DNA of 64,000 nucleotides, taken from positions 1,116,001 to 1,180,000 of the forward strand of contig NZ_JAHBOH010000001.1 in assembly GCF_018531375.1 (NCBI RefSeq), written 5' to 3'. Below are positions 1-64,000 of the stretch, in pieces. The notes under the pieces were generated by a model, which saw only the letters and a list, made by a program, of their open reading frames with translations, did not search any database and was not told the origin of the DNA. Both the position numbers and the translations under genes were made by a program. Each line of letters starts with the position of its first letter. Within the stretch, counting starts at the first letter, position 1. The stretch comes from Cellulomonas fulva (GTDB taxonomy: Bacteria > Actinomycetota > Actinomycetes > Actinomycetales > Cellulomonadaceae).

Positions 1-64
1 GCACGACTACCTGCCCGGGCTAGACCGCGTCCTCGAGGCCGTGGACCGCGCGCTCGCCTTCTGA
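1..64 (+). CDS. 2-oxoacid dehydrogenase E1 component, beta subunit (3' end only)
   Basis: Only the last 20 codons and a TGA stop are inside the window, read from base 2. The residues HDYLPGLDRVLEAVDRALAF resemble the usual C-terminus of E1-beta subunits of pyruvate or branched-chain 2-oxoacid dehydrogenases. The E2 gene follows 122 bases downstream on the same strand, which is the standard order E1-alpha, E1-beta, E2. The assignment rests on this short tail plus context; the body of the gene lies upstream of the window. Confidence 0.7.
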   Translation, partial: HDYLPGLDRVLEAVDRALAF

Positions 65-108
65 CGCGGCCGCCCCGCCGCTCGCCGCGCCGACCTGACC
101 CGAGCCGC

Positions 109-158
109 AGACCCGACCCGACCCGACGACCTGACCCGACGACCCCGACCCGACGACC
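109..158. repeat. Imperfect CGACC/CGACCC simple repeat between E1-beta and E2
   Basis: The spacer between the E1-beta stop and the E2 start is almost entirely built of short iterations of CGACC, CGACCC and TGACCCGACGACC. It carries no coding signal. The E2 ribosome-binding site GAGGAGA lies just after it, around 176-182. It probably arose by slippage in GC-rich DNA. Confidence 0.6.
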
Positions 159-186
159 AGGCCCCCCGACCGGCCGAGGAGACACC

Positions 187-1782
187 GTGCCGACGTTCCA
201 GCAGTTCCCGCTCCCCGACGCGGGCGAGGGCCTGACCGAGGCCGAGATCGTGACGTGGCACGTCGCGGTGGGTGACACCGTCGAGGTGAACCAGACGATC
301 GTCGAGATCGAGACGGCCAAGTCGCTCGTCGACCTGCCCTGCCCGTGGGCGGGGGTCGTCACGCGCCTGCTCGTCGAGCCCGGGACCACGGTCGACGTCG
401 GCACGCCGATCATCGAGATCGACACCGACCCGCAGGGTGCGGCCCCGGTGACGGGCGGGACCGCGGGCGGGGCCGGGGGTTCCGACGAGGCCGCGGGTTC
501 CGACGAGGCCGCGGGCTCCGACGAGGCCGCGGTGTCCGACGAGCCCGCCGGGTCCGACGAGCCCGCGCCCACGACCGGTGCGGTGCGGCACGTCGGCGGT
601 GCGCAGCGGCACCACGGCGTCGAGCCGGGCGGGTCCGACGAGATCGAGGCCGCCCGGTCGGCGGCGCAGCCCGCGAGCGGGGCGACAGCCGGGCAGCAGC
701 GCGAGGCCGTGCTCGTCGGGTACGGCCTGGCCGAGCCCGGGACGGCCCGCCGGCCGCGCGGCGGCGACGCGCCGGCCTCGTCGGGAACGGCGACCGCCGC
801 GACCACGACCACCGCGACCACGACCGCCGCGACCACGACCGCCGCGACCACGACGACCCCGGCCCCCGCGCGGCCGACGCACGCGCTCGCCAAGCCGCCC
901 GTCCGCAAGCTCGCGCGCGAGCTCGGCGTGGACCTCGACTCGGTCACGCCGACCGGCCCGGGCGGGATCGTGACCCGGGAGGACGTGCTCGCGCGCGCCG
1001 CTCAGGCCGAGGCCCGCACGCTCGCCACGTACCCCGGCGACGACCAGCCGTGGCTCGCGTCCGGCACGGTCTCGGCGGACGGCCGCCAGACCCGCGTGCC
1101 GGTGAAGTCGGTGCGCAAGCGCACCGCCGAGGCCATGGTCACCTCGGCCTTCACCGCACCGCACGTGACCGTGTTCCACACCGTCGACGTCACGCGCACC
1201 ATGCGCCTGGTCGAGCGGCTGCGGGCCGACCGCGAGTTCGCCGACGTCCGGGTCACGCCGCTGCTCGTCGCCGCGAAGGCCCTGCTCCTGGCGGTCAACC
1301 GGCACCCGGACATCAACGCGAGCTGGGACGAGGCTGCGCAGGAGATCGTCTACAAGCACTACGTGAACCTCGGCATCGCGGCGGCGACGCCCCGCGGGCT
1401 CGTCGTGCCGAACGTGAAGGACGCGCACCGGCTGGGGCTGCACGAGCTCGCCGCCGCGCTGGGCGAGCTCACCTCGACCGCACGCGCCGGGCGGACCACG
1501 CCCGCCGACATGGCCGACGGCACCATCACGCTCACCAACGTCGGCGTGTTCGGGATCGACACCGGCACGCCGATCCTCAACCCGGGCGAGGCGGCGATCC
1601 TCGCGTTCGGCGCCATCCGGCAGCAGCCGTGGGTGCACAAGGGCAAGATCAAGGTCCGCCACGTGACTCAGCTCGCGCTGAGCTTCGACCACCGGCTGGT
1701 CGACGGCGAGCTTGGCTCGCGGGTGCTCGCGGACGTCGCCGCCGTGCTGGCCGACCCGGCGCAGGGACTGGTCTGGGGCTGA
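187..1782 (+). CDS. Dihydrolipoamide acyltransferase (E2) of a 2-oxoacid dehydrogenase complex
   Basis: This is the acyltransferase core of a pyruvate or branched-chain 2-oxoacid dehydrogenase: the lipoyl arm takes the acyl group from E1 and passes it to CoA. The N-terminal lipoyl domain (about 1-80) has the lipoylated Lys45 in ETAKS. Residues 98-127 are an SDEAAG/SDEPAG tandem repeat and 203-225 an Ala/Thr repeat. The peripheral-subunit-binding domain (about 233-270) contains KPPVRKLARELGVDL. The catalytic domain (about 300-531) carries DHRLVDG with His502 and Asp506. Start GTG187 follows GAGGAGA. Segment 172-191, REAVLVGYGLAEPGTARRPR, is typical of actinobacterial E2 linkers. The true substrate (pyruvate or branched-chain oxoacids) cannot be decided from this sequence. 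Confidence 0.95.
   Translation: MPTFQQFPLPDAGEGLTEAEIVTWHVAVGDTVEVNQTIVEIETAKSLVDLPCPWAGVVTRLLVEPGTTVDVGTPIIEIDTDPQGAAPVTGGTAGGAGGSDEAAGSDEAAGSDEAAVSDEPAGSDEPAPTTGAVRHVGGAQRHHGVEPGGSDEIEAARSAAQPASGATAGQQREAVLVGYGLAEPGTARRPRGGDAPASSGTATAATTTTATTTAATTTAATTTTPAPARPTHALAKPPVRKLARELGVDLDSVTPTGPGGIVTREDVLARAAQAEARTLATYPGDDQPWLASGTVSADGRQTRVPVKSVRKRTAEAMVTSAFTAPHVTVFHTVDVTRTMRLVERLRADREFADVRVTPLLVAAKALLLAVNRHPDINASWDEAAQEIVYKHYVNLGIAAATPRGLVVPNVKDAHRLGLHELAAALGELTSTARAGRTTPADMADGTITLTNVGVFGIDTGTPILNPGEAAILAFGAIRQQPWVHKGKIKVRHVTQLALSFDHRLVDGELGSRVLADVAAVLADPAQGLVWG
481..570 (+). repeat. 18-bp tandem repeat inside the E2 linker (5 units)
   Basis: Units begin with TCCGACGAG at 481, 499, 517, 535 and 553, a strict 18-bp period, and encode six-residue units of the SDEAAG type. 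They lie in the flexible Ala/Glu/Asp-rich linker after the lipoyl domain, so unit number can change without breaking the frame. Confidence 0.85.
796..855 (+). repeat. 15-bp tandem repeat inside the E2 linker (4 units)
   Basis: Four copies of a GCCGCGACCACGACC-type unit start at 796, 811, 826 and 841 and encode an Ala/Thr-rich five-residue repeat just before the subunit-binding domain. As with the 18-bp array, the period is a multiple of three, so length change would keep the reading frame. Confidence 0.8.
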
Positions 1783-1795
1783 GTCCCCGCGGGCG

Positions 1796-2218
1796 TCAGG
1801 CGGTGCGGCGCTCCGCGGCGATCGCCGCGAGGCCGCCGACGATCGCGATGCCCTCGGTGATCGCGGAGACCAGCTCCGGCCAGTCGCCCCACATCGACAT
1901 CACGCCGAACAGCCCGTCCGGCAGGTAGACCGCGAGCAGGAAGCCGCCCAGCGTCCCGATGCCGAAGGCCACCGCGCCCAGGAGCGGGAGCACCGAGCGC
2001 CACACCAGGAGCAGCACCGCGAGCACGATCCCGCCGATGCCCTGCGCCCAGAACGCGTACTCGAGCCAGTTCCCGTCGCCGCCGCCGTAGCCCTGGTCCG
2101 CGACCAGGTACAGGTGCACCACGCCGGACACGGCGACCGCGAGCGCGACGATCACGCGCAGCGGCCAGGCGACCCGGCGCCTGGCCACGGCGGGCTGGGC
2201 GGGTACCGGGGTGGCCAC
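1796..2218 (-). CDS. Small membrane protein, four predicted membrane helices
   Basis: This encodes 140 residues with about four hydrophobic segments (near 20-40, 52-72, 75-100 and 115-135), a short cytoplasmic N-terminus and the motif SGVVHLYLVADQGYG between helices 1 and 2. No enzymatic motif is visible. The GTG start lies one base after the stop of the upstream Rieske gene, so the two are almost certainly co-translated. A role with the Rieske protein in a membrane redox system is inference. The gene ends 13 bases from the convergent E2 gene. Confidence 0.8.
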   Translation of the reverse strand: MATPVPAQPAVARRRVAWPLRVIVALAVAVSGVVHLYLVADQGYGGGDGNWLEYAFWAQGIGGIVLAVLLLVWRSVLPLLGAVAFGIGTLGGFLLAVYLPDGLFGVMSMWGDWPELVSAITEGIAIVGGLAAIAAERRTA

Positions 2219-2219
2219 G

Positions 2220-2720
2220 TCAGGCCGCCCCGGCGTACACGGCGCCGTCCTGGACGTGCACCTCGACCGCGGGCAGCGGCTCGTCGGCGGGGCCGGAGAC
2301 GTTCGAGCCGTCGAGCCCGAAGACCGAGTTGTGGCACGGGCAGTGCAGCTCGCCGTCGTCGGGCTGGACCTCGCAGCCCTGGTGCGTGCAGACCGCGCTG
2401 TAGGCCGTGACGGTGCCCTCCGTGGCCTGGACCAGCAGGATCTTGTTGCCGCCCGCGTCCGTCGCGGCCAGCGCGCCGCCTACGGGGATGTCCGCGACCT
2501 GCGCCAACGCCTGCGCGTCGGACCCGTCGGTCCCGGCGCTGCCACCGGTCCCGCCTGATCCCGTACCGGGGGAGTCCGAGGAACCGCACGCCGCCAGGAC
2601 CGCGACGCCCGCGACCGCGAGGCCGGCCCCACCGGCCCGGGTCAGCAGCTGGCGCCGGTCCAAGCACCCTCCGCACGCGTGGTGCTCCACCTTCTCGGTC
2701 GTGCTGGTCAGGTCGGTCAT
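2220..2720 (-). CDS. Rieske [2Fe-2S] protein, Tat-exported, probably lipid-anchored
   Basis: The 166-residue protein has a Tat-like signal DRRQLLTRAG followed by a hydrophobic stretch and a lipobox-like LAAC (Cys45), then a Gly/Ser-rich linker (about 46-68) and a Rieske fold. Box 1 is CTHQGC (Cys111, His113) and box 2 CPCHNS (Cys127, His130); Cys116 and Cys129 would form the usual disulfide. It therefore binds a [2Fe-2S] cluster outside the membrane and likely transfers electrons. ATG2720 was chosen because CGGAGG precedes it and the Tat signal begins shortly after; longer upstream readings lack family features. It is coupled to the membrane protein downstream. Confidence 0.92.
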   Translation of the reverse strand: MTDLTSTTEKVEHHACGGCLDRRQLLTRAGGAGLAVAGVAVLAACGSSDSPGTGSGGTGGSAGTDGSDAQALAQVADIPVGGALAATDAGGNKILLVQATEGTVTAYSAVCTHQGCEVQPDDGELHCPCHNSVFGLDGSNVSGPADEPLPAVEVHVQDGAVYAGAA

Positions 2721-2880
2721 GGCGGGCCTCCGCTGGGTCGGTGGTGCGACACATCCCTCGTCCCGGAGGCTAACGGCGAACCCTGTGGATGCGCTGGGAA
2801 AACGACGAACCGGTGTGTTCCCGGCCACGTCCGGGCGGGCGGCGGCCCGTCGGTCGCTCGGCGTGGGGGATGCTGGGGAC

Positions 2881-4923
2881 GTGGCAGCACCAGTCCGACG
2901 GCCGGGTCCGTGGCGCGTCGCGCGGTTCGCCGCGCTCTTCGTGGCCGCGGCGCTCGTCGGGGTCGTCGTGGGCACCTGGTTCACCGGTGCGGCGCTGCCC
3001 TCGCTCGTCCGGGACGCGGGCGCGGTCGTGCGCTGGGGCCTGCCGGTGGTGGAGACGCTCACCGAGGTGGTGGGCGCGGTCGTCGTGGGTGCGCTCGTCC
3101 TCGCGGTGTGCGTCCTGCCACGGCGGGACGACGAGGCGGTGTCCCGCCGGGGCGTGCGCGCGGGCGTGCCGCGGGCGGACGGGTCCGCCTACCCGGTCAG
3201 CCTGCGCGTCGCCGCCTGGTCCGCCGCCGCGTGGACCGTCACCTCGGTGCTGCACCTGGTCCTCAGCTATGCGAACGTCGCCGGCCGCTCGCCCGCCGAG
3301 CCGACGTTCGGCGACGAGCTGTGGCTGTACGTCTCGCAGATCGAGCAGGGACGCACCCTCGCGTCCGCGGTCGTGCTCGCGGCCGTGGTCACCGCGCTCT
3401 CGCTCGTCGTGCGGACGCCCACGGGCGCCGCCTGGACGCTCGCGCTGGCGGTCGTGTCGTTGTGGCAGCTCGCGCAGCTGGGGCACGCCGCGGGGGCCGC
3501 GAGCCACGATCTCGCGACGTCCGCGATGTTCGTCCACCTGGTCGGGGCCGCGGTGTGGATCGGGGCGCTCGTCGCGCTGGCCCTGCTGGTGCGGTCGGTC
3601 GGGCGGGACCTGGCGCCGGCCGTCGCGCGGTACTCCGCGATCGCCGGCTGGTGCCTGGTCGCGGTCGCGGTGTCCGGCCTGGTCAACGGCTGGATCCGGC
3701 TGGGCTCGTGGGCGGACCTCGGCACCCGGTACGGCCAGCTGCTCGTCGTGAAGGCCGTGCTGCTCGTCGTGCTGGCCGGACTGGGGCTGGCGCACCGGCG
3801 CCGCACCATCGTCGGGCTGTCCGCGACGCCCGAGCCGCGGACGTGGCTGTTCTGGCGGCTCGTGCTCGTCGAGCTCGTGGTGATGGGCGCCGTCTCCGGC
3901 GTGGCCGTGGCGCTCGGCTCGACCGCCCCGCCCGTGCCCGAGGACCCGCCCGCCGCGCCCACCCCGGCCTACCAGATCACCGGCCACGAGCTGCCGCCGG
4001 AGCTCACCTGGGCGCAGTGGTTCACGCAGTGGCGCTGGGACCTGGTGCTGGCCTTCGTCGCCGTCGCCGCGCTCGTCGTGTACTGGCGGTGGGCCCGCCG
4101 GCTCGCCCGGCGCGGGGACGCGTGGCCCTGGGCGCGGACGGCGTCGTGGACCGTCGGGATGCTCGTCTTCCTGTGGACGACGAACGGCGGGCCCTCGACC
4201 TACGGGCACATCCTGTTCAGCGCGCACATGGTGCAGCACATGGTGCTCGCCATGGTGGTGCCCGTGCTGCTGGTGCTCGCCGCGCCCGTGACCCTGGCGA
4301 TGCGCGCGCTGCCCGTGCGGTCGGTGGCGCTGGCCGGCGACGCCTCGCGCGGGCCGCGTGAGTGGCTCCTCACCCTGGTGCACAGCCGCGTCGGCCAGCT
4401 CCTGGCGCACCCCGTGGTCGCGGCGGTGAACTTCGTCGGGTCGATGCTGGTCTTCTACTACACCGGCCTGTTCGAGTGGTCGCTGCGCAGCAGCGTGGGG
4501 CACCTGTTCATGGTCGTGCACTTCACGGCCGTCGGGTACCTGTTCGTGAACTCGCTGATCGGCATCGACCCCGGGCCGCGGCGGCTGGGCTACCCGCAGC
4601 GGCTGCTCACCCTCTTCGCGACCATGGCCTTCCACGCGTTCTTCGGCGTCACCCTCGTCTCGGGGGAGTCCCTGCTGGTGGCCGACTGGTTCGGGCTGAT
4701 GGGCCGGCCGTGGGGCGCCTCGGCCATCGCCGACCAGCAGACCGGCGGCGCCATCGCCTGGGGCATCGGCGAGCTGCCGACCCTCGCCGTCGCCGTGGGC
4801 GTCGCCATCGCCTGGGCCCGCGACGACGAGCGCGGCGCCCGCCAGCGCGACCGCCGCACCCGCACCGAGGACCCCGAGCTCGACGCCTACAACGCCATGC
4901 TCAAGTCCCTCCCCAAGTCCTGA
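2881..4923 (+). CDS. CopD-CtaG fusion membrane protein (copper resistance / cytochrome oxidase assembly)
   Basis: This is a polytopic protein of about 680 residues. The N-terminal half resembles CopD, with several helices and the HLVGAAVWIGALVALALLV segment; the C-terminal half (from about residue 360) resembles caa3-type CtaG, with HxxxH-like GHILFSAHMVQHMVLAMVVP and late TM helices. Such fusions are common in Actinobacteria and are linked to copper delivery to cytochrome c oxidase. GTG2881 is chosen because AAPVRRPGPWRVARFAAL leads straight into helix 1; other GTG/ATG codons upstream are possible. It is divergent from the Rieske gene with a 160-bp shared control region, suggesting a respiratory context. 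Confidence 0.88.
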   Translation: MAAPVRRPGPWRVARFAALFVAAALVGVVVGTWFTGAALPSLVRDAGAVVRWGLPVVETLTEVVGAVVVGALVLAVCVLPRRDDEAVSRRGVRAGVPRADGSAYPVSLRVAAWSAAAWTVTSVLHLVLSYANVAGRSPAEPTFGDELWLYVSQIEQGRTLASAVVLAAVVTALSLVVRTPTGAAWTLALAVVSLWQLAQLGHAAGAASHDLATSAMFVHLVGAAVWIGALVALALLVRSVGRDLAPAVARYSAIAGWCLVAVAVSGLVNGWIRLGSWADLGTRYGQLLVVKAVLLVVLAGLGLAHRRRTIVGLSATPEPRTWLFWRLVLVELVVMGAVSGVAVALGSTAPPVPEDPPAAPTPAYQITGHELPPELTWAQWFTQWRWDLVLAFVAVAALVVYWRWARRLARRGDAWPWARTASWTVGMLVFLWTTNGGPSTYGHILFSAHMVQHMVLAMVVPVLLVLAAPVTLAMRALPVRSVALAGDASRGPREWLLTLVHSRVGQLLAHPVVAAVNFVGSMLVFYYTGLFEWSLRSSVGHLFMVVHFTAVGYLFVNSLIGIDPGPRRLGYPQRLLTLFATMAFHAFFGVTLVSGESLLVADWFGLMGRPWGASAIADQQTGGAIAWGIGELPTLAVAVGVAIAWARDDERGARQRDRRTRTEDPELDAYNAMLKSLPKS

Positions 4924-4951
4924 CCCACCCACCGGCGCCCCACCCACCCCC

Positions 4952-5085
4952 CTCGCCGAGAACGTCATGTCTCCGGGTCTGACCGCTCGTAGCCGGAGAG
5001 ATCGCGTGGTCGCCACCACCCCCTTCGCTGAGAACGTCATGTCTCCGGGTCTGGCGCCTTACAGCCGGAGGGATCGCGTGGTCGG
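4952..5085 (-). repeat. Two copies of a palindromic REP-like element (reverse orientation)
   Basis: Two adjacent units (about 4952-5021 and 5024-5085) share, on the minus strand, CGACCACGCGATC followed by a hairpin of the type CTCCGGCT-loop-ACCCGGAGAC and then ATGACGTTCTC. The same element appears three times at 6115-6360 in the opposite orientation. Copy 2 overlaps the end of the DUF559-like gene: its last codons and TAA stop come from the repeat. The units fill the gap after the CopD-CtaG gene and could also act as a bidirectional terminator. Confidence 0.85.
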
Positions 5086-6012
5086 GGGGAGGGCCGAGCA
5101 GACCGTTCGTGGAATTCGACCCGTGCCGAGGTCGGGGTAGGCGAACCGGAGCAGGTCCGCGCGGCCCGAGAGCGCGATGCGGTTCTGACGGTCGCGGTCG
5201 GCCAGGACCGCGGCCGGGCCGGAGTGGAACTCGTCGCCGTCGAGCTCGACCAGCAGCCAGCGGCCGCCGGGCAGCCGCCACGCCATGTCGCCCCGGACGA
5301 GGCCGCGCCCGTCACCGAGGACCATCTCCAGCTGGAGCTCGTCGGGCACGAGCCCGTCATCGAGGCACTCGAGCCGGGCGAAGCTCTCGAAGGGTGACTC
5401 CGCTCGACCGTCGATGTGGCCCCACCACGTCCGGACGCGCGCCACCCCCCGTCGGCCCCTCATCCGGCGTTCGATCTCCGGAACCGCGTCGGATGCGAGT
5501 GCACCGCGGTGCAGCACGTCGTCCATCACGGCCAGGCCGTGCCGGCGCGGCAGCTCCGGCAGCGCCTCGACGAGCGCGTCGACGAGGGACGCGGAGCGGT
5601 GGCCCGCGACGACCTGAGGCTGGACCGACGCGTACTGGCGGAGGCGGATGCCGTCCCGGGATCGGCGGTGCACCCCGCCAGGAACCGCCGCCTCGGGCTG
5701 CAGGTGGACCGGCAGGCCGTGGACACCATGGAGCACGAGCGCTGACGTACCCACCGCGATCGCCGCGGGCCCGAGGGCGAGGAGACCCGCAAGCGCCGCG
5801 CGGAGCCGCCGGTCGTCGGGGGAGAGCGTGGGCGCTCCCGGCGGCCTGACGTCGAGCACGCCCGAGGTGACCCGGCGCCACCGCCCGCTCGCGACGAGCC
5901 GGGTCCGCGAGTCCCGACCGACCCCGTGCTCGTCGCACTGGCGTCCCGACACGAGGCCCACCTGCTGCGCAGCCAGCGCGAGCAGGGAGTCCGGGAGCAC
6001 GACCGTCCGCAT
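5059..6012 (-). CDS. AbiEi-like / DUF559 domain protein, bracketed by inverted palindromic repeats
   Basis: About 317 residues. The N-terminal part (VSGRQCDEHGVGRDSRTRL) looks like the winged-helix domain of AbiEi-type antitoxins found at the start of many actinobacterial DUF559 proteins. The C-terminal part, WLLVELDGDEFHSG followed by DRDRQNRIAL and LLRFAYPDL, fits the Vsr/restriction-endonuclease-like DUF559 fold with a putative acidic site. No AbiEii-type toxin is adjacent. ATG6012 is preferred because GAGGTG lies about ten bases upstream; ATG6030 is the alternative. The final residues PTTRSLRL and the TAA stop are encoded by a REP-like repeat. Its function is unknown; phage defence or DNA repair are only possibilities. 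Confidence 0.75.
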   Translation of the reverse strand: MRTVVLPDSLLALAAQQVGLVSGRQCDEHGVGRDSRTRLVASGRWRRVTSGVLDVRPPGAPTLSPDDRRLRAALAGLLALGPAAIAVGTSALVLHGVHGLPVHLQPEAAVPGGVHRRSRDGIRLRQYASVQPQVVAGHRSASLVDALVEALPELPRRHGLAVMDDVLHRGALASDAVPEIERRMRGRRGVARVRTWWGHIDGRAESPFESFARLECLDDGLVPDELQLEMVLGDGRGLVRGDMAWRLPGGRWLLVELDGDEFHSGPAAVLADRDRQNRIALSGRADLLRFAYPDLGTGRIPRTVCSALPPTTRSLRL

Positions 6013-6114
6013 CGCGTGATGACACCTCATCGCGCGGTCGCTCGGGCGACCCCACCCGCATCTTGTGGACGCCGCAACGCCCTAGGGAGCCAGAGCTCGG
6101 CCCGGCCCGGGCGT

Positions 6115-6360
6115 CCACCACGTCATCTCTCCGGCTCTGAGACGCCAGGCCCGGAGACATCACGTTGTCGGCGAGGGGGTGGTGGCGACCACGCGATCGC
6201 TCCGGTTCTGAGGGGACAGAGCCGGAGGGATGGCGTTCTCGGCGTGGGGGTGGCGATCACGTGCCATCTCGTGGGTTGGGGGGCCGGCGAGGGGGTGGTG
6301 GCGACCACGCGATCTCTCCGGCTTTGAGACGCCAGAGCTGGAGAGATGACGTTCTCGGCC
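6115..6360 (+). repeat. Three copies of the palindromic REP-like element (forward orientation)
   Basis: Units lie at about 6115-6175, 6184-6243 and 6297-6360. The last is the cleanest: CGACCACGCGATC, then a 12-bp stem ATCTCTCCGGCT / AGCTGGAGAGAT with one G-T pair around a 12-base loop, then GACGTTCTCGGC. A half-degenerate copy may sit at 6250-6290 (GGTGGCGATCACGTGCCATC). They occupy most of the 450-bp non-coding gap between the DUF559-like gene and the S9 peptidase, in inverse orientation to the pair at 4952-5085. Confidence 0.85.
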
Positions 6361-6393
6361 GGTGGGGGTGGCGGGGGCCGGGAGGGGTGGGAC

Positions 6394-6441
6394 GGGTGCG
6401 GTGAGCGGGGTGGGTGGGGTGCGGTGAGCGGGGGTGGGTGG
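6394..6441 (+). repeat. G-rich 23-bp tandem duplication upstream of the S9 peptidase
   Basis: The unit GGGTGCGGTGAGCGGGG-TGGGTGG occurs at 6394 and again at 6417. From 6361 to 6463 the plus strand is almost all G and T with many GGG or GGGG runs, so it could form G-quadruplexes on the coding strand directly before the peptidase start. Confidence 0.7.
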
Positions 6442-6451
6442 GGTGGCGTGG

Positions 6452-6457
6452 TAGGAC
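6452..6457 (+). promoter_or_regulatory. Candidate -10 element for leaderless transcription of the S9 peptidase
   Basis: TAGGAC ends seven bases before ATG6464, the spacing expected when transcription starts at the start codon. It matches the TANNNT-like -10 elements seen before other genes here (for example TAGCGT at 24220) less well than those do. A GGGGGG run also sits before the ATG, so a leadered mRNA is not excluded. Confidence 0.35.
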
Positions 6458-6463
6458 GGGGGG

Positions 6464-8602
6464 ATGGTGGATCGGTGGGACGTGGAGGAGTACGTCGGGG
6501 TGCCTCGGGTGTCCGGGCTGGTGCTGTCCGGGGACGGGCAGCGGCTGGTGACCGGCGTGGCGACGCTCGACTCGAAGAAGACGAAGTACCTGACGGCGCT
6601 GTGGGAGGTGGACCCCACCGGTGAGCGGCCGGCGCGGCGGCTGACCCGCTCGGCGAAGAGCGAGGGCGGAGCGGCGTTCACGCGCGGCGGCGACCTGCTG
6701 TTCACGAGCGCGCGCCCCGATCCGGACGCGAAGGACGGCGACGACGACGGCCCGCCCGCGCTGTGGCTGCTGCCCCGCGACGGCGCGGAGGCGCGTGTGG
6801 TCGCGGCGCGCAAGGGCGGGCTCGGTGGCGTCAAGGTCGCCACGGACGCCGACGTCCTGATCGTCACGGGCGACGTGCTGCCGGGCGCCACGGACGCGGA
6901 GCACGACGAGCAGCTCCGCAAGGAGCGCAAGGACAAGAAGGTCGCGGCGATCCTGCACGACGGCTACCCGGTCCGGTACTGGGACCACGACCTGGGCCCG
7001 GACCAGCCGCACGTGTTCAGCGCCGACCTGGCCGGGCTGGTGACGGGCGACGACGAGGCGCCGCTGGCGGGCGAGGAAGAGGCGCGGCTCGAGCTGGTGG
7101 ACCGCACGCCCCAGCCGCGCGCGGCGCTCGTCGAGCAGACGCCCGCGGTCTCGCCGGACGGCACGACGATCGTCACGGGCTGGACCGAGCCGCGGGCGCG
7201 GGCGGACCAGCGCAGCCGGATCGTCGCGATCGACGTGGCGAGCGGCGCGCGCCGCACGCTCGTCGCGGACGACGAGGTCGACGCCTGGTCGCCGGTGGTC
7301 TCGCCGGACGGGCGCTGGGTGGTCTACGGCTACGAGACGATCTCGACGCCGCACCGGGCACCGCGCTCGGGGCTGGCGCTGGTGCCGCTGGCCGGCGGCG
7401 AGCCGCGCGTGCTCGCGCCGGAGTGGGACCGCTGGCCGGGCAGCCCGGTGTGGCTGCCGGACTCGTCGGGCCTCCTCGTCGTCGCGGACGACGAGGGACG
7501 CTCGCCGATCTTCCGGATCGACCTGGCGACCCGCCAGGACGGGGCCGCCGCCAGCGACACGATCACGCGCGTGACCAGCGACGACGCGGCGTTCACCGAC
7601 GTGCAGGTGGCCCCCGACGGCCGCACGGCGTACGCGCTGCGCTCGTCGTACCTGGCCCCGGCGCACCCGGTCCGGATCGACCTCACGGCCGTCCCGACGC
7701 AGGCGGTCCCGCTGCGCTCGCCCGCGCCGACGCCGGAGCTCCCCGGCCGGCTGGAGGAGGTCGAGACGACGGTCCAGGACGGCCGCCGCGTGCGCGCCTG
7801 GCTGGCGCTGCCGGAGGGCGCGGACGCAGGCGCGCCGGCCCCGCTGCTGCTGTGGATCCACGGTGGCCCGCTCGGCTCCTGGAACGCGTGGTCGTGGCGC
7901 TGGAACCCGTGGCTGCTCGTGGCCCAGGGGTACGCCGTGCTGCTGCCGGACCCGGCCCTCTCGACGGGGTACGGCCAGGACTTCGTGCAGGCGGGCTGGG
8001 GCGCGTGGGGCCGGGCCCCGTTCACGGACCTCATGGCGATCACGGACGCCGCGGAGGCGCGCGCGGACGTCGACGAGACCCGCACGGCCGCGATGGGCGG
8101 GTCCTTCGGCGGCTACATGGCCAACTGGGTGGCCGGCCACACGGACCGGTTCCGGGCGATCGTCACGCACGCGAGCCTGTGGGCGCTGGACCAGTTCGGC
8201 CCGACGACGGACGCGTCCTTCTACTGGCAGCGCGAGATGACGCCGGAGATGGCGCTCGAGAGCTCGCCGCACCGGCACGTCGAGAACATCGTGACGCCCA
8301 TGCTCGTCGTGCACGGCGACAAGGACTACCGCGTGCCCATCGGCGAGGGCCTGCGCCTGTGGTACGAGCTGCTCGCGAAGTCCGGCCTCCCGGCCGACGA
8401 GGACGGCCGGTCGCCGCACCGCTTCCTGTACTTCCCGGACGAGAACCACTGGGTCCTGAGCCCGCAGCACGCGGTGGTCTGGTACCAGGTGGTCACCGCC
8501 TTCCTCGCCGAGCACGTGCCTGCCCGAACGGGTGACCACGGCGCGGGCGAGGCGGGGGACGGCCACGGAAAGCGCCCCGGATACCCGGACGTACTGGGAT
8601 GA
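6464..8602 (+). CDS. S9 family (prolyl oligopeptidase-like) serine peptidase
   Basis: The 712-residue protein has an N-terminal beta-propeller (about 1-420, with repeated SPDG motifs) and a C-terminal alpha/beta-hydrolase domain. The catalytic triad is readable: Ser547 in GGSFGGYM, Asp621 in HGDKDYRVP and His662 in DENHW. This arrangement is typical of acylaminoacyl-peptidase/dipeptidyl-peptidase-like S9 enzymes. No signal peptide is visible, so it is probably cytoplasmic and cleaves short peptides. The last 25 residues are hydrophilic and not part of the fold. It is monocistronic, with REP-like repeats and a G-rich tract upstream. Confidence 0.93.
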   Translation: MVDRWDVEEYVGVPRVSGLVLSGDGQRLVTGVATLDSKKTKYLTALWEVDPTGERPARRLTRSAKSEGGAAFTRGGDLLFTSARPDPDAKDGDDDGPPALWLLPRDGAEARVVAARKGGLGGVKVATDADVLIVTGDVLPGATDAEHDEQLRKERKDKKVAAILHDGYPVRYWDHDLGPDQPHVFSADLAGLVTGDDEAPLAGEEEARLELVDRTPQPRAALVEQTPAVSPDGTTIVTGWTEPRARADQRSRIVAIDVASGARRTLVADDEVDAWSPVVSPDGRWVVYGYETISTPHRAPRSGLALVPLAGGEPRVLAPEWDRWPGSPVWLPDSSGLLVVADDEGRSPIFRIDLATRQDGAAASDTITRVTSDDAAFTDVQVAPDGRTAYALRSSYLAPAHPVRIDLTAVPTQAVPLRSPAPTPELPGRLEEVETTVQDGRRVRAWLALPEGADAGAPAPLLLWIHGGPLGSWNAWSWRWNPWLLVAQGYAVLLPDPALSTGYGQDFVQAGWGAWGRAPFTDLMAITDAAEARADVDETRTAAMGGSFGGYMANWVAGHTDRFRAIVTHASLWALDQFGPTTDASFYWQREMTPEMALESSPHRHVENIVTPMLVVHGDKDYRVPIGEGLRLWYELLAKSGLPADEDGRSPHRFLYFPDENHWVLSPQHAVVWYQVVTAFLAEHVPARTGDHGAGEAGDGHGKRPGYPDVLG

Positions 8603-8694
8603 AAGGGGCGTTCGACGCGCGCTGAGCGGCCCACGCGAGAAGACTTCCCAGCCTCAGACCGGCCGACACGGCCGACCGACGAGGAGGAGAACCC

Positions 8695-8922
8695 ATGGGC
8701 ATCGGCGGCGGAATCGCGCTGATCGTGATCGGCGCCATCCTGTCCTTCGCGGTGAGTGACGCGATCGACGGGGTCAACCTGGAGCTGATCGGGTACATCT
8801 GCATGGGCGCCGGTGCGCTGATGCTGGTCCTGGCCCTGATCATCAACGCGCAGCGCAGCAACACCTCGCACACCGCGGTGGTCGAGCACCGGGAGGTGCC
8901 CCCCGCACCTCCCACGGTGTGA
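8695..8922 (+). CDS. DUF6458-like small membrane protein
   Basis: A 75-residue protein with two hydrophobic helices: MGIGGGIALIVIGAILSFAV and IGYICMGAGALMLVLALII, separated by DAIDGVNLELI, plus a polar tail ending VPPAPPTV. This pattern fits the small actinobacterial membrane family DUF6458, whose role is unknown. A strong GAGGAGGAG ribosome-binding site precedes ATG8695. A 17-bp hairpin follows, so it is likely transcribed alone. Confidence 0.85.
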   Translation: MGIGGGIALIVIGAILSFAVSDAIDGVNLELIGYICMGAGALMLVLALIINAQRSNTSHTAVVEHREVPPAPPTV

Positions 8923-8943
8923 CGGGGACGACGAGCACGAGCA

Positions 8944-8982
8944 CGACGAGCGCCGAGCGGCCAGCCCGCTCGGCGCTCGTCG
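8944..8982 (+). terminator. 17-bp perfect hairpin after the DUF6458-like gene
   Basis: The arms CGACGAGCGCCGAGCGG (8944-8960) and CCGCTCGGCGCTCGTCG (8966-8982) pair perfectly around the five-base loop CCAGC. There is no T-run, which is usual for GC-rich actinobacterial terminators. It separates the small gene from the iron-regulated heme oxygenase promoter. Confidence 0.7.
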
Positions 8983-9010
8983 CGCATCAGGTCCCCAAGG
9001 GCGGCGAGCG

Positions 9011-9029
9011 GTAGGATAGGCAATCCTTA
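9011..9029. promoter_or_regulatory. DtxR/IdeR-type iron box upstream of heme oxygenase
   Basis: GTAGGATAGGCAATCCTTA matches the DtxR/IdeR consensus TTAGGTTAGGCTAACCTAA at 14 of 19 positions, including the central GGC and both half-site cores. It lies 65 bases before GTG9094, overlapping the likely promoter. Iron-loaded regulator would repress heme oxygenase and release it under iron starvation, as for hmuO in Corynebacterium. Confidence 0.75.
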
Positions 9030-9093
9030 CTTCGTGCCGTAGAGTTCCTGACGCCACGTCACGAACGGGCGCCGACGAACGAGAGGGACCGCC

Positions 9094-9837
9094 GTGACCA
9101 CCACCGCCTCGCCGCAGGCCGACACCGCCGACCCCGTGGTCGACCCCGTGGTCGACCCCGTGGTCGACGCCGCGCCGACTCCGACGCCGGCCGCCACCAC
9201 GGAGCCCGCGCTGTCCGTCGCCCTCCGGGAGGGCACCCGCGAGCAGCACGGGCAGGCGGAGGGCATGGCGTTCGTGGAGCGGCTGCTGGCCGGCGACCTC
9301 GACCGGGCGGCGTACACGGCTCTCGCGGTCCAGCAGCTCGCGATCTACACCGCGCTCGAGCGGGCCGGCGCCGAGCTGCGTGCCGCGGGCGGCGACCACG
9401 GCCTCGTCTTCGACGAGCTCACGCGTGTCCCGGCCATCGAGCGGGACCTGGCGTTCCTGGTCGGCACCGACTGGGCGGACCGGGTCACCTTCCTGCCGGC
9501 GACGCGCGCATACGCGGAGCGCCTCGCCGCGTGCTCGTCGGACCTCGCCACCTACGCGGCCCACGCGTACACGCGCTACCTGGGCGACCTGTCGGGCGGC
9601 CAGGTGGTCAAGCGCATGGTGCAGCGCCACTACGGCCTGTCCGACGAGGGCGTCGCGTTCTACGACTTCCCCGAGATCCACAAGCTCAAGCCGTTCAAGG
9701 ACGTCTACCGCGAGCGCCTCGACCGGCTCCCGCTGGACGCCGACCAGCGCGCGGCCGTGGTCGCGGAGGCGCAGGTCGCCTTCTCCCTGAACCAGCGGAT
9801 GTTCGCCGAGCTGGGGGAGCGGCACCTGCCGGCGTGA
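9094..9837 (+). CDS. Biliverdin-producing heme oxygenase
   Basis: The enzyme opens heme to biliverdin, CO and iron, and so recovers iron from heme. The canonical proximal histidine is His52 in REGTREQH, and the distal helix has YLGDLSGGQ (Gly164-Gly169, including Asp165). The tail has YDFPEIHKLKPFK, typical of the family. The first 40 residues are an extra Ala/Pro/Thr-rich tail with three tandem PVVD units; the usual HO fold begins about residue 40. GTG9094 is preceded by GAGAGGGACC. An IdeR-type iron box lies upstream, consistent with control by iron. Confidence 0.93.
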   Translation: MTTTASPQADTADPVVDPVVDPVVDAAPTPTPAATTEPALSVALREGTREQHGQAEGMAFVERLLAGDLDRAAYTALAVQQLAIYTALERAGAELRAAGGDHGLVFDELTRVPAIERDLAFLVGTDWADRVTFLPATRAYAERLAACSSDLATYAAHAYTRYLGDLSGGQVVKRMVQRHYGLSDEGVAFYDFPEIHKLKPFKDVYRERLDRLPLDADQRAAVVAEAQVAFSLNQRMFAELGERHLPA

Positions 9838-9921
9838 CCGAAGTGGGGCGAATGCGGCGGAACGAGTGATTCTGGGCTTCTCGGTCGCCCATCGCGGGCC
9901 CGGACAGGTGATGATGTCTCC

Positions 9922-11334
9922 GTGACGCGGAGGGCGACGGCTGGCGCGCGCGGGGGCCGACGAGCCGCCGCCGCGATCGGTGGTGCCCGGGGCTTCGCGG
10001 CGGCCGCCCACCGGCTGGACCGCTGCCGCACCCTCGAGGAGGTCGTGCAGACCGCGGCGGAGCTCGGGCTCGAGCTCCTGGGCGCTCGCCGGGCGTGCAT
10101 GTGCCGCATCGAGCAGGACACGTGCCACGTCCTCGTCGTCGAGCCGCCCTCCACCGACCAGCGTCACGCGTGGCGCCTGCGCACGTCCTACCGCGCCGAC
10201 GAGCGTCCCGCCCTGCGGCGGCTGATCCGAGACCGGGAGAGCTGGGTCGCGCACGCGCAGGACATCACGGGCCAGCCGATCGAGCCGGGCGACGAGGGCG
10301 CGGGCGACCCCATCGAGGTCGCGACGCTCAAGGACGTCGGCGGCTCCAGCTCGCTGGGCGTCCCGGTGGTCGTCAACGGCACGGTGTGGGGGCAGCTGTT
10401 CGCCATGCGCGAGCCGGGCGACGGGCTGTTCACGGTCGACGACGTCGCGCGGGCCGAGGTCATCGGCGCGCTCGCGGCGGGGGCGATCGCGCGCGTGGAC
10501 CTCGAGGCGCAGATCCGGCACCTGGTGGCCGACGACCCGCTGACCGGCCTGGTCAACCGCCGTGTGGCGGACGCCGCGGCCGAGGCCGCGCTCGAGTCCG
10601 GCGAGGAGGTCTGCATCGTCATGTGCGACGTCGACGGCCTCAAGCGCGTCAACGACCGCCTGGGCCACGAGTCGGGGGACGACCTGCTGCGGACCGTCGC
10701 GGACGTGCTGCGCCGCGCGGCGGACCGGCTGCCCGGCTCGACCGCGGCCCGGCTGGGGGGTGACGAGTTCTGCCTCGTCGTCGTCGGCCACCACCGGTCC
10801 GAGGTCTCGGAGGTGATGGCGTCCACCACCGCGGACTTCCCGCTGCCCCACGGCGCGGCGATCTCTTACGGGCTCGCCTCGACGGCGGTGAGCGGGGAGG
10901 TGTCCGCGCGGCACCTGTTCCGCCGCGCCGACATCGCGCAGTACCGGGTCAAGCGGGCCCGCGCGCGGGCCCGCAAGTCCGCGGTGCCGATCGCCGACCC
11001 CGCGGTGACGGCCGAGCGCGTGGTGGTCGCGGGCGCCGCCTCGATCACCGCGGCGCAGTCCGGCATCGTCCCGCGGCTGTGCGCGATGGCGGCGGCGACC
11101 ACCGAGACCCTGGGCGGGTCGGACTGGGCGGTCCTGATGCAGCGCGACGGCGACGAGGCCGCCGTGGCCCGCGGCGGCAGCCCGGCCGACACGGAGCGGG
11201 AGCAGACCGTCACGCGGGTGGCGCACGGGACGTGGGTGGTCGAGGTCGGTGCGTCGGCGAGCGCCGCGACCGGCCAGGCGGTCTCGACGGCCCTGCACGC
11301 GCTCGTCGCGGTCGCGGTCGAGGGCGCCTCCTGA
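9922..11334 (+). CDS. GAF-GGDEF protein, probable diguanylate cyclase
   Basis: The 470-residue protein has a GAF-like sensor (about 20-170), a GGDEF domain (about 185-340) with an intact GGDEF at 279-283, and an extra C-terminal alpha/beta segment of about 110 residues. The GGDEF site and the DPLTGLVNRR entry motif support c-di-GMP synthesis from two GTP. No RxxD inhibitory site is found five residues before GGDEF. There is no EAL domain and no membrane helix, so it is cytoplasmic. GTG9922 is assigned without a strong ribosome-binding site; the true start may be slightly different. Confidence 0.88.
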   Translation: MTRRATAGARGGRRAAAAIGGARGFAAAAHRLDRCRTLEEVVQTAAELGLELLGARRACMCRIEQDTCHVLVVEPPSTDQRHAWRLRTSYRADERPALRRLIRDRESWVAHAQDITGQPIEPGDEGAGDPIEVATLKDVGGSSSLGVPVVVNGTVWGQLFAMREPGDGLFTVDDVARAEVIGALAAGAIARVDLEAQIRHLVADDPLTGLVNRRVADAAAEAALESGEEVCIVMCDVDGLKRVNDRLGHESGDDLLRTVADVLRRAADRLPGSTAARLGGDEFCLVVVGHHRSEVSEVMASTTADFPLPHGAAISYGLASTAVSGEVSARHLFRRADIAQYRVKRARARARKSAVPIADPAVTAERVVVAGAASITAAQSGIVPRLCAMAAATTETLGGSDWAVLMQRDGDEAAVARGGSPADTEREQTVTRVAHGTWVVEVGASASAATGQAVSTALHALVAVAVEGAS

Positions 11335-11359
11335 CCGGCTGAGCCGGCGGGCGGCGCGG

Positions 11360-13258
11360 TCAGCCGCGCAACGGGAGGGTCAGCATCGCCTCCCCGGCGT
11401 CGGCGACGCGCACGGGCACGCCCCAGTCCTGCGCGTTCAGGTGGCACGCCGGGTACTCGATCGCGGGGTCGTCGTCGCACGACGCCGCGTGCGCGGTGAC
11501 GTGCAGGACGCCCTCGCCCACGCTCGGGTCCAGCACGAGGTCGCGCTCGAACGGCACGTCGTCGCCCGCGCCCTCGAGCAGCAGCGCGGGCGGCGTCGCG
11601 GACACCTGCAGCCGCGTCGAGGCGCCGAACCGGTCGTCGTACTTCTGCCCCGTCGCGGGGGTGAACACGACGTCGAGCCGCACGCGCGGCGCGAGGTCCG
11701 TGACCGGCCGCTGCGTGTGGTGCACCCCGCCGTCGACGGCCGTGCCCGCGACGCCCGCGAGCGGCAGCCGCGTCAGACGGTGGGCGGCGGACTCGACGAC
11801 GAGCAGCGTCGCGTCCGGTCCGTCGTGCAGCACGACGAGCCCGCTCGGCTCGGCGAGACCCGACGCGATCGTCGTGACCTCGTCGGTCAGCGGGTCGTAG
11901 CGGCGGACCGCGCCGTTGTAGGTGTCGGCGACCGCGACGGACCCGTCCGGCAGCACGGCGACGCCGAGCGGGTGCTGCAACCGCGCCTGGTCGGCCAAGC
12001 CGTCCCGGTGGCCGAACTCGAACAGCCCCGCGCCCACGACGCTCCGCACCGCCCCGCCGCCGGCGCTCGCGTGCTCCGGCGTCACGACCCGCAGCGCGGA
12101 CGTCTCGGAATCCGCGAGCCAGATCTCCCCGCCCGGTCCGACGGCCAGCCCCGACGGCTGCGCGAACCACGCGTCGGGCAGCGGGCCGTCGAGCAGACCC
12201 TCGTTCATGGTGCCGCCGACGTGCGCGACCGAACCCTCCTGGGCGTCGAACGCCCAGAGGGTGTGGTTGCCGGCCATCGCGACGACGAACGCGCCCCACT
12301 CCTGCGACCACGCGACGTCCCAGGGCGAGGAGAGCCGCACGCCCTGCGCGGGACCCGACCAGCCCGCACCCGTGCCGCCGCCGAGCGCCGCGGACACGTT
12401 GTCCGCGGCGCCAACCATGAGCTGCTCGCCGGTCCCGGCGACGGTCGTCACCGCGCCGTCGGAGAGCCGGACGCCGCGCAGCGCGTGGTTGACGGTGTCC
12501 GCGACCAGCACGTCGTAGTCGAGCCACGCGCGCAGCTCGTCGGGCACGAGGCACAGGCCGTTGGGCTCGCTGAACCGCGCCGCGTCGGGCCCGCCGTCGA
12601 CGAGCCCACGCTCGCCGGAGCCGATGCGCCGGACCAGCGTCTCGCCGTCGGGAGCGAGCTCCGCGAGGCTGTGGTGACCGGCGTCCGCGACCAGCAGGTT
12701 GCCGCCCGGCAGCGCGACCGCCTTGGCGGGGAACCGCAGCGTGCCCGGCGTCGGCTCGGGCGGGACGTACGGGCCCGAGCCGCGGTGCAGCGTGCCCTTG
12801 GCGTCGTGCTCGGCGACGAGCTCGCGCACCAGCACCTCGAGGTTGTGACGGTGACCCTCGCCCGCCATCTGCGCGACGACGTAGCCCTCCGGGTCGATGA
12901 CGACGAGCGTCGGCCACGCGCGCGCGGTGTAGGCCTGCCACGTGGTGAGCTGCGGGTCGTCGAGGACGGGGTGGTGCACCTCGTACCGCTCGACGGCGGC
13001 CCGGAGGGCGTCCGGGTCCGCCTCGTGCGCGAACTTGGGCGAGTGCACGCCGATCACGACGAGCACGTCGGAGAACTCGGCCTCGAGCTCGCGCATCTCG
13101 TCCAGGACGTGCAGGCAGTTGATGCAGCAGAACGTCCAGAAGTCGAGGACGGTGATCTTGCCGCGCAGGTCCGCGAGCGTCACGTCCTTGCCGCCGGTGT
13201 TCAGCCACCCGCGCCCCACCAGCTCCGAGGCCCGCACCCGAGGAAGTCGTCCGCTCAC
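11360..13258 (-). CDS. Thioredoxin-like / NHL-repeat protein (NHLRC2-like)
   Basis: The protein of about 632 residues begins with a thioredoxin-like domain (about 15-150) whose CCINC motif includes the redox pair Cys45-Cys48, followed by a six-bladed NHL-type beta-propeller (about 175-480, repeats such as LPGGNLLVADAGHHSLAEL) and a C-terminal beta-sandwich-like extension. The architecture matches NHLRC2-like proteins. No signal peptide is evident. GTG13258 follows GAGGATGGGGGC; GTG13297 is an alternative. It is convergent with the GGDEF gene. Substrates are unknown. Confidence 0.9.
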   Translation of the reverse strand: MSGRLPRVRASELVGRGWLNTGGKDVTLADLRGKITVLDFWTFCCINCLHVLDEMRELEAEFSDVLVVIGVHSPKFAHEADPDALRAAVERYEVHHPVLDDPQLTTWQAYTARAWPTLVVIDPEGYVVAQMAGEGHRHNLEVLVRELVAEHDAKGTLHRGSGPYVPPEPTPGTLRFPAKAVALPGGNLLVADAGHHSLAELAPDGETLVRRIGSGERGLVDGGPDAARFSEPNGLCLVPDELRAWLDYDVLVADTVNHALRGVRLSDGAVTTVAGTGEQLMVGAADNVSAALGGGTGAGWSGPAQGVRLSSPWDVAWSQEWGAFVVAMAGNHTLWAFDAQEGSVAHVGGTMNEGLLDGPLPDAWFAQPSGLAVGPGGEIWLADSETSALRVVTPEHASAGGGAVRSVVGAGLFEFGHRDGLADQARLQHPLGVAVLPDGSVAVADTYNGAVRRYDPLTDEVTTIASGLAEPSGLVVLHDGPDATLLVVESAAHRLTRLPLAGVAGTAVDGGVHHTQRPVTDLAPRVRLDVVFTPATGQKYDDRFGASTRLQVSATPPALLLEGAGDDVPFERDLVLDPSVGEGVLHVTAHAASCDDDPAIEYPACHLNAQDWGVPVRVADAGEAMLTLPLRG

Positions 13259-13330
13259 GCCCCCATCCTCGCCTCTCCCAGCCCCGCCACGCGCCACCCG
13301 GCCAGACCGGGCGTGAGGTGACCTCTCGGC

Positions 13331-13400
13331 GAGGTCGTCAGAGCGTCGACAGAGTCGTCAGAGATCTCTGACGACTCGGTGAACTACTGACGCCCTGTGC
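13331..13400. repeat. CTCTGACGAC-family palindromic repeat, copy 1
   Basis: A perfect 26-bp palindrome occupies 13352-13377: GAGTCGTCAGAGA followed by its complement arm ending TCTCTGACGACTC, with a second GTCGTCAGAG at 13334. The same decamer, in both orientations, forms a second cluster at 41389-41472. It sits between a membrane-protein gene that ends at 13476 and a gene starting at 13258. Terminator, operator or dispersed element are all possible. Confidence 0.75.
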
Positions 13401-13475
13401 GGGCGTCGGTCGGATGGTGCGTGGGTAGGGAGCGGGACGCATGGGACTGCCCGCGCGTTCAGGCGGCGGAGCCGA

Positions 13476-13790
13476 TCAGGCGGCGAGCTCGACCGGGACC
13501 TCGAGCATCGCCGTCTCCACGACGCGGCGCGCCCTGCGTGCTCGGCGGGCGCGCAGGACGACCGTGACCGCGTGGAGGGCGACCGCGGCCCAGACCAGGT
13601 TGGTGAACACCGAGGGCCACACGCCGCTGCTCGCCGCCACCGTGCCCATCATCACGCCGCTCACGACGTTGGCCAGCTGGTACCGGCCGGAGGTCGGAGC
13701 CCAGCGACCCCGGGTGACCAGGACGTAGGCGGTGAGGCACACGACCGCGCCGGTCCAGCCGAGCGCGGTGATGAAGGTGGACACGGGCAT
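13476..13790 (-). CDS. CBU_0592-like small membrane protein
   Basis: 104 residues with three or four helices: VSTFITALGWTGAVVCLTAY, then SGRYQLANVVSGVMMGTVAA and a longer segment ending in WAAVALHAVTVVL, with a basic tail RARRARRARR. It fits the small membrane family CBU_0592/YgjV-like, of unknown function. ATG13790 is preceded by GGAGCATG. It is divergent from a LysR regulator with 145 bp between them, the classical arrangement for a LysR target. Regulation of it by that protein is inference. Confidence 0.75.
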   Translation of the reverse strand: MPVSTFITALGWTGAVVCLTAYVLVTRGRWAPTSGRYQLANVVSGVMMGTVAASSGVWPSVFTNLVWAAVALHAVTVVLRARRARRARRVVETAMLEVPVELAA

Positions 13791-13874
13791 GCTCCAGGAG
13801 GACGTGCAGGGGAGGGGAGGGCCGGTGGGCTGCGCGGACGCGGCTCGGCGAGCACCAGTGTGGGGCTGGATATG

Positions 13875-13923
13875 ATTCAGCACAATCGAATGATTCTCAC
13901 CCTGGGATTCAGCCGAACTGAAT
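13875..13923. promoter_or_regulatory. Paired LysR-type operator sites ATTC-N9-GAAT
   Basis: Two dyads of the form ATTC-N9-GAAT lie at 13875-13891 and 13907-13923, 32 bp apart (three helical turns). The second is extended to ATTCAG-N5-CTGAAT. LysR proteins bind T-N11-A dyads in pairs on one helix face, so these probably are the operators of the divergent pair. The region is notably AT-rich for this genome. Confidence 0.6.
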
Positions 13924-13935
13924 GAGGACGAACCG

Positions 13936-14838
13936 GTGCCAGCGGACCCCCGACGCCTGTCCTTCCTGCTCGCCGTGCACCGCGCCGGCGGGGTGCTGGC
14001 CGCCGCCGACGTCCTGCACGTGACGCCGTCGGCGGTGTCGCAGCAGATCGCCCGGCTCGAGGCCGAGGAGGGCGTGGCGGTGCTCGACCGCGGCCCCCGC
14101 GGGGCGACCCTCACGGCCGCCGGGCGCGTGCTGGCCGAGGCCGCGGAGCGGATCGAGTCCGAGCTCGTCGAGGCCCGCAAGCAGCTCGCGGCGCTCGGCG
14201 GCGAGCTGGCCGGCCGGGTCACCGTGGTGGGCTTCCAGACCGCGATCCGCGCGGTGCTCGCGCCCGCGCTGGGGATGCTCGCGGAACGGCACGGCGGCAT
14301 CGAGGTGGCGGTGGAGGAGCGGGAGTCGGCCGACGCGCTGCGTCGCCTGCGCGAGGGCGACGCGGACCTGGTGCTGATCGAGCGCGACGAGGACGCGGAC
14401 GCGCACACCCCGCGGGGGCAGCAGGACGTGGTGCTGCTCGAGGAGCCGTGGCGGCTGGTGCTGCCCGCCAGCGTGGCGACGCCCACCCAGCTCTCGGACC
14501 TGGCCGGGGTCACCTGGCTCGAGTCGCAGCCCGGCACGGCCGCGGCGCGTGCGCTGGCCCGGGTGGGCACGCTCGTCGGACCGCTGACGACGCGGCACGT
14601 CTACTACGACTTCGACGTCGCGCTCGCGCTCGTCGCCGCGGGGCAGGGCGTGGGGCTGCTGCCCGCCCTCGCGCTGCAGGGCGACCTGCCCGACGGCGTC
14701 ACGGTCGCGACGGTGCCGGGCCTGGGCTCCCGCCGGCTCGTCGTGCGCCACCGCGCGACGCGCCACGAGCCCCGCCCGGCGGTGGCCGCGGTGCTGGACG
14801 AGCTCCTCACCACCGCCGCCACCCTCACCCTCACCTGA
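13936..14838 (+). CDS. LysR-family transcriptional regulator
   Basis: The 300-residue protein has an N-terminal winged helix-turn-helix (about 1-60, LHVTPSAVSQQIARLEAEEG) and a substrate-binding domain (about 85-290). It should sense a small ligand and control the divergent membrane-protein gene. GTG13936 is spaced from GAGGACG. Two ATTC-N9-GAAT dyads lie just upstream. The ligand is unknown. Confidence 0.9.
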   Translation: MPADPRRLSFLLAVHRAGGVLAAADVLHVTPSAVSQQIARLEAEEGVAVLDRGPRGATLTAAGRVLAEAAERIESELVEARKQLAALGGELAGRVTVVGFQTAIRAVLAPALGMLAERHGGIEVAVEERESADALRRLREGDADLVLIERDEDADAHTPRGQQDVVLLEEPWRLVLPASVATPTQLSDLAGVTWLESQPGTAAARALARVGTLVGPLTTRHVYYDFDVALALVAAGQGVGLLPALALQGDLPDGVTVATVPGLGSRRLVVRHRATRHEPRPAVAAVLDELLTTAATLTLT

Positions 14839-14862
14839 CCCCCGGTGTGCCACGATGCCGGG

Positions 14863-15681
14863 ATGACCGTGGGGCTGGTGCTCGGGGGCGGCGGCGTGCG
14901 CGGGGCCGTGCAGGTCGGGATGCTGCGCGCCCTGTTCGAGCACGGGGTCGTGCCGGACCTCGTCGTCGGGACGTCGATCGGGGCCATCAACGGCTCGGCG
15001 GTCGCGGCGGACCCGACGTCGGGCGTGGTCGAGCGCCTGGCGCAGGCATGGGCCTCGCCCGAGGCCGGCGCCGTCTACGGCGACTCGTGGGGCAAGCAGC
15101 TGCGGCGGCTCGCGCGGTCGAAGACCCACCTCAACGACCCCGGCCCGCTGCGCGCCCTGCTCGAGGAGATGATCGGGGCCGACGCGCGGTTCGAGGACCT
15201 GCGGCTGCCCCTCGCGGTGGCCGCGGCGTGCATCGAGAAGGCCGCCGAGCGCTGGTTCGACTCCGGGCCGGTGGTGCCCGCGGTGCTCGCCTCGTCGTCG
15301 GTCCCCGGGATCCTGCCGCCGACGCAGATCGGCGACGAGCACTTCGTGGACGGCGGGCTCGTGAACTCGATCCCCATGAGCGAGGCGTGGCGCCGCGGCG
15401 CGACCACCGTGTACGTGCTGCAGGTCGGCCGGATCGAGGAGGCCCTGGTCGCGCCGGACAAGCCCTCGGACGTCGCGCGGGTGAGCTTCGAGATCGCGCG
15501 GCGGCACCGGTTCGCGCGGGAGATGGACGAGGTGCCGGAGGGCGTCACGGTGCACGTGCTGCCCAGCGGCGGTCCCGCCAAGGGGGACGACAAGATCAGC
15601 GCGTACCGGCGCATGGACGCGGTCCGGGCGCGCATGGACGCGGCCTACGACGCGACGAGCGCCTACCTGGGGTCGCGATGA
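14863..15681 (+). CDS. Patatin-like phospholipase
   Basis: The 272-residue protein carries the full patatin signature: the oxyanion loop GGGGVRG at the N-terminus, nucleophile Ser38 in GTSIG and Asp163 in DGG, forming the Ser-Asp dyad. It should hydrolyse acyl ester bonds of lipids. No signal peptide or membrane helix is seen. The gene overlaps the downstream acyltransferase by four bases (ATGA), so the two are translationally coupled. This suggests membrane lipid deacylation and reacylation, which is inference. Confidence 0.9.
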   Translation: MTVGLVLGGGGVRGAVQVGMLRALFEHGVVPDLVVGTSIGAINGSAVAADPTSGVVERLAQAWASPEAGAVYGDSWGKQLRRLARSKTHLNDPGPLRALLEEMIGADARFEDLRLPLAVAAACIEKAAERWFDSGPVVPAVLASSSVPGILPPTQIGDEHFVDGGLVNSIPMSEAWRRGATTVYVLQVGRIEEALVAPDKPSDVARVSFEIARRHRFAREMDEVPEGVTVHVLPSGGPAKGDDKISAYRRMDAVRARMDAAYDATSAYLGSR

Positions 15682-16742
15682 CCTGGCGCCTGCCGCCCCG
15701 GTGGGTGCGCCGCGTGGTGCTCGCGCCCCTCGTCGTGCTGCTGGCGCTCGTCGTGCTGCCGGTGGGCGTGCTGGTCGCCGCGTTCGTCGGCGCGGTCATG
15801 ACGTGGCTGCTGCCGGGCCGCCTGCGGATCGTGCGCGCGGTCTGGATGGCGCTGTTCTACCTCTACTGGGACGCCGCGATCCTCGTGGTGGCGTTCGCGC
15901 TGTGGGTGGGCAGCGGATTCGGCTGGCAGCTCCAGCGGCCCGCGTTCCGACGAGCCCACTACGTGTTCGCCGGCGCGATGATGCGGATCCTGTTCTGGCA
16001 GGTCCGGTGGACGCTGCGGCTCCAGATCGACATCGTCGACGCGGACCTGGGGCGCACGCTCGAGGGGCAGCCGGTGCTGGTCGCGAGCCGGCACGGCGGC
16101 CCCGGCGACTCGTTCATCCTGGTGCACGCGCTGCTCAACTGGTTCGCCCGCGAGCCGCGCATCGTCCTGAAGGACACGCTGCAGTGGGACCCGGCGGTCG
16201 ACGTGCTGCTCAACCGGTTGCCGATGCAGTTCATCACCCCGCACTCGACGCGTCGGCCGGGGGCGCCGGGCCTCTCGGCCGCGGTGGGGCGGCTGGCGAG
16301 CGACCTCGACGGCGACGACGCGCTGCTGATCTTCCCGGAGGGCGGCAACGTCACGCCCCGGCGCCGGCTGGCGCGCATCGAGGCGCTGCGCCGCAACGGC
16401 CAGCCGGAGCTGGCGGCGCAGGCGGAGCAGATGACCAACGTGATGGCGCCGCACGCGGGCGGGCTGCTCGCGGCGGTCGACGCGGCCCCGGCCGCGGGCG
16501 TCGTCTTCGTGGCGCACACCGGCCTCGACCGGCTCGTCACCGTGCGGGACGTCTGGCGCGAGCTGCCGATGGACAAGCGCATCGTCATGAAGGGCTGGAC
16601 GGTCCTGCCGCAGGACGTGCCGCGTGGGCGCGACGAGCAGGAGGCCTGGCTGTTCGACCACTGGACCGGGATCGACTCCTGGATCGACGAGCAGAACCGG
16701 GTCGAGGCGGCGCTGGCGCCGCGGGCGCGTCCCGGTCGCTGA
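15678..16742 (+). CDS. 1-acyl-sn-glycerol-3-phosphate acyltransferase-like membrane protein (PlsC family)
   Basis: The 354-residue protein has two or three N-terminal membrane helices (about 10-75) followed by an acyltransferase domain. The HX4D motif is RHGGPGD and the substrate-binding motif appears as FPEGGN. It would transfer acyl chains to a lysophospholipid or similar acceptor at the membrane. It is longer than a minimal PlsC because of the N-terminal helices. It is coupled to the patatin gene by an ATGA overlap. Confidence 0.85.
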   Translation: MTWRLPPRWVRRVVLAPLVVLLALVVLPVGVLVAAFVGAVMTWLLPGRLRIVRAVWMALFYLYWDAAILVVAFALWVGSGFGWQLQRPAFRRAHYVFAGAMMRILFWQVRWTLRLQIDIVDADLGRTLEGQPVLVASRHGGPGDSFILVHALLNWFAREPRIVLKDTLQWDPAVDVLLNRLPMQFITPHSTRRPGAPGLSAAVGRLASDLDGDDALLIFPEGGNVTPRRRLARIEALRRNGQPELAAQAEQMTNVMAPHAGGLLAAVDAAPAAGVVFVAHTGLDRLVTVRDVWRELPMDKRIVMKGWTVLPQDVPRGRDEQEAWLFDHWTGIDSWIDEQNRVEAALAPRARPGR

Positions 16743-16787
16743 CGCGGCCGCTCGTCGAGCGCGTGATCGACGCGACCCGCGCCCGGT

Positions 16788-17972
16788 TCAGACGCGGTCG
16801 AGGAGCCAGATGCGCGGGTGGTGGCCCTTGGCGAAGACGCGGAGGGGCTCGCGCGCGCGCCACAGGCCGGCCGCGTCGCGCACGGCGGCCTCCATCACCT
16901 TGACCTCGTGCGTCAGCACGACGAGCCGCGCGCCCGGGGCCGCGGCGGCGTGGGCCGCCCGCAGCAGCCCGGAGTGGACCTGCGCGGCGGCGGCGTGCGA
17001 GCCGTGCAGGCTGCCCCACGGCGGGTCGGCGAGCAGCAGGTCCGCGGGCGCGGTGCCCTCCGGCCAGGCGCCGGGCTCGAGGGCGTCGGCGGCGACGAGC
17101 GACGCGCGGCGGGCCAGGCCGGCGGCCTCGAGGTTGTCGCGCGCGGCGGCCAGGGCGTCGTCCGCCAGGTCGATCCCGACCGCCGAGGCCGCCGGGGCGG
17201 CGAGCAGGCGCTCCACGAGCAGCGTCCCGGAGCCGCACATGAGGTTGAGCACGCGCTCGTCGTCCCGTGCGCCCGCGAGCCGGACCATGGCGGCGGCGAT
17301 GGTCGCGTTGACCGCGCCCGGGTAGTCCGTCACCCGCCAGGTGCGCGCGGACAGCGGCCGCGGGCCGACGCGCACCAGCACGTCCCAGCCCGGGTCGGCG
17401 TCGGTGGCCGGCCGGCGTGCGCCGCGGCGGACCTTCACGACGAGCTCGCCCTCGTGCTCGTCGTGCTTCAGGCCGGTCGCGGCCGCGAGCTCCGCGGCCA
17501 GGCGCGCGAACACCGACGAGTCCGAGCCCGCCGCCTCGAAGCGGAACGTCGACGAGCCCGCGACGCGCAGCGACGCGTACGCCGCGTCGACGACGCGCTG
17601 CAGGTGCTCGCCGCTGAGCAGCGCCTTGGGCCGGGGGACGTCGAAGTGCAGCACGACGAACGCGGCGACGGCCGTGCGCAGGCGGCGGACCTCCGCGAGC
17701 GCGGTGACGTCGACGACGAGCGCGTCGTCCCGCCCGACGACGGGTCGCGCGCGGGCGCCGAGCACCTCGCCGACCTCGTCGGACAGGACGTCCGCGAGAC
17801 CGGGCAGGAACGTGAGCTCGACGCGGGCCGTCGCGGCGGGACGGGCGCCGGCGGTGCCGCGGGTGCGCCGGTCCGGTGCGCGCCGGTCCGGTGCCGGTCG
17901 GCCGCGGCCGCCGGGCCGGGCGCGGCCCGACGAGGCTCGGCCGCCGCGGGACGGGCGGGGGTCCTGGGGCAC
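16788..17972 (-). CDS. SAM-dependent RNA methyltransferase, RlmL/Trm14-like (UPF0020)
   Basis: About 394 residues. A Pro/Arg-rich, probably disordered N-terminus (about 1-50) precedes a THUMP-like region (VELTFLPGLADVLSDE and following), then a Rossmann methyltransferase with LNLMCGSGTLLVERLL for SAM and ADPPWG, the (N/D)PP(Y/F/W) motif of N-methylating enzymes. Guanosine N2 in rRNA or tRNA is the likely target by family analogy. GTG17972 starts four bases after the stop of the TetR gene, so translation is coupled. Confidence 0.82.
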   Translation of the reverse strand: MPQDPRPSRGGRASSGRARPGGRGRPAPDRRAPDRRTRGTAGARPAATARVELTFLPGLADVLSDEVGEVLGARARPVVGRDDALVVDVTALAEVRRLRTAVAAFVVLHFDVPRPKALLSGEHLQRVVDAAYASLRVAGSSTFRFEAAGSDSSVFARLAAELAAATGLKHDEHEGELVVKVRRGARRPATDADPGWDVLVRVGPRPLSARTWRVTDYPGAVNATIAAAMVRLAGARDDERVLNLMCGSGTLLVERLLAAPAASAVGIDLADDALAAARDNLEAAGLARRASLVAADALEPGAWPEGTAPADLLLADPPWGSLHGSHAAAAQVHSGLLRAAHAAAAPGARLVVLTHEVKVMEAAVRDAAGLWRAREPLRVFAKGHHPRIWLLDRV

Positions 17973-17976
17973 GCGG

Positions 17977-18669
17977 TCAGGCCGGGACGGCGACGGGCGC
18001 CTCGGCGGGCTCGTCGTGCGCGTCCGCGCGCTCCGGCTCCGTGCCGGCACCGGCCGCCGGCAGCGCCGTCGCGATCTCGTCGGGCACCCCCACGGCCCGC
18101 ATGACGAAGGCGACGGTCTGCTCGATCGCCCGCTCGCGCTCGGGGCCGTCGTCGGGCACGCCGCGGCCGGACAGGCACGCGTTCACCAGCGGGACGGTCG
18201 TCTCGAGGGACTGGTCGGGGAACACGCCGGACGCGATGCCGTCGGTGAGGATGTCCCGCAGGATGCGCTCGACGACGACGACGTGCTCGCGCACGCGCGC
18301 CTGGGTCTGGCGGGACAGCACCGAGCGCAGCTCGGGCCCGGGGGCCAGGTGGTAGACCCGCTTGAGCTGGATCTGCTGGCTGACGTAGGTGCGCAGGCGC
18401 TCGACCGGGTCGTCGAGGTCGTCGAGCGAGCGCTGCAGCGTCGCGGCGTACTGCTCGGTCTCGTGCGTGATGAACCCGACCAGGAGGGCTTCCTTGTCCG
18501 GGAAGTGGTTGTAGACCGCGGTGCGGCCCACGCCGGCGGACTGCGCGATCTCGGCGAGCGTGATCGCGTCGAACCCCTGCTCGGTCATGAGCGTCGACAG
18601 CGCTGCGAACAGCTTCTGCCGGGTCTGCTCGCGGTGCTCGTGCAGGGACCCGCCGATGATCTTGGGCAT
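17977..18669 (-). CDS. TetR-family transcriptional regulator
   Basis: The 230-residue protein has an N-terminal TetR helix-turn-helix (about 10-60; FDAITLAEIAQSAGVGRTAV, YNHFPDKEALL) and a helical ligand-binding domain; the C-terminal 35 residues are Ala/Glu-rich. It is first in an operon with the RNA methyltransferase. A CTGAC-N15-GTCAG dyad starts two bases upstream of its start codon, an obvious autoregulatory site. The ligand is unknown. Confidence 0.9.
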   Translation of the reverse strand: MPKIIGGSLHEHREQTRQKLFAALSTLMTEQGFDAITLAEIAQSAGVGRTAVYNHFPDKEALLVGFITHETEQYAATLQRSLDDLDDPVERLRTYVSQQIQLKRVYHLAPGPELRSVLSRQTQARVREHVVVVERILRDILTDGIASGVFPDQSLETTVPLVNACLSGRGVPDDGPERERAIEQTVAFVMRAVGVPDEIATALPAAGAGTEPERADAHDEPAEAPVAVPA

Positions 18670-18670
18670 G

Positions 18671-18695
18671 CTGACAGTCTGACACAGAACGTCAG
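18671..18695. promoter_or_regulatory. Candidate TetR operator dyad
   Basis: CTGAC and GTCAG arms are separated by 15 bases, with an inner TCTGACACAGA dyad overlapping. It lies immediately upstream of the TetR start codon, where a repressor would block its own promoter. The relatively AT-rich sequence also fits a promoter. Confidence 0.5.
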
Positions 18696-18772
18696 AACAT
18701 CTCGCCGGGGGTGGCGCGGAGGCCGTTCCTCCCTAGACTCGGGGGACGGCCGCTGGAGGGCGGGAGGTGCGT

Positions 18773-20008
18773 GTGTCGACGACGACGGAGCACCCCGACG
18801 TGCGCGCGGCGCAGGAGGACTTCGTCTCCACGGGCCGGGTCAACAGCAAGGTGCGCCGGCTCGTCGCGGACTCCTGGCGCCGCAGCCGCCGCAGCGGCGT
18901 GGACCCCGAGCGACCGGCGCCGCGCAGCGACCTGTCCGACAACGACCTCGCCGGCCTGCGCCGCGAGACCCCGCTGACCGCCGCGCTCCCGGTGGCCCGG
19001 CGGCTCCTGCTGGACGCCGACCCGCAGTGGGTCGCCGCGCTCACGGACGCGACCGGCCGGCTGCTGTGGATCGACGGGAACCGCCGGGTGCGGCACGCGG
19101 TCGGGCGCGCCGGCTTCGTGGAGGGTGCGGTGTGGAGCGAGGACTGCGCGGGCACCAACGCGCCCGGCACGGCGCTCGCGACCAACCGCGAGGTGCAGGT
19201 GGTCGGCTCGGAGCACTGGGCGCGACCCGTGCACCCGTGGAGCTGCGCGGCGGCGCCGCTGCACGACTCGAGCGGGCGCGTGCTCGGCGTCCTCGACATC
19301 ACGGGTGGTCCCGAGGTCGCGTCCGGGATGGCGATGCAGCTGGTGCGCGCGACCGCGACGGCCATCGAGGCGACCGTCGGGCGCGGCACGACGAGCCCGA
19401 CGGCGGGTCCCCCCGCCCCGACCCTGCGGGTGCTCGGCAGCCAGGGCGGCACGCTCGTGGTGGACGGTGCGGCGCACCGGCTGTCCCGGCGGCACGCGGA
19501 GATCCTGCTGCTGCTCGCCGAGCACCCGGCGGGGCTGTCCGCCGACGAGCTCGCGGTGCTGCTGAGCGAGTCCGAGCTCAGCGGTGTCACCGTGCGGGCC
19601 GAGGTCTCGCGGCTGCGGCGCGCGGTCGGCCCGCTGCTGAGCGAGTCGCGGCCGTACCGGCTGACGCGCGCCGTGCGGACCGACGTGGACGGGGTGCGCG
19701 CGGCCCTGGCGCTCGGCGACGTCGCGGACGCCGTCGGGTCCTACACCGGCCCCGTCCTGCCGCGGTCGTCCTCGCCCGGCGTCGCGCGCGTCCGCGCCGC
19801 GGTGTCCGACGAGGTGCGCGCGGCCGTCCTGGCCTCGCGCGACCCGCGCGTGATCATCCGGTGGGCCGCGTCCGACGAGGGGGCCGACGACTTCGGTGCG
19901 TGGCGGACGCTCGCGGCGGCGAGCGTGCCGGGCTCGGCGGGCCACCTGCGCGCGGTGGCGCAGCTCCGCCGCCTCGAGGCCGAGCTGGGACGTCCGGCCG
20001 GCGCCTGA
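18773..20008 (+). CDS. GAF-domain transcriptional regulator, probable regulator of the aldehyde dehydrogenase
   Basis: The roughly 411-residue protein has an AcoR-like N-terminus, a GAF-like sensor (about 60-195, with VWSEDCAGTNAPGTALA) and a C-terminal winged helix-turn-helix (about 220-320, LSADELAVLL and VRAEVSRLRRAVG). Proteins of this kind commonly control aldehyde dehydrogenase genes in Actinobacteria, and one lies 2.2 kb downstream. GTG18773 is chosen because GGGAGG sits five bases upstream; GTG18767 would overlap that site. A TAGACT -10-like element lies at 18734. Confidence 0.82.
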   Translation: MSTTTEHPDVRAAQEDFVSTGRVNSKVRRLVADSWRRSRRSGVDPERPAPRSDLSDNDLAGLRRETPLTAALPVARRLLLDADPQWVAALTDATGRLLWIDGNRRVRHAVGRAGFVEGAVWSEDCAGTNAPGTALATNREVQVVGSEHWARPVHPWSCAAAPLHDSSGRVLGVLDITGGPEVASGMAMQLVRATATAIEATVGRGTTSPTAGPPAPTLRVLGSQGGTLVVDGAAHRLSRRHAEILLLLAEHPAGLSADELAVLLSESELSGVTVRAEVSRLRRAVGPLLSESRPYRLTRAVRTDVDGVRAALALGDVADAVGSYTGPVLPRSSSPGVARVRAAVSDEVRAAVLASRDPRVIIRWAASDEGADDFGAWRTLAAASVPGSAGHLRAVAQLRRLEAELGRPAGA

Positions 20009-20049
20009 GCGTCGCCGGCGGTCCGCGGGCGCGTGTCGGTGGGGTCGTC

Positions 20050-20055
20050 TAGCGT
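20050..20055 (+). promoter_or_regulatory. -10 element TAGCGT, leaderless start of the TIGR03086-type gene
   Basis: TAGCGT ends eight bases before ATG20063 and no Shine-Dalgarno sequence lies between. This spacing puts the transcription start at or next to the ATG, the leaderless arrangement common in Actinobacteria. Confidence 0.55.
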
Positions 20056-20062
20056 CGCCGGC

Positions 20063-20623
20063 ATGAGCGAGCAGACGACGATCGAGCGCTACGACGAGGG
20101 TGCGGCGGGGATGCAGGCGGCGATCGACGCGGTGTCGCCGGCCGGCTGGGACGCGGCGTCGCCGTGCGCGGGCTGGACGGGCCGGGACGTGGTCGCGCAC
20201 CTGGTCGACTCGCAGCGTGACCTCCTGGCGCGGCACGGGGCGGAGCTGGGTGCTCGGCCGGACCTCGCCGACCCCTCCGCCGCCTGGCGGGTGCACACGG
20301 CGCAGGTGCACGAGGCGCTGGCGCGTCCGGGCTTCGTCGAGCAGGAGTACGAGAGCCTGGGCAGCACGACCACGGTCGGCGCGACCCTCGACACGTTCAT
20401 CGGGTTCGACATGGTCGCGCACCGGTGGGACGTGACGGCGGCGGACGGCCGCGCGTACCCGTTCGAGGACGCCGACCTGGACGTCATCGAAGGGCTCGTC
20501 GCCGCGATGGGAGAGATGATCCGGAGCGACGGCGTGTGCGGGCCGGCGCTCGAGGTCGGTCCCGACGCGGACCGTCAGACGCGCGCGCTGGCGGCCCTGG
20601 GCCGCTCCGCGGACGTCGGGTGA
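20063..20623 (+). CDS. TIGR03086-family (DinB/MDMPI-like) metal-binding protein
   Basis: The 186-residue all-helical protein shows SPCAGWTGRDVVAHLVDSQR near the N-terminus and FDMVAHRWDVTAA later, the conserved histidine-containing helices of DinB/mycothiol-dependent maleylpyruvate isomerase-like proteins (TIGR03086). These usually bind a metal ion and in Actinobacteria can use mycothiol. The precise reaction is unknown. The TAGCGT element and absence of a ribosome-binding site suggest leaderless translation. Confidence 0.8.
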   Translation: MSEQTTIERYDEGAAGMQAAIDAVSPAGWDAASPCAGWTGRDVVAHLVDSQRDLLARHGAELGARPDLADPSAAWRVHTAQVHEALARPGFVEQEYESLGSTTTVGATLDTFIGFDMVAHRWDVTAADGRAYPFEDADLDVIEGLVAAMGEMIRSDGVCGPALEVGPDADRQTRALAALGRSADVG

Positions 20624-20681
20624 CCGTGGCCGGGGCGGGCAGGACGAGCAGCAGGACGACGAGCACGACGGAGGCGATGAC

Positions 20682-21443
20682 GTGGCGCTGATCGGTGCGC
20701 ACGCGCACGGCGAGGACCCGGTCGCCGCGGCGGCCGAGGTCGGCGCGGACTGCGTGCAGATCTTCCTGGCGGACCCGCAGGGCTGGAAGAAGCCCGTGCC
20801 CCGCCCGGACGCCGACGCCCTGACGGCGAGCGGGCTCGGGATCTACGCGCACGCGCCCTACCTGGTCAACGTCGCGTCGACCAACAACCGCATCCGGATC
20901 CCGAGCCGGAACATGGTCGCCCAGCACACCGCCGCCGCCGCGGCGCTGGGGGTGCGCGGGCTCGTCGTGCACGGCGGTCACGTGGGGGACGGGGACGACG
21001 TCGCGGTCGGGGTCGAGAACTGGCGCAAGCTGTTCGAGCGCGCGCAGTTCCCGGTGCGCGTCCTGGTGGAGAACACCGCGGGCGGGGAGAACGCGTGCGC
21101 CCGCACCCTGGACCGGATCGCGATGCTCTGGGACGCGATCGGGCAGTACGACGTCGGGATCTGCCTGGACACCTGCCACGCGTGGGCCGCGGGGGAGGAC
21201 CTCGAGACGATCGTCGAGCGCCTCGTGGCGATCACCGGGCGCATCGACCTGGTGCACGCCAACAGCTCGCGGGACGAGGCCGGGTCGAGCCGCGACCGGC
21301 ACGCGAGCTTCGCCAAGGGGACGATCCCGCCCGAGCTCATCGCGCACGTGGTCCGCGAGGCGGGCTGCGACGCGCTGGTCGAGACGCCGGCCGAGCGCCA
21401 GCACGAGGACATCGCCTTCCTGCGGGCGGCGCTCGCGGGCTGA
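20682..21443 (+). CDS. nfo: Deoxyribonuclease IV (AP endonuclease Nfo)
   Basis: The 253-residue TIM-barrel enzyme of the AP-endonuclease 2 family cuts DNA 5' to abasic sites in base excision repair. The family motifs are clear: CLDTCHAWAAG and VHANSSRDEAGSSRDRHA, together with VLVENTAGG, all contributing metal ligands. GTG20682 follows GGAGGCGATGAC, a good ribosome-binding site. It lies 58 bases after the DinB-like gene and may be co-transcribed. Confidence 0.9.
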   Translation: MALIGAHAHGEDPVAAAAEVGADCVQIFLADPQGWKKPVPRPDADALTASGLGIYAHAPYLVNVASTNNRIRIPSRNMVAQHTAAAAALGVRGLVVHGGHVGDGDDVAVGVENWRKLFERAQFPVRVLVENTAGGENACARTLDRIAMLWDAIGQYDVGICLDTCHAWAAGEDLETIVERLVAITGRIDLVHANSSRDEAGSSRDRHASFAKGTIPPELIAHVVREAGCDALVETPAERQHEDIAFLRAALAG

Positions 21444-21534
21444 CCGGGTTCGGCCAGGCACGACCGGGCACGGCTACGTACGGCCGGATACGGCAGATGC
21501 GGCCAGGTCCGGGAGGCGGAGCGACGCCGCCGCG

Positions 21535-21942
21535 TCAGCAGAGCTCGACGAGCGCGTCCAGGCCGGTCACGGTGAGCACGGTCAGCACCGAGCCGGTGGC
21601 CCCGCGCACGCGCAGGTGGGCGGGCCGCAGCGCCGGCATCAGGCTCACGACCAGCGCGAGCACCGACGAGTCGATGAACGTCGCCTCGCTGAGGTCGATC
21701 TCGGTGACCCCGGCGGCGGCGAGGGCGCGGCCCAGCGCGATCGGGTCCAGCCCCTCGCGCGCGCACGTCTGCTCGACCGTGAGCGCGTCCGCCGCTCCCG
21801 TGATCCGCAGCACGTGCGGCTCCCGCTCGTCGACGGCGATGGTGCCCGGCGCCTCGGCGTCGAGCGGGTCGCTCGGCGGGGAGCCGGTGCGTCCGCCGTC
21901 GCCGTCCCGGCCGGTGCGCGACGTGGTCCCGGTGCCCTCCAT
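21535..21942 (-). CDS. STAS-domain protein (anti-sigma factor antagonist-like)
   Basis: The 135-residue protein begins with about 40 disordered polar residues ([14 protein letters not shown]) followed by a STAS domain (about 45-135). The segment [20 protein letters not shown] holds the serine position phosphorylated in antagonists such as SpoIIAA. It may bind an anti-sigma factor kinase, but none is adjacent. ATG21942 is preceded by GGGAGGAGG, a strong site. It is convergent with the endonuclease gene and divergent from the aldehyde dehydrogenase. Confidence 0.85.
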
Positions 21943-22070
21943 CCCGACCTCCTCCCGGCGTGGGGGCGGGCGCCGTGACCCTGGCTCGACCCCGGCCGCC
22001 CGGCTCCAGGCTCGCACCCTGGCGGCGGCGCCGCAGGTCGGACGGCTCGTCGGAACGGGCTGCCGGACCC

Positions 22071-22131
22071 TGCAACGGTGCTGCAACCCTCGCGTGCCTA
22101 GCGTCGCGTGCAGCGCGCGGCAACGGTGCCG
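22071..22131 (+). promoter_or_regulatory. Aldehyde dehydrogenase promoter with TGCAACGGTGC-type repeats
   Basis: TGCAACGGTGC at 22071 is followed directly by TGCAAC at 22082, a direct repeat with an 11-bp period (one turn), and GGCAACGGTGCC recurs at 22119. Between them TAGCGT at 22099-22104 fits a -10 element. The repeats probably bind the GAF regulator at 18.8 kb, which is inference. Confidence 0.5.
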
Positions 22132-22184
22132 CGCTCCGGCCGCCCCGCCCCCGGGCGCCCGGCGCACCCGAAGGGAGCCCGACG

Positions 22185-23708
<1,524 letters not shown>

Positions 23709-23726
23709 CCGGACCGGCACGGGGAG

Positions 23727-23769
23727 CCCGGGTGGTCCGCCGCCGGCACGAGGCGGCGGACCACCCGGG
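23727..23769 (+). terminator. 18-bp perfect hairpin between aldehyde dehydrogenase and DUF779
   Basis: The arms CCCGGGTGGTCCGCCGCC (23727-23744) and GGCGGCGGACCACCCGGG (23752-23769) pair perfectly around a seven-base loop GGCACGA. There is no T-tract. It may end most aldehyde dehydrogenase transcripts or stabilise their 3' ends, giving lower output of DUF779. Confidence 0.65.
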
Positions 23770-23793
23770 GCCTGAGGAGCGAGGAGGCGTGGC

Positions 23794-24189
23794 GTGGTCG
23801 AGCGGGTGGCGGTGACCGCGGCGGCGGCGGAGCTGCTGCGCGCGTTGCGGGCGCAGCACGGGGAGCTGATGTTCCACCAGTCCGGGGGGTGCTGCGACGG
23901 CTCGTCGCCCATGTGCTACCCCGCGGGCGACTTCCTCACGGGGGACGTCGACGAGCACCTGGGCGACCTGCAGGTGGGCGACGAGGACACCGGCCCCGTG
24001 ACGGTGCCGGTGTGGATGACCAAGGCGCAGTACGAGTACTGGAAGCACACCCACCTGACCATCGACGTGGTGCCGGGCCGCGGCGCGGGGTTCAGCCTCG
24101 AGGCCCCGGAGGGCGTCCGCTTCCTGATCCGCTCCCGTCTCCTCACGGATGCGGAGCACGCGGACCTCACGGCCGCGGGCGTCCTCTGA
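23794..24189 (+). CDS. DUF779 protein
   Basis: 131 residues with the family's clustered cysteines in HQSGGCCDGSSPMCYP, and aromatic-rich WMTKAQYEYWKHTHLTIDVVPGR. DUF779 proteins commonly follow AldB/ExaC-type aldehyde dehydrogenases; their role is unknown, though the cysteines and histidines suggest metal binding. GTG23794 follows GAGGAGG. It is on the same strand as the aldehyde dehydrogenase, separated by a strong hairpin. Confidence 0.9.
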   Translation: MVERVAVTAAAAELLRALRAQHGELMFHQSGGCCDGSSPMCYPAGDFLTGDVDEHLGDLQVGDEDTGPVTVPVWMTKAQYEYWKHTHLTIDVVPGRGAGFSLEAPEGVRFLIRSRLLTDAEHADLTAAGVL

Positions 24190-24219
24190 CCGGTGCCCCC
24201 GAGAGCCGGCCGGGCGCGC

Positions 24220-24225
24220 TAGCGT
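24220..24225 (+). promoter_or_regulatory. -10 element TAGCGT, leaderless start of the DinB-like gene
   Basis: TAGCGT ends seven bases before ATG24232, with no ribosome-binding site between. It is the same hexamer as at 20050, 22099, 24999 and 54920. Confidence 0.55.
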
Positions 24226-24231
24226 CGGGGC

Positions 24232-24759
24232 ATGGCGGATGGTCAGATCGTGCCCGACGAGAAGGACTGGACCTGGGTGCTGCACGAGCGGTGCGGCGAG
24301 TGCGGCTTCACGGCCGCCGACGTCGAGCCGGAGCAGATCGGCGCGACCGTGCGGGACCTGGTCCCGCGCTACCTCGCGGCGCTGCACCGCGACGACGCGC
24401 GGCAGCGGCCGGAGCCGGGCGTGTGGTCCACGCTCGAGTACGGCGCGCACGTGCGGGACGTGTTCCGGGTGTTCGACGAGCGCCTGGCGCTGATGCTCGC
24501 GCACGAGGACCCGCTGTTCGCGAACTGGGACCAGGACGCGACCGCGGTCGAGGACCGGTACGACGAGCAGGACCCGGTGGTCGTCGCCGAGGAGCTGGCC
24601 GACGCGGGCGAGGCCGTGGCGGCCGCGTTCGACGCCGTCCCGCACGACGCGTGGGAGCGCACGGGCCGGCGTTCCAACGGCTCGTTCTTCACCGTGCGGA
24701 CGCTGGGCCAGTACTTCCTGCACGACGTGGTGCACCACGTGCACGACGTCCGCGCCTGA
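24232..24759 (+). CDS. DinB-like protein
   Basis: The 175-residue helical protein begins DGQIVPDEKDWTWVLHERCG and has a histidine-containing helix YGAHVRDVFRVFDERL, and near the end HDVVHHVHDV. These are the three-histidine pattern of DinB/YfiT-like metal-dependent proteins, whose substrates are usually unknown and which may use mycothiol in Actinobacteria. It is transcribed from its own leaderless promoter. Confidence 0.82.
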   Translation: MADGQIVPDEKDWTWVLHERCGECGFTAADVEPEQIGATVRDLVPRYLAALHRDDARQRPEPGVWSTLEYGAHVRDVFRVFDERLALMLAHEDPLFANWDQDATAVEDRYDEQDPVVVAEELADAGEAVAAAFDAVPHDAWERTGRRSNGSFFTVRTLGQYFLHDVVHHVHDVRA

Positions 24760-24833
24760 CCCGCTCGCCCCGCCCGGGGCACCCCGCCCGGGGCACCCCG
24801 CGTGGGGTGCGTTGCGTCACCTCGGACGCGCAG

Positions 24834-24919
24834 TTGTCCACAGGGTTACGCACATCGTGGAAATCGTCACGAGCATGCCTGTGGACGACGGTGGACAACG
24901 TCCCGGGACCGGTGGACGA
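24834..24919. promoter_or_regulatory. Cluster of DnaA-box-like sites
   Basis: Within 86 bases lie TTGTCCACA at 24834 (plus strand), TCGTCCACA at 24880-24888, TTGTCCACC at 24890-24898 and TCGTCCACC at 24911-24919 (all minus strand), plus the weaker TTACGCACA at 24846. TTGTCCACA is the actinobacterial DnaA box. There is no AT-rich unwinding stretch and no dnaA or dnaN gene nearby, so this is more likely a DnaA-titrating or DnaA-regulated site than the chromosomal origin. The rest of the 252-bp gap holds only a GC-rich GGGGCACCCC repeat. Confidence 0.5.
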
Positions 24920-24998
24920 CGGTCCACGTCGGCAGCCCGAGCCCGGGTTGTCAACACGGCCGTCACACGCCCGTAGCACCCGGTGCGGTCACCGGCCC

Positions 24999-25004
24999 TA
25001 GCGT
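24999..25004 (+). promoter_or_regulatory. -10 element TAGCGT, leaderless start of the 25.0-kb gene
   Basis: TAGCGT ends eight bases before ATG25012, and no Shine-Dalgarno sequence is present. The gene is probably translated from a leaderless mRNA. The DnaA-box cluster lies just upstream and could influence this promoter. Confidence 0.5.
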
Positions 25005-25011
25005 GCGGCGC

Positions 25012-25896
25012 ATGGACGTGGCTCTCCCGCCGGTGCTCGACGGCCGCAGCGTGCTCGCACTGCCCACGGGCGGCCCGGACGTCCTCGCCCTGGCGTCGGC
25101 GTGGTTCGCCGACGCCGCGTGGCTCCGCGAGCCCGTCGCGGCGCGGACCTCGACCGAGCGACCGATGACGGGCGCACGGTTCCGCGGCATGGTCGTCGAG
25201 GACGCGGTGGCCGCGCAGCCGGGCGAGCTGCGCCTGACCGGCGCGAGCACGCTCGTCGGACCGCACCCGCTCGACGCCGACGCCACCCGGGCGAGCGGGC
25301 TGCGTGTGGCCGGTCCGCTCGCGCTGTACGCGCTCGCGGGCGAGGAGACCGCGCAGGTCCGCGGCTGGTGCGTCGCCGCCGCGCGGCACGCAGCCGGGGC
25401 GGTGGTCCCGGCGCAGCGCGCGCAGGCGGTCGTCCCCGACCCGGCGGCCGCGGTCGACCTGACGCTGTGGTCGCCCGTGCCGCTCGCGCCGGCCGAGGTG
25501 CTCGCGGTGGTCCGGCCCGCGATGGTCGGCGCGCGCGTGCAGCCCACGGAGCTGCCCACGCCGGCCGGCGGGGGCCCGCAGCCGTGCGGGGTCACGGCGA
25601 CGTTCGACTACGACGGCGAGGTGACGCTGAGCTCCGGGCGGCCGTTGGACGCGCCGCTGGTGCTCTCGACGCTCGGCTGGCGCGAGTACGGTCCGTGGGC
25701 GTACCGCGTCACGTGGCGGTCCCCCGACGAGGCCGCGGACTCGCCCCTCGCCGCGATCGCGCGGCAGCGCGTGGCGCCGACGCTCGCGCGCGTCGTCGCC
25801 GCCCTCCTGCGGTCCGCGGGCGGCACCGTGGTGGACGCGGGCGGGTTCGTCGTGGCGCCCGACGAGCTCGACCGCCGGTCCGCCGCGCGCCGCTGA
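25012..25896 (+). CDS. Uncharacterised protein, paralogue of the gene at 40.2 kb
   Basis: I do not recognise a characterised family. The 294-residue protein has no signal peptide or membrane helix. It shares with the gene at 40211 the motif series LLALP, VAAARHAAGAVV/VAAARRLGGAV, AVDLTLW/AIDLTVL, a WREYGPWAYRVTW/WTERGVVAYRVRW segment, and a final region ending VVAPDEL/LIDPADL. The two are clearly homologous. ATG25012 lies behind a leaderless -10. Its stop is four bases from the convergent transglutaminase stop. Confidence 0.8.
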   Translation: MDVALPPVLDGRSVLALPTGGPDVLALASAWFADAAWLREPVAARTSTERPMTGARFRGMVVEDAVAAQPGELRLTGASTLVGPHPLDADATRASGLRVAGPLALYALAGEETAQVRGWCVAAARHAAGAVVPAQRAQAVVPDPAAAVDLTLWSPVPLAPAEVLAVVRPAMVGARVQPTELPTPAGGGPQPCGVTATFDYDGEVTLSSGRPLDAPLVLSTLGWREYGPWAYRVTWRSPDEAADSPLAAIARQRVAPTLARVVAALLRSAGGTVVDAGGFVVAPDELDRRSAARR

Positions 25897-25900
25897 CCCG

Positions 25901-26821
25901 TCACTCGAAGACGGGCGACCCCGCGGGCACCAGGTCGACCTGCACCGTGAGCCGCGAGCCGGCCCCCTCGGTGAAGATCACGCCGCGCAGGGGCGGCACG
26001 TCGTGGTAGTCCCGGCCCCAGCCGAGCACGACGTACCGGTCGTCGACGAGCTGGTCGTTGGTCGGGTCGGCGTCCACCCAGCCCGCGCCGGGCAGCCAGA
26101 CCGAGACCCACGCGTGGGACGCGTCGGCGCCCCGCAGCTTCTCGCGCCCGGGTGGCGGCTGGGTCTCGATGTAGCCGCTCACGTACCGGGCGGGCACGCC
26201 GTGCAGCCGCAGCGCCGCGACCATCAGGTGCGCGAAGTCCTGGCACACGCCCGTGCCCTGCGCGAGGAGCTGCGCCTGCGTCGTGTGCACGGTCGTCGAG
26301 CCCGTGCGGTACGTGAGCTCGTGCCGGATGCGGTGGCACAGGTCGACGATCACGTCGCCCAGCGGACGCCCGGGCGGGAACGAGGGCGCCGCCCAGGCGC
26401 GCACCTCGTCGACGAACGTCACGTGCGGGGACGGCAGCACCATCTCGCGCAGCGCGACCAGCACCTCGGGCGACGCCGCTGCCGCCTGGTCGCCCGTGAC
26501 GACCGAGCGCGCCGCGTCGTCCCAGGCCACCCGCGGCAGCTCGGCGCGGTCGGGCCGGGTGCGGCTGACCTCGATCGTCGACCGCGCGGTCACGACGAGC
26601 CGGTCGTGCGGCTGGGTGACCGAGTAGAACGTGGTGCGGTTGCCGAAGTAGTCGACGTGCGACGCGGTGTCGGCCGGCCGGGGCTCGACGTCCACGCGCG
26701 TGGCCACGCAGGCCTGGCCGGGCACGTCGCGCGGCGTCATCACGGTGCGGCCGTAGGAGTCGGTCACCTGCTGCGGGTAGGTGTACGTGGTGCGGTGCAC
26801 CAGGTCGTACGTGCGGCTCAC
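25901..26821 (-). CDS. Transglutaminase-like cysteine protease family protein
   Basis: The 306-residue protein has an N-terminal beta-rich region (bacterial transglutaminase-like, starting YDLVHRTTYTYPQQVTDSYG) and a catalytic domain with the Cys in GTGVCQDFAHLM, His in DASHAWVSVW and Asp in VDADPTND. This is the COG1305 family. It overlaps the upstream gene by four bases (GTGA), so the two are co-translated. Such a protein next to ATP-grasp and alpha-E genes is a recurrent bacterial set predicted to make or process peptides; its substrates are unknown. Confidence 0.9.
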   Translation of the reverse strand: MSRTYDLVHRTTYTYPQQVTDSYGRTVMTPRDVPGQACVATRVDVEPRPADTASHVDYFGNRTTFYSVTQPHDRLVVTARSTIEVSRTRPDRAELPRVAWDDAARSVVTGDQAAAASPEVLVALREMVLPSPHVTFVDEVRAWAAPSFPPGRPLGDVIVDLCHRIRHELTYRTGSTTVHTTQAQLLAQGTGVCQDFAHLMVAALRLHGVPARYVSGYIETQPPPGREKLRGADASHAWVSVWLPGAGWVDADPTNDQLVDDRYVVLGWGRDYHDVPPLRGVIFTEGAGSRLTVQVDLVPAGSPVFE

Positions 26822-29358
26822 GGCGCCTCCTCCTCGTCGGCCGCGTCCCACGGGTCGTCGAGGGCGCGCGCGGTCGCGGGGCGGGCGAAGTGGGCGGCCT
26901 GGATCTCGTCGGCGACCGCGAGCAGGCGCCAGTGCATCGACTCCAGGAGCTCCGCGAGGCGGGTGCGCCGGCCCTCGGCGTCGGGCTCCGCGGCCGCGAC
27001 CGGGTCGAGCTCGGCGACCAGGTCCACCACGTCGGCGAGCAGGCGGTCGAGCTGCTCGGTCGAGCGCGAGCGCATGGCCGCGCCCGCCAGGTCCTCGGTG
27101 AGCCGCGCGAGGCTGAACGCCAGCGAGCGCGGGTTGTCCTCGTCGCGCACCAGGAGGTCGAGCAGGCCGGCCACGCCCGCGTCGTCGGGGTAGAGCCGGC
27201 GGAACGTGATCGAGGAGTCGTGCGCGAGCAGCAGCGAGTCGACCACGTGCGCCTCGACGGGCCGCGGGAGCAGGTCGACGAGCGTGCGCTGCAGCGACAC
27301 GACGAGGTGCTGCGCCCGCTCCACGCGGCGGCCCGCGTCGAGCAGGTGCCAGCCGACGTCCCGCACCAGGCCCTCGGCGACGATGCCCGCGACCGCGAGC
27401 AGACCCTCGAGGGTCCGGTCCAGGACGGGGCGCAGGCCGGCGGTCGCGGCTCGGGGCTCGTCGGCGTCGTCCGTCCCCCGCTGCCGCGCACGCTCGGTGC
27501 GCAGCGCGCGGTCGATGCGGGCCAGCGGCCCGAACGTGTCGGTGGAGAGCTGGTCGCGCGCCGCGGCGGCGGCCGCGTGGATCCCGCGGACGGAGGCGGC
27601 GACGGAGTCCGGCCGCGCGCGGTCGAGCGCGAGCGCGCGCAGCGTCGGCTGGTCGGCGACGTCCGGGTCCCGCACCGCGGCGACCAGGGCGGCGAGCGCC
27701 CGCCCGCCGGCGGAGCGGGGACGGCCGTGGAAGTCGTCCCAGCGGTCGACGACGACGCGCAGGTCGCGCACCTGGTCCTCGGCGCGCTCGGCGTATCGGC
27801 CGAGCCAGAACAGGTTCTCCGCGGTGCGCGGCGAGATGCCGACCGGCCCGCGGCGCCGCACGGCGGTCGACGCGACCGGTAGGTCCGCGGGCTCGGTGCT
27901 CGGGTCGGTCTGCGCGGTCAGCACCCACACGTCCTTGGCGACCGCGCCGGTGCTCGACGAGACGACCGGACCGGCCGCCACCCGGCCGAGCCCGCCGGCC
28001 ATGACGGTGTAGCTGCCGCGGTGCGCGACGGCGAACGTGCGCAGCACGCCCACGCCGGCACCGCGCTCGTCGGAGGCCGTCGGCGCCGTCGGCCCGCTCG
28101 ACTGCCCGGTCGGCTCCGCCGCCTCGACGACCGCGCCGCCGCCGACGCGCTCCTGCCCCGACCAGCGCCACGGCTCGGCGGCGATGCGCGCGGCGATCGC
28201 GTCGCGGCCGGCCGCGTCGAGCGTCCAGCCCAGGACCGCGCTGTCCTCCCGGGACGACGGCACGAGCACCAGCTCGTCGAGCCGCGCGAGCACGTGCGCG
28301 AGCGACGCGGCCTCGCCGCACCACCACGTGGGCGCGGACGGCAGGAGCAGGTCCTGGCCGAGCACGGTCCGGGCGAGGCGGGGCAGGGACGCGAGCACCG
28401 CGGGGTTCTCGAGCACGCCCGAGCCGAGCGGGTTGACCACCGACACGTTGCCGGCGCGCAGCGCACGGACCAGACCGGGCACGCCGAGCCGCGAGCCCGC
28501 GCGCAGGTCGAGCGGGTCGCACCACGGCGCGTCGACGCGGCGCAGCAGCACGTCGACGGGCTCCGCGCCGCCGATCGCGCGCATCCACACGCGACCCTCG
28601 CGGACCACGAGGTCCGAGCCCTCCACGAGCGGCAGGCCCAGCATCGACGCGAGGTAGGCCTGGTCGAACGCGGTCTCGCTGCCCGGGCCGGGGGTGAGCA
28701 TCGCGATGCGCGGCTCGTCGGCCGACGGCGGGGCCACGTCCCGCAGCGTCTGGCGCAGCGCGCGGAAGAAGGGACCCAGGCGCTGGATCGGGGTCTGCCG
28801 GTACAGGCCCGCGAGCACCTGCGCGACGACGCGGCGGCCCTCCATCGCGTACCCCGCGCCCGAGGGCGCCTGCGCGCGGTCCGCGATGGCGTACCAGCCG
28901 CCGTCGTCGCCGCGCGCCAGGTCCGTGGCGGTCAGGACGAGCTCGCGGCCGCCCGGCAGCCGCAGTCCGTCGACGGCCCGCAGGAAGCCGGGGTGCCCGA
29001 CGACCGCGGTGGGCGGCAGCAGCGTGTCGGTCAGGAGCCGGCGCGTCCCGTACAGGTCGGCCAGGACCGCGTCGAGCAGCTCGGCGCGCTGGACCAGGCC
29101 GGCGTCGAGGCGCGCCCACTCCTCCTCGTCGACCACGACGGGCTGCGGATCCAGGCGCCACGGGCCCTGGTCGCCGTCCGCGCCGTACGTGACGCCGTGG
29201 TCCGCGAGCAGCGACTCGGCGTCCGCGCGGGCCCGCCGCAGCTCGTCCTCGGTCGGCGGGGGAGGTGCTCCCGGCAGGCCGCTCCAGACGTCCTCCGCGC
29301 GCACGTCGCCCGGCGCGGGCGTGGACAGCGCGTCGATCACACGCAGAGTCTGGCGCAT
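26818..29358 (-). CDS. Circularly permuted ATP-grasp / alpha-E (DUF403) fusion protein
   Basis: About 846 residues. Residues about 1-490 form a circularly permuted ATP-grasp domain (COG2308): YAMEGRRVVAQVLAGLYRQ, EPRIAMLTPGPGSETAFDQA, SVVNPLGSGVLENPAVLASLP and similar. After a linker of about 60 residues, residues about 540-830 are a helical alpha-E domain (COG2307) starting SPRTAENLFWLGRYAERAED. The two are usually separate adjacent genes, here fused. An ATP-dependent carboxylate-amine ligase activity is predicted by family. ATG29358 or GTG29340 may be the start; neither has a clear ribosome-binding site. The transglutaminase gene follows with a four-base overlap. Confidence 0.85.
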   Translation of the reverse strand: MRQTLRVIDALSTPAPGDVRAEDVWSGLPGAPPPPTEDELRRARADAESLLADHGVTYGADGDQGPWRLDPQPVVVDEEEWARLDAGLVQRAELLDAVLADLYGTRRLLTDTLLPPTAVVGHPGFLRAVDGLRLPGGRELVLTATDLARGDDGGWYAIADRAQAPSGAGYAMEGRRVVAQVLAGLYRQTPIQRLGPFFRALRQTLRDVAPPSADEPRIAMLTPGPGSETAFDQAYLASMLGLPLVEGSDLVVREGRVWMRAIGGAEPVDVLLRRVDAPWCDPLDLRAGSRLGVPGLVRALRAGNVSVVNPLGSGVLENPAVLASLPRLARTVLGQDLLLPSAPTWWCGEAASLAHVLARLDELVLVPSSREDSAVLGWTLDAAGRDAIAARIAAEPWRWSGQERVGGGAVVEAAEPTGQSSGPTAPTASDERGAGVGVLRTFAVAHRGSYTVMAGGLGRVAAGPVVSSSTGAVAKDVWVLTAQTDPSTEPADLPVASTAVRRRGPVGISPRTAENLFWLGRYAERAEDQVRDLRVVVDRWDDFHGRPRSAGGRALAALVAAVRDPDVADQPTLRALALDRARPDSVAASVRGIHAAAAAARDQLSTDTFGPLARIDRALRTERARQRGTDDADEPRAATAGLRPVLDRTLEGLLAVAGIVAEGLVRDVGWHLLDAGRRVERAQHLVVSLQRTLVDLLPRPVEAHVVDSLLLAHDSSITFRRLYPDDAGVAGLLDLLVRDEDNPRSLAFSLARLTEDLAGAAMRSRSTEQLDRLLADVVDLVAELDPVAAAEPDAEGRRTRLAELLESMHWRLLAVADEIQAAHFARPATARALDDPWDAADEEEAP

Positions 29359-29675
29359 GCGCCGGCCGGCGGGGCTTGCGGCGCAGGGGACGAGATGCGA
29401 CGAGGACGCGGGGACGCCGGTGTCGTCCGGGTTCGGGGGCATCCGGCGCGGGCTGCCGGGAGGTGCCACGGCGACGACCCGTTCCGTGCCCGAGAGCGGT
29501 GCTGCTGTGGGCCCCGTGCGCGCCTCGGGGCGGGATCGCGCTGCGCACGTGGCGCGCGGCGCCCGGCGGTCGCGGCGCGTGTGACGTCGGCCACGACCTC
29601 TCCGGCCGCGCGCCGGCCGGTCGATAGGACGGCTGTCCGGACGTCCGGTCCGGCGGGTCGAGACGGGAACGCACG
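29359..29675. other. Non-coding divergent control region between the ATP-grasp fusion and the chemoreceptor
   Basis: This 317-bp GC-rich stretch has no convincing gene in any frame. Near its right end CGATAGGAC (about 29622-29630) could be a -10 for the chemoreceptor, and a perfect 12-bp palindrome CCGGACGTCCGG lies at 29637-29648 between that and the start codon. A GCGCATGCGC palindrome spans the ATP-grasp start. Nothing else stands out. Confidence 0.5.
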
Positions 29676-31292
29676 ATGCGTGGCTGGAGCGGGCAGTCGA
29701 TCGGGCTGCGCATGTCCCTGGTGTTCGGGCTGATGACCGCGGCCATCGTGGCCGCGATCGCGCTGGGGGTCGTGACCGCTCAGACGCAGCGCGCGTACGC
29801 CCAGAGCATCGCCCAGGCCGACCGCATCGTCCGGCTCGCCGAGGAGGCGCGCTTCCAGATCGCCGACGCGACCGGCTGGCAGGGGCTCGTCGTCGCCGAC
29901 GTGGCGGCGCTCGGTCCGCAGGACGCGCTCGCGGACGACTCGTACAACCGCGGCTCGCTGCTGGAGACCGAGGACGCCGTGCGGACGTGGCTCGCCGACC
30001 TCGACACCACGGGCGCCACGCCCGCCGAGCAGACCGCGTTCGCGGGCCTCGACGGCGCGTGGGAGTCGTTCTTCGCCGGGGACGACGAGGTGGTCGCCCT
30101 GCTCGCCACCGGTGACCCCGCCGACTACCGCGCCGCCCTGACCTCGATCAACGAGGGTGCCGCGGGGGCGTCGTACGACGAGGTCCTCGACCTCGCCGAG
30201 ACCGCGCAGTCCTCCGCGCGCGAGCGCGTCGAGGTGCTGCGCGACGAGCAGCGCGCGGCGCAGGAGCGCGGCACGCTCGTGCTCGTCGTCGTCGGGCTGC
30301 TCACGGCCGCGTTCGCGACGTACGCGGCCCGCAAGGTCACGCGCGACGTCGCCCGCCCGGCCGCGCGCATCCGCGAGGTCGCGCTCGCGCTCGCCCAGGG
30401 CGACCTCACCCAGCGGACCGGCCTCACGGGCGGCGGGGAGATCTCGCTCGCGGGCGCCGCGATCGACGGGGCGATGGAGTCGGTCGCCGCGCTCGTCGGG
30501 AAGGTCGCGCGGACCGCGGACCGGACCACGGGCACCGCGGGCGAGCTGCGGGAGGTCTCGTCGACCGGCGCCCGGGCGGCCCGTGAGACGTCGGCGCAGA
30601 TCGGCGTCGTCGCGGCGGCGGCGGACCAGGTGTCGCGCAACGTGCAGGCGGTCGCGGCGGGTGCCGAGCAGATGGGCGCCTCGATCCGCGAGATCGCGCA
30701 GAACGCGACGCAGGCCGCGAAGGTGGCCGGCCAGGCGACGACGGTCGCGGCCTCCACCAACGACACCGTGACGCGGCTGGGCGTCTCCTCCCAGGAGATC
30801 GGCAACGTCGTCAAGGTCATCACCTCGATCGCGGAGCAGACCAACCTGCTCGCCCTGAACGCCACCATCGAAGCGGCGCGCGCGGGCGAGGCGGGCAAGG
30901 GGTTCGCGGTCGTGGCCGGTGAGGTCAAGGAGCTCGCGAACGAGACCGCGCGCGCCACCGAGGACATCGCGCGCCGCGTCGAGGCCATCCAGCACGACTC
31001 GAGCGGCGCTGCCGCGGCGATCGACGAGATCTCCGCGATCATCGCGTCGATCAACGACTACCAGCTCACGATCGCCTCGGCGGTCGAGGAGCAGACGGCG
31101 ACGACGAACGAGATGTCGCGGGGTGTCGCCGAGGCGGCGCAGGGAGCGGGCGAGATCGCCGCCAGCATCACCGGCGTGGCCACCGCGGCGGACGCGAGCT
31201 CGCAGGCGCTGGCCGAGGTGGACGAGCACATGGACGGCGTCGTGGCGCTGGCCGGCGACATGTCCGGCACGATCGCCGCGTTCCGCCTCTGA
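29676..31292 (+). CDS. Methyl-accepting chemotaxis protein
   Basis: A 538-residue chemoreceptor: TM1 (about 8-33), an extracytoplasmic helical sensor (about 34-190), TM2 (about 195-220), a HAMP domain (about 215-270) and a signalling coiled coil. The highly conserved hairpin tip [20 protein letters not shown] is present at about 387-406, where CheA/CheW dock. It senses an unknown signal. No other che gene is in the window. ATG29676 has a weak GGGAACG upstream. Confidence 0.93.
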
Positions 31293-31343
31293 GGCGGGGC
31301 GACCAGATCAGGGGCGACCACCTCGACGGCGACCGCGTCAGGG

Positions 31344-31414
31344 AGCGGGTGACGGGAATCGAACCCGCGCCATCAGCTTGGGAAGCTGAAGTTCTACCAT
31401 TGAACTACACCCGC
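31344..31414 (-). tRNA. tRNA-Gly (anticodon CCC)
   Basis: On the minus strand the acceptor GCGGGTG pairs with CACCCGC; the D arm reads GTTC-AATGGTA-GAAC, the anticodon stem TCAGC/GCTGA encloses the loop TTCCCAA, and the T arm is GCGGG-TTCGATT-CCCGT. The anticodon is CCC, decoding GGG glycine codons. The discriminator is T and the CCA end is not encoded. It lies alone between the chemoreceptor and an acyl-CoA synthetase. Confidence 0.95.
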
Positions 31415-31527
31415 GTGACCTTCACTTGACCGTCCCGGGGATCCCGGCGCCGGTCGAGCTCGGCCCCGACAGCATACCCACGCACCGCGCCGCCGCGAAA
31501 AGCCGGGCGGTGGCCGGTGCGGAGGCG

Positions 31528-33225
31528 TCAGGCCGGGAGCGCCAGGACCTGGTCGCGGACCACGCGGCGCAGGACCTTGCCCACCTGCGAGCGCGGGAGG
31601 TCCGGCAGCACGACGAGCCGGCGCGGCACGGCGTAGCGAGCGAGGTGCCGCGCGCACCAGTCGCGCACGGCCGCGAGGTCGACGTCCTGCCCCTCGTCGA
31701 GCACGACGGCGGCGACGACGGACTCGCCCAGGTCCCCGCCCGGCACGCCGACCACCGCGACGTCGCGGATGCCGGGCATGGTGCGCAGGTGGTCCTCGAC
31801 CTGCGAGGGGTACACCTTGAAGCCGCCGGTCACGATCATCTCCTTGATCCGGTCGACGAGGACGACGAACCCGTCGTCGTCGACGCGGACCACGTCGCCG
31901 GTGCGCAGCCAGCCGTCGGGCAGGAGCTGCTCCGCGGTCTCGTCGGGCCGCCCCCAGTACCCGGCGAACACCTGCGGCCCGCGCACCAGCAGCTCGCCCG
32001 GCTCGCCGCGCGCCACGTCCGCGGTGACGTCCTGCTGGGAGACGACCCGCACGTCGGTCCCCGGGAACGGCAGCCCGAGCGCGCCGGGCCGCCGGGACGC
32101 GTCGAACGGGTTGCCGAGCGCGACCGGGGACGTCTCCGTCATGCCGTAGCCCTCGACGACGAGCCCGTCCGTCGCCTCCTCCCAGCGCCGGGCGGTCGCC
32201 GCCGGCAGCGCCATGGCGCCGCTGATCGCGTGCGTGAACGAGCGCAGGGAGACGCCGGCCTCCTCGGCGGACGTGACCAGGCGGTCGAGCATCGGCGGGA
32301 CCGCCGGCAGGAAGGTGCCGGGCCGGCGGCGCTGCGCCGCGAGGACCAGCGCGGGGTCGAACGAGGGCAGCACGACGAGCGTCGCGGCGATCCGCACCGC
32401 GTAGGACAGGCAGAGGGTCAGCCCGAACGCGTGGAAGAACGGCAGCACGCCGTAGACCACCTCGCGTCCGCGCTCGTGCCGCGTCCACGCGTGCCCCTGC
32501 ACGGCGTTCGCGACCAGGTTGCGGTGCGTCAGCACGGCGGCCTTGGGCGTGCCCGTGGTCCCGCCGGTGTACTGCAGCAGGGCCACGTCCGACGAGGACG
32601 GGCGGGGGTGGTCGGCCGGCAGGGGGGTCGCGGCGTGCACGAGCCGGTGCCACAGCGGGACGTCGGCCGGGACCGGGCCGCGCATCGCCGCGGCGGTCCG
32701 CCGCGCCCTGGCCACGGGCAGCCGCAGCGCCCACCGCGACGCGCGGGGCAGGTCGTGCGCCAGGTCGACGGCGACGACCGCGCGCAGGTCCGTGCGGTCG
32801 CGGGCCTCGAGCACCGCGGGCACGGCCTTGGTCCACACGAGCGCGACCGACGCACCGGAGTCGGCGAGCTGGTGCGCGAGCTCGCCGGCCGAGTACGTCG
32901 GGTTGTGCCCGACGACCACGCCGCCGACCCGCAGCACGGCCTGGAACGCCACGAGGTGCTGGGTCGAGTTCGGCAGCGCGATCGCCACGCGGTCACCGGG
33001 CCGGACGCCGAGTGCGAGCAGGGCGCCCGCGGCGCGCGCGACCTCGTCGGCCAGCTCGGCATACGTGGTCGTCGCGCCCAGGAAGTCGACCGCGACGCGC
33101 TGCGGGTGGTCCGTCGCGGCACGCTCGAGCGCGGCCGTGAGCGGCTCGTCGGGGAGCGTGGGGAGGTCGACGGGGGAGGCCACCCGGAAGCTCTCGGGTG
33201 TGGTGCCCGTCACGGGCGAGGTCAT
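31528..33225 (-). CDS. AMP-forming acyl-CoA synthetase
   Basis: The 565-residue ANL-family enzyme activates a carboxylic acid, probably a fatty acid, with ATP and CoA. Motifs: the P-loop YTGGTTGTPKAAVLTHRN, VEGYGMTETSP, GWLRTGDVV and, near the C-terminus, the flexible lysine region VGKVLRRVV. There is no membrane helix. ATG33225 is preceded closely by a palindromic operator (33235-33258), so the mRNA leader can be only about ten bases. Long-chain fatty acid specificity is inferred from family resemblance only. Confidence 0.92.
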   Translation of the reverse strand: MTSPVTGTTPESFRVASPVDLPTLPDEPLTAALERAATDHPQRVAVDFLGATTTYAELADEVARAAGALLALGVRPGDRVAIALPNSTQHLVAFQAVLRVGGVVVGHNPTYSAGELAHQLADSGASVALVWTKAVPAVLEARDRTDLRAVVAVDLAHDLPRASRWALRLPVARARRTAAAMRGPVPADVPLWHRLVHAATPLPADHPRPSSSDVALLQYTGGTTGTPKAAVLTHRNLVANAVQGHAWTRHERGREVVYGVLPFFHAFGLTLCLSYAVRIAATLVVLPSFDPALVLAAQRRRPGTFLPAVPPMLDRLVTSAEEAGVSLRSFTHAISGAMALPAATARRWEEATDGLVVEGYGMTETSPVALGNPFDASRRPGALGLPFPGTDVRVVSQQDVTADVARGEPGELLVRGPQVFAGYWGRPDETAEQLLPDGWLRTGDVVRVDDDGFVVLVDRIKEMIVTGGFKVYPSQVEDHLRTMPGIRDVAVVGVPGGDLGESVVAAVVLDEGQDVDLAAVRDWCARHLARYAVPRRLVVLPDLPRSQVGKVLRRVVRDQVLALPA

Positions 33226-33234
33226 GCGACCACC

Positions 33235-33258
33235 GTAACCTACGGAACCGTAAGTTAC
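33235..33258. promoter_or_regulatory. 24-bp imperfect palindrome, operator of the acyl-CoA synthetase
   Basis: The core TACGGAACCGTA at 33241-33252 is flanked by GTAACC and AGTTAC, giving a dyad across 33235-33258 that mismatches only at the centre and one pair. CCGTAACC recurs at 33263. TAGGTT on the minus strand (33237-33242) could be the -10, so a bound regulator would block transcription. A TetR- or GntR-type fatty-acid regulator is a guess. Confidence 0.6.
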
Positions 33259-33333
33259 TACTCCGTAACCACGACGGCGCGCGCCAGGAGAGAGATGGGC
33301 CCGCGGCCGGACCGGAGGTGGTGGGATCGGGGG

Positions 33334-33936
33334 ATGGCGCCGATCATCCGTCCGTTCCACCCGTCCGACCTGCCGGGCGTCTACCGGCTGTGCCTGCTCA
33401 CCGGGGAGGCGGGCGGCGACGCGAGCGGCCTCTACCGCGACCCGGACCTGCTTGGGCACCTGTACGCCGGGCCGTACCCGGTCGCGGACCCGTCGCTGAC
33501 GTTCGTCGTGGCCGACGACGACGGCGTCGTGGGCTACGTGGTGGCGACCGCGGACTCCCTCGGCTTCGCCCGGTGGCTCGACGAGCACTGGTGGCCGGTG
33601 CTGCGCGCGCAGCACCCCCGGGTCGGCGACCCGGGCGACGGCACGCAGGACCACGTCCTGGTCGAGCGCATCCACACCTGGCCCACCGCACCCGAGCCGC
33701 AGTACGACGAGTTCCCCGCGCACCTGCACATCGACCTGCACCCGCGGCTGCAGGGCCAGGGCTGGGGCCGGCGGCTCATCGGCACGCTGGCCGAGGCGCT
33801 GCGCGCCCGCGGCGTGACGGGCGTCCACCTGGGCGTCGACGACCGCAACACCGGGGCGCAGGCCTTCTACGCTCGCCTCGGCTTCGAGACGTTCGCGGTC
33901 CACGACTGGGGCCGCACGCTGAGCCTGCGCCTGTGA
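33334..33936 (+). CDS. GNAT-family N-acetyltransferase
   Basis: The 200-residue protein carries the acetyl-CoA-binding motif RLQGQGWGRRLIGTL and the late GNAT segment NTGAQAFYARLGFE. The centre LHIDLHP and MAPIIRPFHPSDLPGVYRLC at the N-terminus are typical. It acetylates an unknown amine. It is divergent from the acyl-CoA synthetase, and its start at ATG33334 has no clear ribosome-binding site beyond GGGGG. It ends three bases before the convergent lipoprotein gene. Confidence 0.88.
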   Translation: MAPIIRPFHPSDLPGVYRLCLLTGEAGGDASGLYRDPDLLGHLYAGPYPVADPSLTFVVADDDGVVGYVVATADSLGFARWLDEHWWPVLRAQHPRVGDPGDGTQDHVLVERIHTWPTAPEPQYDEFPAHLHIDLHPRLQGQGWGRRLIGTLAEALRARGVTGVHLGVDDRNTGAQAFYARLGFETFAVHDWGRTLSLRL

Positions 33937-33939
33937 GCG

Positions 33940-34785
33940 CTACGCGGTGGTGTCGACGTCCTGCCAGTCGATCAGCTCGTCCGCCGGCGGCACCTCGACG
34001 GTGACGCTCTCGTCGTCCCAGTCGCCGAAGGTCATGGTGGTCGTGACGCCCTGGAACTCCGAGACGGTCTGCACCGTCCGGCCCTCGGCGTCCAGCCACG
34101 CGTCGGAGGTCATCGTCTCCGGCAGCTGGGCCATGGCGTCCTCGAGCATGCCACCCAGGTTGCCCGACATCGCCTCGACGTAGGCCGCGGTGTCGAGCGT
34201 CATCGTGTAGTGCATGGCGGGGACGCCCGCGATCTCCTCGACCCCGACGGCCTCGAGCTCGACCAGGGCGTCGTCGAACTGCGCGTTCTGCCCCGCCTGC
34301 GCCAGCTGCTGCGGGTCCGGGAGCTGGCTCGCCAGGGGGTTCTGCGTGTCAGCCGGGTCGATGATGACGTACTTGTTCCCGGACAGCTCGCCCAGGTTCA
34401 TGTAGTACATCCCGTCGGCGATCACCGTCGTGGCCTCCATGCCCTGCGACGTCATGGTCATGCCGACCCGGGTGTCCTCGTCGTCGAGCACCACGTCGTA
34501 GGCGAAGCTGAGCTCGTTCGGTCCGCCGGTGGCCGACATCGTGTAGCGGTACCGCGACACCTCCTGCATCGCCTGCTGGTTCACGTCGACGAACTGCTCG
34601 CGCGTCAGCTCCGCCGGCCCGTCCGGCGTGGACGGCTGGCCCGGGTCGCTCGCGACGTCGCTCGGTGCCGAGGTCGCCGAGACGGTCTCGGCCGGCCCGC
34701 CCGCGGAGTCCGTGCCGCACGCGGTCAGGACGAGGGCGAGTGCCGCAGCCGAGCCGACGGCGAAGGCACGGGTGGTGGCGCGCAT
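33940..34785 (-). CDS. Secreted lipoprotein, paralogue of the next gene (copy 1)
   Basis: The 281-residue protein has an N-terminal signal and lipobox LTAC with lipidated Cys23, followed by a Ser/Asp-rich linker (about 25-60) and a beta-rich domain. The segment GVPAMHYTMTLDT and the end WDDESVTVEVPPADELIDW are shared with the downstream neighbour. It resembles LppX/LprG-like or DUF6612-type lipoproteins, which bind lipids or have unknown roles; I cannot decide between them. AGGGGGAC precedes ATG34785. Confidence 0.85.
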   Translation of the reverse strand: MRATTRAFAVGSAAALALVLTACGTDSAGGPAETVSATSAPSDVASDPGQPSTPDGPAELTREQFVDVNQQAMQEVSRYRYTMSATGGPNELSFAYDVVLDDEDTRVGMTMTSQGMEATTVIADGMYYMNLGELSGNKYVIIDPADTQNPLASQLPDPQQLAQAGQNAQFDDALVELEAVGVEEIAGVPAMHYTMTLDTAAYVEAMSGNLGGMLEDAMAQLPETMTSDAWLDAEGRTVQTVSEFQGVTTTMTFGDWDDESVTVEVPPADELIDWQDVDTTA

Positions 34786-34924
34786 GCGTGTGTCCCCCTG
34801 GGGTCTGGTGCTGGTCGGCAGTCATGGTGCCAGCCGACCGACGGACACACAGGGTCGAAAGGTCCCCCGGGGCAATCTTCACCCGGATGCGCGCCGCCGC
34901 GACCCGGCGGCACGCACCGGGAGG

Positions 34925-35818
34925 TCAGCTGCCCAGCGAGGCGAACGGGTCCACGTCGGTGAGCTGGTCCGCGCTCGGCGCCTCGACGCGGATGCTCGAG
35001 TCGTCCCAGTCGGAGAAGACCGACTCGGACGTGAAGCCCATGATCTCCGTGGTGCTCTTCACCAGGCGGTTGTCCGCGTCGAGCCAGTAGTCGGTGGAGA
35101 GCGTCGTGCCGTCGCCCGCGTCGGGCGCGGCCGTCTCGCCCGCCAGGCCTCCGAGGGCGTCGGTGACGGCCGACATGTCGAGCACCACCGTGTAGTGGGT
35201 GGTCGGGATGCCCGCGACGTCCTCCTCGCCCACCTTCTCGACGGACTGGATCGCGTCGTCGAGCGGCGCGAGCTGCTCCTTCAGCGAGCTGCTGTCCGCC
35301 ATCTGCTGCAGCTGCTCGGCCATCGGGCTCGAGTCGCCGTCGAGCTTGAAGAACTTGCCGTCCGTCAGGGCACCCATGTTCATGTAGTAGTCGGACCCGA
35401 CGAGGATCACGGTCGACTCCTGCCCCGCGGCCTTGGTGACCGACCTGGTGGAGACCTTGCCGCCCTGCACCACGACCTCGGCGACCGTGGTGGACTCGAC
35501 GCCCGACCCGGTGGTGGTCGTGGTCATCCGGTAGCGCGTGTCCTGGCTCATCGCGCTCGAGAGGGCGTCGGCGAAGTTCTCCGCCGTGAGCTCGGCGCCG
35601 GCGTCCGTGCCCGCGCCGTCGCCGGCCGCGGGCGTGCTCGTCGTGGCGTCAGAGCCGGCGTCCTGGCCGGCGTCCTGCCCCGCGTCCTGGTCGGTGCCCT
35701 GCGAGACCGCCGTCTGCGCGGGCGCCGCCGTGCCGTCCGACGAGTCGCTGCACGCGGCGAGGGTGAGGGCGAGGGTCGCGGCGGCACCTGCGCCGACGAT
35801 CCGGGTGATGGCACGCAT
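34925..35818 (-). CDS. Secreted lipoprotein, paralogue of the adjacent gene (copy 2)
   Basis: The 297-residue protein has a lipobox LAAC at Cys23, exactly where the neighbour has its own, and a linker with tandem DAGQ repeats. The domain shares GIPTTHYTVVLDM, WLDADNRLVKSTTE and WDDSSIRVEAPSADQLTD with copy 1, so the two are tandem duplicates that have diverged. The gap is 139 bp, so each may have its own promoter. GGGGAGC precedes ATG35818. Function unknown. Confidence 0.85.
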   Translation of the reverse strand: MRAITRIVGAGAAATLALTLAACSDSSDGTAAPAQTAVSQGTDQDAGQDAGQDAGSDATTSTPAAGDGAGTDAGAELTAENFADALSSAMSQDTRYRMTTTTTGSGVESTTVAEVVVQGGKVSTRSVTKAAGQESTVILVGSDYYMNMGALTDGKFFKLDGDSSPMAEQLQQMADSSSLKEQLAPLDDAIQSVEKVGEEDVAGIPTTHYTVVLDMSAVTDALGGLAGETAAPDAGDGTTLSTDYWLDADNRLVKSTTEIMGFTSESVFSDWDDSSIRVEAPSADQLTDVDPFASLGS

Positions 35819-35899
35819 GAGAGAGCTCCCCTGGTCGTGGATTCGCCACAATCCTGGCACGGCCGCGCCGGGTCGGCCGGGTCCGTCCACAGGCCTCAC

Positions 35900-35921
35900 C
35901 CGGGTGATCCCGGTCACCCGG
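35900..35921 (-). terminator. Hairpin downstream of the cbp-galM operon
   Basis: The arms CCGGGTGA and TCACCCGG (35900-35921) pair around the loop TCCCGG, 22 bases beyond the galM stop. No T-tract follows. It probably ends the cbp-galM transcript before the divergent lipoprotein promoter. Confidence 0.5.
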
Positions 35922-35943
35922 CCGGGCCGCCGCACGGGTCCGG

Positions 35944-36921
35944 TCACGCCTCCGAGGGCGTCACGTCCAGCGTGAACCGCGCCGTGCGGACCTCCTCGGG
36001 CTGCAGCTCGAGGACGCCGGTGCCGGGGACGCCCGCGGCGTGCAGCGTGAACGCGTCGTTGACGTTGGTCACGGGCTCGACGGCGAAGTACGCACGCCGC
36101 TGGGGCGCGTAGAGCACGACGTGCGAGTACGTCGGGTCCGCGGTGAGGTCCACGCGCACGCCCTCGTCGTACTGGATCCCGACCGTCCCGTCCCAGCCGG
36201 TCAGGACGTCGTCGACGAAGCCTGCGCCCAGCCGCCGGGGACGGCGGAAGTCCGCACGCGGCGGGACCGGGCCGGCCGGGCCGACCGCCATGCCCGCCTC
36301 GAGCGGGTAGCCGCGCTCGGCCGGCACGTGCAGCACGGGCTGCGCCGACGACGAGGGGGTGGCGCCCGGTGCCACCAGCGACCGGCGCAGGTACGGGTGG
36401 TGCCCGAACCCGGCCGGGAACGGCTCGACGTCCACGTTCTGCACGCTGGTCGAGACCGTCAGCCGGCCGCCGTCGAGCGCGTACGTCACGCGGGCGACGA
36501 ACCGCCACGGGAAGTTGATCCCGATCAGGTCGCTCGTGTCGAGCGAGAGCGTCACCGACCCCGGCGAGCGTGCCTCGATGCCCCACGACGCGTACCGGGT
36601 GGCGCCGTGGATCGCGGTGCCGTCCGCGCCGTCGTGCTGCAGCCGCCAGGTCTGTCCCCGGTAGCGCAGCACGCCGCCGCGGACGCGGTTGGACCACGGG
36701 ACCATGACAAAGCTCGCGCACCGCTCCGGCACGCCCCGGCCGCCGGCGGGCGTCGGCCGCAGGAGGTCGCGCCAGCCCTCACGCGTGCGGATCCGCCCGG
36801 CCGCGAGCGCCGCGCCGGTGTCCGGCAGCACGTCGAGCTCCCACACCCCGCTGCGGAGCCGGAGCACGCGCGGGTCGAGCTCGACGCCCGACTCCTCGTC
36901 GACACCGGGCGCAGCGGTCAT
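35944..36921 (-). CDS. galM: Aldose 1-epimerase (mutarotase)
   Basis: The 325-residue protein has the family motifs SNRV, IHGATRYASW, FGHHPYLR with the catalytic-type His, and VEPVTNVNDAF. It interconverts alpha- and beta-anomers of glucose and similar sugars. It starts 19 bases after cbp on the same strand; cellobiose phosphorylase releases glucose and alpha-glucose 1-phosphate, so an epimerase here makes metabolic sense. The start ATG36921 has GGGGG upstream. The exact sugar preference is not known. Confidence 0.9.
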   Translation of the reverse strand: MTAAPGVDEESGVELDPRVLRLRSGVWELDVLPDTGAALAAGRIRTREGWRDLLRPTPAGGRGVPERCASFVMVPWSNRVRGGVLRYRGQTWRLQHDGADGTAIHGATRYASWGIEARSPGSVTLSLDTSDLIGINFPWRFVARVTYALDGGRLTVSTSVQNVDVEPFPAGFGHHPYLRRSLVAPGATPSSSAQPVLHVPAERGYPLEAGMAVGPAGPVPPRADFRRPRRLGAGFVDDVLTGWDGTVGIQYDEGVRVDLTADPTYSHVVLYAPQRRAYFAVEPVTNVNDAFTLHAAGVPGTGVLELQPEEVRTARFTLDVTPSEA

Positions 36922-36940
36922 CGTGGTTCCCCCTCGGCTG

Positions 36941-39409
36941 TCAGAGCGTGACCTCGACGCGCACGGTCGAGCCGGCGGGCGCGTAGGGGACCAGGTTGCC
37001 CTCGACGGGCGTGCCGTCGACGACGAGCGAGCCGCGGGCGCCGTCGGCGCCCGAGTTCGTCACGACGATCTCGTACGTCGCGCCGCGCGCGACGCGCGTC
37101 ACCGTGAACTGCGGCACCTCGGGGCCGATCTGCGGGTCGACGACGAGCCCGTCGTAGTCGGTCCGCACGCCGAGCAGGTGCTGCGAGACGGTGACGAAGT
37201 TCCACGCCGCGGTGCCGGTGAGCCAGGAGTTCTTGGCCTCGCCGTGGCGGACCGCCTCCTTGCCCGCGATCATCTGCGCGTACACGTACGGCTCGAGGCG
37301 GTGCACGTCGGAGATGTCCTCGCGGTACGCCGGCGTGATGCGCTTGTAGTAGTCGAACGCGCGCGCGCCGCGGCCCAGCACCGTCTCGGCGATGATCACC
37401 CAGGGGTTGTTGTGGCAGAAGATGCCACCGTTCTCCTTGTACCCGGGCGGGTACGTCGAGACCTCGCCCATGTGTACCTGGTAGGTGGTGTACGCCGGGT
37501 ACTGCAGCACCATGCCGTGGTCGGTCGCCAGCATCTCGTTGACCGCGTCGAGCGCCTGGACCGCCGGCGCGGACTCGTCGTGCGGTCCCTCGCCCACGCC
37601 GACGCCCGCCATCACGGCGAAGCCCTGCGGCTCGATCCAGATCTTGCCCTCGTCGTGCGCGTCGGTGCCGATCGGGTTGCCGTAGTAGTCGTACGCCCGC
37701 AGGAACCAGCGCCCGTCCCAGCCGTCCGTGAGGATCGCCTGGCGCATCTCGGCGACGAGGTCGCGCGCCCGGGCGGCGACGTCGGCGAGGCCGCGGCGCT
37801 CCGCGAGCTCGGCGTACTGCTCGCCGTAGAGCACGAACTGCGCGGCGATGAACACCGACTCGGCGACCCCGCCCGCCTGGTTCTCGGTGGTCTGGAAGGA
37901 CTCGCCGGGGGTGGTCGAGAAGCAGTTGAGGTTGAGGCAGTCGTTCCAGTCGGCCCGGCCGATCAGGGGCAGGCCGTGCGGGCCGCGGTTCGCGACCGTG
38001 AACTCGAACGAGCGCGTGAGGTGCTCGAACAGCGGGACCTCGGTGCCGTCCTCGTTGTCGAACGGCACGGGCTCGTCGAGGATCGAGAAGTCGCCCGTCT
38101 CCTTGACGTACGCCGCGGTGCCCGCGATGAGCCACAGCGGGTCGTCGTTGAAGCCGGAGCCGATGTCGTTGTTCCCGCGCTTCGTGAGCGGCTGGTACTG
38201 GTGGTACGCCGAGCCGTCGGGGAACTGCGTCGAGGCGATGTCGATGATCCGCTCGCGCGCGCGCTCGGGGATCAGGTGGACGAAGCCGAGCAGGTCCTGG
38301 TTGGAGTCGCGGAAGCCCATCCCGCGCCCGATCCCGGTCTCGAAGAACGAGGCCGAGCGGGACATGTTGAACGTGACCATGCACTGGTACTGGTTCCACA
38401 CGTTGACCATGCGGTCGAGCTTCTCGTCGTCCGAGCGGACCGAGTACGTCGACAGCAGCCGGGTCCAGTGGTCCTGCAGCTCGACGAGCGCGGCGTCCGC
38501 CTGCTCCGCGGTGGCGAACCGGCCCAGCAGCGCGTGCGCGCGCTCCTTGTTGACCACCTGGTGGGCGTCGTCCGCCCACTTCTCCTCGTCGGGGTTCTCC
38601 ACGTAGCCCAGCACGTAGACCAGGTCGCGGGACTCGCCGGGCGCGAGCTCGACGACGACCGAGTGCGAGCCGATCGGGTACCAGCCGGACGCGACCGAGT
38701 CGGCCGAGCGGCCCGCGCGCGGCACCGCCGCCTCGCCCAGCCCGTTGTAGGCGCCGACGAACGTGTCCCGGTCCGTGTCGAAGCCCGCGGCGGGGGTGTT
38801 CACGGCGAACACGGCGTAGTGGTCGCGGCGCTCGCGGTACTCCGTGCGGTGGTAGATCGCGGAGCCGTGCGGCGAGTCCTGCTCGACCTCGACCTCGCCG
38901 ATCGAGAGGTTGCGCTGGTAGTTGGTCTGGTCGTCCTGCGCGTTCCAGAGGCAGAACTCGACGAACGAGAAGAGCGTGAGGCTCTTGGCGGCGTCCGAGG
39001 TGTTGGTGACCGTGACCTTCTGCACCTCGGCGGTCTCGCCGAGCGGCACGAAGAACGAGGTCTCGACGCGCACGCCGTTCCGCTCGCCCGTGATGCGCGA
39101 GTAGCCCAGGCCGTGCCGCGCCTCGAAGTGGTCCAGGTCCGCCTTGACCGGGAGCCACGACGGCGTCCACACGTCGCCGCCGTCGTTCACGTACAGGTAG
39201 CGGCCGCCCGCGTCCGCGGGGATGTTGTTGTAGCGGTAGCGCGTCAGGCGGCGCATCTTGGCGTCGCGGTAGAACGAGTAGCCACCGGCCTGGTGGGACA
39301 GCAGCGAGAAGAACTGCTCCGATCCCAGGTAGTTGATCCACGGGTACGGGGTGTGCGGCGTCGTGATGACGTACTCGCGTGCCTCGTCGTCGAAGTGCCC
39401 GTAGCGCAT
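36941..39409 (-). CDS. cbp: Cellobiose phosphorylase (GH94)
   Basis: The 822-residue protein has the length known for Cellulomonas gilvus/uda cellobiose phosphorylase and, as far as I can recall their sequence, is near-identical over long stretches, for example [20 protein letters not shown] and [16 protein letters not shown]. The catalytic general acid is Asp490 (WND), the same number as in the known enzyme. It splits cellobiose with phosphate to alpha-glucose 1-phosphate and glucose, an ATP-saving route for cellulose degradation products. It has no signal peptide and is cytoplasmic. It heads an operon with galM and has a CebR-like operator in its leader. Confidence 0.97.
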
Positions 39410-39502
39410 CGGTGGTGCCTCTCGCGGTGATCGTCGCCGGGTCGCTCGCTGCCGCGACGCTGCCGTGCGTCCCTCGTCGGCGGTGACCACTCAGGGTGGG
39501 TG

Positions 39503-39540
39503 CGAGAGCGCTCCCATGCGCCTCACGAGACAGGACTATA
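39503..39540 (-). promoter_or_regulatory. cbp promoter: TATAGT -10 and a CebR-like operator
   Basis: On the minus strand a clear -10 TATAGT (39535-39540) is followed 18 bases later by TGGGAGCGCTCTCG (39503-39516), which matches the CebR operator TGGGAGCGCTCCCA in 12 of 14 positions. The operator would lie about +12 to +25 of the transcript, so repression by roadblock is likely. Cellobiose would relieve it by analogy with Streptomyces and Thermobifida CebR/CelR. The regulator gene is not in the window. Confidence 0.75.
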
Positions 39541-39617
39541 GCGGGGCGCCAGGGCCGCGGCACCCACCCCGGCGATACCGGTCCCCGGACGGCGTAGGAC
39601 GCGCCGCCGCGGGGCAC

Positions 39618-39623
39618 TACCGT
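39618..39623 (+). promoter_or_regulatory. -10-like TACCGT, leaderless start of dcd
   Basis: TACCGT ends seven bases before GTG39630 with no ribosome-binding site between. The spacing indicates transcription from the start codon. The divergent cbp promoter is about 80 bases away. Confidence 0.5.
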
Positions 39624-39629
39624 GGCCCC

Positions 39630-40205
39630 GTGCTGCTCTCCGACCGTGACATCAGGGCCGAGCTCGAGTCCGGCCGCGTGGGCCTCGAGCCCTACGAGCC
39701 GGCGATGATCCAGCCGTCGAGCATCGACGTGCGCCTCGACCGGTTCTTCCGGCTGTTCGACAACCACAAGTACCCGGTCATCGACCCCGCGGCCGAGCAG
39801 CCGGACCTCACCCGGCTGGTCGACGTGCCTACGGGCGAGTCGTTCGTGCTGCACCCCGGCGAGTTCGTCCTCGGCTCCACGTACGAGCAGGTCACGCTGC
39901 CCGACGACGTCGCGGCACGGCTGGAGGGCAAGTCCTCCCTGGGCCGGCTGGGGCTGCTCACGCACTCGACCGCCGGCTTCGTCGACCCCGGCTTCTCCGG
40001 CCACGTGACGCTCGAGCTGTCCAACGTGGCGACGCTGCCGATCATCCTGTGGCCCGGCATGAAGATCGGGCAGCTGTGCTTCTTCCGCCTGTCCTCCGCC
40101 GCCGAGCACCCGTACGGGTCCGAGCGCTACGGCTCGCGGTACCAGGGCCAGCGCGGCCCGACGGCCTCGCGGTCCTGGCAGAGCTTCCACCGCACGGAGG
40201 TGTGA
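39630..40205 (+). CDS. dcd: dCTP deaminase
   Basis: The 191-residue protein is a complete Dcd: [20 protein letters not shown], the catalytic and binding segment [20 protein letters not shown], and [18 protein letters not shown] at the C-terminus. It converts dCTP to dUTP; some actinobacterial members are bifunctional and give dUMP, which I cannot tell here. GTG39630 is preceded by TACCGT. The following gene starts six bases after the stop. Confidence 0.95.
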
Positions 40206-40210
40206 GCCCG

Positions 40211-41350
40211 GTGCCGCGCCTCCCGCTCACGGCGGACCCGGACCTGCGGCGCCGGCACCTGCTCGCGCTGCCGGGCGGGGTCGAGCCCGACGAGGTCGAG
40301 GTCCTGGCCGCGAGCAGGTTCCTCAACGCCCGCTGGGAGGACCCGGCCGGCGACACCCCGACGCAGCGGTCCCGACCGCTGACCGCGGCGTTCGGCCTGC
40401 GGCTCGGAGGGACCGCGGCCGCGCGCGAGCCGGGCGCCCGAGTGCTGCGGCTCACCCGGCACTCGACGCTGACCGGGCCGTACACCGTGCTGCCCGACGA
40501 CGTGGTGGCGCTCGGCCTGCCCGCGTCCACCGAGCTCGTCTTCGACGTCGTGGCGACGCGCGAGCGCGGCGAGCGGCCCTACCCGGGCGGCGACCGGAAC
40601 GGGCTCAAGCGCGCGTTCCCCGACGGGATGCCCGTGCGCGAGGAGGAGCGCGTGCTGCTCTGGCTCGTCGCGGCGGCTCGTCGGCTGGGTGGCGCCGTGC
40701 GCACGGGCGAGTTCGGCGTGGTCCTGGTGCCGGACATGGAGAGCGCGATCGACCTGACCGTCCTCACCGACCGGTGGGTCGAGCCCGAGGAGGCGCTCGC
40801 GGTGGTGCAGCGGGCCGCGCCGCGGGCCCGGCTGTCGGTCCCGACGAGCGAGTGGAACGGCCCGATGGTCGGCGCCGGCCGCGAGGAGGGGCACCCGGTC
40901 CCGGGCATGCCCGAGCCGGGCGGCTCGGGGCTGCGGGACACGCTGCGGGAGCACGGCGTGCTGGACCCGCTCGAGCGGCGGCGGCTCATGATGGAGGCCG
41001 CCGCGTTCGACGAGCTCATGCTGGCCGCGCCGCCCGCGGCCGAGTCGTTCGGCGTGCTGGTGGACCTCGGCGTGGACGGCACGGTCGCGGTCGAGGTCGC
41101 CGAGGAGACGGAGCTGCCGCCGCTGCTGCGCGGGCTGCCGTGGACCGAGCGCGGGGTCGTCGCCTACCGCGTGCGCTGGGAGCCGATGCTGATCGAGCAG
41201 CTCGAGGTCGAGAAGCCGTCGCTCGAGCACCGCGTGGCCCGCACGCGGGCGGCCCCCGTGGTCATGGCCGTGACGCGTGCGCTCCACGCCGCGGTGGGCG
41301 GCGAGATCGCCGACGAGGCCGACTTCCTGATCGACCCGGCCGACCTCTGA
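40211..41350 (+). CDS. Uncharacterised protein, paralogue of the gene at 25.0 kb
   Basis: A 379-residue soluble protein of no recognised family. It contains, in order, HLLALPGGV, LVAAARRLGGAV, AIDLTVL, RARLSVPTSEWNGP and near the end VAYRVRWEPM and EADFLIDPADL, all mirrored in the 294-residue protein at 25012. An internal stretch (about 225-290, with LRDTLREHGVLDPLERRRLM) is extra here. GTG40211 is placed ten bases after GGAGG; GTG40202 would overlap the dcd stop. It follows dcd closely and may be in one transcript. Confidence 0.8.
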   Translation: MPRLPLTADPDLRRRHLLALPGGVEPDEVEVLAASRFLNARWEDPAGDTPTQRSRPLTAAFGLRLGGTAAAREPGARVLRLTRHSTLTGPYTVLPDDVVALGLPASTELVFDVVATRERGERPYPGGDRNGLKRAFPDGMPVREEERVLLWLVAAARRLGGAVRTGEFGVVLVPDMESAIDLTVLTDRWVEPEEALAVVQRAAPRARLSVPTSEWNGPMVGAGREEGHPVPGMPEPGGSGLRDTLREHGVLDPLERRRLMMEAAAFDELMLAAPPAAESFGVLVDLGVDGTVAVEVAEETELPPLLRGLPWTERGVVAYRVRWEPMLIEQLEVEKPSLEHRVARTRAAPVVMAVTRALHAAVGGEIADEADFLIDPADL

Positions 41351-41388
41351 GCACCCCGCCCTCGCCGACGCCGTGGCGACTCCTCACC

Positions 41389-41472
41389 GAGTCGTCAAAG
41401 GTTCAGTGGGTCGTCAGCCATCTCTGACGAGGTGCTGAATCTCTGACGACGTGGTGGTTCTCTGACGAGTCG
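41389..41472. repeat. CTCTGACGAC-family repeat, copy 2 (19-bp period)
   Basis: GTCGTCAAAG (41391), GTCGTCAGCC (41410), CTCTGACGAG (41422), CTCTGACGAC (41441) and CTCTGACGAG (41460) follow each other; the last three have an exact 19-bp period. It lies between the stop of the unknown gene and the stop of the Fe-S oxidoreductase, converging. It shares the decamer with the 13.3-kb element. A bidirectional terminator or a dispersed element are both plausible. Confidence 0.75.
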
Positions 41473-41488
41473 GGGGTCGCGAGGTGGG

Positions 41489-43783
41489 TCAGGGGGTGGG
41501 GCTCAGGCGGTCGCGGAGGAGGACGGCGATGTCCGTCACCTCCGGGACCCCGACCTGCACCGGACGGGCCGACGAGGGCGTGCTCGGTGTCGAGGCGTCG
41601 GCCGGTGCCGCGTGCGCGCCTGCGTCCGGCGCTGTGCCCGGCGCTGTGCCCGGTCCGGTGCCTGGTGCTGTGCCCGAAGCGGCGTTCGAGGCCGCGGCCG
41701 CGACGCCGTCGGAGAGCATGACCGTGCAGTAGGGGCACGCGGTCGCGATCACGTCGGCGCCGGTGGCGATGGCCTCGGTGGCCCGCGCGGTGGAGATGCG
41801 CGTGCCGACGGACTCCTCCATCCACACGCGGGCGCCGCCCGCGCCGCAGCAGAACGCGTCCTTGCCGTGGCGCGGCATCTCCGCGAGCTGGACGCCGGGG
41901 ATCGCGCCGAGCAGCTCCCGCGGCGGCGAGTAGACCTGGTTGTGCCGGCCCAGGTAGCAGGGGTCGTGGTAGGTCACGGTCCGCCCGTCGACCCGGGGGT
42001 CGTCCGCGGGCAGCAGCGTGAGGCGGCCGTCCGCGACCAGGTTCTCCAGCAGGACCGTGTGGTGCACCACCTCGTACCGGCCGCCGAGCTGCGGGTACTC
42101 CCGGCTGATGGTGTTGAAGCAGTGCGCGCAGGTCACCACGATGCGCTGGGCGCCCACCTCGCCGAGGACCTCGACGTTCTGGGCCGCGAGCATCTGGTAG
42201 AGCATCTCGTTGCCCGCGCGGCGGGCGGGGTCGCCCGTGCAGGTCTCGCCGTCGCCCAGCACCGCGAAGGAGACGCCCGCCGCGTGCAGCAGCTCGGCGA
42301 CCGCCCTCGTCGTGCGCTTGGCACGGTCCTCGTAGGCGCCCGCGCACCCGACCCAGAACAGGTAGTCGACGTCCGCCGCGGACTCGACGTCGGCACCGAC
42401 CACCGGGACCTCGAAGTCGAGCCCCTTGGCCCAGTCCATGCGGGCGCGCGCGGGCAGCCCCCACGGGTTGCCCTGGCGCTCGAGCTTGGTGAACGTCCCG
42501 CCCAGCTCCTTGGGGAACGCGGACTCCATGAGCACCTGGTAGCGCCGCATGTCGACGATCGCGTCGACGTGCTCGATGTCCACGGGGCACTGCTGCACGC
42601 ACGCCCCGCACGTGGTGCACGCCCACAGCGCGTCGGGGTCGATGACGCCGGTGCCGATGAGGTCGAGGCCCGCGTGGGACTGGTCCGGCGTCTGCTCACC
42701 GGTGGGCGTCATCAGGTACGGGGCGGTCGCGGCGGCGTGGTCGCGCAGCGACAGGGTCACGACCTTGGGCGACAGCGGCTTGCCCGTGGCCCACGCCGGG
42801 CACTGGTCCTGGCACCGCCCGCACTCGGTGCAGGTCGCGAAGTCGAGCAGGCCCTTCCAGGTGAAGTCCTCGATCGCGCCGACGCCCAGGCGCGCGTCGT
42901 CGGGCAGGTCCTCGAGCGCGGCCAGGTCGACGGGGGTGCCGTCCGCGAGCGTGAGCGGCTGCAGCGGACCCAGCGCGGGGGCGCCGTCCGGCTCGCGCCG
43001 CGCGTACACGTTGACCAGGGCCAGGAAGCGGTGCCAGGCCACGCCCATCGTCGGCTGCAGCCCGATCACCATGAGCCACGTCATCGACACGACGATCTTG
43101 ACGGTCGCCACCACGACGATCGCGGTCTCCAGCGCGCTCGTCGTCGCACCCTCGAGGGACGCGCCCAGCCAGGCGGTCGTCGGGAAGTGCACGGCCGACG
43201 CGACCGGGTCGCCCTGCGCGGCGGCGAGCGCGTGCTCGAGCGCGCGCAGCGCGATCACCGCGAGCACCACGACGAGCACGGTCGCCTCGACGTAGAACGC
43301 CTGCCACTGCGTGGAGGCGAAGAACCGGGAGCGACGCTGCACGGCCTCGGGCTGCGACGCGCGCGGCCGGATCCGCAGGCGGAGCACGATCAGCGCGACG
43401 ATCCCGACGAGCGACGTCCACGCCAGCGCCTCGACGGCCCACTCGAGGGGGACGAGGTGACCGATCAGCGGCAGCGCGGCGTCGGGCGCGACGACCTGGA
43501 GGTACCCGGTCGCGAGCGTCACCGCGAGCACGGGGAACGAGACCATGACGACCCAGTGCGCCGCGCGCACGACGGGCCGGTGCTGGAACCGGCCGTGGCC
43601 CAGGACCTCGCGCGCGAGCGTGCCCAGCCGCTGCCCGACGGGCCGCAGCCGGCCGGGCGCCGGCCGACCCACCGCCGTGGTCCGCGCGATGGTCGTCGCC
43701 CCGCGCACGAACAGACCCACGCCGACGACGGTCGCCACCGCGACGACGACGAGGCACACCCACTGCAGCGCGTTCACGCGCAC
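41489..43783 (-). CDS. Membrane-anchored (Fe-S) oxidoreductase, HdrD/GlpC-like with heterodisulfide-reductase-type CCG domains
   Basis: About 764 residues. The N-terminal part (about 1-260) has six hydrophobic helices resembling a cytochrome b-type NarI membrane anchor. Two [4Fe-4S] motifs follow (CTECGRCQDQCP and CTTCGACVQQCP), then two CCG domains with CAHCFN, HDPCYLGRHN and FCCGAGGARVW. The C-terminal tail has SGTAPGTGPGTAPGTAP-type repeats. It probably moves electrons between a membrane quinone and a soluble partner. The start GTG43783 or GTG43777 has only a weak ribosome-binding site. It stands alone and its partner is not visible. Confidence 0.88.
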   Translation of the reverse strand: MRVNALQWVCLVVVAVATVVGVGLFVRGATTIARTTAVGRPAPGRLRPVGQRLGTLAREVLGHGRFQHRPVVRAAHWVVMVSFPVLAVTLATGYLQVVAPDAALPLIGHLVPLEWAVEALAWTSLVGIVALIVLRLRIRPRASQPEAVQRRSRFFASTQWQAFYVEATVLVVVLAVIALRALEHALAAAQGDPVASAVHFPTTAWLGASLEGATTSALETAIVVVATVKIVVSMTWLMVIGLQPTMGVAWHRFLALVNVYARREPDGAPALGPLQPLTLADGTPVDLAALEDLPDDARLGVGAIEDFTWKGLLDFATCTECGRCQDQCPAWATGKPLSPKVVTLSLRDHAAATAPYLMTPTGEQTPDQSHAGLDLIGTGVIDPDALWACTTCGACVQQCPVDIEHVDAIVDMRRYQVLMESAFPKELGGTFTKLERQGNPWGLPARARMDWAKGLDFEVPVVGADVESAADVDYLFWVGCAGAYEDRAKRTTRAVAELLHAAGVSFAVLGDGETCTGDPARRAGNEMLYQMLAAQNVEVLGEVGAQRIVVTCAHCFNTISREYPQLGGRYEVVHHTVLLENLVADGRLTLLPADDPRVDGRTVTYHDPCYLGRHNQVYSPPRELLGAIPGVQLAEMPRHGKDAFCCGAGGARVWMEESVGTRISTARATEAIATGADVIATACPYCTVMLSDGVAAAASNAASGTAPGTGPGTAPGTAPDAGAHAAPADASTPSTPSSARPVQVGVPEVTDIAVLLRDRLSPTP

Positions 43784-43908
43784 AACCTACCGACCCACCC
43801 CCGCCGCGGAGCGCCCTGCGGGAGGGGCAGTCGTGCGGCAGCGACGGACGCCGCCACGCACGCGGTCCCGGCCGGCCGGTGGGCGGGCGGTGCGTGGGTG
43901 ACGGTTGG

Positions 43909-43914
43909 TAGAGT
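43909..43914 (+). promoter_or_regulatory. Possible -10 (TAGAGT) of the mrp operon
   Basis: TAGAGT lies about 130 bases before the mrpA start in a 259-bp gap. No good -35 is visible. The rest of the gap is GC-rich with no clear riboswitch or protein-binding palindrome. If the hexamer is real, the mRNA leader is about 120 bases. Confidence 0.3.
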
Positions 43915-44042
43915 CTTGACCGATCCCCTGCCCTGGCACGTCGCCGGCCGGGCTCGCTCGCCGATCCGTCCGGCCCCCGCCGGCGGATCCCGCGCGGCTC
44001 CGACCGTCGACGGTGCGCCCCGACAGGACGGAGTCCGCTCGC

Positions 44043-47000
44043 GTGCTTCTGCTGCTCGTCGTCCACCTCGTAGCAGCCGTCGTCGCGCCCGCGCTCGTCG
44101 GGCTCTGGGGCCGCAAGGCGTTCTGGCTCCTGGCCGCCGCACCCGCGAGCGCCGCGGTGTGGGCCCTGTCCTGGACATCGGCCGTGCAGGAGGGCCGCGG
44201 ACCGGTCGAGACCGTGTCCTGGATCCCGCAGCTGGGGCTCGAGCTCACGTTCCGGCTGGACACGCTGTCGTGGCTGATGACGCTCGTCGTGGGCGGGGTC
44301 GGCGCGCTGGTGCTGGTCTACTGCGCGGCGTACTTCTCGACGTCCGCGCAGGGGCTCGGGCGGTTCGGCGCCGTCTTCGTCGCGTTCGCGGGGGCGATGC
44401 TGGGGCTCGTCACGTCCGACGACATGGTCCTGCTGTTCGTCTTCTGGGAGCTGACGACGGTCACGTCGTACCTGCTCATCGGGCACTACACGGACCGCAA
44501 GGCGAGCCGGCGCGCCGCGATGCAGGCGATCGTCATCACCACCGCCGGCGGGCTCGCGATGCTGGTCGGCGTGGTGCTGCTGGGCGAGGCCGCGGGCACC
44601 TACCGGCTCAGCGCGGTGATCGCCGACCCGCCGGGCGGCACCGCGGCGACGGCCGCGATCGCGTGCCTGCTGGCCGGCGCCGCGACCAAGTCCGCGCTGA
44701 TCCCGTTCCACTTCTGGCTCCCGGCCGCGATGGCGGCGCCCACGCCCGTCAGCGCGTACCTGCACGCCGCCGCGATGGTGAAGGCCGGCGTCTACCTGGT
44801 CGCGCGGTTCGCGCCCGCGTACTCGCAGCACGAGCTGTGGCGGTGGGGCGTCGTCGTGCTCGGCTGCGGCACGCTGCTGCTGGGCGGGTACCGCGCCCTG
44901 CGCCAGCACGACCTCAAGCTGGTCCTCGCGTTCGGCACCGTGAGCCAGCTCGGGCTCATCACGCTGCTCGTCGGGCTGGGGACCCGCGCGACCGCGCTCG
45001 CCGGCCTGGCGATGCTCGGGGCGCACGCGATGTTCAAGGCGACGCTGTTCCTGGTCGTCGGCGTGGTGGACGCCGCCACGGGCACCCGCGACCTGCGCCG
45101 GCTGTCCGGCGTGGGCAGGGAGCTCAAGCTCACCGCGCTCGCGGGGGCGCTGGGGACCGCGAGCATGATCGGGCTGCCGCCGTTCGCGGGCTACGTCGCC
45201 AAGGAGGCCGGGCTCGAGGGCATCGAGCACCTGGACGACGGCGTGACGGGGCTGGTGGTGCTGGTCAGCGTCGCGGTGGGCTCGGCGCTGACGGTCGCCT
45301 ACGGCCTGCGGCTGTGGTGGGGCGCGTTCGCGACGAAGCGTGCGGTGGTCCCCGAGTCCGCGCTGGTGCCCGAGGCGGTGACGACCCAGGAGGACGGCGC
45401 ACGCAGCCCCGGCACCACCATCCACGCGGCGGCCGAGCCGGACGCCGAGCCGGCCGCCATCTCTCACCCGAGCCTGCTGCTGGTGTGGCCCGCGATGATC
45501 CTGGGCGTGCTCGGGCTGGCCGTGGCGCTGCTGCCGCAGCTGGGGGAGGACCTGCTGCAGCCCTACGCCGAGACCTACCCCGCGGGCGAGCCCGGTCACC
45601 TGGCGCTCTGGGCCGGGTTCACCCCGACGTTCGTGCTCACCCTCGCGATCCTGGCCGGCGGCGCCGCGCTCTTCCTGGTGCGCGAGCGCGTCGAGCACTG
45701 GCAGCAGGGGCTCTACCGGGGGCCCGACGCGGACCGGGTGTACCGGCGGTTCATGCGCCGGCTCGACGACGCCGCGGCGGACGTCACGGCCGCGACGCAG
45801 CGCGGCTCGCTGCCGCTGTACCTCGGCATCGTGCTCGTCGTCTTCGTCGTCGGCGTCGGCTGGGCGGTGGTGTCCGACGAGACCTGGCCCCGGCAGGTCG
45901 TCGCGTGGGACAAGCCCGCGCAGGCGCTCTTCGCCGCCGCGGCGGTCGTCTCCGCGGTACTCGCCGCCCGCGCCCGCCGCCGCCTCAAGGCCGTGATCCT
46001 GCTCGGCATCGGCGGCTACGCGGTCGCGGGGCTGTTCCTCCTCGGGGGTGCGCCGGACCTGGCGCTCACGCAGGTGCTCGTGGAGACCGTCACCCTCGTC
46101 GTCTTCGTGCTGGTGCTGCGCCGGCTCCCCCCCTACTTCTCCGACCGTCCGCTCGCCGGGTCCCGGTGGGTGCGGCTCGGCATCGGGCTCGCGGTCGGCG
46201 TGATGGTCTCGGTCGTCGCGCTCGTCGCCCCGCTGGCCCGGGTGCACGCGCCCGTGACCGAGCACTTCGCCGAGGAGGCCGTCGAGTGGGGCGGCGGCCG
46301 GAACATCGTCAACGTCACGCTCGTGGACATCCGCGCGTGGGACACCATGGGCGAGATCTCGGTGCTCCTGGTCGCGGCCACCGGGGTCGCGTCGCTCGTC
46401 TTCCTCTCGCGGCGCAGCGGGCGCATCTACCGCGCGAGCGAGGCCGAGACGGACCGCACCGTGTGGGGCGGCCCGGACCCCATGGCGCCCCTGCGGCGCG
46501 GCGTCGACAAGCAGCGCGTCGAGGCGGCCAACACGAACCGCGTCTGGCTGAGCGCCGGCCGCACCCTGGCGCCGCAGCGGCGGTCCGTGGTGTTCGAGGT
46601 CGTCGTGCGGCTGCTGTTCCACACGATGATCGTGTACTCCGCGTTCCTGCTGTTCAGCGGCCACAACGCGCCCGGGGGCGGGTTCGCCGCCGGACTCGTG
46701 ACGGGCATCGCGCTGATCGTGCGCTACCTGGCCGGTGGCCGGTACGAGCTGGGGGAGGCGGCGCCCGTGCAGCCCGGCGTGCTCCTCGGGTCGGGGCTGT
46801 TCCTGTCCGCCGGCGTGGGCCTCGTCGCCATGATCGCGGGCGGCACGGTGCTGGAGTCGTGGATCGTCGACCTGCACGTGCCCGTGATCGGCGACGTGCA
46901 CCTGGTGACGAGCCTGTTCTTCGACGTGGGCGTCTACCTCGTCGTCGTCGGCCTGGTGCTGGACATCCTGCGCTCGCTGGGCGCGGAGATCGACCGCCGG

Positions 47001-47117
47001 GCGGAGACGGGCGAGGACGAGCGGTTCCGGGACGCGGAGCGCGCCGACATCGGGCTGGCCGAGCTCGGTCCCGACACCGTGCCCCCTGCGCGGGCGCACC
47101 AGGCGGGTGCCCCGTGA
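44043..47117 (+). CDS. mrpA: Na+/H+ antiporter subunit A with fused subunit B-like domain (MrpA/MnhA)
   Basis: About 1024 residues with about 20 membrane helices. The N-terminal two thirds match the NuoL/MrpA proton-channel fold (VTSYLLIGHYTDRKASRRAA, AATKSALIPFHFWLPAAMAA with the key Lys, HAAAMVKAGVYL). The C-terminal part contains HNAPGGGFAAGLVTGIALI, the MnhB-like domain fused to A in many bacteria. It forms the largest subunit of the Mrp complex, exchanging Na+ for H+. GTG44043 is ten bases after GGACGGAG. The stop overlaps the next start (GTGA). Confidence 0.93.
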   Translation: MLLLLVVHLVAAVVAPALVGLWGRKAFWLLAAAPASAAVWALSWTSAVQEGRGPVETVSWIPQLGLELTFRLDTLSWLMTLVVGGVGALVLVYCAAYFSTSAQGLGRFGAVFVAFAGAMLGLVTSDDMVLLFVFWELTTVTSYLLIGHYTDRKASRRAAMQAIVITTAGGLAMLVGVVLLGEAAGTYRLSAVIADPPGGTAATAAIACLLAGAATKSALIPFHFWLPAAMAAPTPVSAYLHAAAMVKAGVYLVARFAPAYSQHELWRWGVVVLGCGTLLLGGYRALRQHDLKLVLAFGTVSQLGLITLLVGLGTRATALAGLAMLGAHAMFKATLFLVVGVVDAATGTRDLRRLSGVGRELKLTALAGALGTASMIGLPPFAGYVAKEAGLEGIEHLDDGVTGLVVLVSVAVGSALTVAYGLRLWWGAFATKRAVVPESALVPEAVTTQEDGARSPGTTIHAAAEPDAEPAAISHPSLLLVWPAMILGVLGLAVALLPQLGEDLLQPYAETYPAGEPGHLALWAGFTPTFVLTLAILAGGAALFLVRERVEHWQQGLYRGPDADRVYRRFMRRLDDAAADVTAATQRGSLPLYLGIVLVVFVVGVGWAVVSDETWPRQVVAWDKPAQALFAAAAVVSAVLAARARRRLKAVILLGIGGYAVAGLFLLGGAPDLALTQVLVETVTLVVFVLVLRRLPPYFSDRPLAGSRWVRLGIGLAVGVMVSVVALVAPLARVHAPVTEHFAEEAVEWGGGRNIVNVTLVDIRAWDTMGEISVLLVAATGVASLVFLSRRSGRIYRASEAETDRTVWGGPDPMAPLRRGVDKQRVEAANTNRVWLSAGRTLAPQRRSVVFEVVVRLLFHTMIVYSAFLLFSGHNAPGGGFAAGLVTGIALIVRYLAGGRYELGEAAPVQPGVLLGSGLFLSAGVGLVAMIAGGTVLESWIVDLHVPVIGDVHLVTSLFFDVGVYLVVVGLVLDILRSLGAEIDRRAETGEDERFRDAERADIGLAELGPDTVPPARAHQAGAP

Positions 47118-47644
47118 CCGACATGACCCCCAACCTGGTGCTCGTCGTGACGATCGGCGTGCTGTTCACCGTCGGCGTCTACCTGCTGCTCGAGCGGTCG
47201 CTCTCGCGCGTCCTGATCGGCGTGGTCCTGCTCGGCAACGGCGCGAACCTGCTGTTCCTGGTCGCCGGCGGCGCGGCGGGCCGGCCACCGATCGTCGGGC
47301 TCGAGCCCGAGGGGCGGATGAGCGACCCCCTGCCGCAGGCCATGGTGCTGACGGCGATCGTCATCACGCTCGGCATGACGGCGTTCCTGCTCGCGATGGC
47401 GTACCGGTCCTGGCAGCTGCACAAGCACGACGAGGTGCAGGACGACGTCGAGGACCGGCGCATCGCCCGGCTGGCCGCGCGCGACGAGCGCGCGACGACC
47501 GACGACGACACGGAGGACTCGGGCCCTTCGCTCGACGAGGAGGCCGAGGAGGCCCGCGACGAGACCGACGAGGGCGTCCTGCCCGGGAGCGCCTCGGCCG
47601 CCCGGCCGACGCGCAGCGAGCGCCCCGAGGGGGGTGCACGATGA
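47114..47644 (+). CDS. mrpC: Na+/H+ antiporter subunit C (MrpC/MnhC) with an acidic tail
   Basis: The first about 100 residues are the three-helix MrpC/NuoK domain, with LLLERSLSRVLIGVVLLGNGANLLF and DPLPQAMVLTAIVITLGMTAF, the conserved core. The remaining about 75 residues form an unusual Asp/Glu-rich tail (EDRRIARLAARDERATTDDD) that most MrpC proteins lack. GTG47114 overlaps the mrpA stop. The subunit takes part in the membrane arm of the antiporter. Confidence 0.92.
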   Translation: MTDMTPNLVLVVTIGVLFTVGVYLLLERSLSRVLIGVVLLGNGANLLFLVAGGAAGRPPIVGLEPEGRMSDPLPQAMVLTAIVITLGMTAFLLAMAYRSWQLHKHDEVQDDVEDRRIARLAARDERATTDDDTEDSGPSLDEEAEEARDETDEGVLPGSASAARPTRSERPEGGAR

Positions 47645-49185
47645 CGGACCTGACCTGGCTCGTCCCGCTGCCCGTCGTCATCCCGCTGTCCGCGGCGGGG
47701 CTCACGCTCGCGCTCTACCGGCGCCCGCGCCTGCAGCCGATCGTCTCGGTCACGGCGCTGTCGCTCGTCCTGGTCGCGTCGCTCACGCTGCTCGTCGTGG
47801 TCGACGACGGCCCGCTCGTCGTGGACGTGGGCGACTGGGCCGCGCCGGTCGGCATCGACCTGGTCGCGGACCGGCTGTCCGCGCTCATGCTGACGATCTC
47901 CTCGGCGGTGACGCTCTGCGTCCTGCTCTACTCGCTCGCGCAGGGCCGGGACGACGACGAGGAGTCCGCCCCGATCTCGATCTTCCACCCCACGTTCCTG
48001 GTGCTGGCGGCGGGGGTCGGCAACGCGTTCCTCTCCGGCGACCTGTTCAACATCTACGTGGGCTTCGAGATCCTGCTCGCGGCGTCGTTCGTGCTCATCA
48101 CGCTCGGCGGCACGCCCGACCGGATCCGGGCGGGGACCATCTACGTCGTCGTCGCGCTGCTGTCCTCGGTCCTGTTCCTGGTCGCGATCGCGGCGGTGTA
48201 CGCCGCGACCGGCACGGTGAACCTGGCCCAGCTCGCGATCCGGCTGCCCGAGATCGACCCGGGGGTGCGGCTGCTGCTGCAGGTCCTGCTGCTGCTCGCG
48301 TTCGCCGTCAAGGCCGCCGTCTTCCCGCTGTCCGCGTGGTTGCCGGACTCCTACCCGACCGCGCCCGCACCGGTTACGGCGGTGTTCGCCGGCCTGCTCA
48401 CCAAGGTCGGCGTGTACGCGATCATCCGCACCCAGACGCTGCTGTTCCCCGAGGGCCGGCTCGACGACGTCCTGATGTGGCTCGCGCTCGCGACCATGGT
48501 GATCGGGATCCTCGGCGCCGTGGCGCAGGACGACATCAAGCGGCTGCTCTCCTTCACGCTCGTCAGCCACATCGGCTACATGGTGTTCGGCATCGCCCTG
48601 TCCTCGGACGCGGGCTGGACCGCGGCGATCTACTACGTCGCGCACCACATCACCGTGCAGACCGCGCTGTTCCTGGTCGTGGGGCTGGTGGAGCGCGTCG
48701 GCGGCTCCACGTCCCTGACCCGCCTGGGCGGGCTGGCCAAGATGACGCCGCTCCTCGCCATCCTCTTCTTCGTGCCCGCGATGAACCTCGCGGGCATCCC
48801 GCCGCTGTCCGGGTTCCTGGGCAAGCTCGGGCTGCTGCAGGCGGGCGTCGACCAGGGCACCGGGTTGGCGTACGTGCTCGTCGTCGGGTCGGTGGTCACG
48901 TCGCTGCTCACGCTGTACGCGCTCATCAAGGCCTGGAACAAGGCCTTCTGGCAGACCCCGGAGACCGCGCCGCGCCCCGGCCGCCTGCCGTTCGGCATGG
49001 TGGCGCCGACGGGCGCGCTCATCGTCGTCGGCCTGGTGCTGACGTTCGCGGGCGGCCCGCTCTACGCCTACACCGAGCGCGCGGCGATCACGCTGCGCGA
49101 GCGCACGCCCTACATCGAGGCCGTCCTGCCGGACGGCCTGCGCGGCGAGGGCGAGTCCGCGGACGCGACGGGGGAGGACTCATGA
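47641..49185 (+). CDS. mrpD: Na+/H+ antiporter subunit D (MrpD/MnhD)
   Basis: 514 residues with about 14 helices in the NuoM/NuoN fold. The channel residues are seen in FAVKAAVFPLSAWLPDSYPT (Lys in the broken helix) and the second half-channel AGLLTKVGVYAIIR. It is a proton- or cation-translocating subunit of the Mrp complex. ATG47641 overlaps the mrpC stop (ATGA) and the stop overlaps the mrpE start. Confidence 0.94.
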   Translation: MTDLTWLVPLPVVIPLSAAGLTLALYRRPRLQPIVSVTALSLVLVASLTLLVVVDDGPLVVDVGDWAAPVGIDLVADRLSALMLTISSAVTLCVLLYSLAQGRDDDEESAPISIFHPTFLVLAAGVGNAFLSGDLFNIYVGFEILLAASFVLITLGGTPDRIRAGTIYVVVALLSSVLFLVAIAAVYAATGTVNLAQLAIRLPEIDPGVRLLLQVLLLLAFAVKAAVFPLSAWLPDSYPTAPAPVTAVFAGLLTKVGVYAIIRTQTLLFPEGRLDDVLMWLALATMVIGILGAVAQDDIKRLLSFTLVSHIGYMVFGIALSSDAGWTAAIYYVAHHITVQTALFLVVGLVERVGGSTSLTRLGGLAKMTPLLAILFFVPAMNLAGIPPLSGFLGKLGLLQAGVDQGTGLAYVLVVGSVVTSLLTLYALIKAWNKAFWQTPETAPRPGRLPFGMVAPTGALIVVGLVLTFAGGPLYAYTERAAITLRERTPYIEAVLPDGLRGEGESADATGEDS

Positions 49186-49751
49186 GCCTGCACCCGCGGC
49201 GCGCGCGCCCCAAGGTCGCGTGGGGCACGATCGCGTGGCTCACGGTCGTCTGGGTGTTCCTGTGGGGCGACCTCACGATCGGCAACGTCCTCGCCGGCGC
49301 GGTCCTCGCGCTCGTCGTGACGACGGGGCTGCGGATGGCGCCGGTCGACTTCCACGGCCGCGTGCACCCGTGGGGGCTCGCGCGGCTGGTCGGGCGGTTC
49401 GCGGTGGACCTGGTCCGGGCCTCGTTCGAGGTCGCGGTGATCGCGCTGCGTCCGGGCTACACGCCGCGCGGCGCGGTGATCGGCGTGCAGCTGCGCAGCC
49501 ACTCGGACCTCTACCTGACGATGACCGCGGAGCTGTGCTCGCTGGTCCCCGGCTCGCTGGTGGTCGAGGCGCACCGCCTCACGGGGGTGCTGTACCTGCA
49601 CGTGCTGGACGTGCGGCAGTCCGGCGGGATCGAGGCCGCGCGGCAGTCGGTGCTGGACCAGGAGGAGCGGGTGCTGCGGGCCTTCGCCTCGCCGGCCGAG
49701 CTGCGCTCCGCGGGACTGCTGGGGCCGGAGCGGACGGAGGCGCGCGCATGA
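49182..49751 (+). CDS. mrpE: Na+/H+ antiporter subunit E (MrpE/MnhE)
   Basis: The 189-residue protein has two or three N-terminal helices and a cytoplasmic domain with VQLRSHSDLYLTMTAELCSL, VPGSL and HVLDVRQSGGIE, standard for MrpE. GGGGGAGGA precedes ATG49182. It sits in the operon with four-base overlaps on both sides. Confidence 0.93.
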   Translation: MSLHPRRARPKVAWGTIAWLTVVWVFLWGDLTIGNVLAGAVLALVVTTGLRMAPVDFHGRVHPWGLARLVGRFAVDLVRASFEVAVIALRPGYTPRGAVIGVQLRSHSDLYLTMTAELCSLVPGSLVVEAHRLTGVLYLHVLDVRQSGGIEAARQSVLDQEERVLRAFASPAELRSAGLLGPERTEARA

Positions 49752-50143
49752 GCTGGGTGATCTGGGCGGCCGCCGCGATGATCACGGTGGGCGCCGCGCT
49801 CGCGGTGGTCCGCGCGGAGAAGGGGCCGTCGATGCTGGACCGGACGGTCGCGCTGGACATCACCGTGACTGCCATGATCGCGGCGGTCGCGCTCTACGCC
49901 GCCAGCGACCGGCGCACGGACGTGGTGCCCGTGCTCGTCGTGCTCTCGCTCGTCGGGTTCGTGGGGTCGGTGACGATCGCGCGGTTCGCGTCGGTGGAGC
50001 CCGAGGGCGAGGGGCGGGTGCGCACGCGCGAGGAGATCGCCGCGGAGGAGGCGCAGCGCCGCCAGGACGAGCTCGACGAGATGCGGGAGGGCCACGTGCC
50101 CGACGAGCACCACGGCGGCGGAGCGGAGGGGGAGGTCCGATGA
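49748..50143 (+). CDS. mrpF: Na+/H+ antiporter subunit F (MrpF/MnhF)
   Basis: 131 residues: three helices typical of MrpF (MSWVIWAAAAMITVGAALAV, ALDITVTAMIAAVALYAAS, VVPVLVVLSLVGFVGSVTIA) plus a hydrophilic charged tail of about 45 residues rich in Glu, Arg and Gln, which is longer than usual. It overlaps mrpE and mrpG by four bases. Confidence 0.92.
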   Translation: MSWVIWAAAAMITVGAALAVVRAEKGPSMLDRTVALDITVTAMIAAVALYAASDRRTDVVPVLVVLSLVGFVGSVTIARFASVEPEGEGRVRTREEIAAEEAQRRQDELDEMREGHVPDEHHGGGAEGEVR

Positions 50144-50523
50144 CGGCCGACGACTGGGACGTGGTGGCCGACGTGGCCTCGGCGATCTGCCTCCTGGGTG
50201 GAGCGCTCATGGTGCTCGCGGCCGGGGCGGGCGTGCTGCGCTTCCCGGACCTGCTCTCGCGCATGCACGCGGGCACCAAGCCGCAGACGTTCGGGCTGAT
50301 CCTGGTGCTCGCCGGTCTGGCGCTGCGGCTGCGCTCGGGCGGCGCCGTGTGGGCGCTCGTGCTCGTCGCGGTCTTCGGGCTGCTCACCGCCCCGGTCGCC
50401 GCGCACATGGTGGGCCGGGCCGGCTACCGGACCGGCAAGGTGCGCAGCGACCTGCTGGTCACCGACGAGCTCACGCACGACCTGGACCAGGCCCGCGAGC
50501 GCGACGGGCACGAGCCGCGCTGA
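50140..50523 (+). CDS. mrpG: Na+/H+ antiporter subunit G (MrpG/MnhG)
   Basis: The 127-residue protein has three helices and the MrpG signature GVLRFPDLLSRMHAGTKPQT. It closes the operon; ATG50140 overlaps the mrpF stop. The complex should export Na+ in exchange for H+, giving salt and alkaline pH tolerance. The hydrophilic C-terminus contains DLLVTDELTHDL. Confidence 0.93.
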   Translation: MTADDWDVVADVASAICLLGGALMVLAAGAGVLRFPDLLSRMHAGTKPQTFGLILVLAGLALRLRSGGAVWALVLVAVFGLLTAPVAAHMVGRAGYRTGKVRSDLLVTDELTHDLDQARERDGHEPR

Positions 50524-50580
50524 CCGCGGTGCGGCACTGCCTCCGCAGCACTGCACAGCCGCAGTGACGTCGGCCGCGGC

Positions 50581-51261
50581 TCAGGGGAGCAGCGCGGGCT
50601 CCGGCGTGCGGACCCGGCCGCCGCGCAGCTCCACCGCGCGGTCGGTGTGCGCGGCGACGGCTGCGTCGCGGGTCGCGACGACGAGTGCGGTGCCCAGGTC
50701 CCGGGTCGCCGCGACCAGCAGGTCCATGAAGGCGTGGGCCTGCGGCGCGTCGAGGTTGCCGGTCGGCTCGTCGGCCAGGACGACGCGGGGCCGGTGGACG
50801 AGGGCCCGGGCGACCGCGGCACGCTGCCGCTGACCGGCCGAGACCTCGTGGGGGAGCCGGCCGGCGCCCGCGCCGACGAGCATGCGGTCCAGCAGGTCGC
50901 CCGCGCGCGACCGCGCCTCCGCGCCCGTGGCGCCCGCCCGGACCAGGGGGAGCTCGACGTTCTCGAGCAGCGACAGCTCGGGCAGCAGGTCGCCGTCGGG
51001 GAAGACGAGGCCGAGCTCGCGCAGCCGGACCGCGGCGAGGGCCTGGGGGCGCAGCGCGGCGAGGTCCGTGCCGTCGAGCACGACGCGTCCGGCGACGGGG
51101 CGCACCAGGCCGGCGAGGCAGAGCAGGAGCGTGGTGGTGCCGGACGACGGCGCGCCGAGCAGCGTGACGGACTCGCCCGCGCGCACCTCGAGCCACGCAC
51201 CGCGCAGCGCGGTGCTGGTTCCGGGGCGCGCGACCACGTCGCGTGCGGACAGCAGTGTCAT
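50581..51261 (-). CDS. ABC-transporter-type ATPase with a degenerate Walker A
   Basis: The 226-residue protein has the MacB/LolD-like ABC fold: Walker B RVVLADEPTG, signature VSAGQRQR and D-loop TGNLD. The Walker A reads GAPSSGTTT, so the invariant lysine (GxxGxGK) is a threonine. ATP hydrolysis is probably impaired. No permease gene is adjacent, so its partner is unknown. ATG51261 has only a weak ribosome-binding site, and a CTAAACGGTTAG dyad lies about 95-105 bases upstream. It is convergent with mrpG. Confidence 0.85.
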   Translation of the reverse strand: MTLLSARDVVARPGTSTALRGAWLEVRAGESVTLLGAPSSGTTTLLLCLAGLVRPVAGRVVLDGTDLAALRPQALAAVRLRELGLVFPDGDLLPELSLLENVELPLVRAGATGAEARSRAGDLLDRMLVGAGAGRLPHEVSAGQRQRAAVARALVHRPRVVLADEPTGNLDAPQAHAFMDLLVAATRDLGTALVVATRDAAVAAHTDRAVELRGGRVRTPEPALLP

Positions 51262-51415
51262 GGTGGCTCGCAAGGGTTCTCGTCGGTGCGTCCAGGACGG
51301 CCGTTCGACTTCCGGCATGGATCTTGGCGGACATTCCGGACGGGACGAGTGCTGCTAAACGGTTAGGCGCCTGTGACGTGCTCGGAGACGCGGCCTGCCA
51401 GGACGGACCCGCGGA

Positions 51416-52348
51416 TCAGCGGCGGGCGGGTTCGACGACGCCCGGTGCCGGCGCCTCGGGACGCGCGGAGGACGGCCGGAGCGCGGGTCGTCGGACGAGG
51501 AGCCGGAGGTCGGCGAACCGCAGGCTGGTCAGCCGCCGGTCGGGCGGCAGGCTCATGGGCACCGCGACGGCCGCGGCCGTGAGCACCCAGGCCGAGTAGT
51601 CGAGCCCCAGGAAGAGCCAGATGCTCGTGTGCATCACGGCGACGGCCAGCGCGAACAGCGCGCGCGTGCGGCGCCACGCGAGCCACAGCGGCGCGGTGAG
51701 CTCGAGCAGGATGGCGCCGGTCGCGAGCCCGCGGGCCACCACGTCGTGGTCGGCGACCCACTGCGCGAGCCCCGCGGCGTACGGCGAGAAGCCCTGCCGC
51801 AGGATCCACGACATGTTCTCGCCCAGGGCCCAGCCGATCCCCGCGTGACGGAGCTTCTGCACGCCGGTGAGCAGGTAGACGGTGCCCAGCACGACGAGCG
51901 CGGCGCGCGGCGGCCAGCCGGACGCGACCGTCCGGCGCTCGTCCTCGTCGCGCCGCGGCACCCGGGCGAAGAGCAGCACGAACCCCACCCACACCGTGAG
52001 CACGTCGTTGTGCATGACCTTGCCCGACGAGCCCCACAGCGCGCACAGCACGGTGTAGGCGACCCACGCGACGACGAACCCGGCGTGCGCGTGCGTGCGG
52101 GCGACGACGAGCCCGACGCCGCCGACGCCGACCACCGCGAGGCCGACCACGAGCCACGCCGGGACGTGCGGGGGCAGCCAGGCCACGACCGTGAGCCCGT
52201 CGGTCAGCACCGCCGGGCGGTCCGCGATCGCCGCCCAGTCGCGCGCGACCAGGCGCAGCGCGATGACGAGGGCGACGAGGGTGTGCACCTCGAGCAGGCG
52301 GAAACCGGCCCCGGGCGCGGTGAGCAGGCGGTCCAGGCGCGCGATCAC
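51416..52348 (-). CDS. HTTM-like polytopic membrane protein
   Basis: 310 residues with about seven to eight helices and the motifs LRLVARDWAAIADRPAVL near the N-terminus, GSSGKVMHND in a loop, and YLLTGVQKLRHAGIGW, resembling HTTM/vitamin K-dependent gamma-carboxylase-like proteins. The last 40 residues are Arg/Pro-rich. GTG52348 overlaps the stop of the upstream small gene (GTGA), so they work together. An SdpB-like role is possible but not supported by sequence alone. Confidence 0.7.
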   Translation of the reverse strand: MIARLDRLLTAPGAGFRLLEVHTLVALVIALRLVARDWAAIADRPAVLTDGLTVVAWLPPHVPAWLVVGLAVVGVGGVGLVVARTHAHAGFVVAWVAYTVLCALWGSSGKVMHNDVLTVWVGFVLLFARVPRRDEDERRTVASGWPPRAALVVLGTVYLLTGVQKLRHAGIGWALGENMSWILRQGFSPYAAGLAQWVADHDVVARGLATGAILLELTAPLWLAWRRTRALFALAVAVMHTSIWLFLGLDYSAWVLTAAAVAVPMSLPPDRRLTSLRFADLRLLVRRPALRPSSARPEAPAPGVVEPARR

Positions 52349-52770
52349 AACGTCACCTCGACGACGACCTCGTCGGCCCCCGGGACGCGCTCGCGCGTGC
52401 TCGCGTCCATGGTCCACGGCCTGCGGTGCACGGCCACGGCGGTGTAGTCGGCGGGGTCCAGGCCGGCGAGCTCGAGCCAGGCCTCGACCTTCGCGCGTCG
52501 CTCGGGCTCGGGGTCGTGGGCGAGCCGCGCCAGCTGGTGCGAGGTCGGCGCCAGGACCTCCGACGTCGGCATCGGGACGGGCACCTGGGTGCCGTCCGAC
52601 GCCACGGCGACGAGCGTGGTCGCGACCCCGTCGGCGGTCCGCACGGTGCTGAACAGCCGGAAGGCGGTGACCGGCCAGACCTCCGCCTCGGCCGCGGCGC
52701 CCAGCAGGATCACGGCCAGCGTGCCGAACGTGACCCACCGCGCGACGCGCCGGTCTCTCGCGTCCCCCAT
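52345..52770 (-). CDS. Small membrane-anchored protein, partner of the HTTM-like protein
   Basis: 141 residues: a basic N-terminus, one helix (about 12-30), then a soluble domain with WPVTAFRLFSTVRTADGVA and TSHQLARLAHDPEP. The W-P-x-T-x-F-x-x-FS segment recurs, to my recollection, in the small partners of HTTM proteins. It is first in a two-gene operon with a four-base overlap. I cannot assign a function. Confidence 0.7.
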   Translation of the reverse strand: MGDARDRRVARWVTFGTLAVILLGAAAEAEVWPVTAFRLFSTVRTADGVATTLVAVASDGTQVPVPMPTSEVLAPTSHQLARLAHDPEPERRAKVEAWLELAGLDPADYTAVAVHRRPWTMDASTRERVPGADEVVVEVTL

Positions 52771-52931
52771 GACCGCCCCCTCGAGCCCCCGCCGGCGCCG
52801 TCCCGCGGCGCCGCTGGCGGAACTCTGCCAGATCGCCGGCCCGGCCCGGGAGCCACGCGCCGTCCGGGCCGTGCGGGAGCGGGCGGTGGTTGGATGGGAG
52901 AGGACCGGACGGCGAGCGACCAGGAGGCAGC

Positions 52932-54419
52932 GTGCGCGGGCGCGGCGAGGGGCACACCGACGTCGTCGTCGTCGGCTCCGGCCCCAACGGCCTGGCCGCC
53001 GCGGTCACGTGCGCCCGGGCGGGCCTCGGGGTGACGGTGCTGGAGGCGCAGTCCACCACCGGCGGCGGAGCGCGCACGCTCGACCTGGGCCTCGCGGACG
53101 GCCTGGTGCACGACGTCTGCTCCGCGGTGCACCCGATGGCGTGGGCGTCGCCGTTCTTCCGCGAGCTCGACCTCGGGGCGCGCGGGGTGGAGCTGCTGAC
53201 GCCCGAGGTCTCGTACGCGCAGCCGCTCGCCGGCGGGCGCGCCGGGATCGCCTACCGGGACCTGCAGCGCACCGTGGAGGGTCTCGGCCCCGACGGACCG
53301 GCGTGGCGCTCGCTCGTCGGACGCCTGGCGGAGCGCTGGGAGGACGTCGTCGCGCTCGCGCTGAGCGACAAGCGCAGCATCCCGCCCGGCCTCCTCCCCG
53401 GGGGCGTCCCCGCGGCGGTGGCGTTCGGCCTCGCGGTGCTCGAGCAGGGCACGCGCGCATGGGACCAGCGGTTCCGCGGTGACGTCGCACCCGCGCTGCT
53501 CACGGGCGTCGCGGCGCACGCGATCTCGCCCATGCCCGCCCTCGCCGCGGCGGGCACGGCCCTGCTGCTCGGGTCGCTGGCGCACGTCGGCGACGGCTGG
53601 CCCATCCCGCGGGGCGGCTCGCGCGCGATCACCGACGCCCTGCGGGCCGACCTCGAGGCGCACGGCGGCGTCGTCCACACCGACCACCCGGTGCGTTCGC
53701 TCGACGACCTGCCGCACGGCCACGCCTACCTGTTCGACACCTCGCCGCGGACCCTCGTGGAGGTGCTGGGCGACGAGCTGCCCGCGCGCTCCCGCGCGGC
53801 GCTGGAGCGGTTCCGGTACGGCGACGCCGCGGCGAAGGTCGACTACGTCCTGTCCGGACCCGTGCCGTGGGCCGCCCCGGAGATGGCGCTCGCGGGCACG
53901 GTGCACGTCGGCGGCACGCGCGCGCAGATGGCGGCCGCCGAGGCGACCGTCGCGCGCGGCCGGCACGCGGAGCGGCCGATGGCGCTGGTGAGCGACCCGT
54001 CGGTGGTGGACGAGACCCGCCGGGCGGGCGGGCTGCGGCCGCTGTGGACGTACGCGCACGTGCCCCACGGCTCGGACGTCGACGTGACCGAGGCGGTCAC
54101 CGCGCACATCGAGCAGTACGCGCCCGGGTTCCGCGACGTCGTCGTCGCGAGCCGGTGCGTGCCCGCCGCGCAGATGGCGCAGCACAACCAGAACTACGTG
54201 GGCGGCGACATCTCGGCGGGCGCGGCGACGATGGTGCAGATGATCGCGCGCCCGACGCTGCGCCGGGACCCGTACGCCGTGGGCCGCGACGGCGTCTACC
54301 TCTGCTCGGCCTCGACGCCGCCCGGCCCGGGCGTGCACGGCATGGGCGGGTGGTTCGCGGCGACCCGCGCGATGCGCGAGGTCTTCGGCATCACCGAGGC
54401 GCCGTCGCTGCGCCCCTGA
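52932..54419 (+). CDS. FAD-dependent oxidoreductase, phytoene-dehydrogenase-like
   Basis: The 495-residue protein starts with the dinucleotide-binding motif VVVVGSGPNGLAAAV and contains the late family segment AQMAQHNQNYVGGDISAGAA and CSASTPPGPGVHGMGG. It belongs to the CrtI/COG1233-like NAD(P)/FAD family. Carotenoid genes are not nearby, so the substrate is unknown. GTG52932 follows AGGAGGCAGC, an ideal site; a TTG at 52890 would add 14 residues. It is divergent from the small membrane gene. Confidence 0.9.
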   Translation: MRGRGEGHTDVVVVGSGPNGLAAAVTCARAGLGVTVLEAQSTTGGGARTLDLGLADGLVHDVCSAVHPMAWASPFFRELDLGARGVELLTPEVSYAQPLAGGRAGIAYRDLQRTVEGLGPDGPAWRSLVGRLAERWEDVVALALSDKRSIPPGLLPGGVPAAVAFGLAVLEQGTRAWDQRFRGDVAPALLTGVAAHAISPMPALAAAGTALLLGSLAHVGDGWPIPRGGSRAITDALRADLEAHGGVVHTDHPVRSLDDLPHGHAYLFDTSPRTLVEVLGDELPARSRAALERFRYGDAAAKVDYVLSGPVPWAAPEMALAGTVHVGGTRAQMAAAEATVARGRHAERPMALVSDPSVVDETRRAGGLRPLWTYAHVPHGSDVDVTEAVTAHIEQYAPGFRDVVVASRCVPAAQMAQHNQNYVGGDISAGAATMVQMIARPTLRRDPYAVGRDGVYLCSASTPPGPGVHGMGGWFAATRAMREVFGITEAPSLRP

Positions 54420-54479
54420 ACAGGCGCGGGCACGGGCACAGCGCAGGCCGAGCCGGACGAGCGGTGACCCGCCCCGGAC

Positions 54480-54770
54480 TCAGTCCGTGAGGTCGGGGAT
54501 GTCCGGGTCGCTCTTGGCGTGCTCGGCGAACCGCGCCGCGCCGCGCGTGGCGAACACTCGCGCGACCGCGACGACGGCGCCCGTGAGCGCCGCTGCGGCG
54601 AGGATCTCGGAGAGACCGGCGTCGCCCGGGTCCTCGGCCTTCGGGGGCTTGTGACCACGCGCGGCCTGCCACGAGCGGTCGACGACCTGCGACGCGACCC
54701 AGGCGGCCGCCGCGGCCGCCGCGAGCCCGACGACCTTCGCGAGCAGGGGCGTGGAGGGCTTGTCTGCCAT
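54480..54770 (-). CDS. DUF4235 small membrane protein
   Basis: The 96-residue protein has two hydrophobic segments (LLAKVVGLAAAAAAAWVAS and ILAAAALTGAVVAVARVFA) separated by the charged stretch QAARGHKPPKAEDPGDAG, matching DUF4235 proteins of Actinobacteria. Its function is unknown. ATG54770 is preceded by GGTTCCGTGGC, a poor site. It is divergent from the giant secreted protein. Confidence 0.82.
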   Translation of the reverse strand: MADKPSTPLLAKVVGLAAAAAAAWVASQVVDRSWQAARGHKPPKAEDPGDAGLSEILAAAALTGAVVAVARVFATRGAARFAEHAKSDPDIPDLTD

Positions 54771-54818
54771 GCCACGGAACCTACCGTGCGACGCCGCACG
54801 GCGCCCTCGCTGGCAGAC

Positions 54819-54925
54819 GGGTGAACGGACTGGGTGCTGGCACCCCAGTTTCCTGGGTGAACCGTCGGGTAGCGGCTTGTTTGGGTCAACCGTCCAGTTC
54901 GAGCCGCGCACACGGCTCCTAGCGT
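54819..54925 (+). promoter_or_regulatory. Promoter of the giant DUF11 protein with three GGGTSAAC boxes
   Basis: GGGTGAAC occurs at 54819 and 54855, GGGTCAAC at 54883; the last two extend to GGGTSAACCGTC and are 28 bp apart. TAGCGT at 54920-54925 is the likely -10, so the boxes sit where an activator would bind. A hairpin CACCCCAG-TTTC-CTGGGTG lies at 54841-54859. The regulator is unknown. Confidence 0.5.
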
Positions 54926-54954
54926 CGGCCGCCAGGCCAGTCTGGGAGGACTCT

Positions 54955-57900
54955 GTGCGATCGCCCGCCGTACGCCCGTCACACCTGTCGGCGACCCGTC
55001 GGCTCGTCGCCGCGGTCGCCGCGTCGGCGCTCGTCGTCGTGCTCGGCACGGTCACCACGGTCGCGGCGACGGTCGCCACCGCCGTCGTCGCCGCGCCGCC
55101 GGCCGCCGCCGCCGCCGGCAGCCTCACGCTGGGCCACGACGGCACCACGACGAGCGTCCTCGCGGGCGAGGACGGGACCGTGCAGCTCGTCGCCGGCAGC
55201 GCGGGCGCGGACGGCGACATCGCGTACAACGTCACCTTCGTCGCGACGCTCCCCGCGGGTGCGACGTACGTGGCCGGGTCCACGACCCCGGCGGCCGACG
55301 CGCCCGGCGCACCCGGCGAGCCGACCGCGACGCAGGTCCGGCCCGATCCGCTCGACCCGGCCGGCTGGTACTGGGTCCTGGTGTGGTCCAACGTCTCGGA
55401 CCTGCCCGCCGCCGGCGAGGTCCGCGTCGGGTTCGGCGTCGCGCTCGACCCCGACGTCTACCCCGTCGGCAGCGTCGCCCACCTGCGCACGGGGGTGTAC
55501 GGCTCGTCCGACGAGCGCGTCGTCCCGGACGTCGAGGTCGACGACACCGGCGCGAGCGCGACGGACTACGACGCGAGCGCGACCGACGCGCCGGACGTGA
55601 CCGTGACGCCGGTCGAGCTGACGAAGTCCGAGCCGAGCACCGAGTCCGAGCTGCTGCGCGGGCTCGAGGACCACGTCACGACGTACACGCTGACCGTGCG
55701 GACGGCGCGGACGGCGGGCACGGACGACGTCGTCGTGACGGACCTGGTGCCCGCCCCGCTGCACTTCCTCGGCTGCGAGTCCGTCGACGTGCCCGGCGGC
55801 TGCGCGGCGCTCGCCTCGGCGACGACGGCAGTGGACGACGAGGGGCACCCGGTCACCGCGGTCGTGTGGCAGCTGGGCAACGTGCCGGCGGGCACGACCG
55901 TCGAGATCCGCTACCGCGCCGCGGCGGGCACCGAGGAGCTCGCGGCGGACGGCACCTTCACCGGCGCCTCGACCCGGCAGGACCCGGCCGGCGTCCCGGC
56001 CACCAACCGCGCGCGCCTGACCGGGACCTACACGGGCGCCGTCGCGCCGGGGGCCTCGGCGGACGCCGTGGACAGCACCGAGCACACCGTCCGGGTCATG
56101 GACGTGGCGTTGCACAAGTCCACGTCCGCGTCCTCGTTCGTCGTCGGCGGCACGGCGACGTTCACCCTCGAGGTGCGCGTGAGCCAGTACGTCGACGCCG
56201 CGGACCTCGTGGTGACGGACACGCTGCCCGACGGCGTGTGCCCCTTCGTCGCGCCAGGGACGCAGCTGTCCGGCACCTGGCCCACGGAGTGCTCCTCGCT
56301 GCCGCAGCGGGCGGTCACGGGCGCCACGATGACGGACGCGGTCGCGCACGCCGACGGGACGTTCACCGTCCGCCTCGAGCTCGACGACGTCGCGGCGAAC
56401 GGCACGGCGACGGTCACCTACGACACCTTCATGCGCGTCGAGCACCACGACGGCACGCCGACCGCGACCGGCGACGACTTCGTGAACACGGCGGAGGTCG
56501 CCGCGACGACGACGCCCGTCCCGTCCTCGCCCGAGCAGGGCTCCGTCGCGGTCGAGGACGACTCGAGCGCCGCCGTGGGGACCGCGGGACCGACGCTCGT
56601 CAAGCGCGTCTGGCCGAACGCCGCCCGCACGCCGATCACCGGCCTCGCGTCGTGCCCCGACCCCGGGTCGGCCCGGTGGACCACGACCGGCCAGCCGGTC
56701 GTCCGCCTGGGTGACCTGGTGTGCTTCCAGGTGGAGCTGGCGGCGGCGCCGGGCGTCGCGCTGCGCGAGGCGGTCCTGCGCGACTTCGTGCCCGTGGGCA
56801 CGCGGTTCGTCGAGGGCGCGGTCGTCGAGCAGTCGCCGTCGTTCGCGATCACCCAGGTCACCGGCGAGCCCGCCTGGCGGCTCGGGGACCCGGAGGGCGA
56901 CGCGTGGTTCATGCCCGCGGGTGCGAGCGTCACCGCGCAGGTCGTCGTGCAGGTCATCGACGTGAGCCCCTCCGACAAGGACGTGCTGGGCAACCTGGTG
57001 AAGCTGCGCACGCGCGACGCCCAGGGCCGCGTGAGCGCGCAGCGCGGCCAGGTCGAGTTCGCGGTCGCGCCCGCCGCCCCGCTGACGCTGACGCTGACGG
57101 TGACGACGCCGAGCGGCACGTCCACCGACGAGCAGGTGCGCGAGGGCCAGACCGCGACCTACCGGCTGACCGTCACGCACGCGGGCGACGCGGCCGGTGA
57201 CGACGACTACCCGGTCGACCGGGTCGAGCTGTGGGACGCGCTGCCGCTCGGCTTCGGGTGCGACGACCTCGTCGACCCGAGCCTGACGTGCGCGCCGGGG
57301 ACCACCGCGCCGACGACCGGTCGCGACGTCGTGCGCGTCGTGCTCGACGGCGCGGACCTCGGGGCCGACGGCCTGCTCGTCGCGGGGGAGCAGGTCCACG
57401 TCGACCTCGCCCTCGTCGCGCCGTCGCCCCTGTCGGTGGGCTCGGCGTTCCGCAACGACGCCTCCGTCGTCGAGTACACCGCGCCGTCGACCGACGGCCG
57501 CGCGGGTGCCACGTCCGCGCGGTTCCTGCCGGCGGCGTCGCTCGCCGCGCCCGACGAGCCGAACGCGCTCGCCGCCAACGCGAGCGCGGTGGTGCGGACG
57601 CCGGACGTCACGGTCGCGAAGCGGCTCGTGTCCACCTCGGTCACCGAGGCCGGCAACACCGCGAGCCAGGCCACGGTCGGCGAGCGCGCCACCTTCGAGT
57701 ACTCGGTCTCGATCCCGGCGCGGACGAGCGTCTTCAACGGCGTCCTCACCGATACGCAGCCGTCCAACGGCGCGTTCGCCGACGTCGAGGTGCTCGCGGT
57801 GACGACGAGCGCGGGCGGTCCCGCGCTCGCGGCCGGCGCGGGCTGCGTCCCGGCGGGGAACGTCGCCTGCATCGACACGACGACGGGTCGCGTGACGCTG

Positions 57901-60900
57901 CCGCCGATGTGGACCAACGCCACGTCGTCGCCGGTCACGGTCGCGGTGACGCTGAGCGTGCGCGTTGCGGACATCACGGCCAACTCGCACGGCGCGACGC
58001 CGACCGACACCGCGCGGTTCGTCAGCGACGACCCGGTGACCGGGCAGACGGGCCTGCTGCGTGACCAGGCCCGCACCGCGAGCGTGCAGGTCGTGCTGCC
58101 GAGCCCCGGGCTGACGAAGTCGCCGGTCAACGGGTCCGGCAACGCGGTCGACCCGCTGACGGTCGGCGCGGGCGAGGTCGCGACGTTCCGCCTCACGGCG
58201 ACCAACGCGTCGGGCCGCCCGCCGGTGCACGACACCGTGGTCGTCGACTGCCTCCCCGCGGGGATGACGCCGGTGACCCCGCTGCCTGCCGGCCTGACGC
58301 AGGGCACCAGCACGGGCGGCAGCTGCGCGACGGGACGCACCACGATCACGTGGTCGCCGGGCAGCATCGCCGGCGGTGGTTCGACGAGCACCACGTACCA
58401 GGTGACGGTCGACCCGGCAGCGGGCGGTGGCACGAGCTACGTCAACACCGCACGGCGCACCGGCTCGACGCTGGCCAACGGCGCGAACGGGACCGACGAC
58501 GAGCGCACCCTCACCGGCAGCGACACGGGGACCGTGACGGTCTACCGGCCCGCGGGCACCAAGGTCGCGGACCGGGCCACGGCGGTGCCGGGTGAGCAGA
58601 TCACCTGGACCCTCACCACGACGCTGCCCGGCAACGCGAACTACTACGACCTCGGCGTGGTCGACGCGGTCCCGGCCGGTCTGGTGACTGGCGCCGCGGA
58701 CGCGACCCTCGTGTGCACCGGCGGCGACGCAGGCTGGGCCGCGGCGTGCGACGCCGCGGTGCTGCACGAGCTCCCGCAGGGCGACGGCACGACGCGCGTC
58801 GTGTGGTCGTTCGGCGACCTGCCGGCGATCCCGCAGGCGCGGACGATCACGGTGACGCTGGTCTCGACGGTCGACCCCGCGGGCGCGCTCGTCGTCCCCA
58901 CCACGATGACGAACACGGCCACGGTGGGCTGGTTCCCCACGGACGCCGACCGCGCGGTCGACGCCAGCACGGTGTTCCCGTCCACGCAGGCGATCGGCAC
59001 CGCCGCGGTCCAGCTCCGCGAGCCCGCGGTCACCGTCGGCAAGTCGGTGAGCGACGCCACCGTCGAGCCGGACCAGATCGTGACCTACACGGTCACCGCG
59101 ACCGCGTCCGGCGTCGCTCCGCGCGACGTCACCGCCTACGACGTCGTCGTGGTCGACACCGTCCCGGCGGGCGTCGTCCCGCTCACCGCGGGAGGCGACC
59201 CCGTCGCCGACGGCGGGACCGCCGGCGGCGGCACGTGGGACGCCACCGCGCGCACGATCACGTGGGAGGTCGCCTCCCTCGCGAGCGGCGCGAGCGCGAC
59301 GCGCACCTACCCCGCGCGGCTCGCGGACGCCGACGAGCTCACCGGTACCGGCCTGACGAACTCGGTCCGCGCGACCAGCTGGCAGTCCCTGCCGCAGGAC
59401 GGCCGCGCGTACGGCCCGAGCGCCGCGGCGACCGCGACGATCACCCCGCTGCTGCCGCTCGTGAACACCACGAAGTCGCAGACGACGGCGAACCCGGTCT
59501 ACGTGGGCGACGAGGTCGCGTACGCGGTCACCCTGCGCAGCGCCGGCACGGGGACGGCCGCGACGGTCGACCTCCGCGACGTCCTGCCCGCCGGGTGGGA
59601 CTACGTGGCCGGCAGCGCGACCGTCCAGGTGCGCACGGCCGCCGCGGTCGCCCTCGCCGACCCGGCCGTCGCCGGTCAGACGCTGACGTGGACCGAGGTC
59701 GGCGGCGCCGGTCTCGACCTGGCACCCGGGCAGACGGTCGTCGTGCGGTACCGCGCGACGCCGACCGTCGCAGCGGCCTCGTCCGCCGGCTCGGCGGTGG
59801 CGCACACCAACACCGCGCGTGCCGCCCGCGTCACCGACCTGGCCGGCGGCGACTCCTACGACGGCGGCGACGGCTCCTACGTCGGGACCCAGGGCACCGC
59901 CACCGCCCGCATCCACACCGCGGACCTGGGCGTCACCAAGGTGCACGGCACCTGGGTCGCCGGCACGTCGACGAACACCTGGACCGTGTCGGTCACCAAC
60001 CACGGGCCCGACCCGGCGGTCGGCGTCGTGGTCGACGACGTGCTCGAGACGCTGCCCGACGGCGTCGAGGTCGTGTCCGTCGCGGGCAGCGGCTGGGCGT
60101 GCTCGTCGCCGAGCGGCGACCTGTCCGTCGACTCCCGCTGCACCTACGCGGGCTCGCTCGCGAACGGCGCCACCGCGTCGATCACGGTGACGGTCGCGAT
60201 CGCCGCGGACGTCCCCTCGGGCACGACCGCGACGAACGACGTCGAGGTCGGCGCGCGCACCTACGACGACGACGCGACGAACGACGCCGCGACGAGCACC
60301 GCGACCGTCACGACCGTCGCCGACCTCGGCCTGGTCAAGACGGGTCCGACGAGCGTCGCGGCCGGTGCGGCGATCACGTGGGACGTGACGGTGACCAACC
60401 ACGGCCCGTCGGTCTCGCGCGCCTCCGCCGCCGACCCGGTCGTCGTGACCGACGAGCTCCCCGACGGCGTGACGGTCACGTCCGTCGTCCCGACGGGCGC
60501 CACCTGCGACCCGGTCGTCGGCACGACGCTGACCTGCGCGCGGACCAGCGACCTCGCGGTCGACGGCTCGTTCTCGATCCGGGTCGTCGGCACCGTCGAC
60601 GCGACCCTCGTCGCCACCGACGGACCGCTCGTCAACGGCGCGCTGGTGACCCCGGTGACGCCGCAGGGCGCGGACACGCACGCGGACGAGGACACGACGA
60701 GCACGTCCGTCACGCACACCGAGGACCTGACCGTCGACAAGGCGATCGTCGGCGAGCTGCGCGCGGGCGAGACGGGCACGTACTCGATCACCGTCACCAA
60801 CGGCGGCCCGTCGGTGTCCCGCGGCGTCGTCGTGACGGACGAGCTGCCGGACGGGCTCACGTACGCCGGCGACGTCGTGTCCGACGACGACTGGACCTGC

Positions 60901-63900
60901 ACCGGGACCACGGACGTGACCTGCGAGCTCGGCAGCGACCTCGCGGTCGGCGCGTCCGCCGCGACCACGTTCACGTTCGCCGTCGAGATCGACCCGGGGG
61001 TGACCGAGGACATCGTCAACACCGCGGTCGTCGGCTCCGACTGGCGCGCGGACCAGGACGAGGACACCGTCACGACGGGTCCGACGGTGGTCGCCGACCT
61101 CGGCATCACCAAGGAGCACGACGGCGACGAGCTGGTCGCGGGCACCGGGACGACGTTCACGGTCGTCGTGACGAACCACGGCCCGGCCGACGCGCCCGGC
61201 CCGCTCACGATGACCGACACGGTGCCTGCCGGCCTCCCGCTCTCCGGCGCGCCCACCGCCGACGCCGGCACGTGCGCGGTCTCCGGCCAGGCCGTGACCT
61301 GCACCCTGCCCGACGGCCTGGACGTCGGCGACGACTGGACCATCGAGATCCCGGTCGCCGTCACGGCCGACGCGCTCCCCGCCACGTCCACCAACACCGC
61401 CCGGGTCCAGGGCCCGGCGTCGCTCGACGAGGGCGACGACGACTGGCCGAACGCGGCGGACGACGTGGTCGAGGTGGTGCGCGCCGCGGACCTGTCGATC
61501 ACCAAGGACGCCGACCCGACCACGGTGGTCGCGGGCGACCCGGACGGCGTGACGTACACGCTCGTCGTCGACAACGCCGGCCCGTCGGTGGCCGCCGCGA
61601 CCGTCGTGACCGACACGCTGCCAACCGCGCTCGCGCCGGTCTCGGCCACCTGGGCCGGGCACGACGACGCGTGCACGCTCGTCGGGCAGACGGTGACGTG
61701 CACGATCGGTGACCTGCTCCCGTCGGCCGACCCGATCGAGATCACGGTCGTCGCACGCGTCCGCTCGGGCGTGGCGGACGGCACGGTGGTGACGAACACC
61801 GCACGTGCGGCCTCGACGACGCCCGACGTCGACGGCGAGGGCCCGACGAGCGACGAGGACGACGCGACGACCACGGTCGACACCGCAGCGACGCTGACCA
61901 TCGCGAAGACGCCCGACGTGCAGTCGGTGCGGGCGGGCGACCCGGCCGCGTTCGACCTGGTCGTGACCAACGAGGGCCCGTCCGACGTGCTCGGACCCGT
62001 GACGGTGACCGACACGCTGCCCGCCGGGCTGAGCTACGACTCGTCGTCGACGGCCGGCTCGCCGCTGTGGACGTGCGAGGCCGACGAGCAGGAGGTCACC
62101 TGCGTGCTCGGCGACGGCACGGCCACCCTGGTCGCGGGCACGGACGCGCCGACGCTGACGATCACCACGCTCGTCGACCCCGCCGCCGACGCGGGCACGT
62201 ACACCAACACGGCGTACGCGTCCTCGCCCCTGTCCGGCGACTCCGACCCGGACACCGCCGACGTGGACGTGGTGACGTCCGCCGACCTCGGCGTGACCAA
62301 GTCGCACAGCGGCGACGCGGTGGCCGGTGAGCCGTTCACCTGGACGCTCACGGTGACCAACGGCGGCCCGTCCGACTCGCGGGCGACCGCCGACGAGCCG
62401 ATCGTCGTGGTCGACACCCTGCCCGCGGGCGTGACCTTCGCGCCCGGGGACGCGGGCGTGGTGACCGGCGGCGGGTTCACGTGCGTCGCGGGTGACCCCG
62501 TCGACGACGGCGAGCTCGAGACCGTGCGCTGCGAGCGCCCGACGACGCTGGTCGACGGCGCCGCCGTCTCGGTCGACCTGCCCGTGGCCCTGGACGCCGA
62601 CCTGCTCGGCACGGTGACCAACACCGCGACGGTCACGCCGGGGCTCACCCCGCAGCCGGACGACGCGACGCTCCCGGACACGGGCACCGACGACGTCACG
62701 GTGACGGGCCTCGCGGACCTCGGCATCGTCAAGACCGTGACCACGCCCGCCGACGAGGTCGTCGCCGGCGGCGCGCTGACGTGGGACGTGCAGGTGACGA
62801 ACGTCGGCCCGTCGACGTCCCGCGCCGACGCCGAGACCCCGATCGTCGTCGTGGACTCGCTGCCCGCCGGCGTGCACGACGCGACCGCGTCGGGCGACGG
62901 CTGGGCGTGCACCACCGACGGCCCGCGGATCACCTGCGAGCGCGACGAGGACCTGCTCGTCGGGCCCGCGCCGGCGATCACCGTGACCGCCACGGTCGAC
63001 TCGGGGACGACGACCGAGCTGCGCAACGTCGTCGAGGTGGTCCCCGGCCTGACGCCGCAGCCCGACGGGCTCGGCGGTGCGGGCGCCGGCGACCAGCCGG
63101 ACCAGGACGACGCGGCGGTCACGCCCGGCACCCTGGCCGACCTCGCGATCGCCAAGACCGTGGTCGACGAGCCGCTCGCGGGCGGCACCGCGACCTACCG
63201 GCTGCGGGTGACCAACCTCGGCCCGTCCGACGCGCTCGACGTGGTGGTCACGGACGGCCTGCCCGACGGCCTCACGTTCCGCGCGCTCGGTGACACGTCG
63301 CCGGGCAGCGCGTGGGACTGCACCGGGGACGTCGAGTGCGCGCTCGTCGGGCCGCTGCCCGCCGCCGCGACCGTCTGGCTGGACGTCGTCGTCGACGTGG
63401 CGCCGGGTGTCACCGACGACGTGGCGAACACCGCCACGGTCCGCTCCTCGACGCCCGACCCGGTGGAGGAGAACAACACCGACACGGTGACCAGCGGCTC
63501 CGACGCGCTCGCGGACCTCACGGTGGACAAGTCGCACCGCGGCGAGGCCCGGGTGGGCGAGGCGCTCACGTTCGACCTCGTCGTGACGAACGGCGGCCCG
63601 TCGTTCGCGCGCGACGTCACGCTCTCCGACGTCGTCCCGGCGTCGCTGCCGGTCACCGACGTGCGACCGGACGGCGACGGGTGGACGTGCGCGGTCGGCG
63701 AGCCGACGAGCGACGGGACCCGCGTGCTGTGCGTGCGCGACACCCTGGCCGCGGGCCGGACCGCCCCGGCCGTGCACGTCGACGTGCTCGTGGGCGCCGA
63801 CGCGTTCCCGAGCGTGACGAACGTCGTCGACGCCGCCACCGCGACGCCCGGACCGGGCGAGCCGGGTGGGGCGACGGCGACCGACGACGACGAGGTCGAG

Positions 63901-64000
63901 GTGCCCGCGCTCGTGGACCTGGCGATCACCAAGGAGCTGGACGGTGACGCGCTCCAGGTCGGCAGCGCGGCGACCTACGTGCTCACGGTGACCAACCACG
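54955..64000 (+). CDS. Giant secreted DUF11-repeat protein (incomplete at the window edge)
   Basis: Open from GTG54955 (with GGGAGGA before it) to the window end: at least 3015 codons with no stop. A long signal peptide (about 1-54, helix LVAAVAASALVVVLGTVTTV, ending PPAAAAAG) leads to a chain of about 19 DUF11-like beta-sandwich repeats. Repeat starts, marked by ADLGITK-type motifs, are near 55612, 56103, 56590, 57600, 58107, 58545, 59030, 59460, 59923, 60322, 60720, 61093, 61489, 61890, 62280, 62713, 63140, 63512 and 63915; the later ones are about 400 bp apart. Most late repeats hold one Cys pair. It is probably a cell-surface or secreted stalk or adhesin; any anchor lies outside the window. 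Confidence 0.88.
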   Translation, partial: MRSPAVRPSHLSATRRLVAAVAASALVVVLGTVTTVAATVATAVVAAPPAAAAAGSLTLGHDGTTTSVLAGEDGTVQLVAGSAGADGDIAYNVTFVATLPAGATYVAGSTTPAADAPGAPGEPTATQVRPDPLDPAGWYWVLVWSNVSDLPAAGEVRVGFGVALDPDVYPVGSVAHLRTGVYGSSDERVVPDVEVDDTGASATDYDASATDAPDVTVTPVELTKSEPSTESELLRGLEDHVTTYTLTVRTARTAGTDDVVVTDLVPAPLHFLGCESVDVPGGCAALASATTAVDDEGHPVTAVVWQLGNVPAGTTVEIRYRAAAGTEELAADGTFTGASTRQDPAGVPATNRARLTGTYTGAVAPGASADAVDSTEHTVRVMDVALHKSTSASSFVVGGTATFTLEVRVSQYVDAADLVVTDTLPDGVCPFVAPGTQLSGTWPTECSSLPQRAVTGATMTDAVAHADGTFTVRLELDDVAANGTATVTYDTFMRVEHHDGTPTATGDDFVNTAEVAATTTPVPSSPEQGSVAVEDDSSAAVGTAGPTLVKRVWPNAARTPITGLASCPDPGSARWTTTGQPVVRLGDLVCFQVELAAAPGVALREAVLRDFVPVGTRFVEGAVVEQSPSFAITQVTGEPAWRLGDPEGDAWFMPAGASVTAQVVVQVIDVSPSDKDVLGNLVKLRTRDAQGRVSAQRGQVEFAVAPAAPLTLTLTVTTPSGTSTDEQVREGQTATYRLTVTHAGDAAGDDDYPVDRVELWDALPLGFGCDDLVDPSLTCAPGTTAPTTGRDVVRVVLDGADLGADGLLVAGEQVHVDLALVAPSPLSVGSAFRNDASVVEYTAPSTDGRAGATSARFLPAASLAAPDEPNALAANASAVVRTPDVTVAKRLVSTSVTEAGNTASQATVGERATFEYSVSIPARTSVFNGVLTDTQPSNGAFADVEVLAVTTSAGGPALAAGAGCVPAGNVACIDTTTGRVTLPPMWTNATSSPVTVAVTLSVRVADITANSHGATPTDTARFVSDDPVTGQTGLLRDQARTASVQVVLPSPGLTKSPVNGSGNAVDPLTVGAGEVATFRLTATNASGRPPVHDTVVVDCLPAGMTPVTPLPAGLTQGTSTGGSCATGRTTITWSPGSIAGGGSTSTTYQVTVDPAAGGGTSYVNTARRTGSTLANGANGTDDERTLTGSDTGTVTVYRPAGTKVADRATAVPGEQITWTLTTTLPGNANYYDLGVVDAVPAGLVTGAADATLVCTGGDAGWAAACDAAVLHELPQGDGTTRVVWSFGDLPAIPQARTITVTLVSTVDPAGALVVPTTMTNTATVGWFPTDADRAVDASTVFPSTQAIGTAAVQLREPAVTVGKSVSDATVEPDQIVTYTVTATASGVAPRDVTAYDVVVVDTVPAGVVPLTAGGDPVADGGTAGGGTWDATARTITWEVASLASGASATRTYPARLADADELTGTGLTNSVRATSWQSLPQDGRAYGPSAAATATITPLLPLVNTTKSQTTANPVYVGDEVAYAVTLRSAGTGTAATVDLRDVLPAGWDYVAGSATVQVRTAAAVALADPAVAGQTLTWTEVGGAGLDLAPGQTVVVRYRATPTVAAASSAGSAVAHTNTARAARVTDLAGGDSYDGGDGSYVGTQGTATARIHTADLGVTKVHGTWVAGTSTNTWTVSVTNHGPDPAVGVVVDDVLETLPDGVEVVSVAGSGWACSSPSGDLSVDSRCTYAGSLANGATASITVTVAIAADVPSGTTATNDVEVGARTYDDDATNDAATSTATVTTVADLGLVKTGPTSVAAGAAITWDVTVTNHGPSVSRASAADPVVVTDELPDGVTVTSVVPTGATCDPVVGTTLTCARTSDLAVDGSFSIRVVGTVDATLVATDGPLVNGALVTPVTPQGADTHADEDTTSTSVTHTEDLTVDKAIVGELRAGETGTYSITVTNGGPSVSRGVVVTDELPDGLTYAGDVVSDDDWTCTGTTDVTCELGSDLAVGASAATTFTFAVEIDPGVTEDIVNTAVVGSDWRADQDEDTVTTGPTVVADLGITKEHDGDELVAGTGTTFTVVVTNHGPADAPGPLTMTDTVPAGLPLSGAPTADAGTCAVSGQAVTCTLPDGLDVGDDWTIEIPVAVTADALPATSTNTARVQGPASLDEGDDDWPNAADDVVEVVRAADLSITKDADPTTVVAGDPDGVTYTLVVDNAGPSVAAATVVTDTLPTALAPVSATWAGHDDACTLVGQTVTCTIGDLLPSADPIEITVVARVRSGVADGTVVTNTARAASTTPDVDGEGPTSDEDDATTTVDTAATLTIAKTPDVQSVRAGDPAAFDLVVTNEGPSDVLGPVTVTDTLPAGLSYDSSSTAGSPLWTCEADEQEVTCVLGDGTATLVAGTDAPTLTITTLVDPAADAGTYTNTAYASSPLSGDSDPDTADVDVVTSADLGVTKSHSGDAVAGEPFTWTLTVTNGGPSDSRATADEPIVVVDTLPAGVTFAPGDAGVVTGGGFTCVAGDPVDDGELETVRCERPTTLVDGAAVSVDLPVALDADLLGTVTNTATVTPGLTPQPDDATLPDTGTDDVTVTGLADLGIVKTVTTPADEVVAGGALTWDVQVTNVGPSTSRADAETPIVVVDSLPAGVHDATASGDGWACTTDGPRITCERDEDLLVGPAPAITVTATVDSGTTTELRNVVEVVPGLTPQPDGLGGAGAGDQPDQDDAAVTPGTLADLAIAKTVVDEPLAGGTATYRLRVTNLGPSDALDVVVTDGLPDGLTFRALGDTSPGSAWDCTGDVECALVGPLPAAATVWLDVVVDVAPGVTDDVANTATVRSSTPDPVEENNTDTVTSGSDALADLTVDKSHRGEARVGEALTFDLVVTNGGPSFARDVTLSDVVPASLPVTDVRPDGDGWTCAVGEPTSDGTRVLCVRDTLAAGRTAPAVHVDVLVGADAFPSVTNVVDAATATPGPGEPGGATATDDDEVEVPALVDLAITKELDGDALQVGSAATYVLTVTNH

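Follow-up and report, generated by a model that had tools for sequence, protein, structure and literature searches.

The DNA analysed here is a window of 64,000 nucleotides (C1:1116001-1180000) of a 3.74-Mb Cellulomonas-type genome, labelled G000 below. Between the conserved neighbours ctaG and an S9 peptidase gene, it holds a gene for a predicted DNA-binding and nuclease protein, accompanied by five palindromes. The features are, in window coordinates:

2407-4923, plus strand: ctaG (CopD + Caa3_CtaG), conserved neighbour, context only (Pfam Caa3_CtaG, E 5e-84; start codon approximate)
4957-5012, plus strand: palindrome copy 1, A-to-B hybrid
5029-5084, plus strand: palindrome copy 2, A/B hybrid, supplying the gene's last codons and its TAA stop
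5059-6030, minus strand: gene for a putative AbiEi-type DNA-binding module joined to an EDxHD/Vsr-like nuclease (323 aa; Pfam, AlphaFold2, fold matches)
6115-6170, minus strand: palindrome copy 3, mixed A/B arrangement
6186-6241, minus strand: palindrome copy 4, A/B hybrid, inverted relative to copies 1 and 2
6302-6357, minus strand: palindrome copy 5, A/B hybrid, inverted relative to copies 1 and 2
6464-8602, plus strand: S9 peptidase gene, conserved neighbour, context only (Pfam Peptidase_S9, E 2.5e-43)

Each window palindrome is about 56 bp long, with a layout of 25+6+25 bp and asymmetric half-sites of an A type (CGAGAACGTC) and a B type (CGACCACGCG). The consensus ends in an alignment of 17 copies are CGA..TCG. 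Copies 1 and 2 read A to B on the plus strand and copies 4 and 5 read B to A, so the two groups are mutually inverted. With the gene on the minus strand, copies 1 and 2 are located at its 3' end and copies 3 to 5 upstream of it. This confirms the original prediction that the gene is bracketed by inverted repeats, copy 3 being mixed. The prediction was also right that copy 2 supplies the residues PTTRSLRL and the stop codon: the reading frame runs into this copy, with (P)TTRSLRL as its last residues there and TAA at 5059-5061 as its stop. The sequence pattern it proposed gave, with up to two mismatches, 10 matches (five sites on both strands) versus 0.28 expected in shuffles, a number equalled by none of 100 shuffles. 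Folded alone, copies 4 and 5 were far more stable than shuffles (z -5.4 and -5.7); copies 1 to 3 were not much stabler (z -1.0 to -1.6). A search of window positions 4800-6500 against Rfam found no match at E <= 1. The sole tRNA gene found in the window is a tRNA-Gly (ccc) at 31342-31414.

The only Pfam family matching the window protein above the cut-off is AbiEi_4 (E 3e-6), with a further match, below the cut-off, to the Vsr-like REase family MTES_1575. DUF559 itself was not matched by the protein in Pfam and reached E <= 0.1 in two of 27 aligned relatives. NCBIfam gave no match for the protein, and profile A2 none among PDB sequences at E <= 1. In the AlphaFold2 model (mean pLDDT 92.5), residues 9-207 match the AbiEi antitoxin 6y8q (Z 8.4, 177 aligned residues, 7.0 Å; Foldseek E 3e-5), and an AbiEi-type wHTH with the domain that follows it is present. 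Residues 212-319 of this predicted model match the catalytic domain of the homing endonuclease I-Bth0305I (3r3p; Z 10.7, 94 aligned residues, 2.7 Å) and Vsr (1cw0; Z 8.0, 98 aligned residues, 3.2 Å), fold-match Z values near 8 being attainable without kinship and weak if alone. Six residues of the protein, E215, D248, E262, D264, H269 and D278, are invariant in all 27 aligned sequences and may include the E, D, H and D of the EDxHD/Vsr catalytic motif. A nuclease identity of the C-terminal domain is supported by its predicted fold, and the bracketed gene probably encodes a DNA-cutting enzyme.

A covariance model built from the 17 palindrome copies detected 32 sites at E < 0.001 in the genome, of which five belong to the window and 27 lie outside it, as well as two weak ones; further weak copies may be missing, as 150 of 6025 first-look candidates were scored. 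According to a simple GC-based gene caller, 31 of the 32 sites are extragenic. The 27 sites outside the window fall into 10 convergent, 15 tandem and one divergent gap, with one inside a gene, compared with 17 convergent, 49 tandem and 18 divergent arrangements among 84 gene pairs (gap at least 60) taken from the same stretches and the window. Within copies, 25 cells were changed on both arms versus 12.8 after shuffling (1/500), and the other covariation measures lay within the shuffle range (pairs with both-arm changes 144/500, pair types 315/500). Fifteen of the 27 other copies are located less than 0.45 Mb from the window's gene (C1 0.67-1.57 Mb, about a quarter of the genome), a post hoc count that includes tandem copies. 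Adjacent copies in the repeat arrays of G032 and G041 (L072-L087) mostly follow each other at a period of 72-73 bp, although their spacers, about 16 nt long, differ in sequence. The expectation of REP- or BIME-like repeats was thus borne out by dispersed, extragenic palindromes and the regular period of most of these arrays. The aligned 17 copies end in CGA..TCG and lack a GTAG-type end tag. The Y1 transposase family (PF01797), to which the RAYT enzyme belongs, was found in none of 12 genomes, including the four with most matches to the window palindrome (G000, G025, G032 and G041); the transposase search covered the Y1 family, and its profile was positive in five of 14 control genomes.

Only one of the six AbiEi/nuclease homologues of the genome, the window's gene itself, lies within 5 kb of a window-type repeat, the next nearest being 6.4 kb away. 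The homologue at 598913 has a different palindrome, weakly matched by the covariance model. Different long palindromes of their own, within about 0.7 kb (scores 20-25), were seen at the distant paralogues L261, L267 and L271 (598898, 1195222 and 1862307). The proposed enrichment of DUF559 genes beside the repeat is therefore not found within this genome. The link between gene and palindrome becomes visible across species, since the palindrome is specific to the gene lineage.

The closest named orthologues of the window gene are from Cellulomonas. Of 60 genomes of the genus, 40 contain orthologues (E <= 1e-8), with at most four matches per genome. Searching named genomes with the protein alone gave no match; loci were found by an alignment-based scan, the best 80 of whose 101 loci comprise 67 orthologous loci and 13 distant ones (L155-L167, counted apart). 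By record title the 67 loci belong to eleven genera (Cellulomonas, Cellulosimicrobium, Oerskovia, Isoptericola, Promicromonospora, Luteimicrobium, Antribacter, Ruania, Occultella, Pseudactinotalea and Sediminihabitans). Six of them are shortened by contig ends, and L117, L151 and L152, which have frame problems, were left out of the tree and the identity table. A sequence-blind palindrome finder applied to a set of 33 loci reported 25 palindromes (score at least 14) within 400 bp of the gene and two elsewhere. At the same score, the 67 loci, a set that is not independent of the first as many loci are common to both, contain 64 palindromes at gene ends (35 upstream, 29 downstream) versus 23 in all other sequence. 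The null expectation at gene ends was 2.8 +/- 1.6 (maximum 10 in 2000 draws), which may understate palindromes at ordinary gene ends since random windows of the same loci include coding DNA. Counted per locus, palindromes were upstream in 34, downstream in 26, on both sides in 17, on at least one side in 43 and on neither in 24 of the 67; the number of palindrome-free loci was 17 at a score of 12.5. At a score of at least 12.5, the downstream palindrome overlaps the 3' end of the gene in 18 of the 33 among the 67 loci that have one.

Palindrome sequence differs by gene lineage, yet it matches at the two ends of one gene. Similarity between the two ends was 38.3, versus 10.0 between genes, in the 21 loci with palindromes on both sides (score at least 12.5), and the own partner ranked first in 17 of these 21 (permutation p 1e-4). 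Among 41 loci, between-gene similarity was 46.3 at a protein identity of at least 80% (7 pairs), 23.5 at 65-80% (17 pairs), 12.3 at 55-65% and 9.0 at 45-55% (512 pairs). The two gene copies of C. avistercoris (L142 and L148) have different palindromes. Bracketing and matching ends across orthologous loci thus uphold the predicted link between repeat and gene. One of the 13 distant relatives is also bracketed, L159 of Tomitella biformata (Mycobacteriales). This homologue, 29% identical, lies between matching palindromes at 2259-2315 and 3294-3350 whose ends are CGA..TCG-like.

The three palindromes that were sought genome-wide are multi-copy mostly, although not only, in genomes with a matching gene; reversed-pattern controls gave 0 matches in each of these searches. 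Palindrome P1 (GACATG..CATGTCGGGTTC) is present in four of the 60 genomes (G022 with 4 sites, G059 with 6, G054 with 7 and G018 with 1), hence multi-copy in three of 60, and flanks the gene in G022 and G059. In G054 it occupies seven sites, but the orthologue of that genome (L049) is flanked by a different palindrome. Palindrome P3 (CGAGACCGG..CCGGTCTCG) occurs in 10 of 60 genomes. Seven of them, G003 (6 sites), G007 (11), G016 (19), G019 (7), G028 (8), G043 (17) and G044 (13), are exactly those whose best protein match is 43-46% identical; P3 is also found in G052 (12 sites), G046 (2) and G025 (1), without such an orthologue. Among the matches listed, exact P3 copies adjoin the gene in G007, G016, G019 and G043, and none was seen beside it in G003 or G028. 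Of the genomes searched with the palindrome of Promicromonospora iranensis, the two in which it accompanies the gene have 21 and 15 sites, and ten others, three of them Promicromonospora, have none. G032 has the most matches to the window palindrome R1 (80), yet only distant homologues of the gene.

This distribution bears on the possibility that the palindromes act as ordinary bidirectional terminators or as hairpins at mRNA ends and have spread in some other way, the gene being merely situated among them. In favour of this are the extragenic location of 31 of 32 sites, mostly between or behind genes, and the strong hairpins of two of the five window copies. Terminators, however, need neither a clade-specific sequence nor matching ends at one gene, the palindrome density is about 20-fold at the gene, and genome-wide copies are mostly in genomes with the matching gene. 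We consider this explanation very improbable.

The gene resides between ctaG and the S9 gene in about half of the loci and is not a hopping cargo. One or both of these neighbours adjoin it in 33 of the 67 loci, which indicates that in these it is largely inherited in place; in the other 34, several of which are bracketed too, neither lies within 2.5 kb. Among the placeable rows of a 67-row tree, 27 have the gene co-directional with its neighbours and seven have it inverted, the window's gene belonging to the latter; the orientation label changes four times, three of these changes being forced by well-supported branches. The S9 peptidase gene was found in 19 of 20 chosen congeners. Seven of the ten gene-less congeners with ctaG in reach have a ctaG-S9 gap of 49-130 bp that contains no palindrome; the gap measures 232 bp in gene-less G020. 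In gene-less G032, the most repeat-rich congener, it measures 863 bp and holds an Abi_2/HEPN-like gene (L237 2156-2794). The 940-bp gap of gene-less G010 contains six palindromes and no close orthologue (L239 556-1415), perhaps because the gene was lost from between its repeats. These six palindromes have a period near 150 bp and fill most of the gap.

The original prediction had envisaged mobile cargo hopping with its repeats, i.e., gene and palindromes moving together as one transposon-like or homing module, of which solitary palindromes would be remnants. In favour of this are the palindrome-free gaps of the seven gene-less congeners and the 34 loci away from both usual neighbours, with several bracketed genes among them. 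Against this reading, the ctaG-S9 position is common to 33 of 67 loci across genera, with orientation flips, no genome has more than four gene matches, and 72,556 plasmid and 50,697 phage records contained no match to the gene at E <= 1e-5. Synteny in particular lowers the case for a cargo transposon, and movement as a unit appears quite unlikely to us. The defence link that had been suggested for the module finds no support in the immediate context either, which consists of ctaG and the S9 peptidase gene with no AbiEii partner adjacent.

Comparisons of close genomes give an impression of how the palindromes behave. G007 and G028 are 94-96% identical in most alignments and the two Promicromonospora iranensis genomes about 92%. 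Between G007 and G028, four sites are common by pattern and seven others differ: four are present but altered, another has lost a part, a further one is a local duplication and one is without a counterpart found. Of the 21 sites compared in the Promicromonospora iranensis pair, 17 are in the same place, one is seemingly reduced to its ends, one lies in a replaced region and two are unmapped. One site of the second genome (L308) is absent in the first, where the surrounding DNA has diverged, and was therefore rejected as a clean insertion; no clean palindrome insertion was found in either pair. Nearly all copies thus occupy shared sites in close pairs, and losses or local duplication explain most differences. 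Between G000 and G032, only two of the 27 G032 loci listed (38 sites) coincide with the 20 non-window loci of G000, and another has a match on a single flank. In one of the two coinciding loci, each genome clearly has arms of its own local type. Sharing in close pairs and this low coincidence indicate that copies are long-lived and that their positions differ by lineage. By reasoning, recombination within two palindromes with inversion as its outcome is not enough to explain the A/B hybrid arms.

Stability at shared positions between close genomes would also be expected if the palindromes served for binding only, as operators of an AbiEi-like regulator that represses its own gene from the upstream copy and uses the scattered copies, spread without cutting by the nuclease, as a regulon or as chromosome-organising sites. 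AbiEi antitoxins do autoregulate from paired inverted repeats of similar geometry (PMC7319586). Against this reading, scattered sites are rare in divergent gaps (one of 27, as compared with 18 of 84 gene pairs), copies are also present at the downstream end of the gene, most positions are not common to G032, and nuclease-type residues are invariant in 27 aligned sequences. We regard regulation by binding only as somewhat unlikely.

The analysis shows that gene and palindromes are associated, with bracketing in many genera, matching ends and clade-specific multi-copy dispersal; it also shows invariant catalytic-type residues in the aligned relatives and orientation flips. We tentatively propose, at slightly less than even confidence, that they constitute one cognate system that works like REP/RAYT with a non-homologous enzyme, in which the AbiEi half binds and the nuclease drives copying. 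Binding of the protein to the palindrome is likely. AbiEi is reported to bind a pair of 23-bp inverted repeats separated by 3 bp (PMC7319586), and the target on which the EDxHD enzyme I-Bth0305I forms a dimer is reported to span nearly 60 bp (PMC3943268). From the geometry of these targets, we infer one AbiEi half per arm of the 25+6+25 bp palindrome, so that the AbiEi-type half would dock as a dimer on the two inverted half-sites of about 25 bp. The EDxHD/Vsr-type nuclease would then cut in or close to palindromes, which would probably take the form of extruded or single-stranded hairpins, and repair or replication would copy palindrome sequence to new places and between copies. Such cutting and copying is proposed as the most economical use of a conserved nuclease located between its own palindromes. 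The gene would stay resident between its cognate palindromes and could flip between them, the observed orientation flips presumably running through the palindromes, and solitary copies would settle in extragenic DNA. Counting against a cognate system are palindromes without a matching gene in G032, in G054 (P1) and in G052 and G046 (P3). The same holds for the lack of exact P3 copies next to the gene in G003 and G028, for the 24 of 67 loci without a palindrome at a score of at least 14, for the two covariation measures within the shuffle range and for the shared sites, with no clean insertion, in close pairs. A more far-reaching version, which we regard as possible but doubtful, is that this is an HUH-independent second class of REP-like mobile palindromes, where an AbiEi-guided EDxHD/Vsr nuclease recognises its clade-specific palindrome as a hairpin or cruciform, spreads and homogenises it, and keeps its own gene between palindromes.

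The closest parallel in anatomy is the REP/RAYT (TnpA-REP) system with its REPtrons and TIRtrons, for which PMC2817692, PMC3733652 and PMC3116915 describe a gene flanked by inverted cognate repeats that overlap its end, repeats that are dispersed and extragenic, and a gene that is not self-mobile. These systems differ from the one studied here in the enzyme, which here is AbiEi plus nuclease and not HUH/Y1, in palindrome length (about 55-70 bp here, 20-40 for REPs), in the GTAG tag, which is absent here, and in copy number, with about 4-40 sites per genome here and reportedly usually more than 100 for REPs. As the Y1 enzyme was not found in 12 genomes and the bracketed enzyme is unrelated, the system is not a member of REP/RAYT, although it appears to work like one. 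BIMEs and REPINs resemble it in their palindrome clusters, with the fixed 72-73 bp spacing in most G032 and G041 arrays. With AbiE type IV toxin-antitoxin systems (AbiEi/Rv2827c) it shares the predicted fold of residues 9-207 and the paired inverted-repeat geometry; it differs by the lack of an adjacent AbiEii nucleotidyltransferase toxin gene (the neighbours are ctaG and S9), by the added C-terminal nuclease, and by sites that lie on both sides of the gene and are scattered. I-Bth0305I and Vsr are alike in the fold predicted for residues 212-319 (Z 10.7 and 8.0), and I-Bth0305I also in a dimer-bound target of similar length (PMC3943268). Unlike these, the window gene shows no intron or intein, is bracketed by palindromes and has an AbiEi-type DNA-binding part. 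CGTC-tagged REPs are likewise dispersed palindromes without a known dedicated transposase, and their spread and missing enzyme are called an open question by Di Nocera et al. (PMC3733652); they are short, tagged and mostly from Alphaproteobacteria, whereas the window repeat is without such an end tag.

In the literature searched (titles and abstract openings, with most subscription journals and preprints outside its scope), we found no description of an association between AbiEi/nuclease genes and palindromes. In this group of soil bacteria, the locus looks like a repeat-spreading system built around an enzyme other than the known one. If this is true, the same gene-repeat anatomy exists around another, unrelated enzyme, and the partnership of nuclease and palindrome would have evolved more than once. 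It would further provide a testable function for a family that is recognised here only by its AbiEi domain, and specificity could be studied with one protein-palindrome pair per species. Cognate palindromes may likewise accompany other AbiEi/nuclease genes of Actinomycetota.
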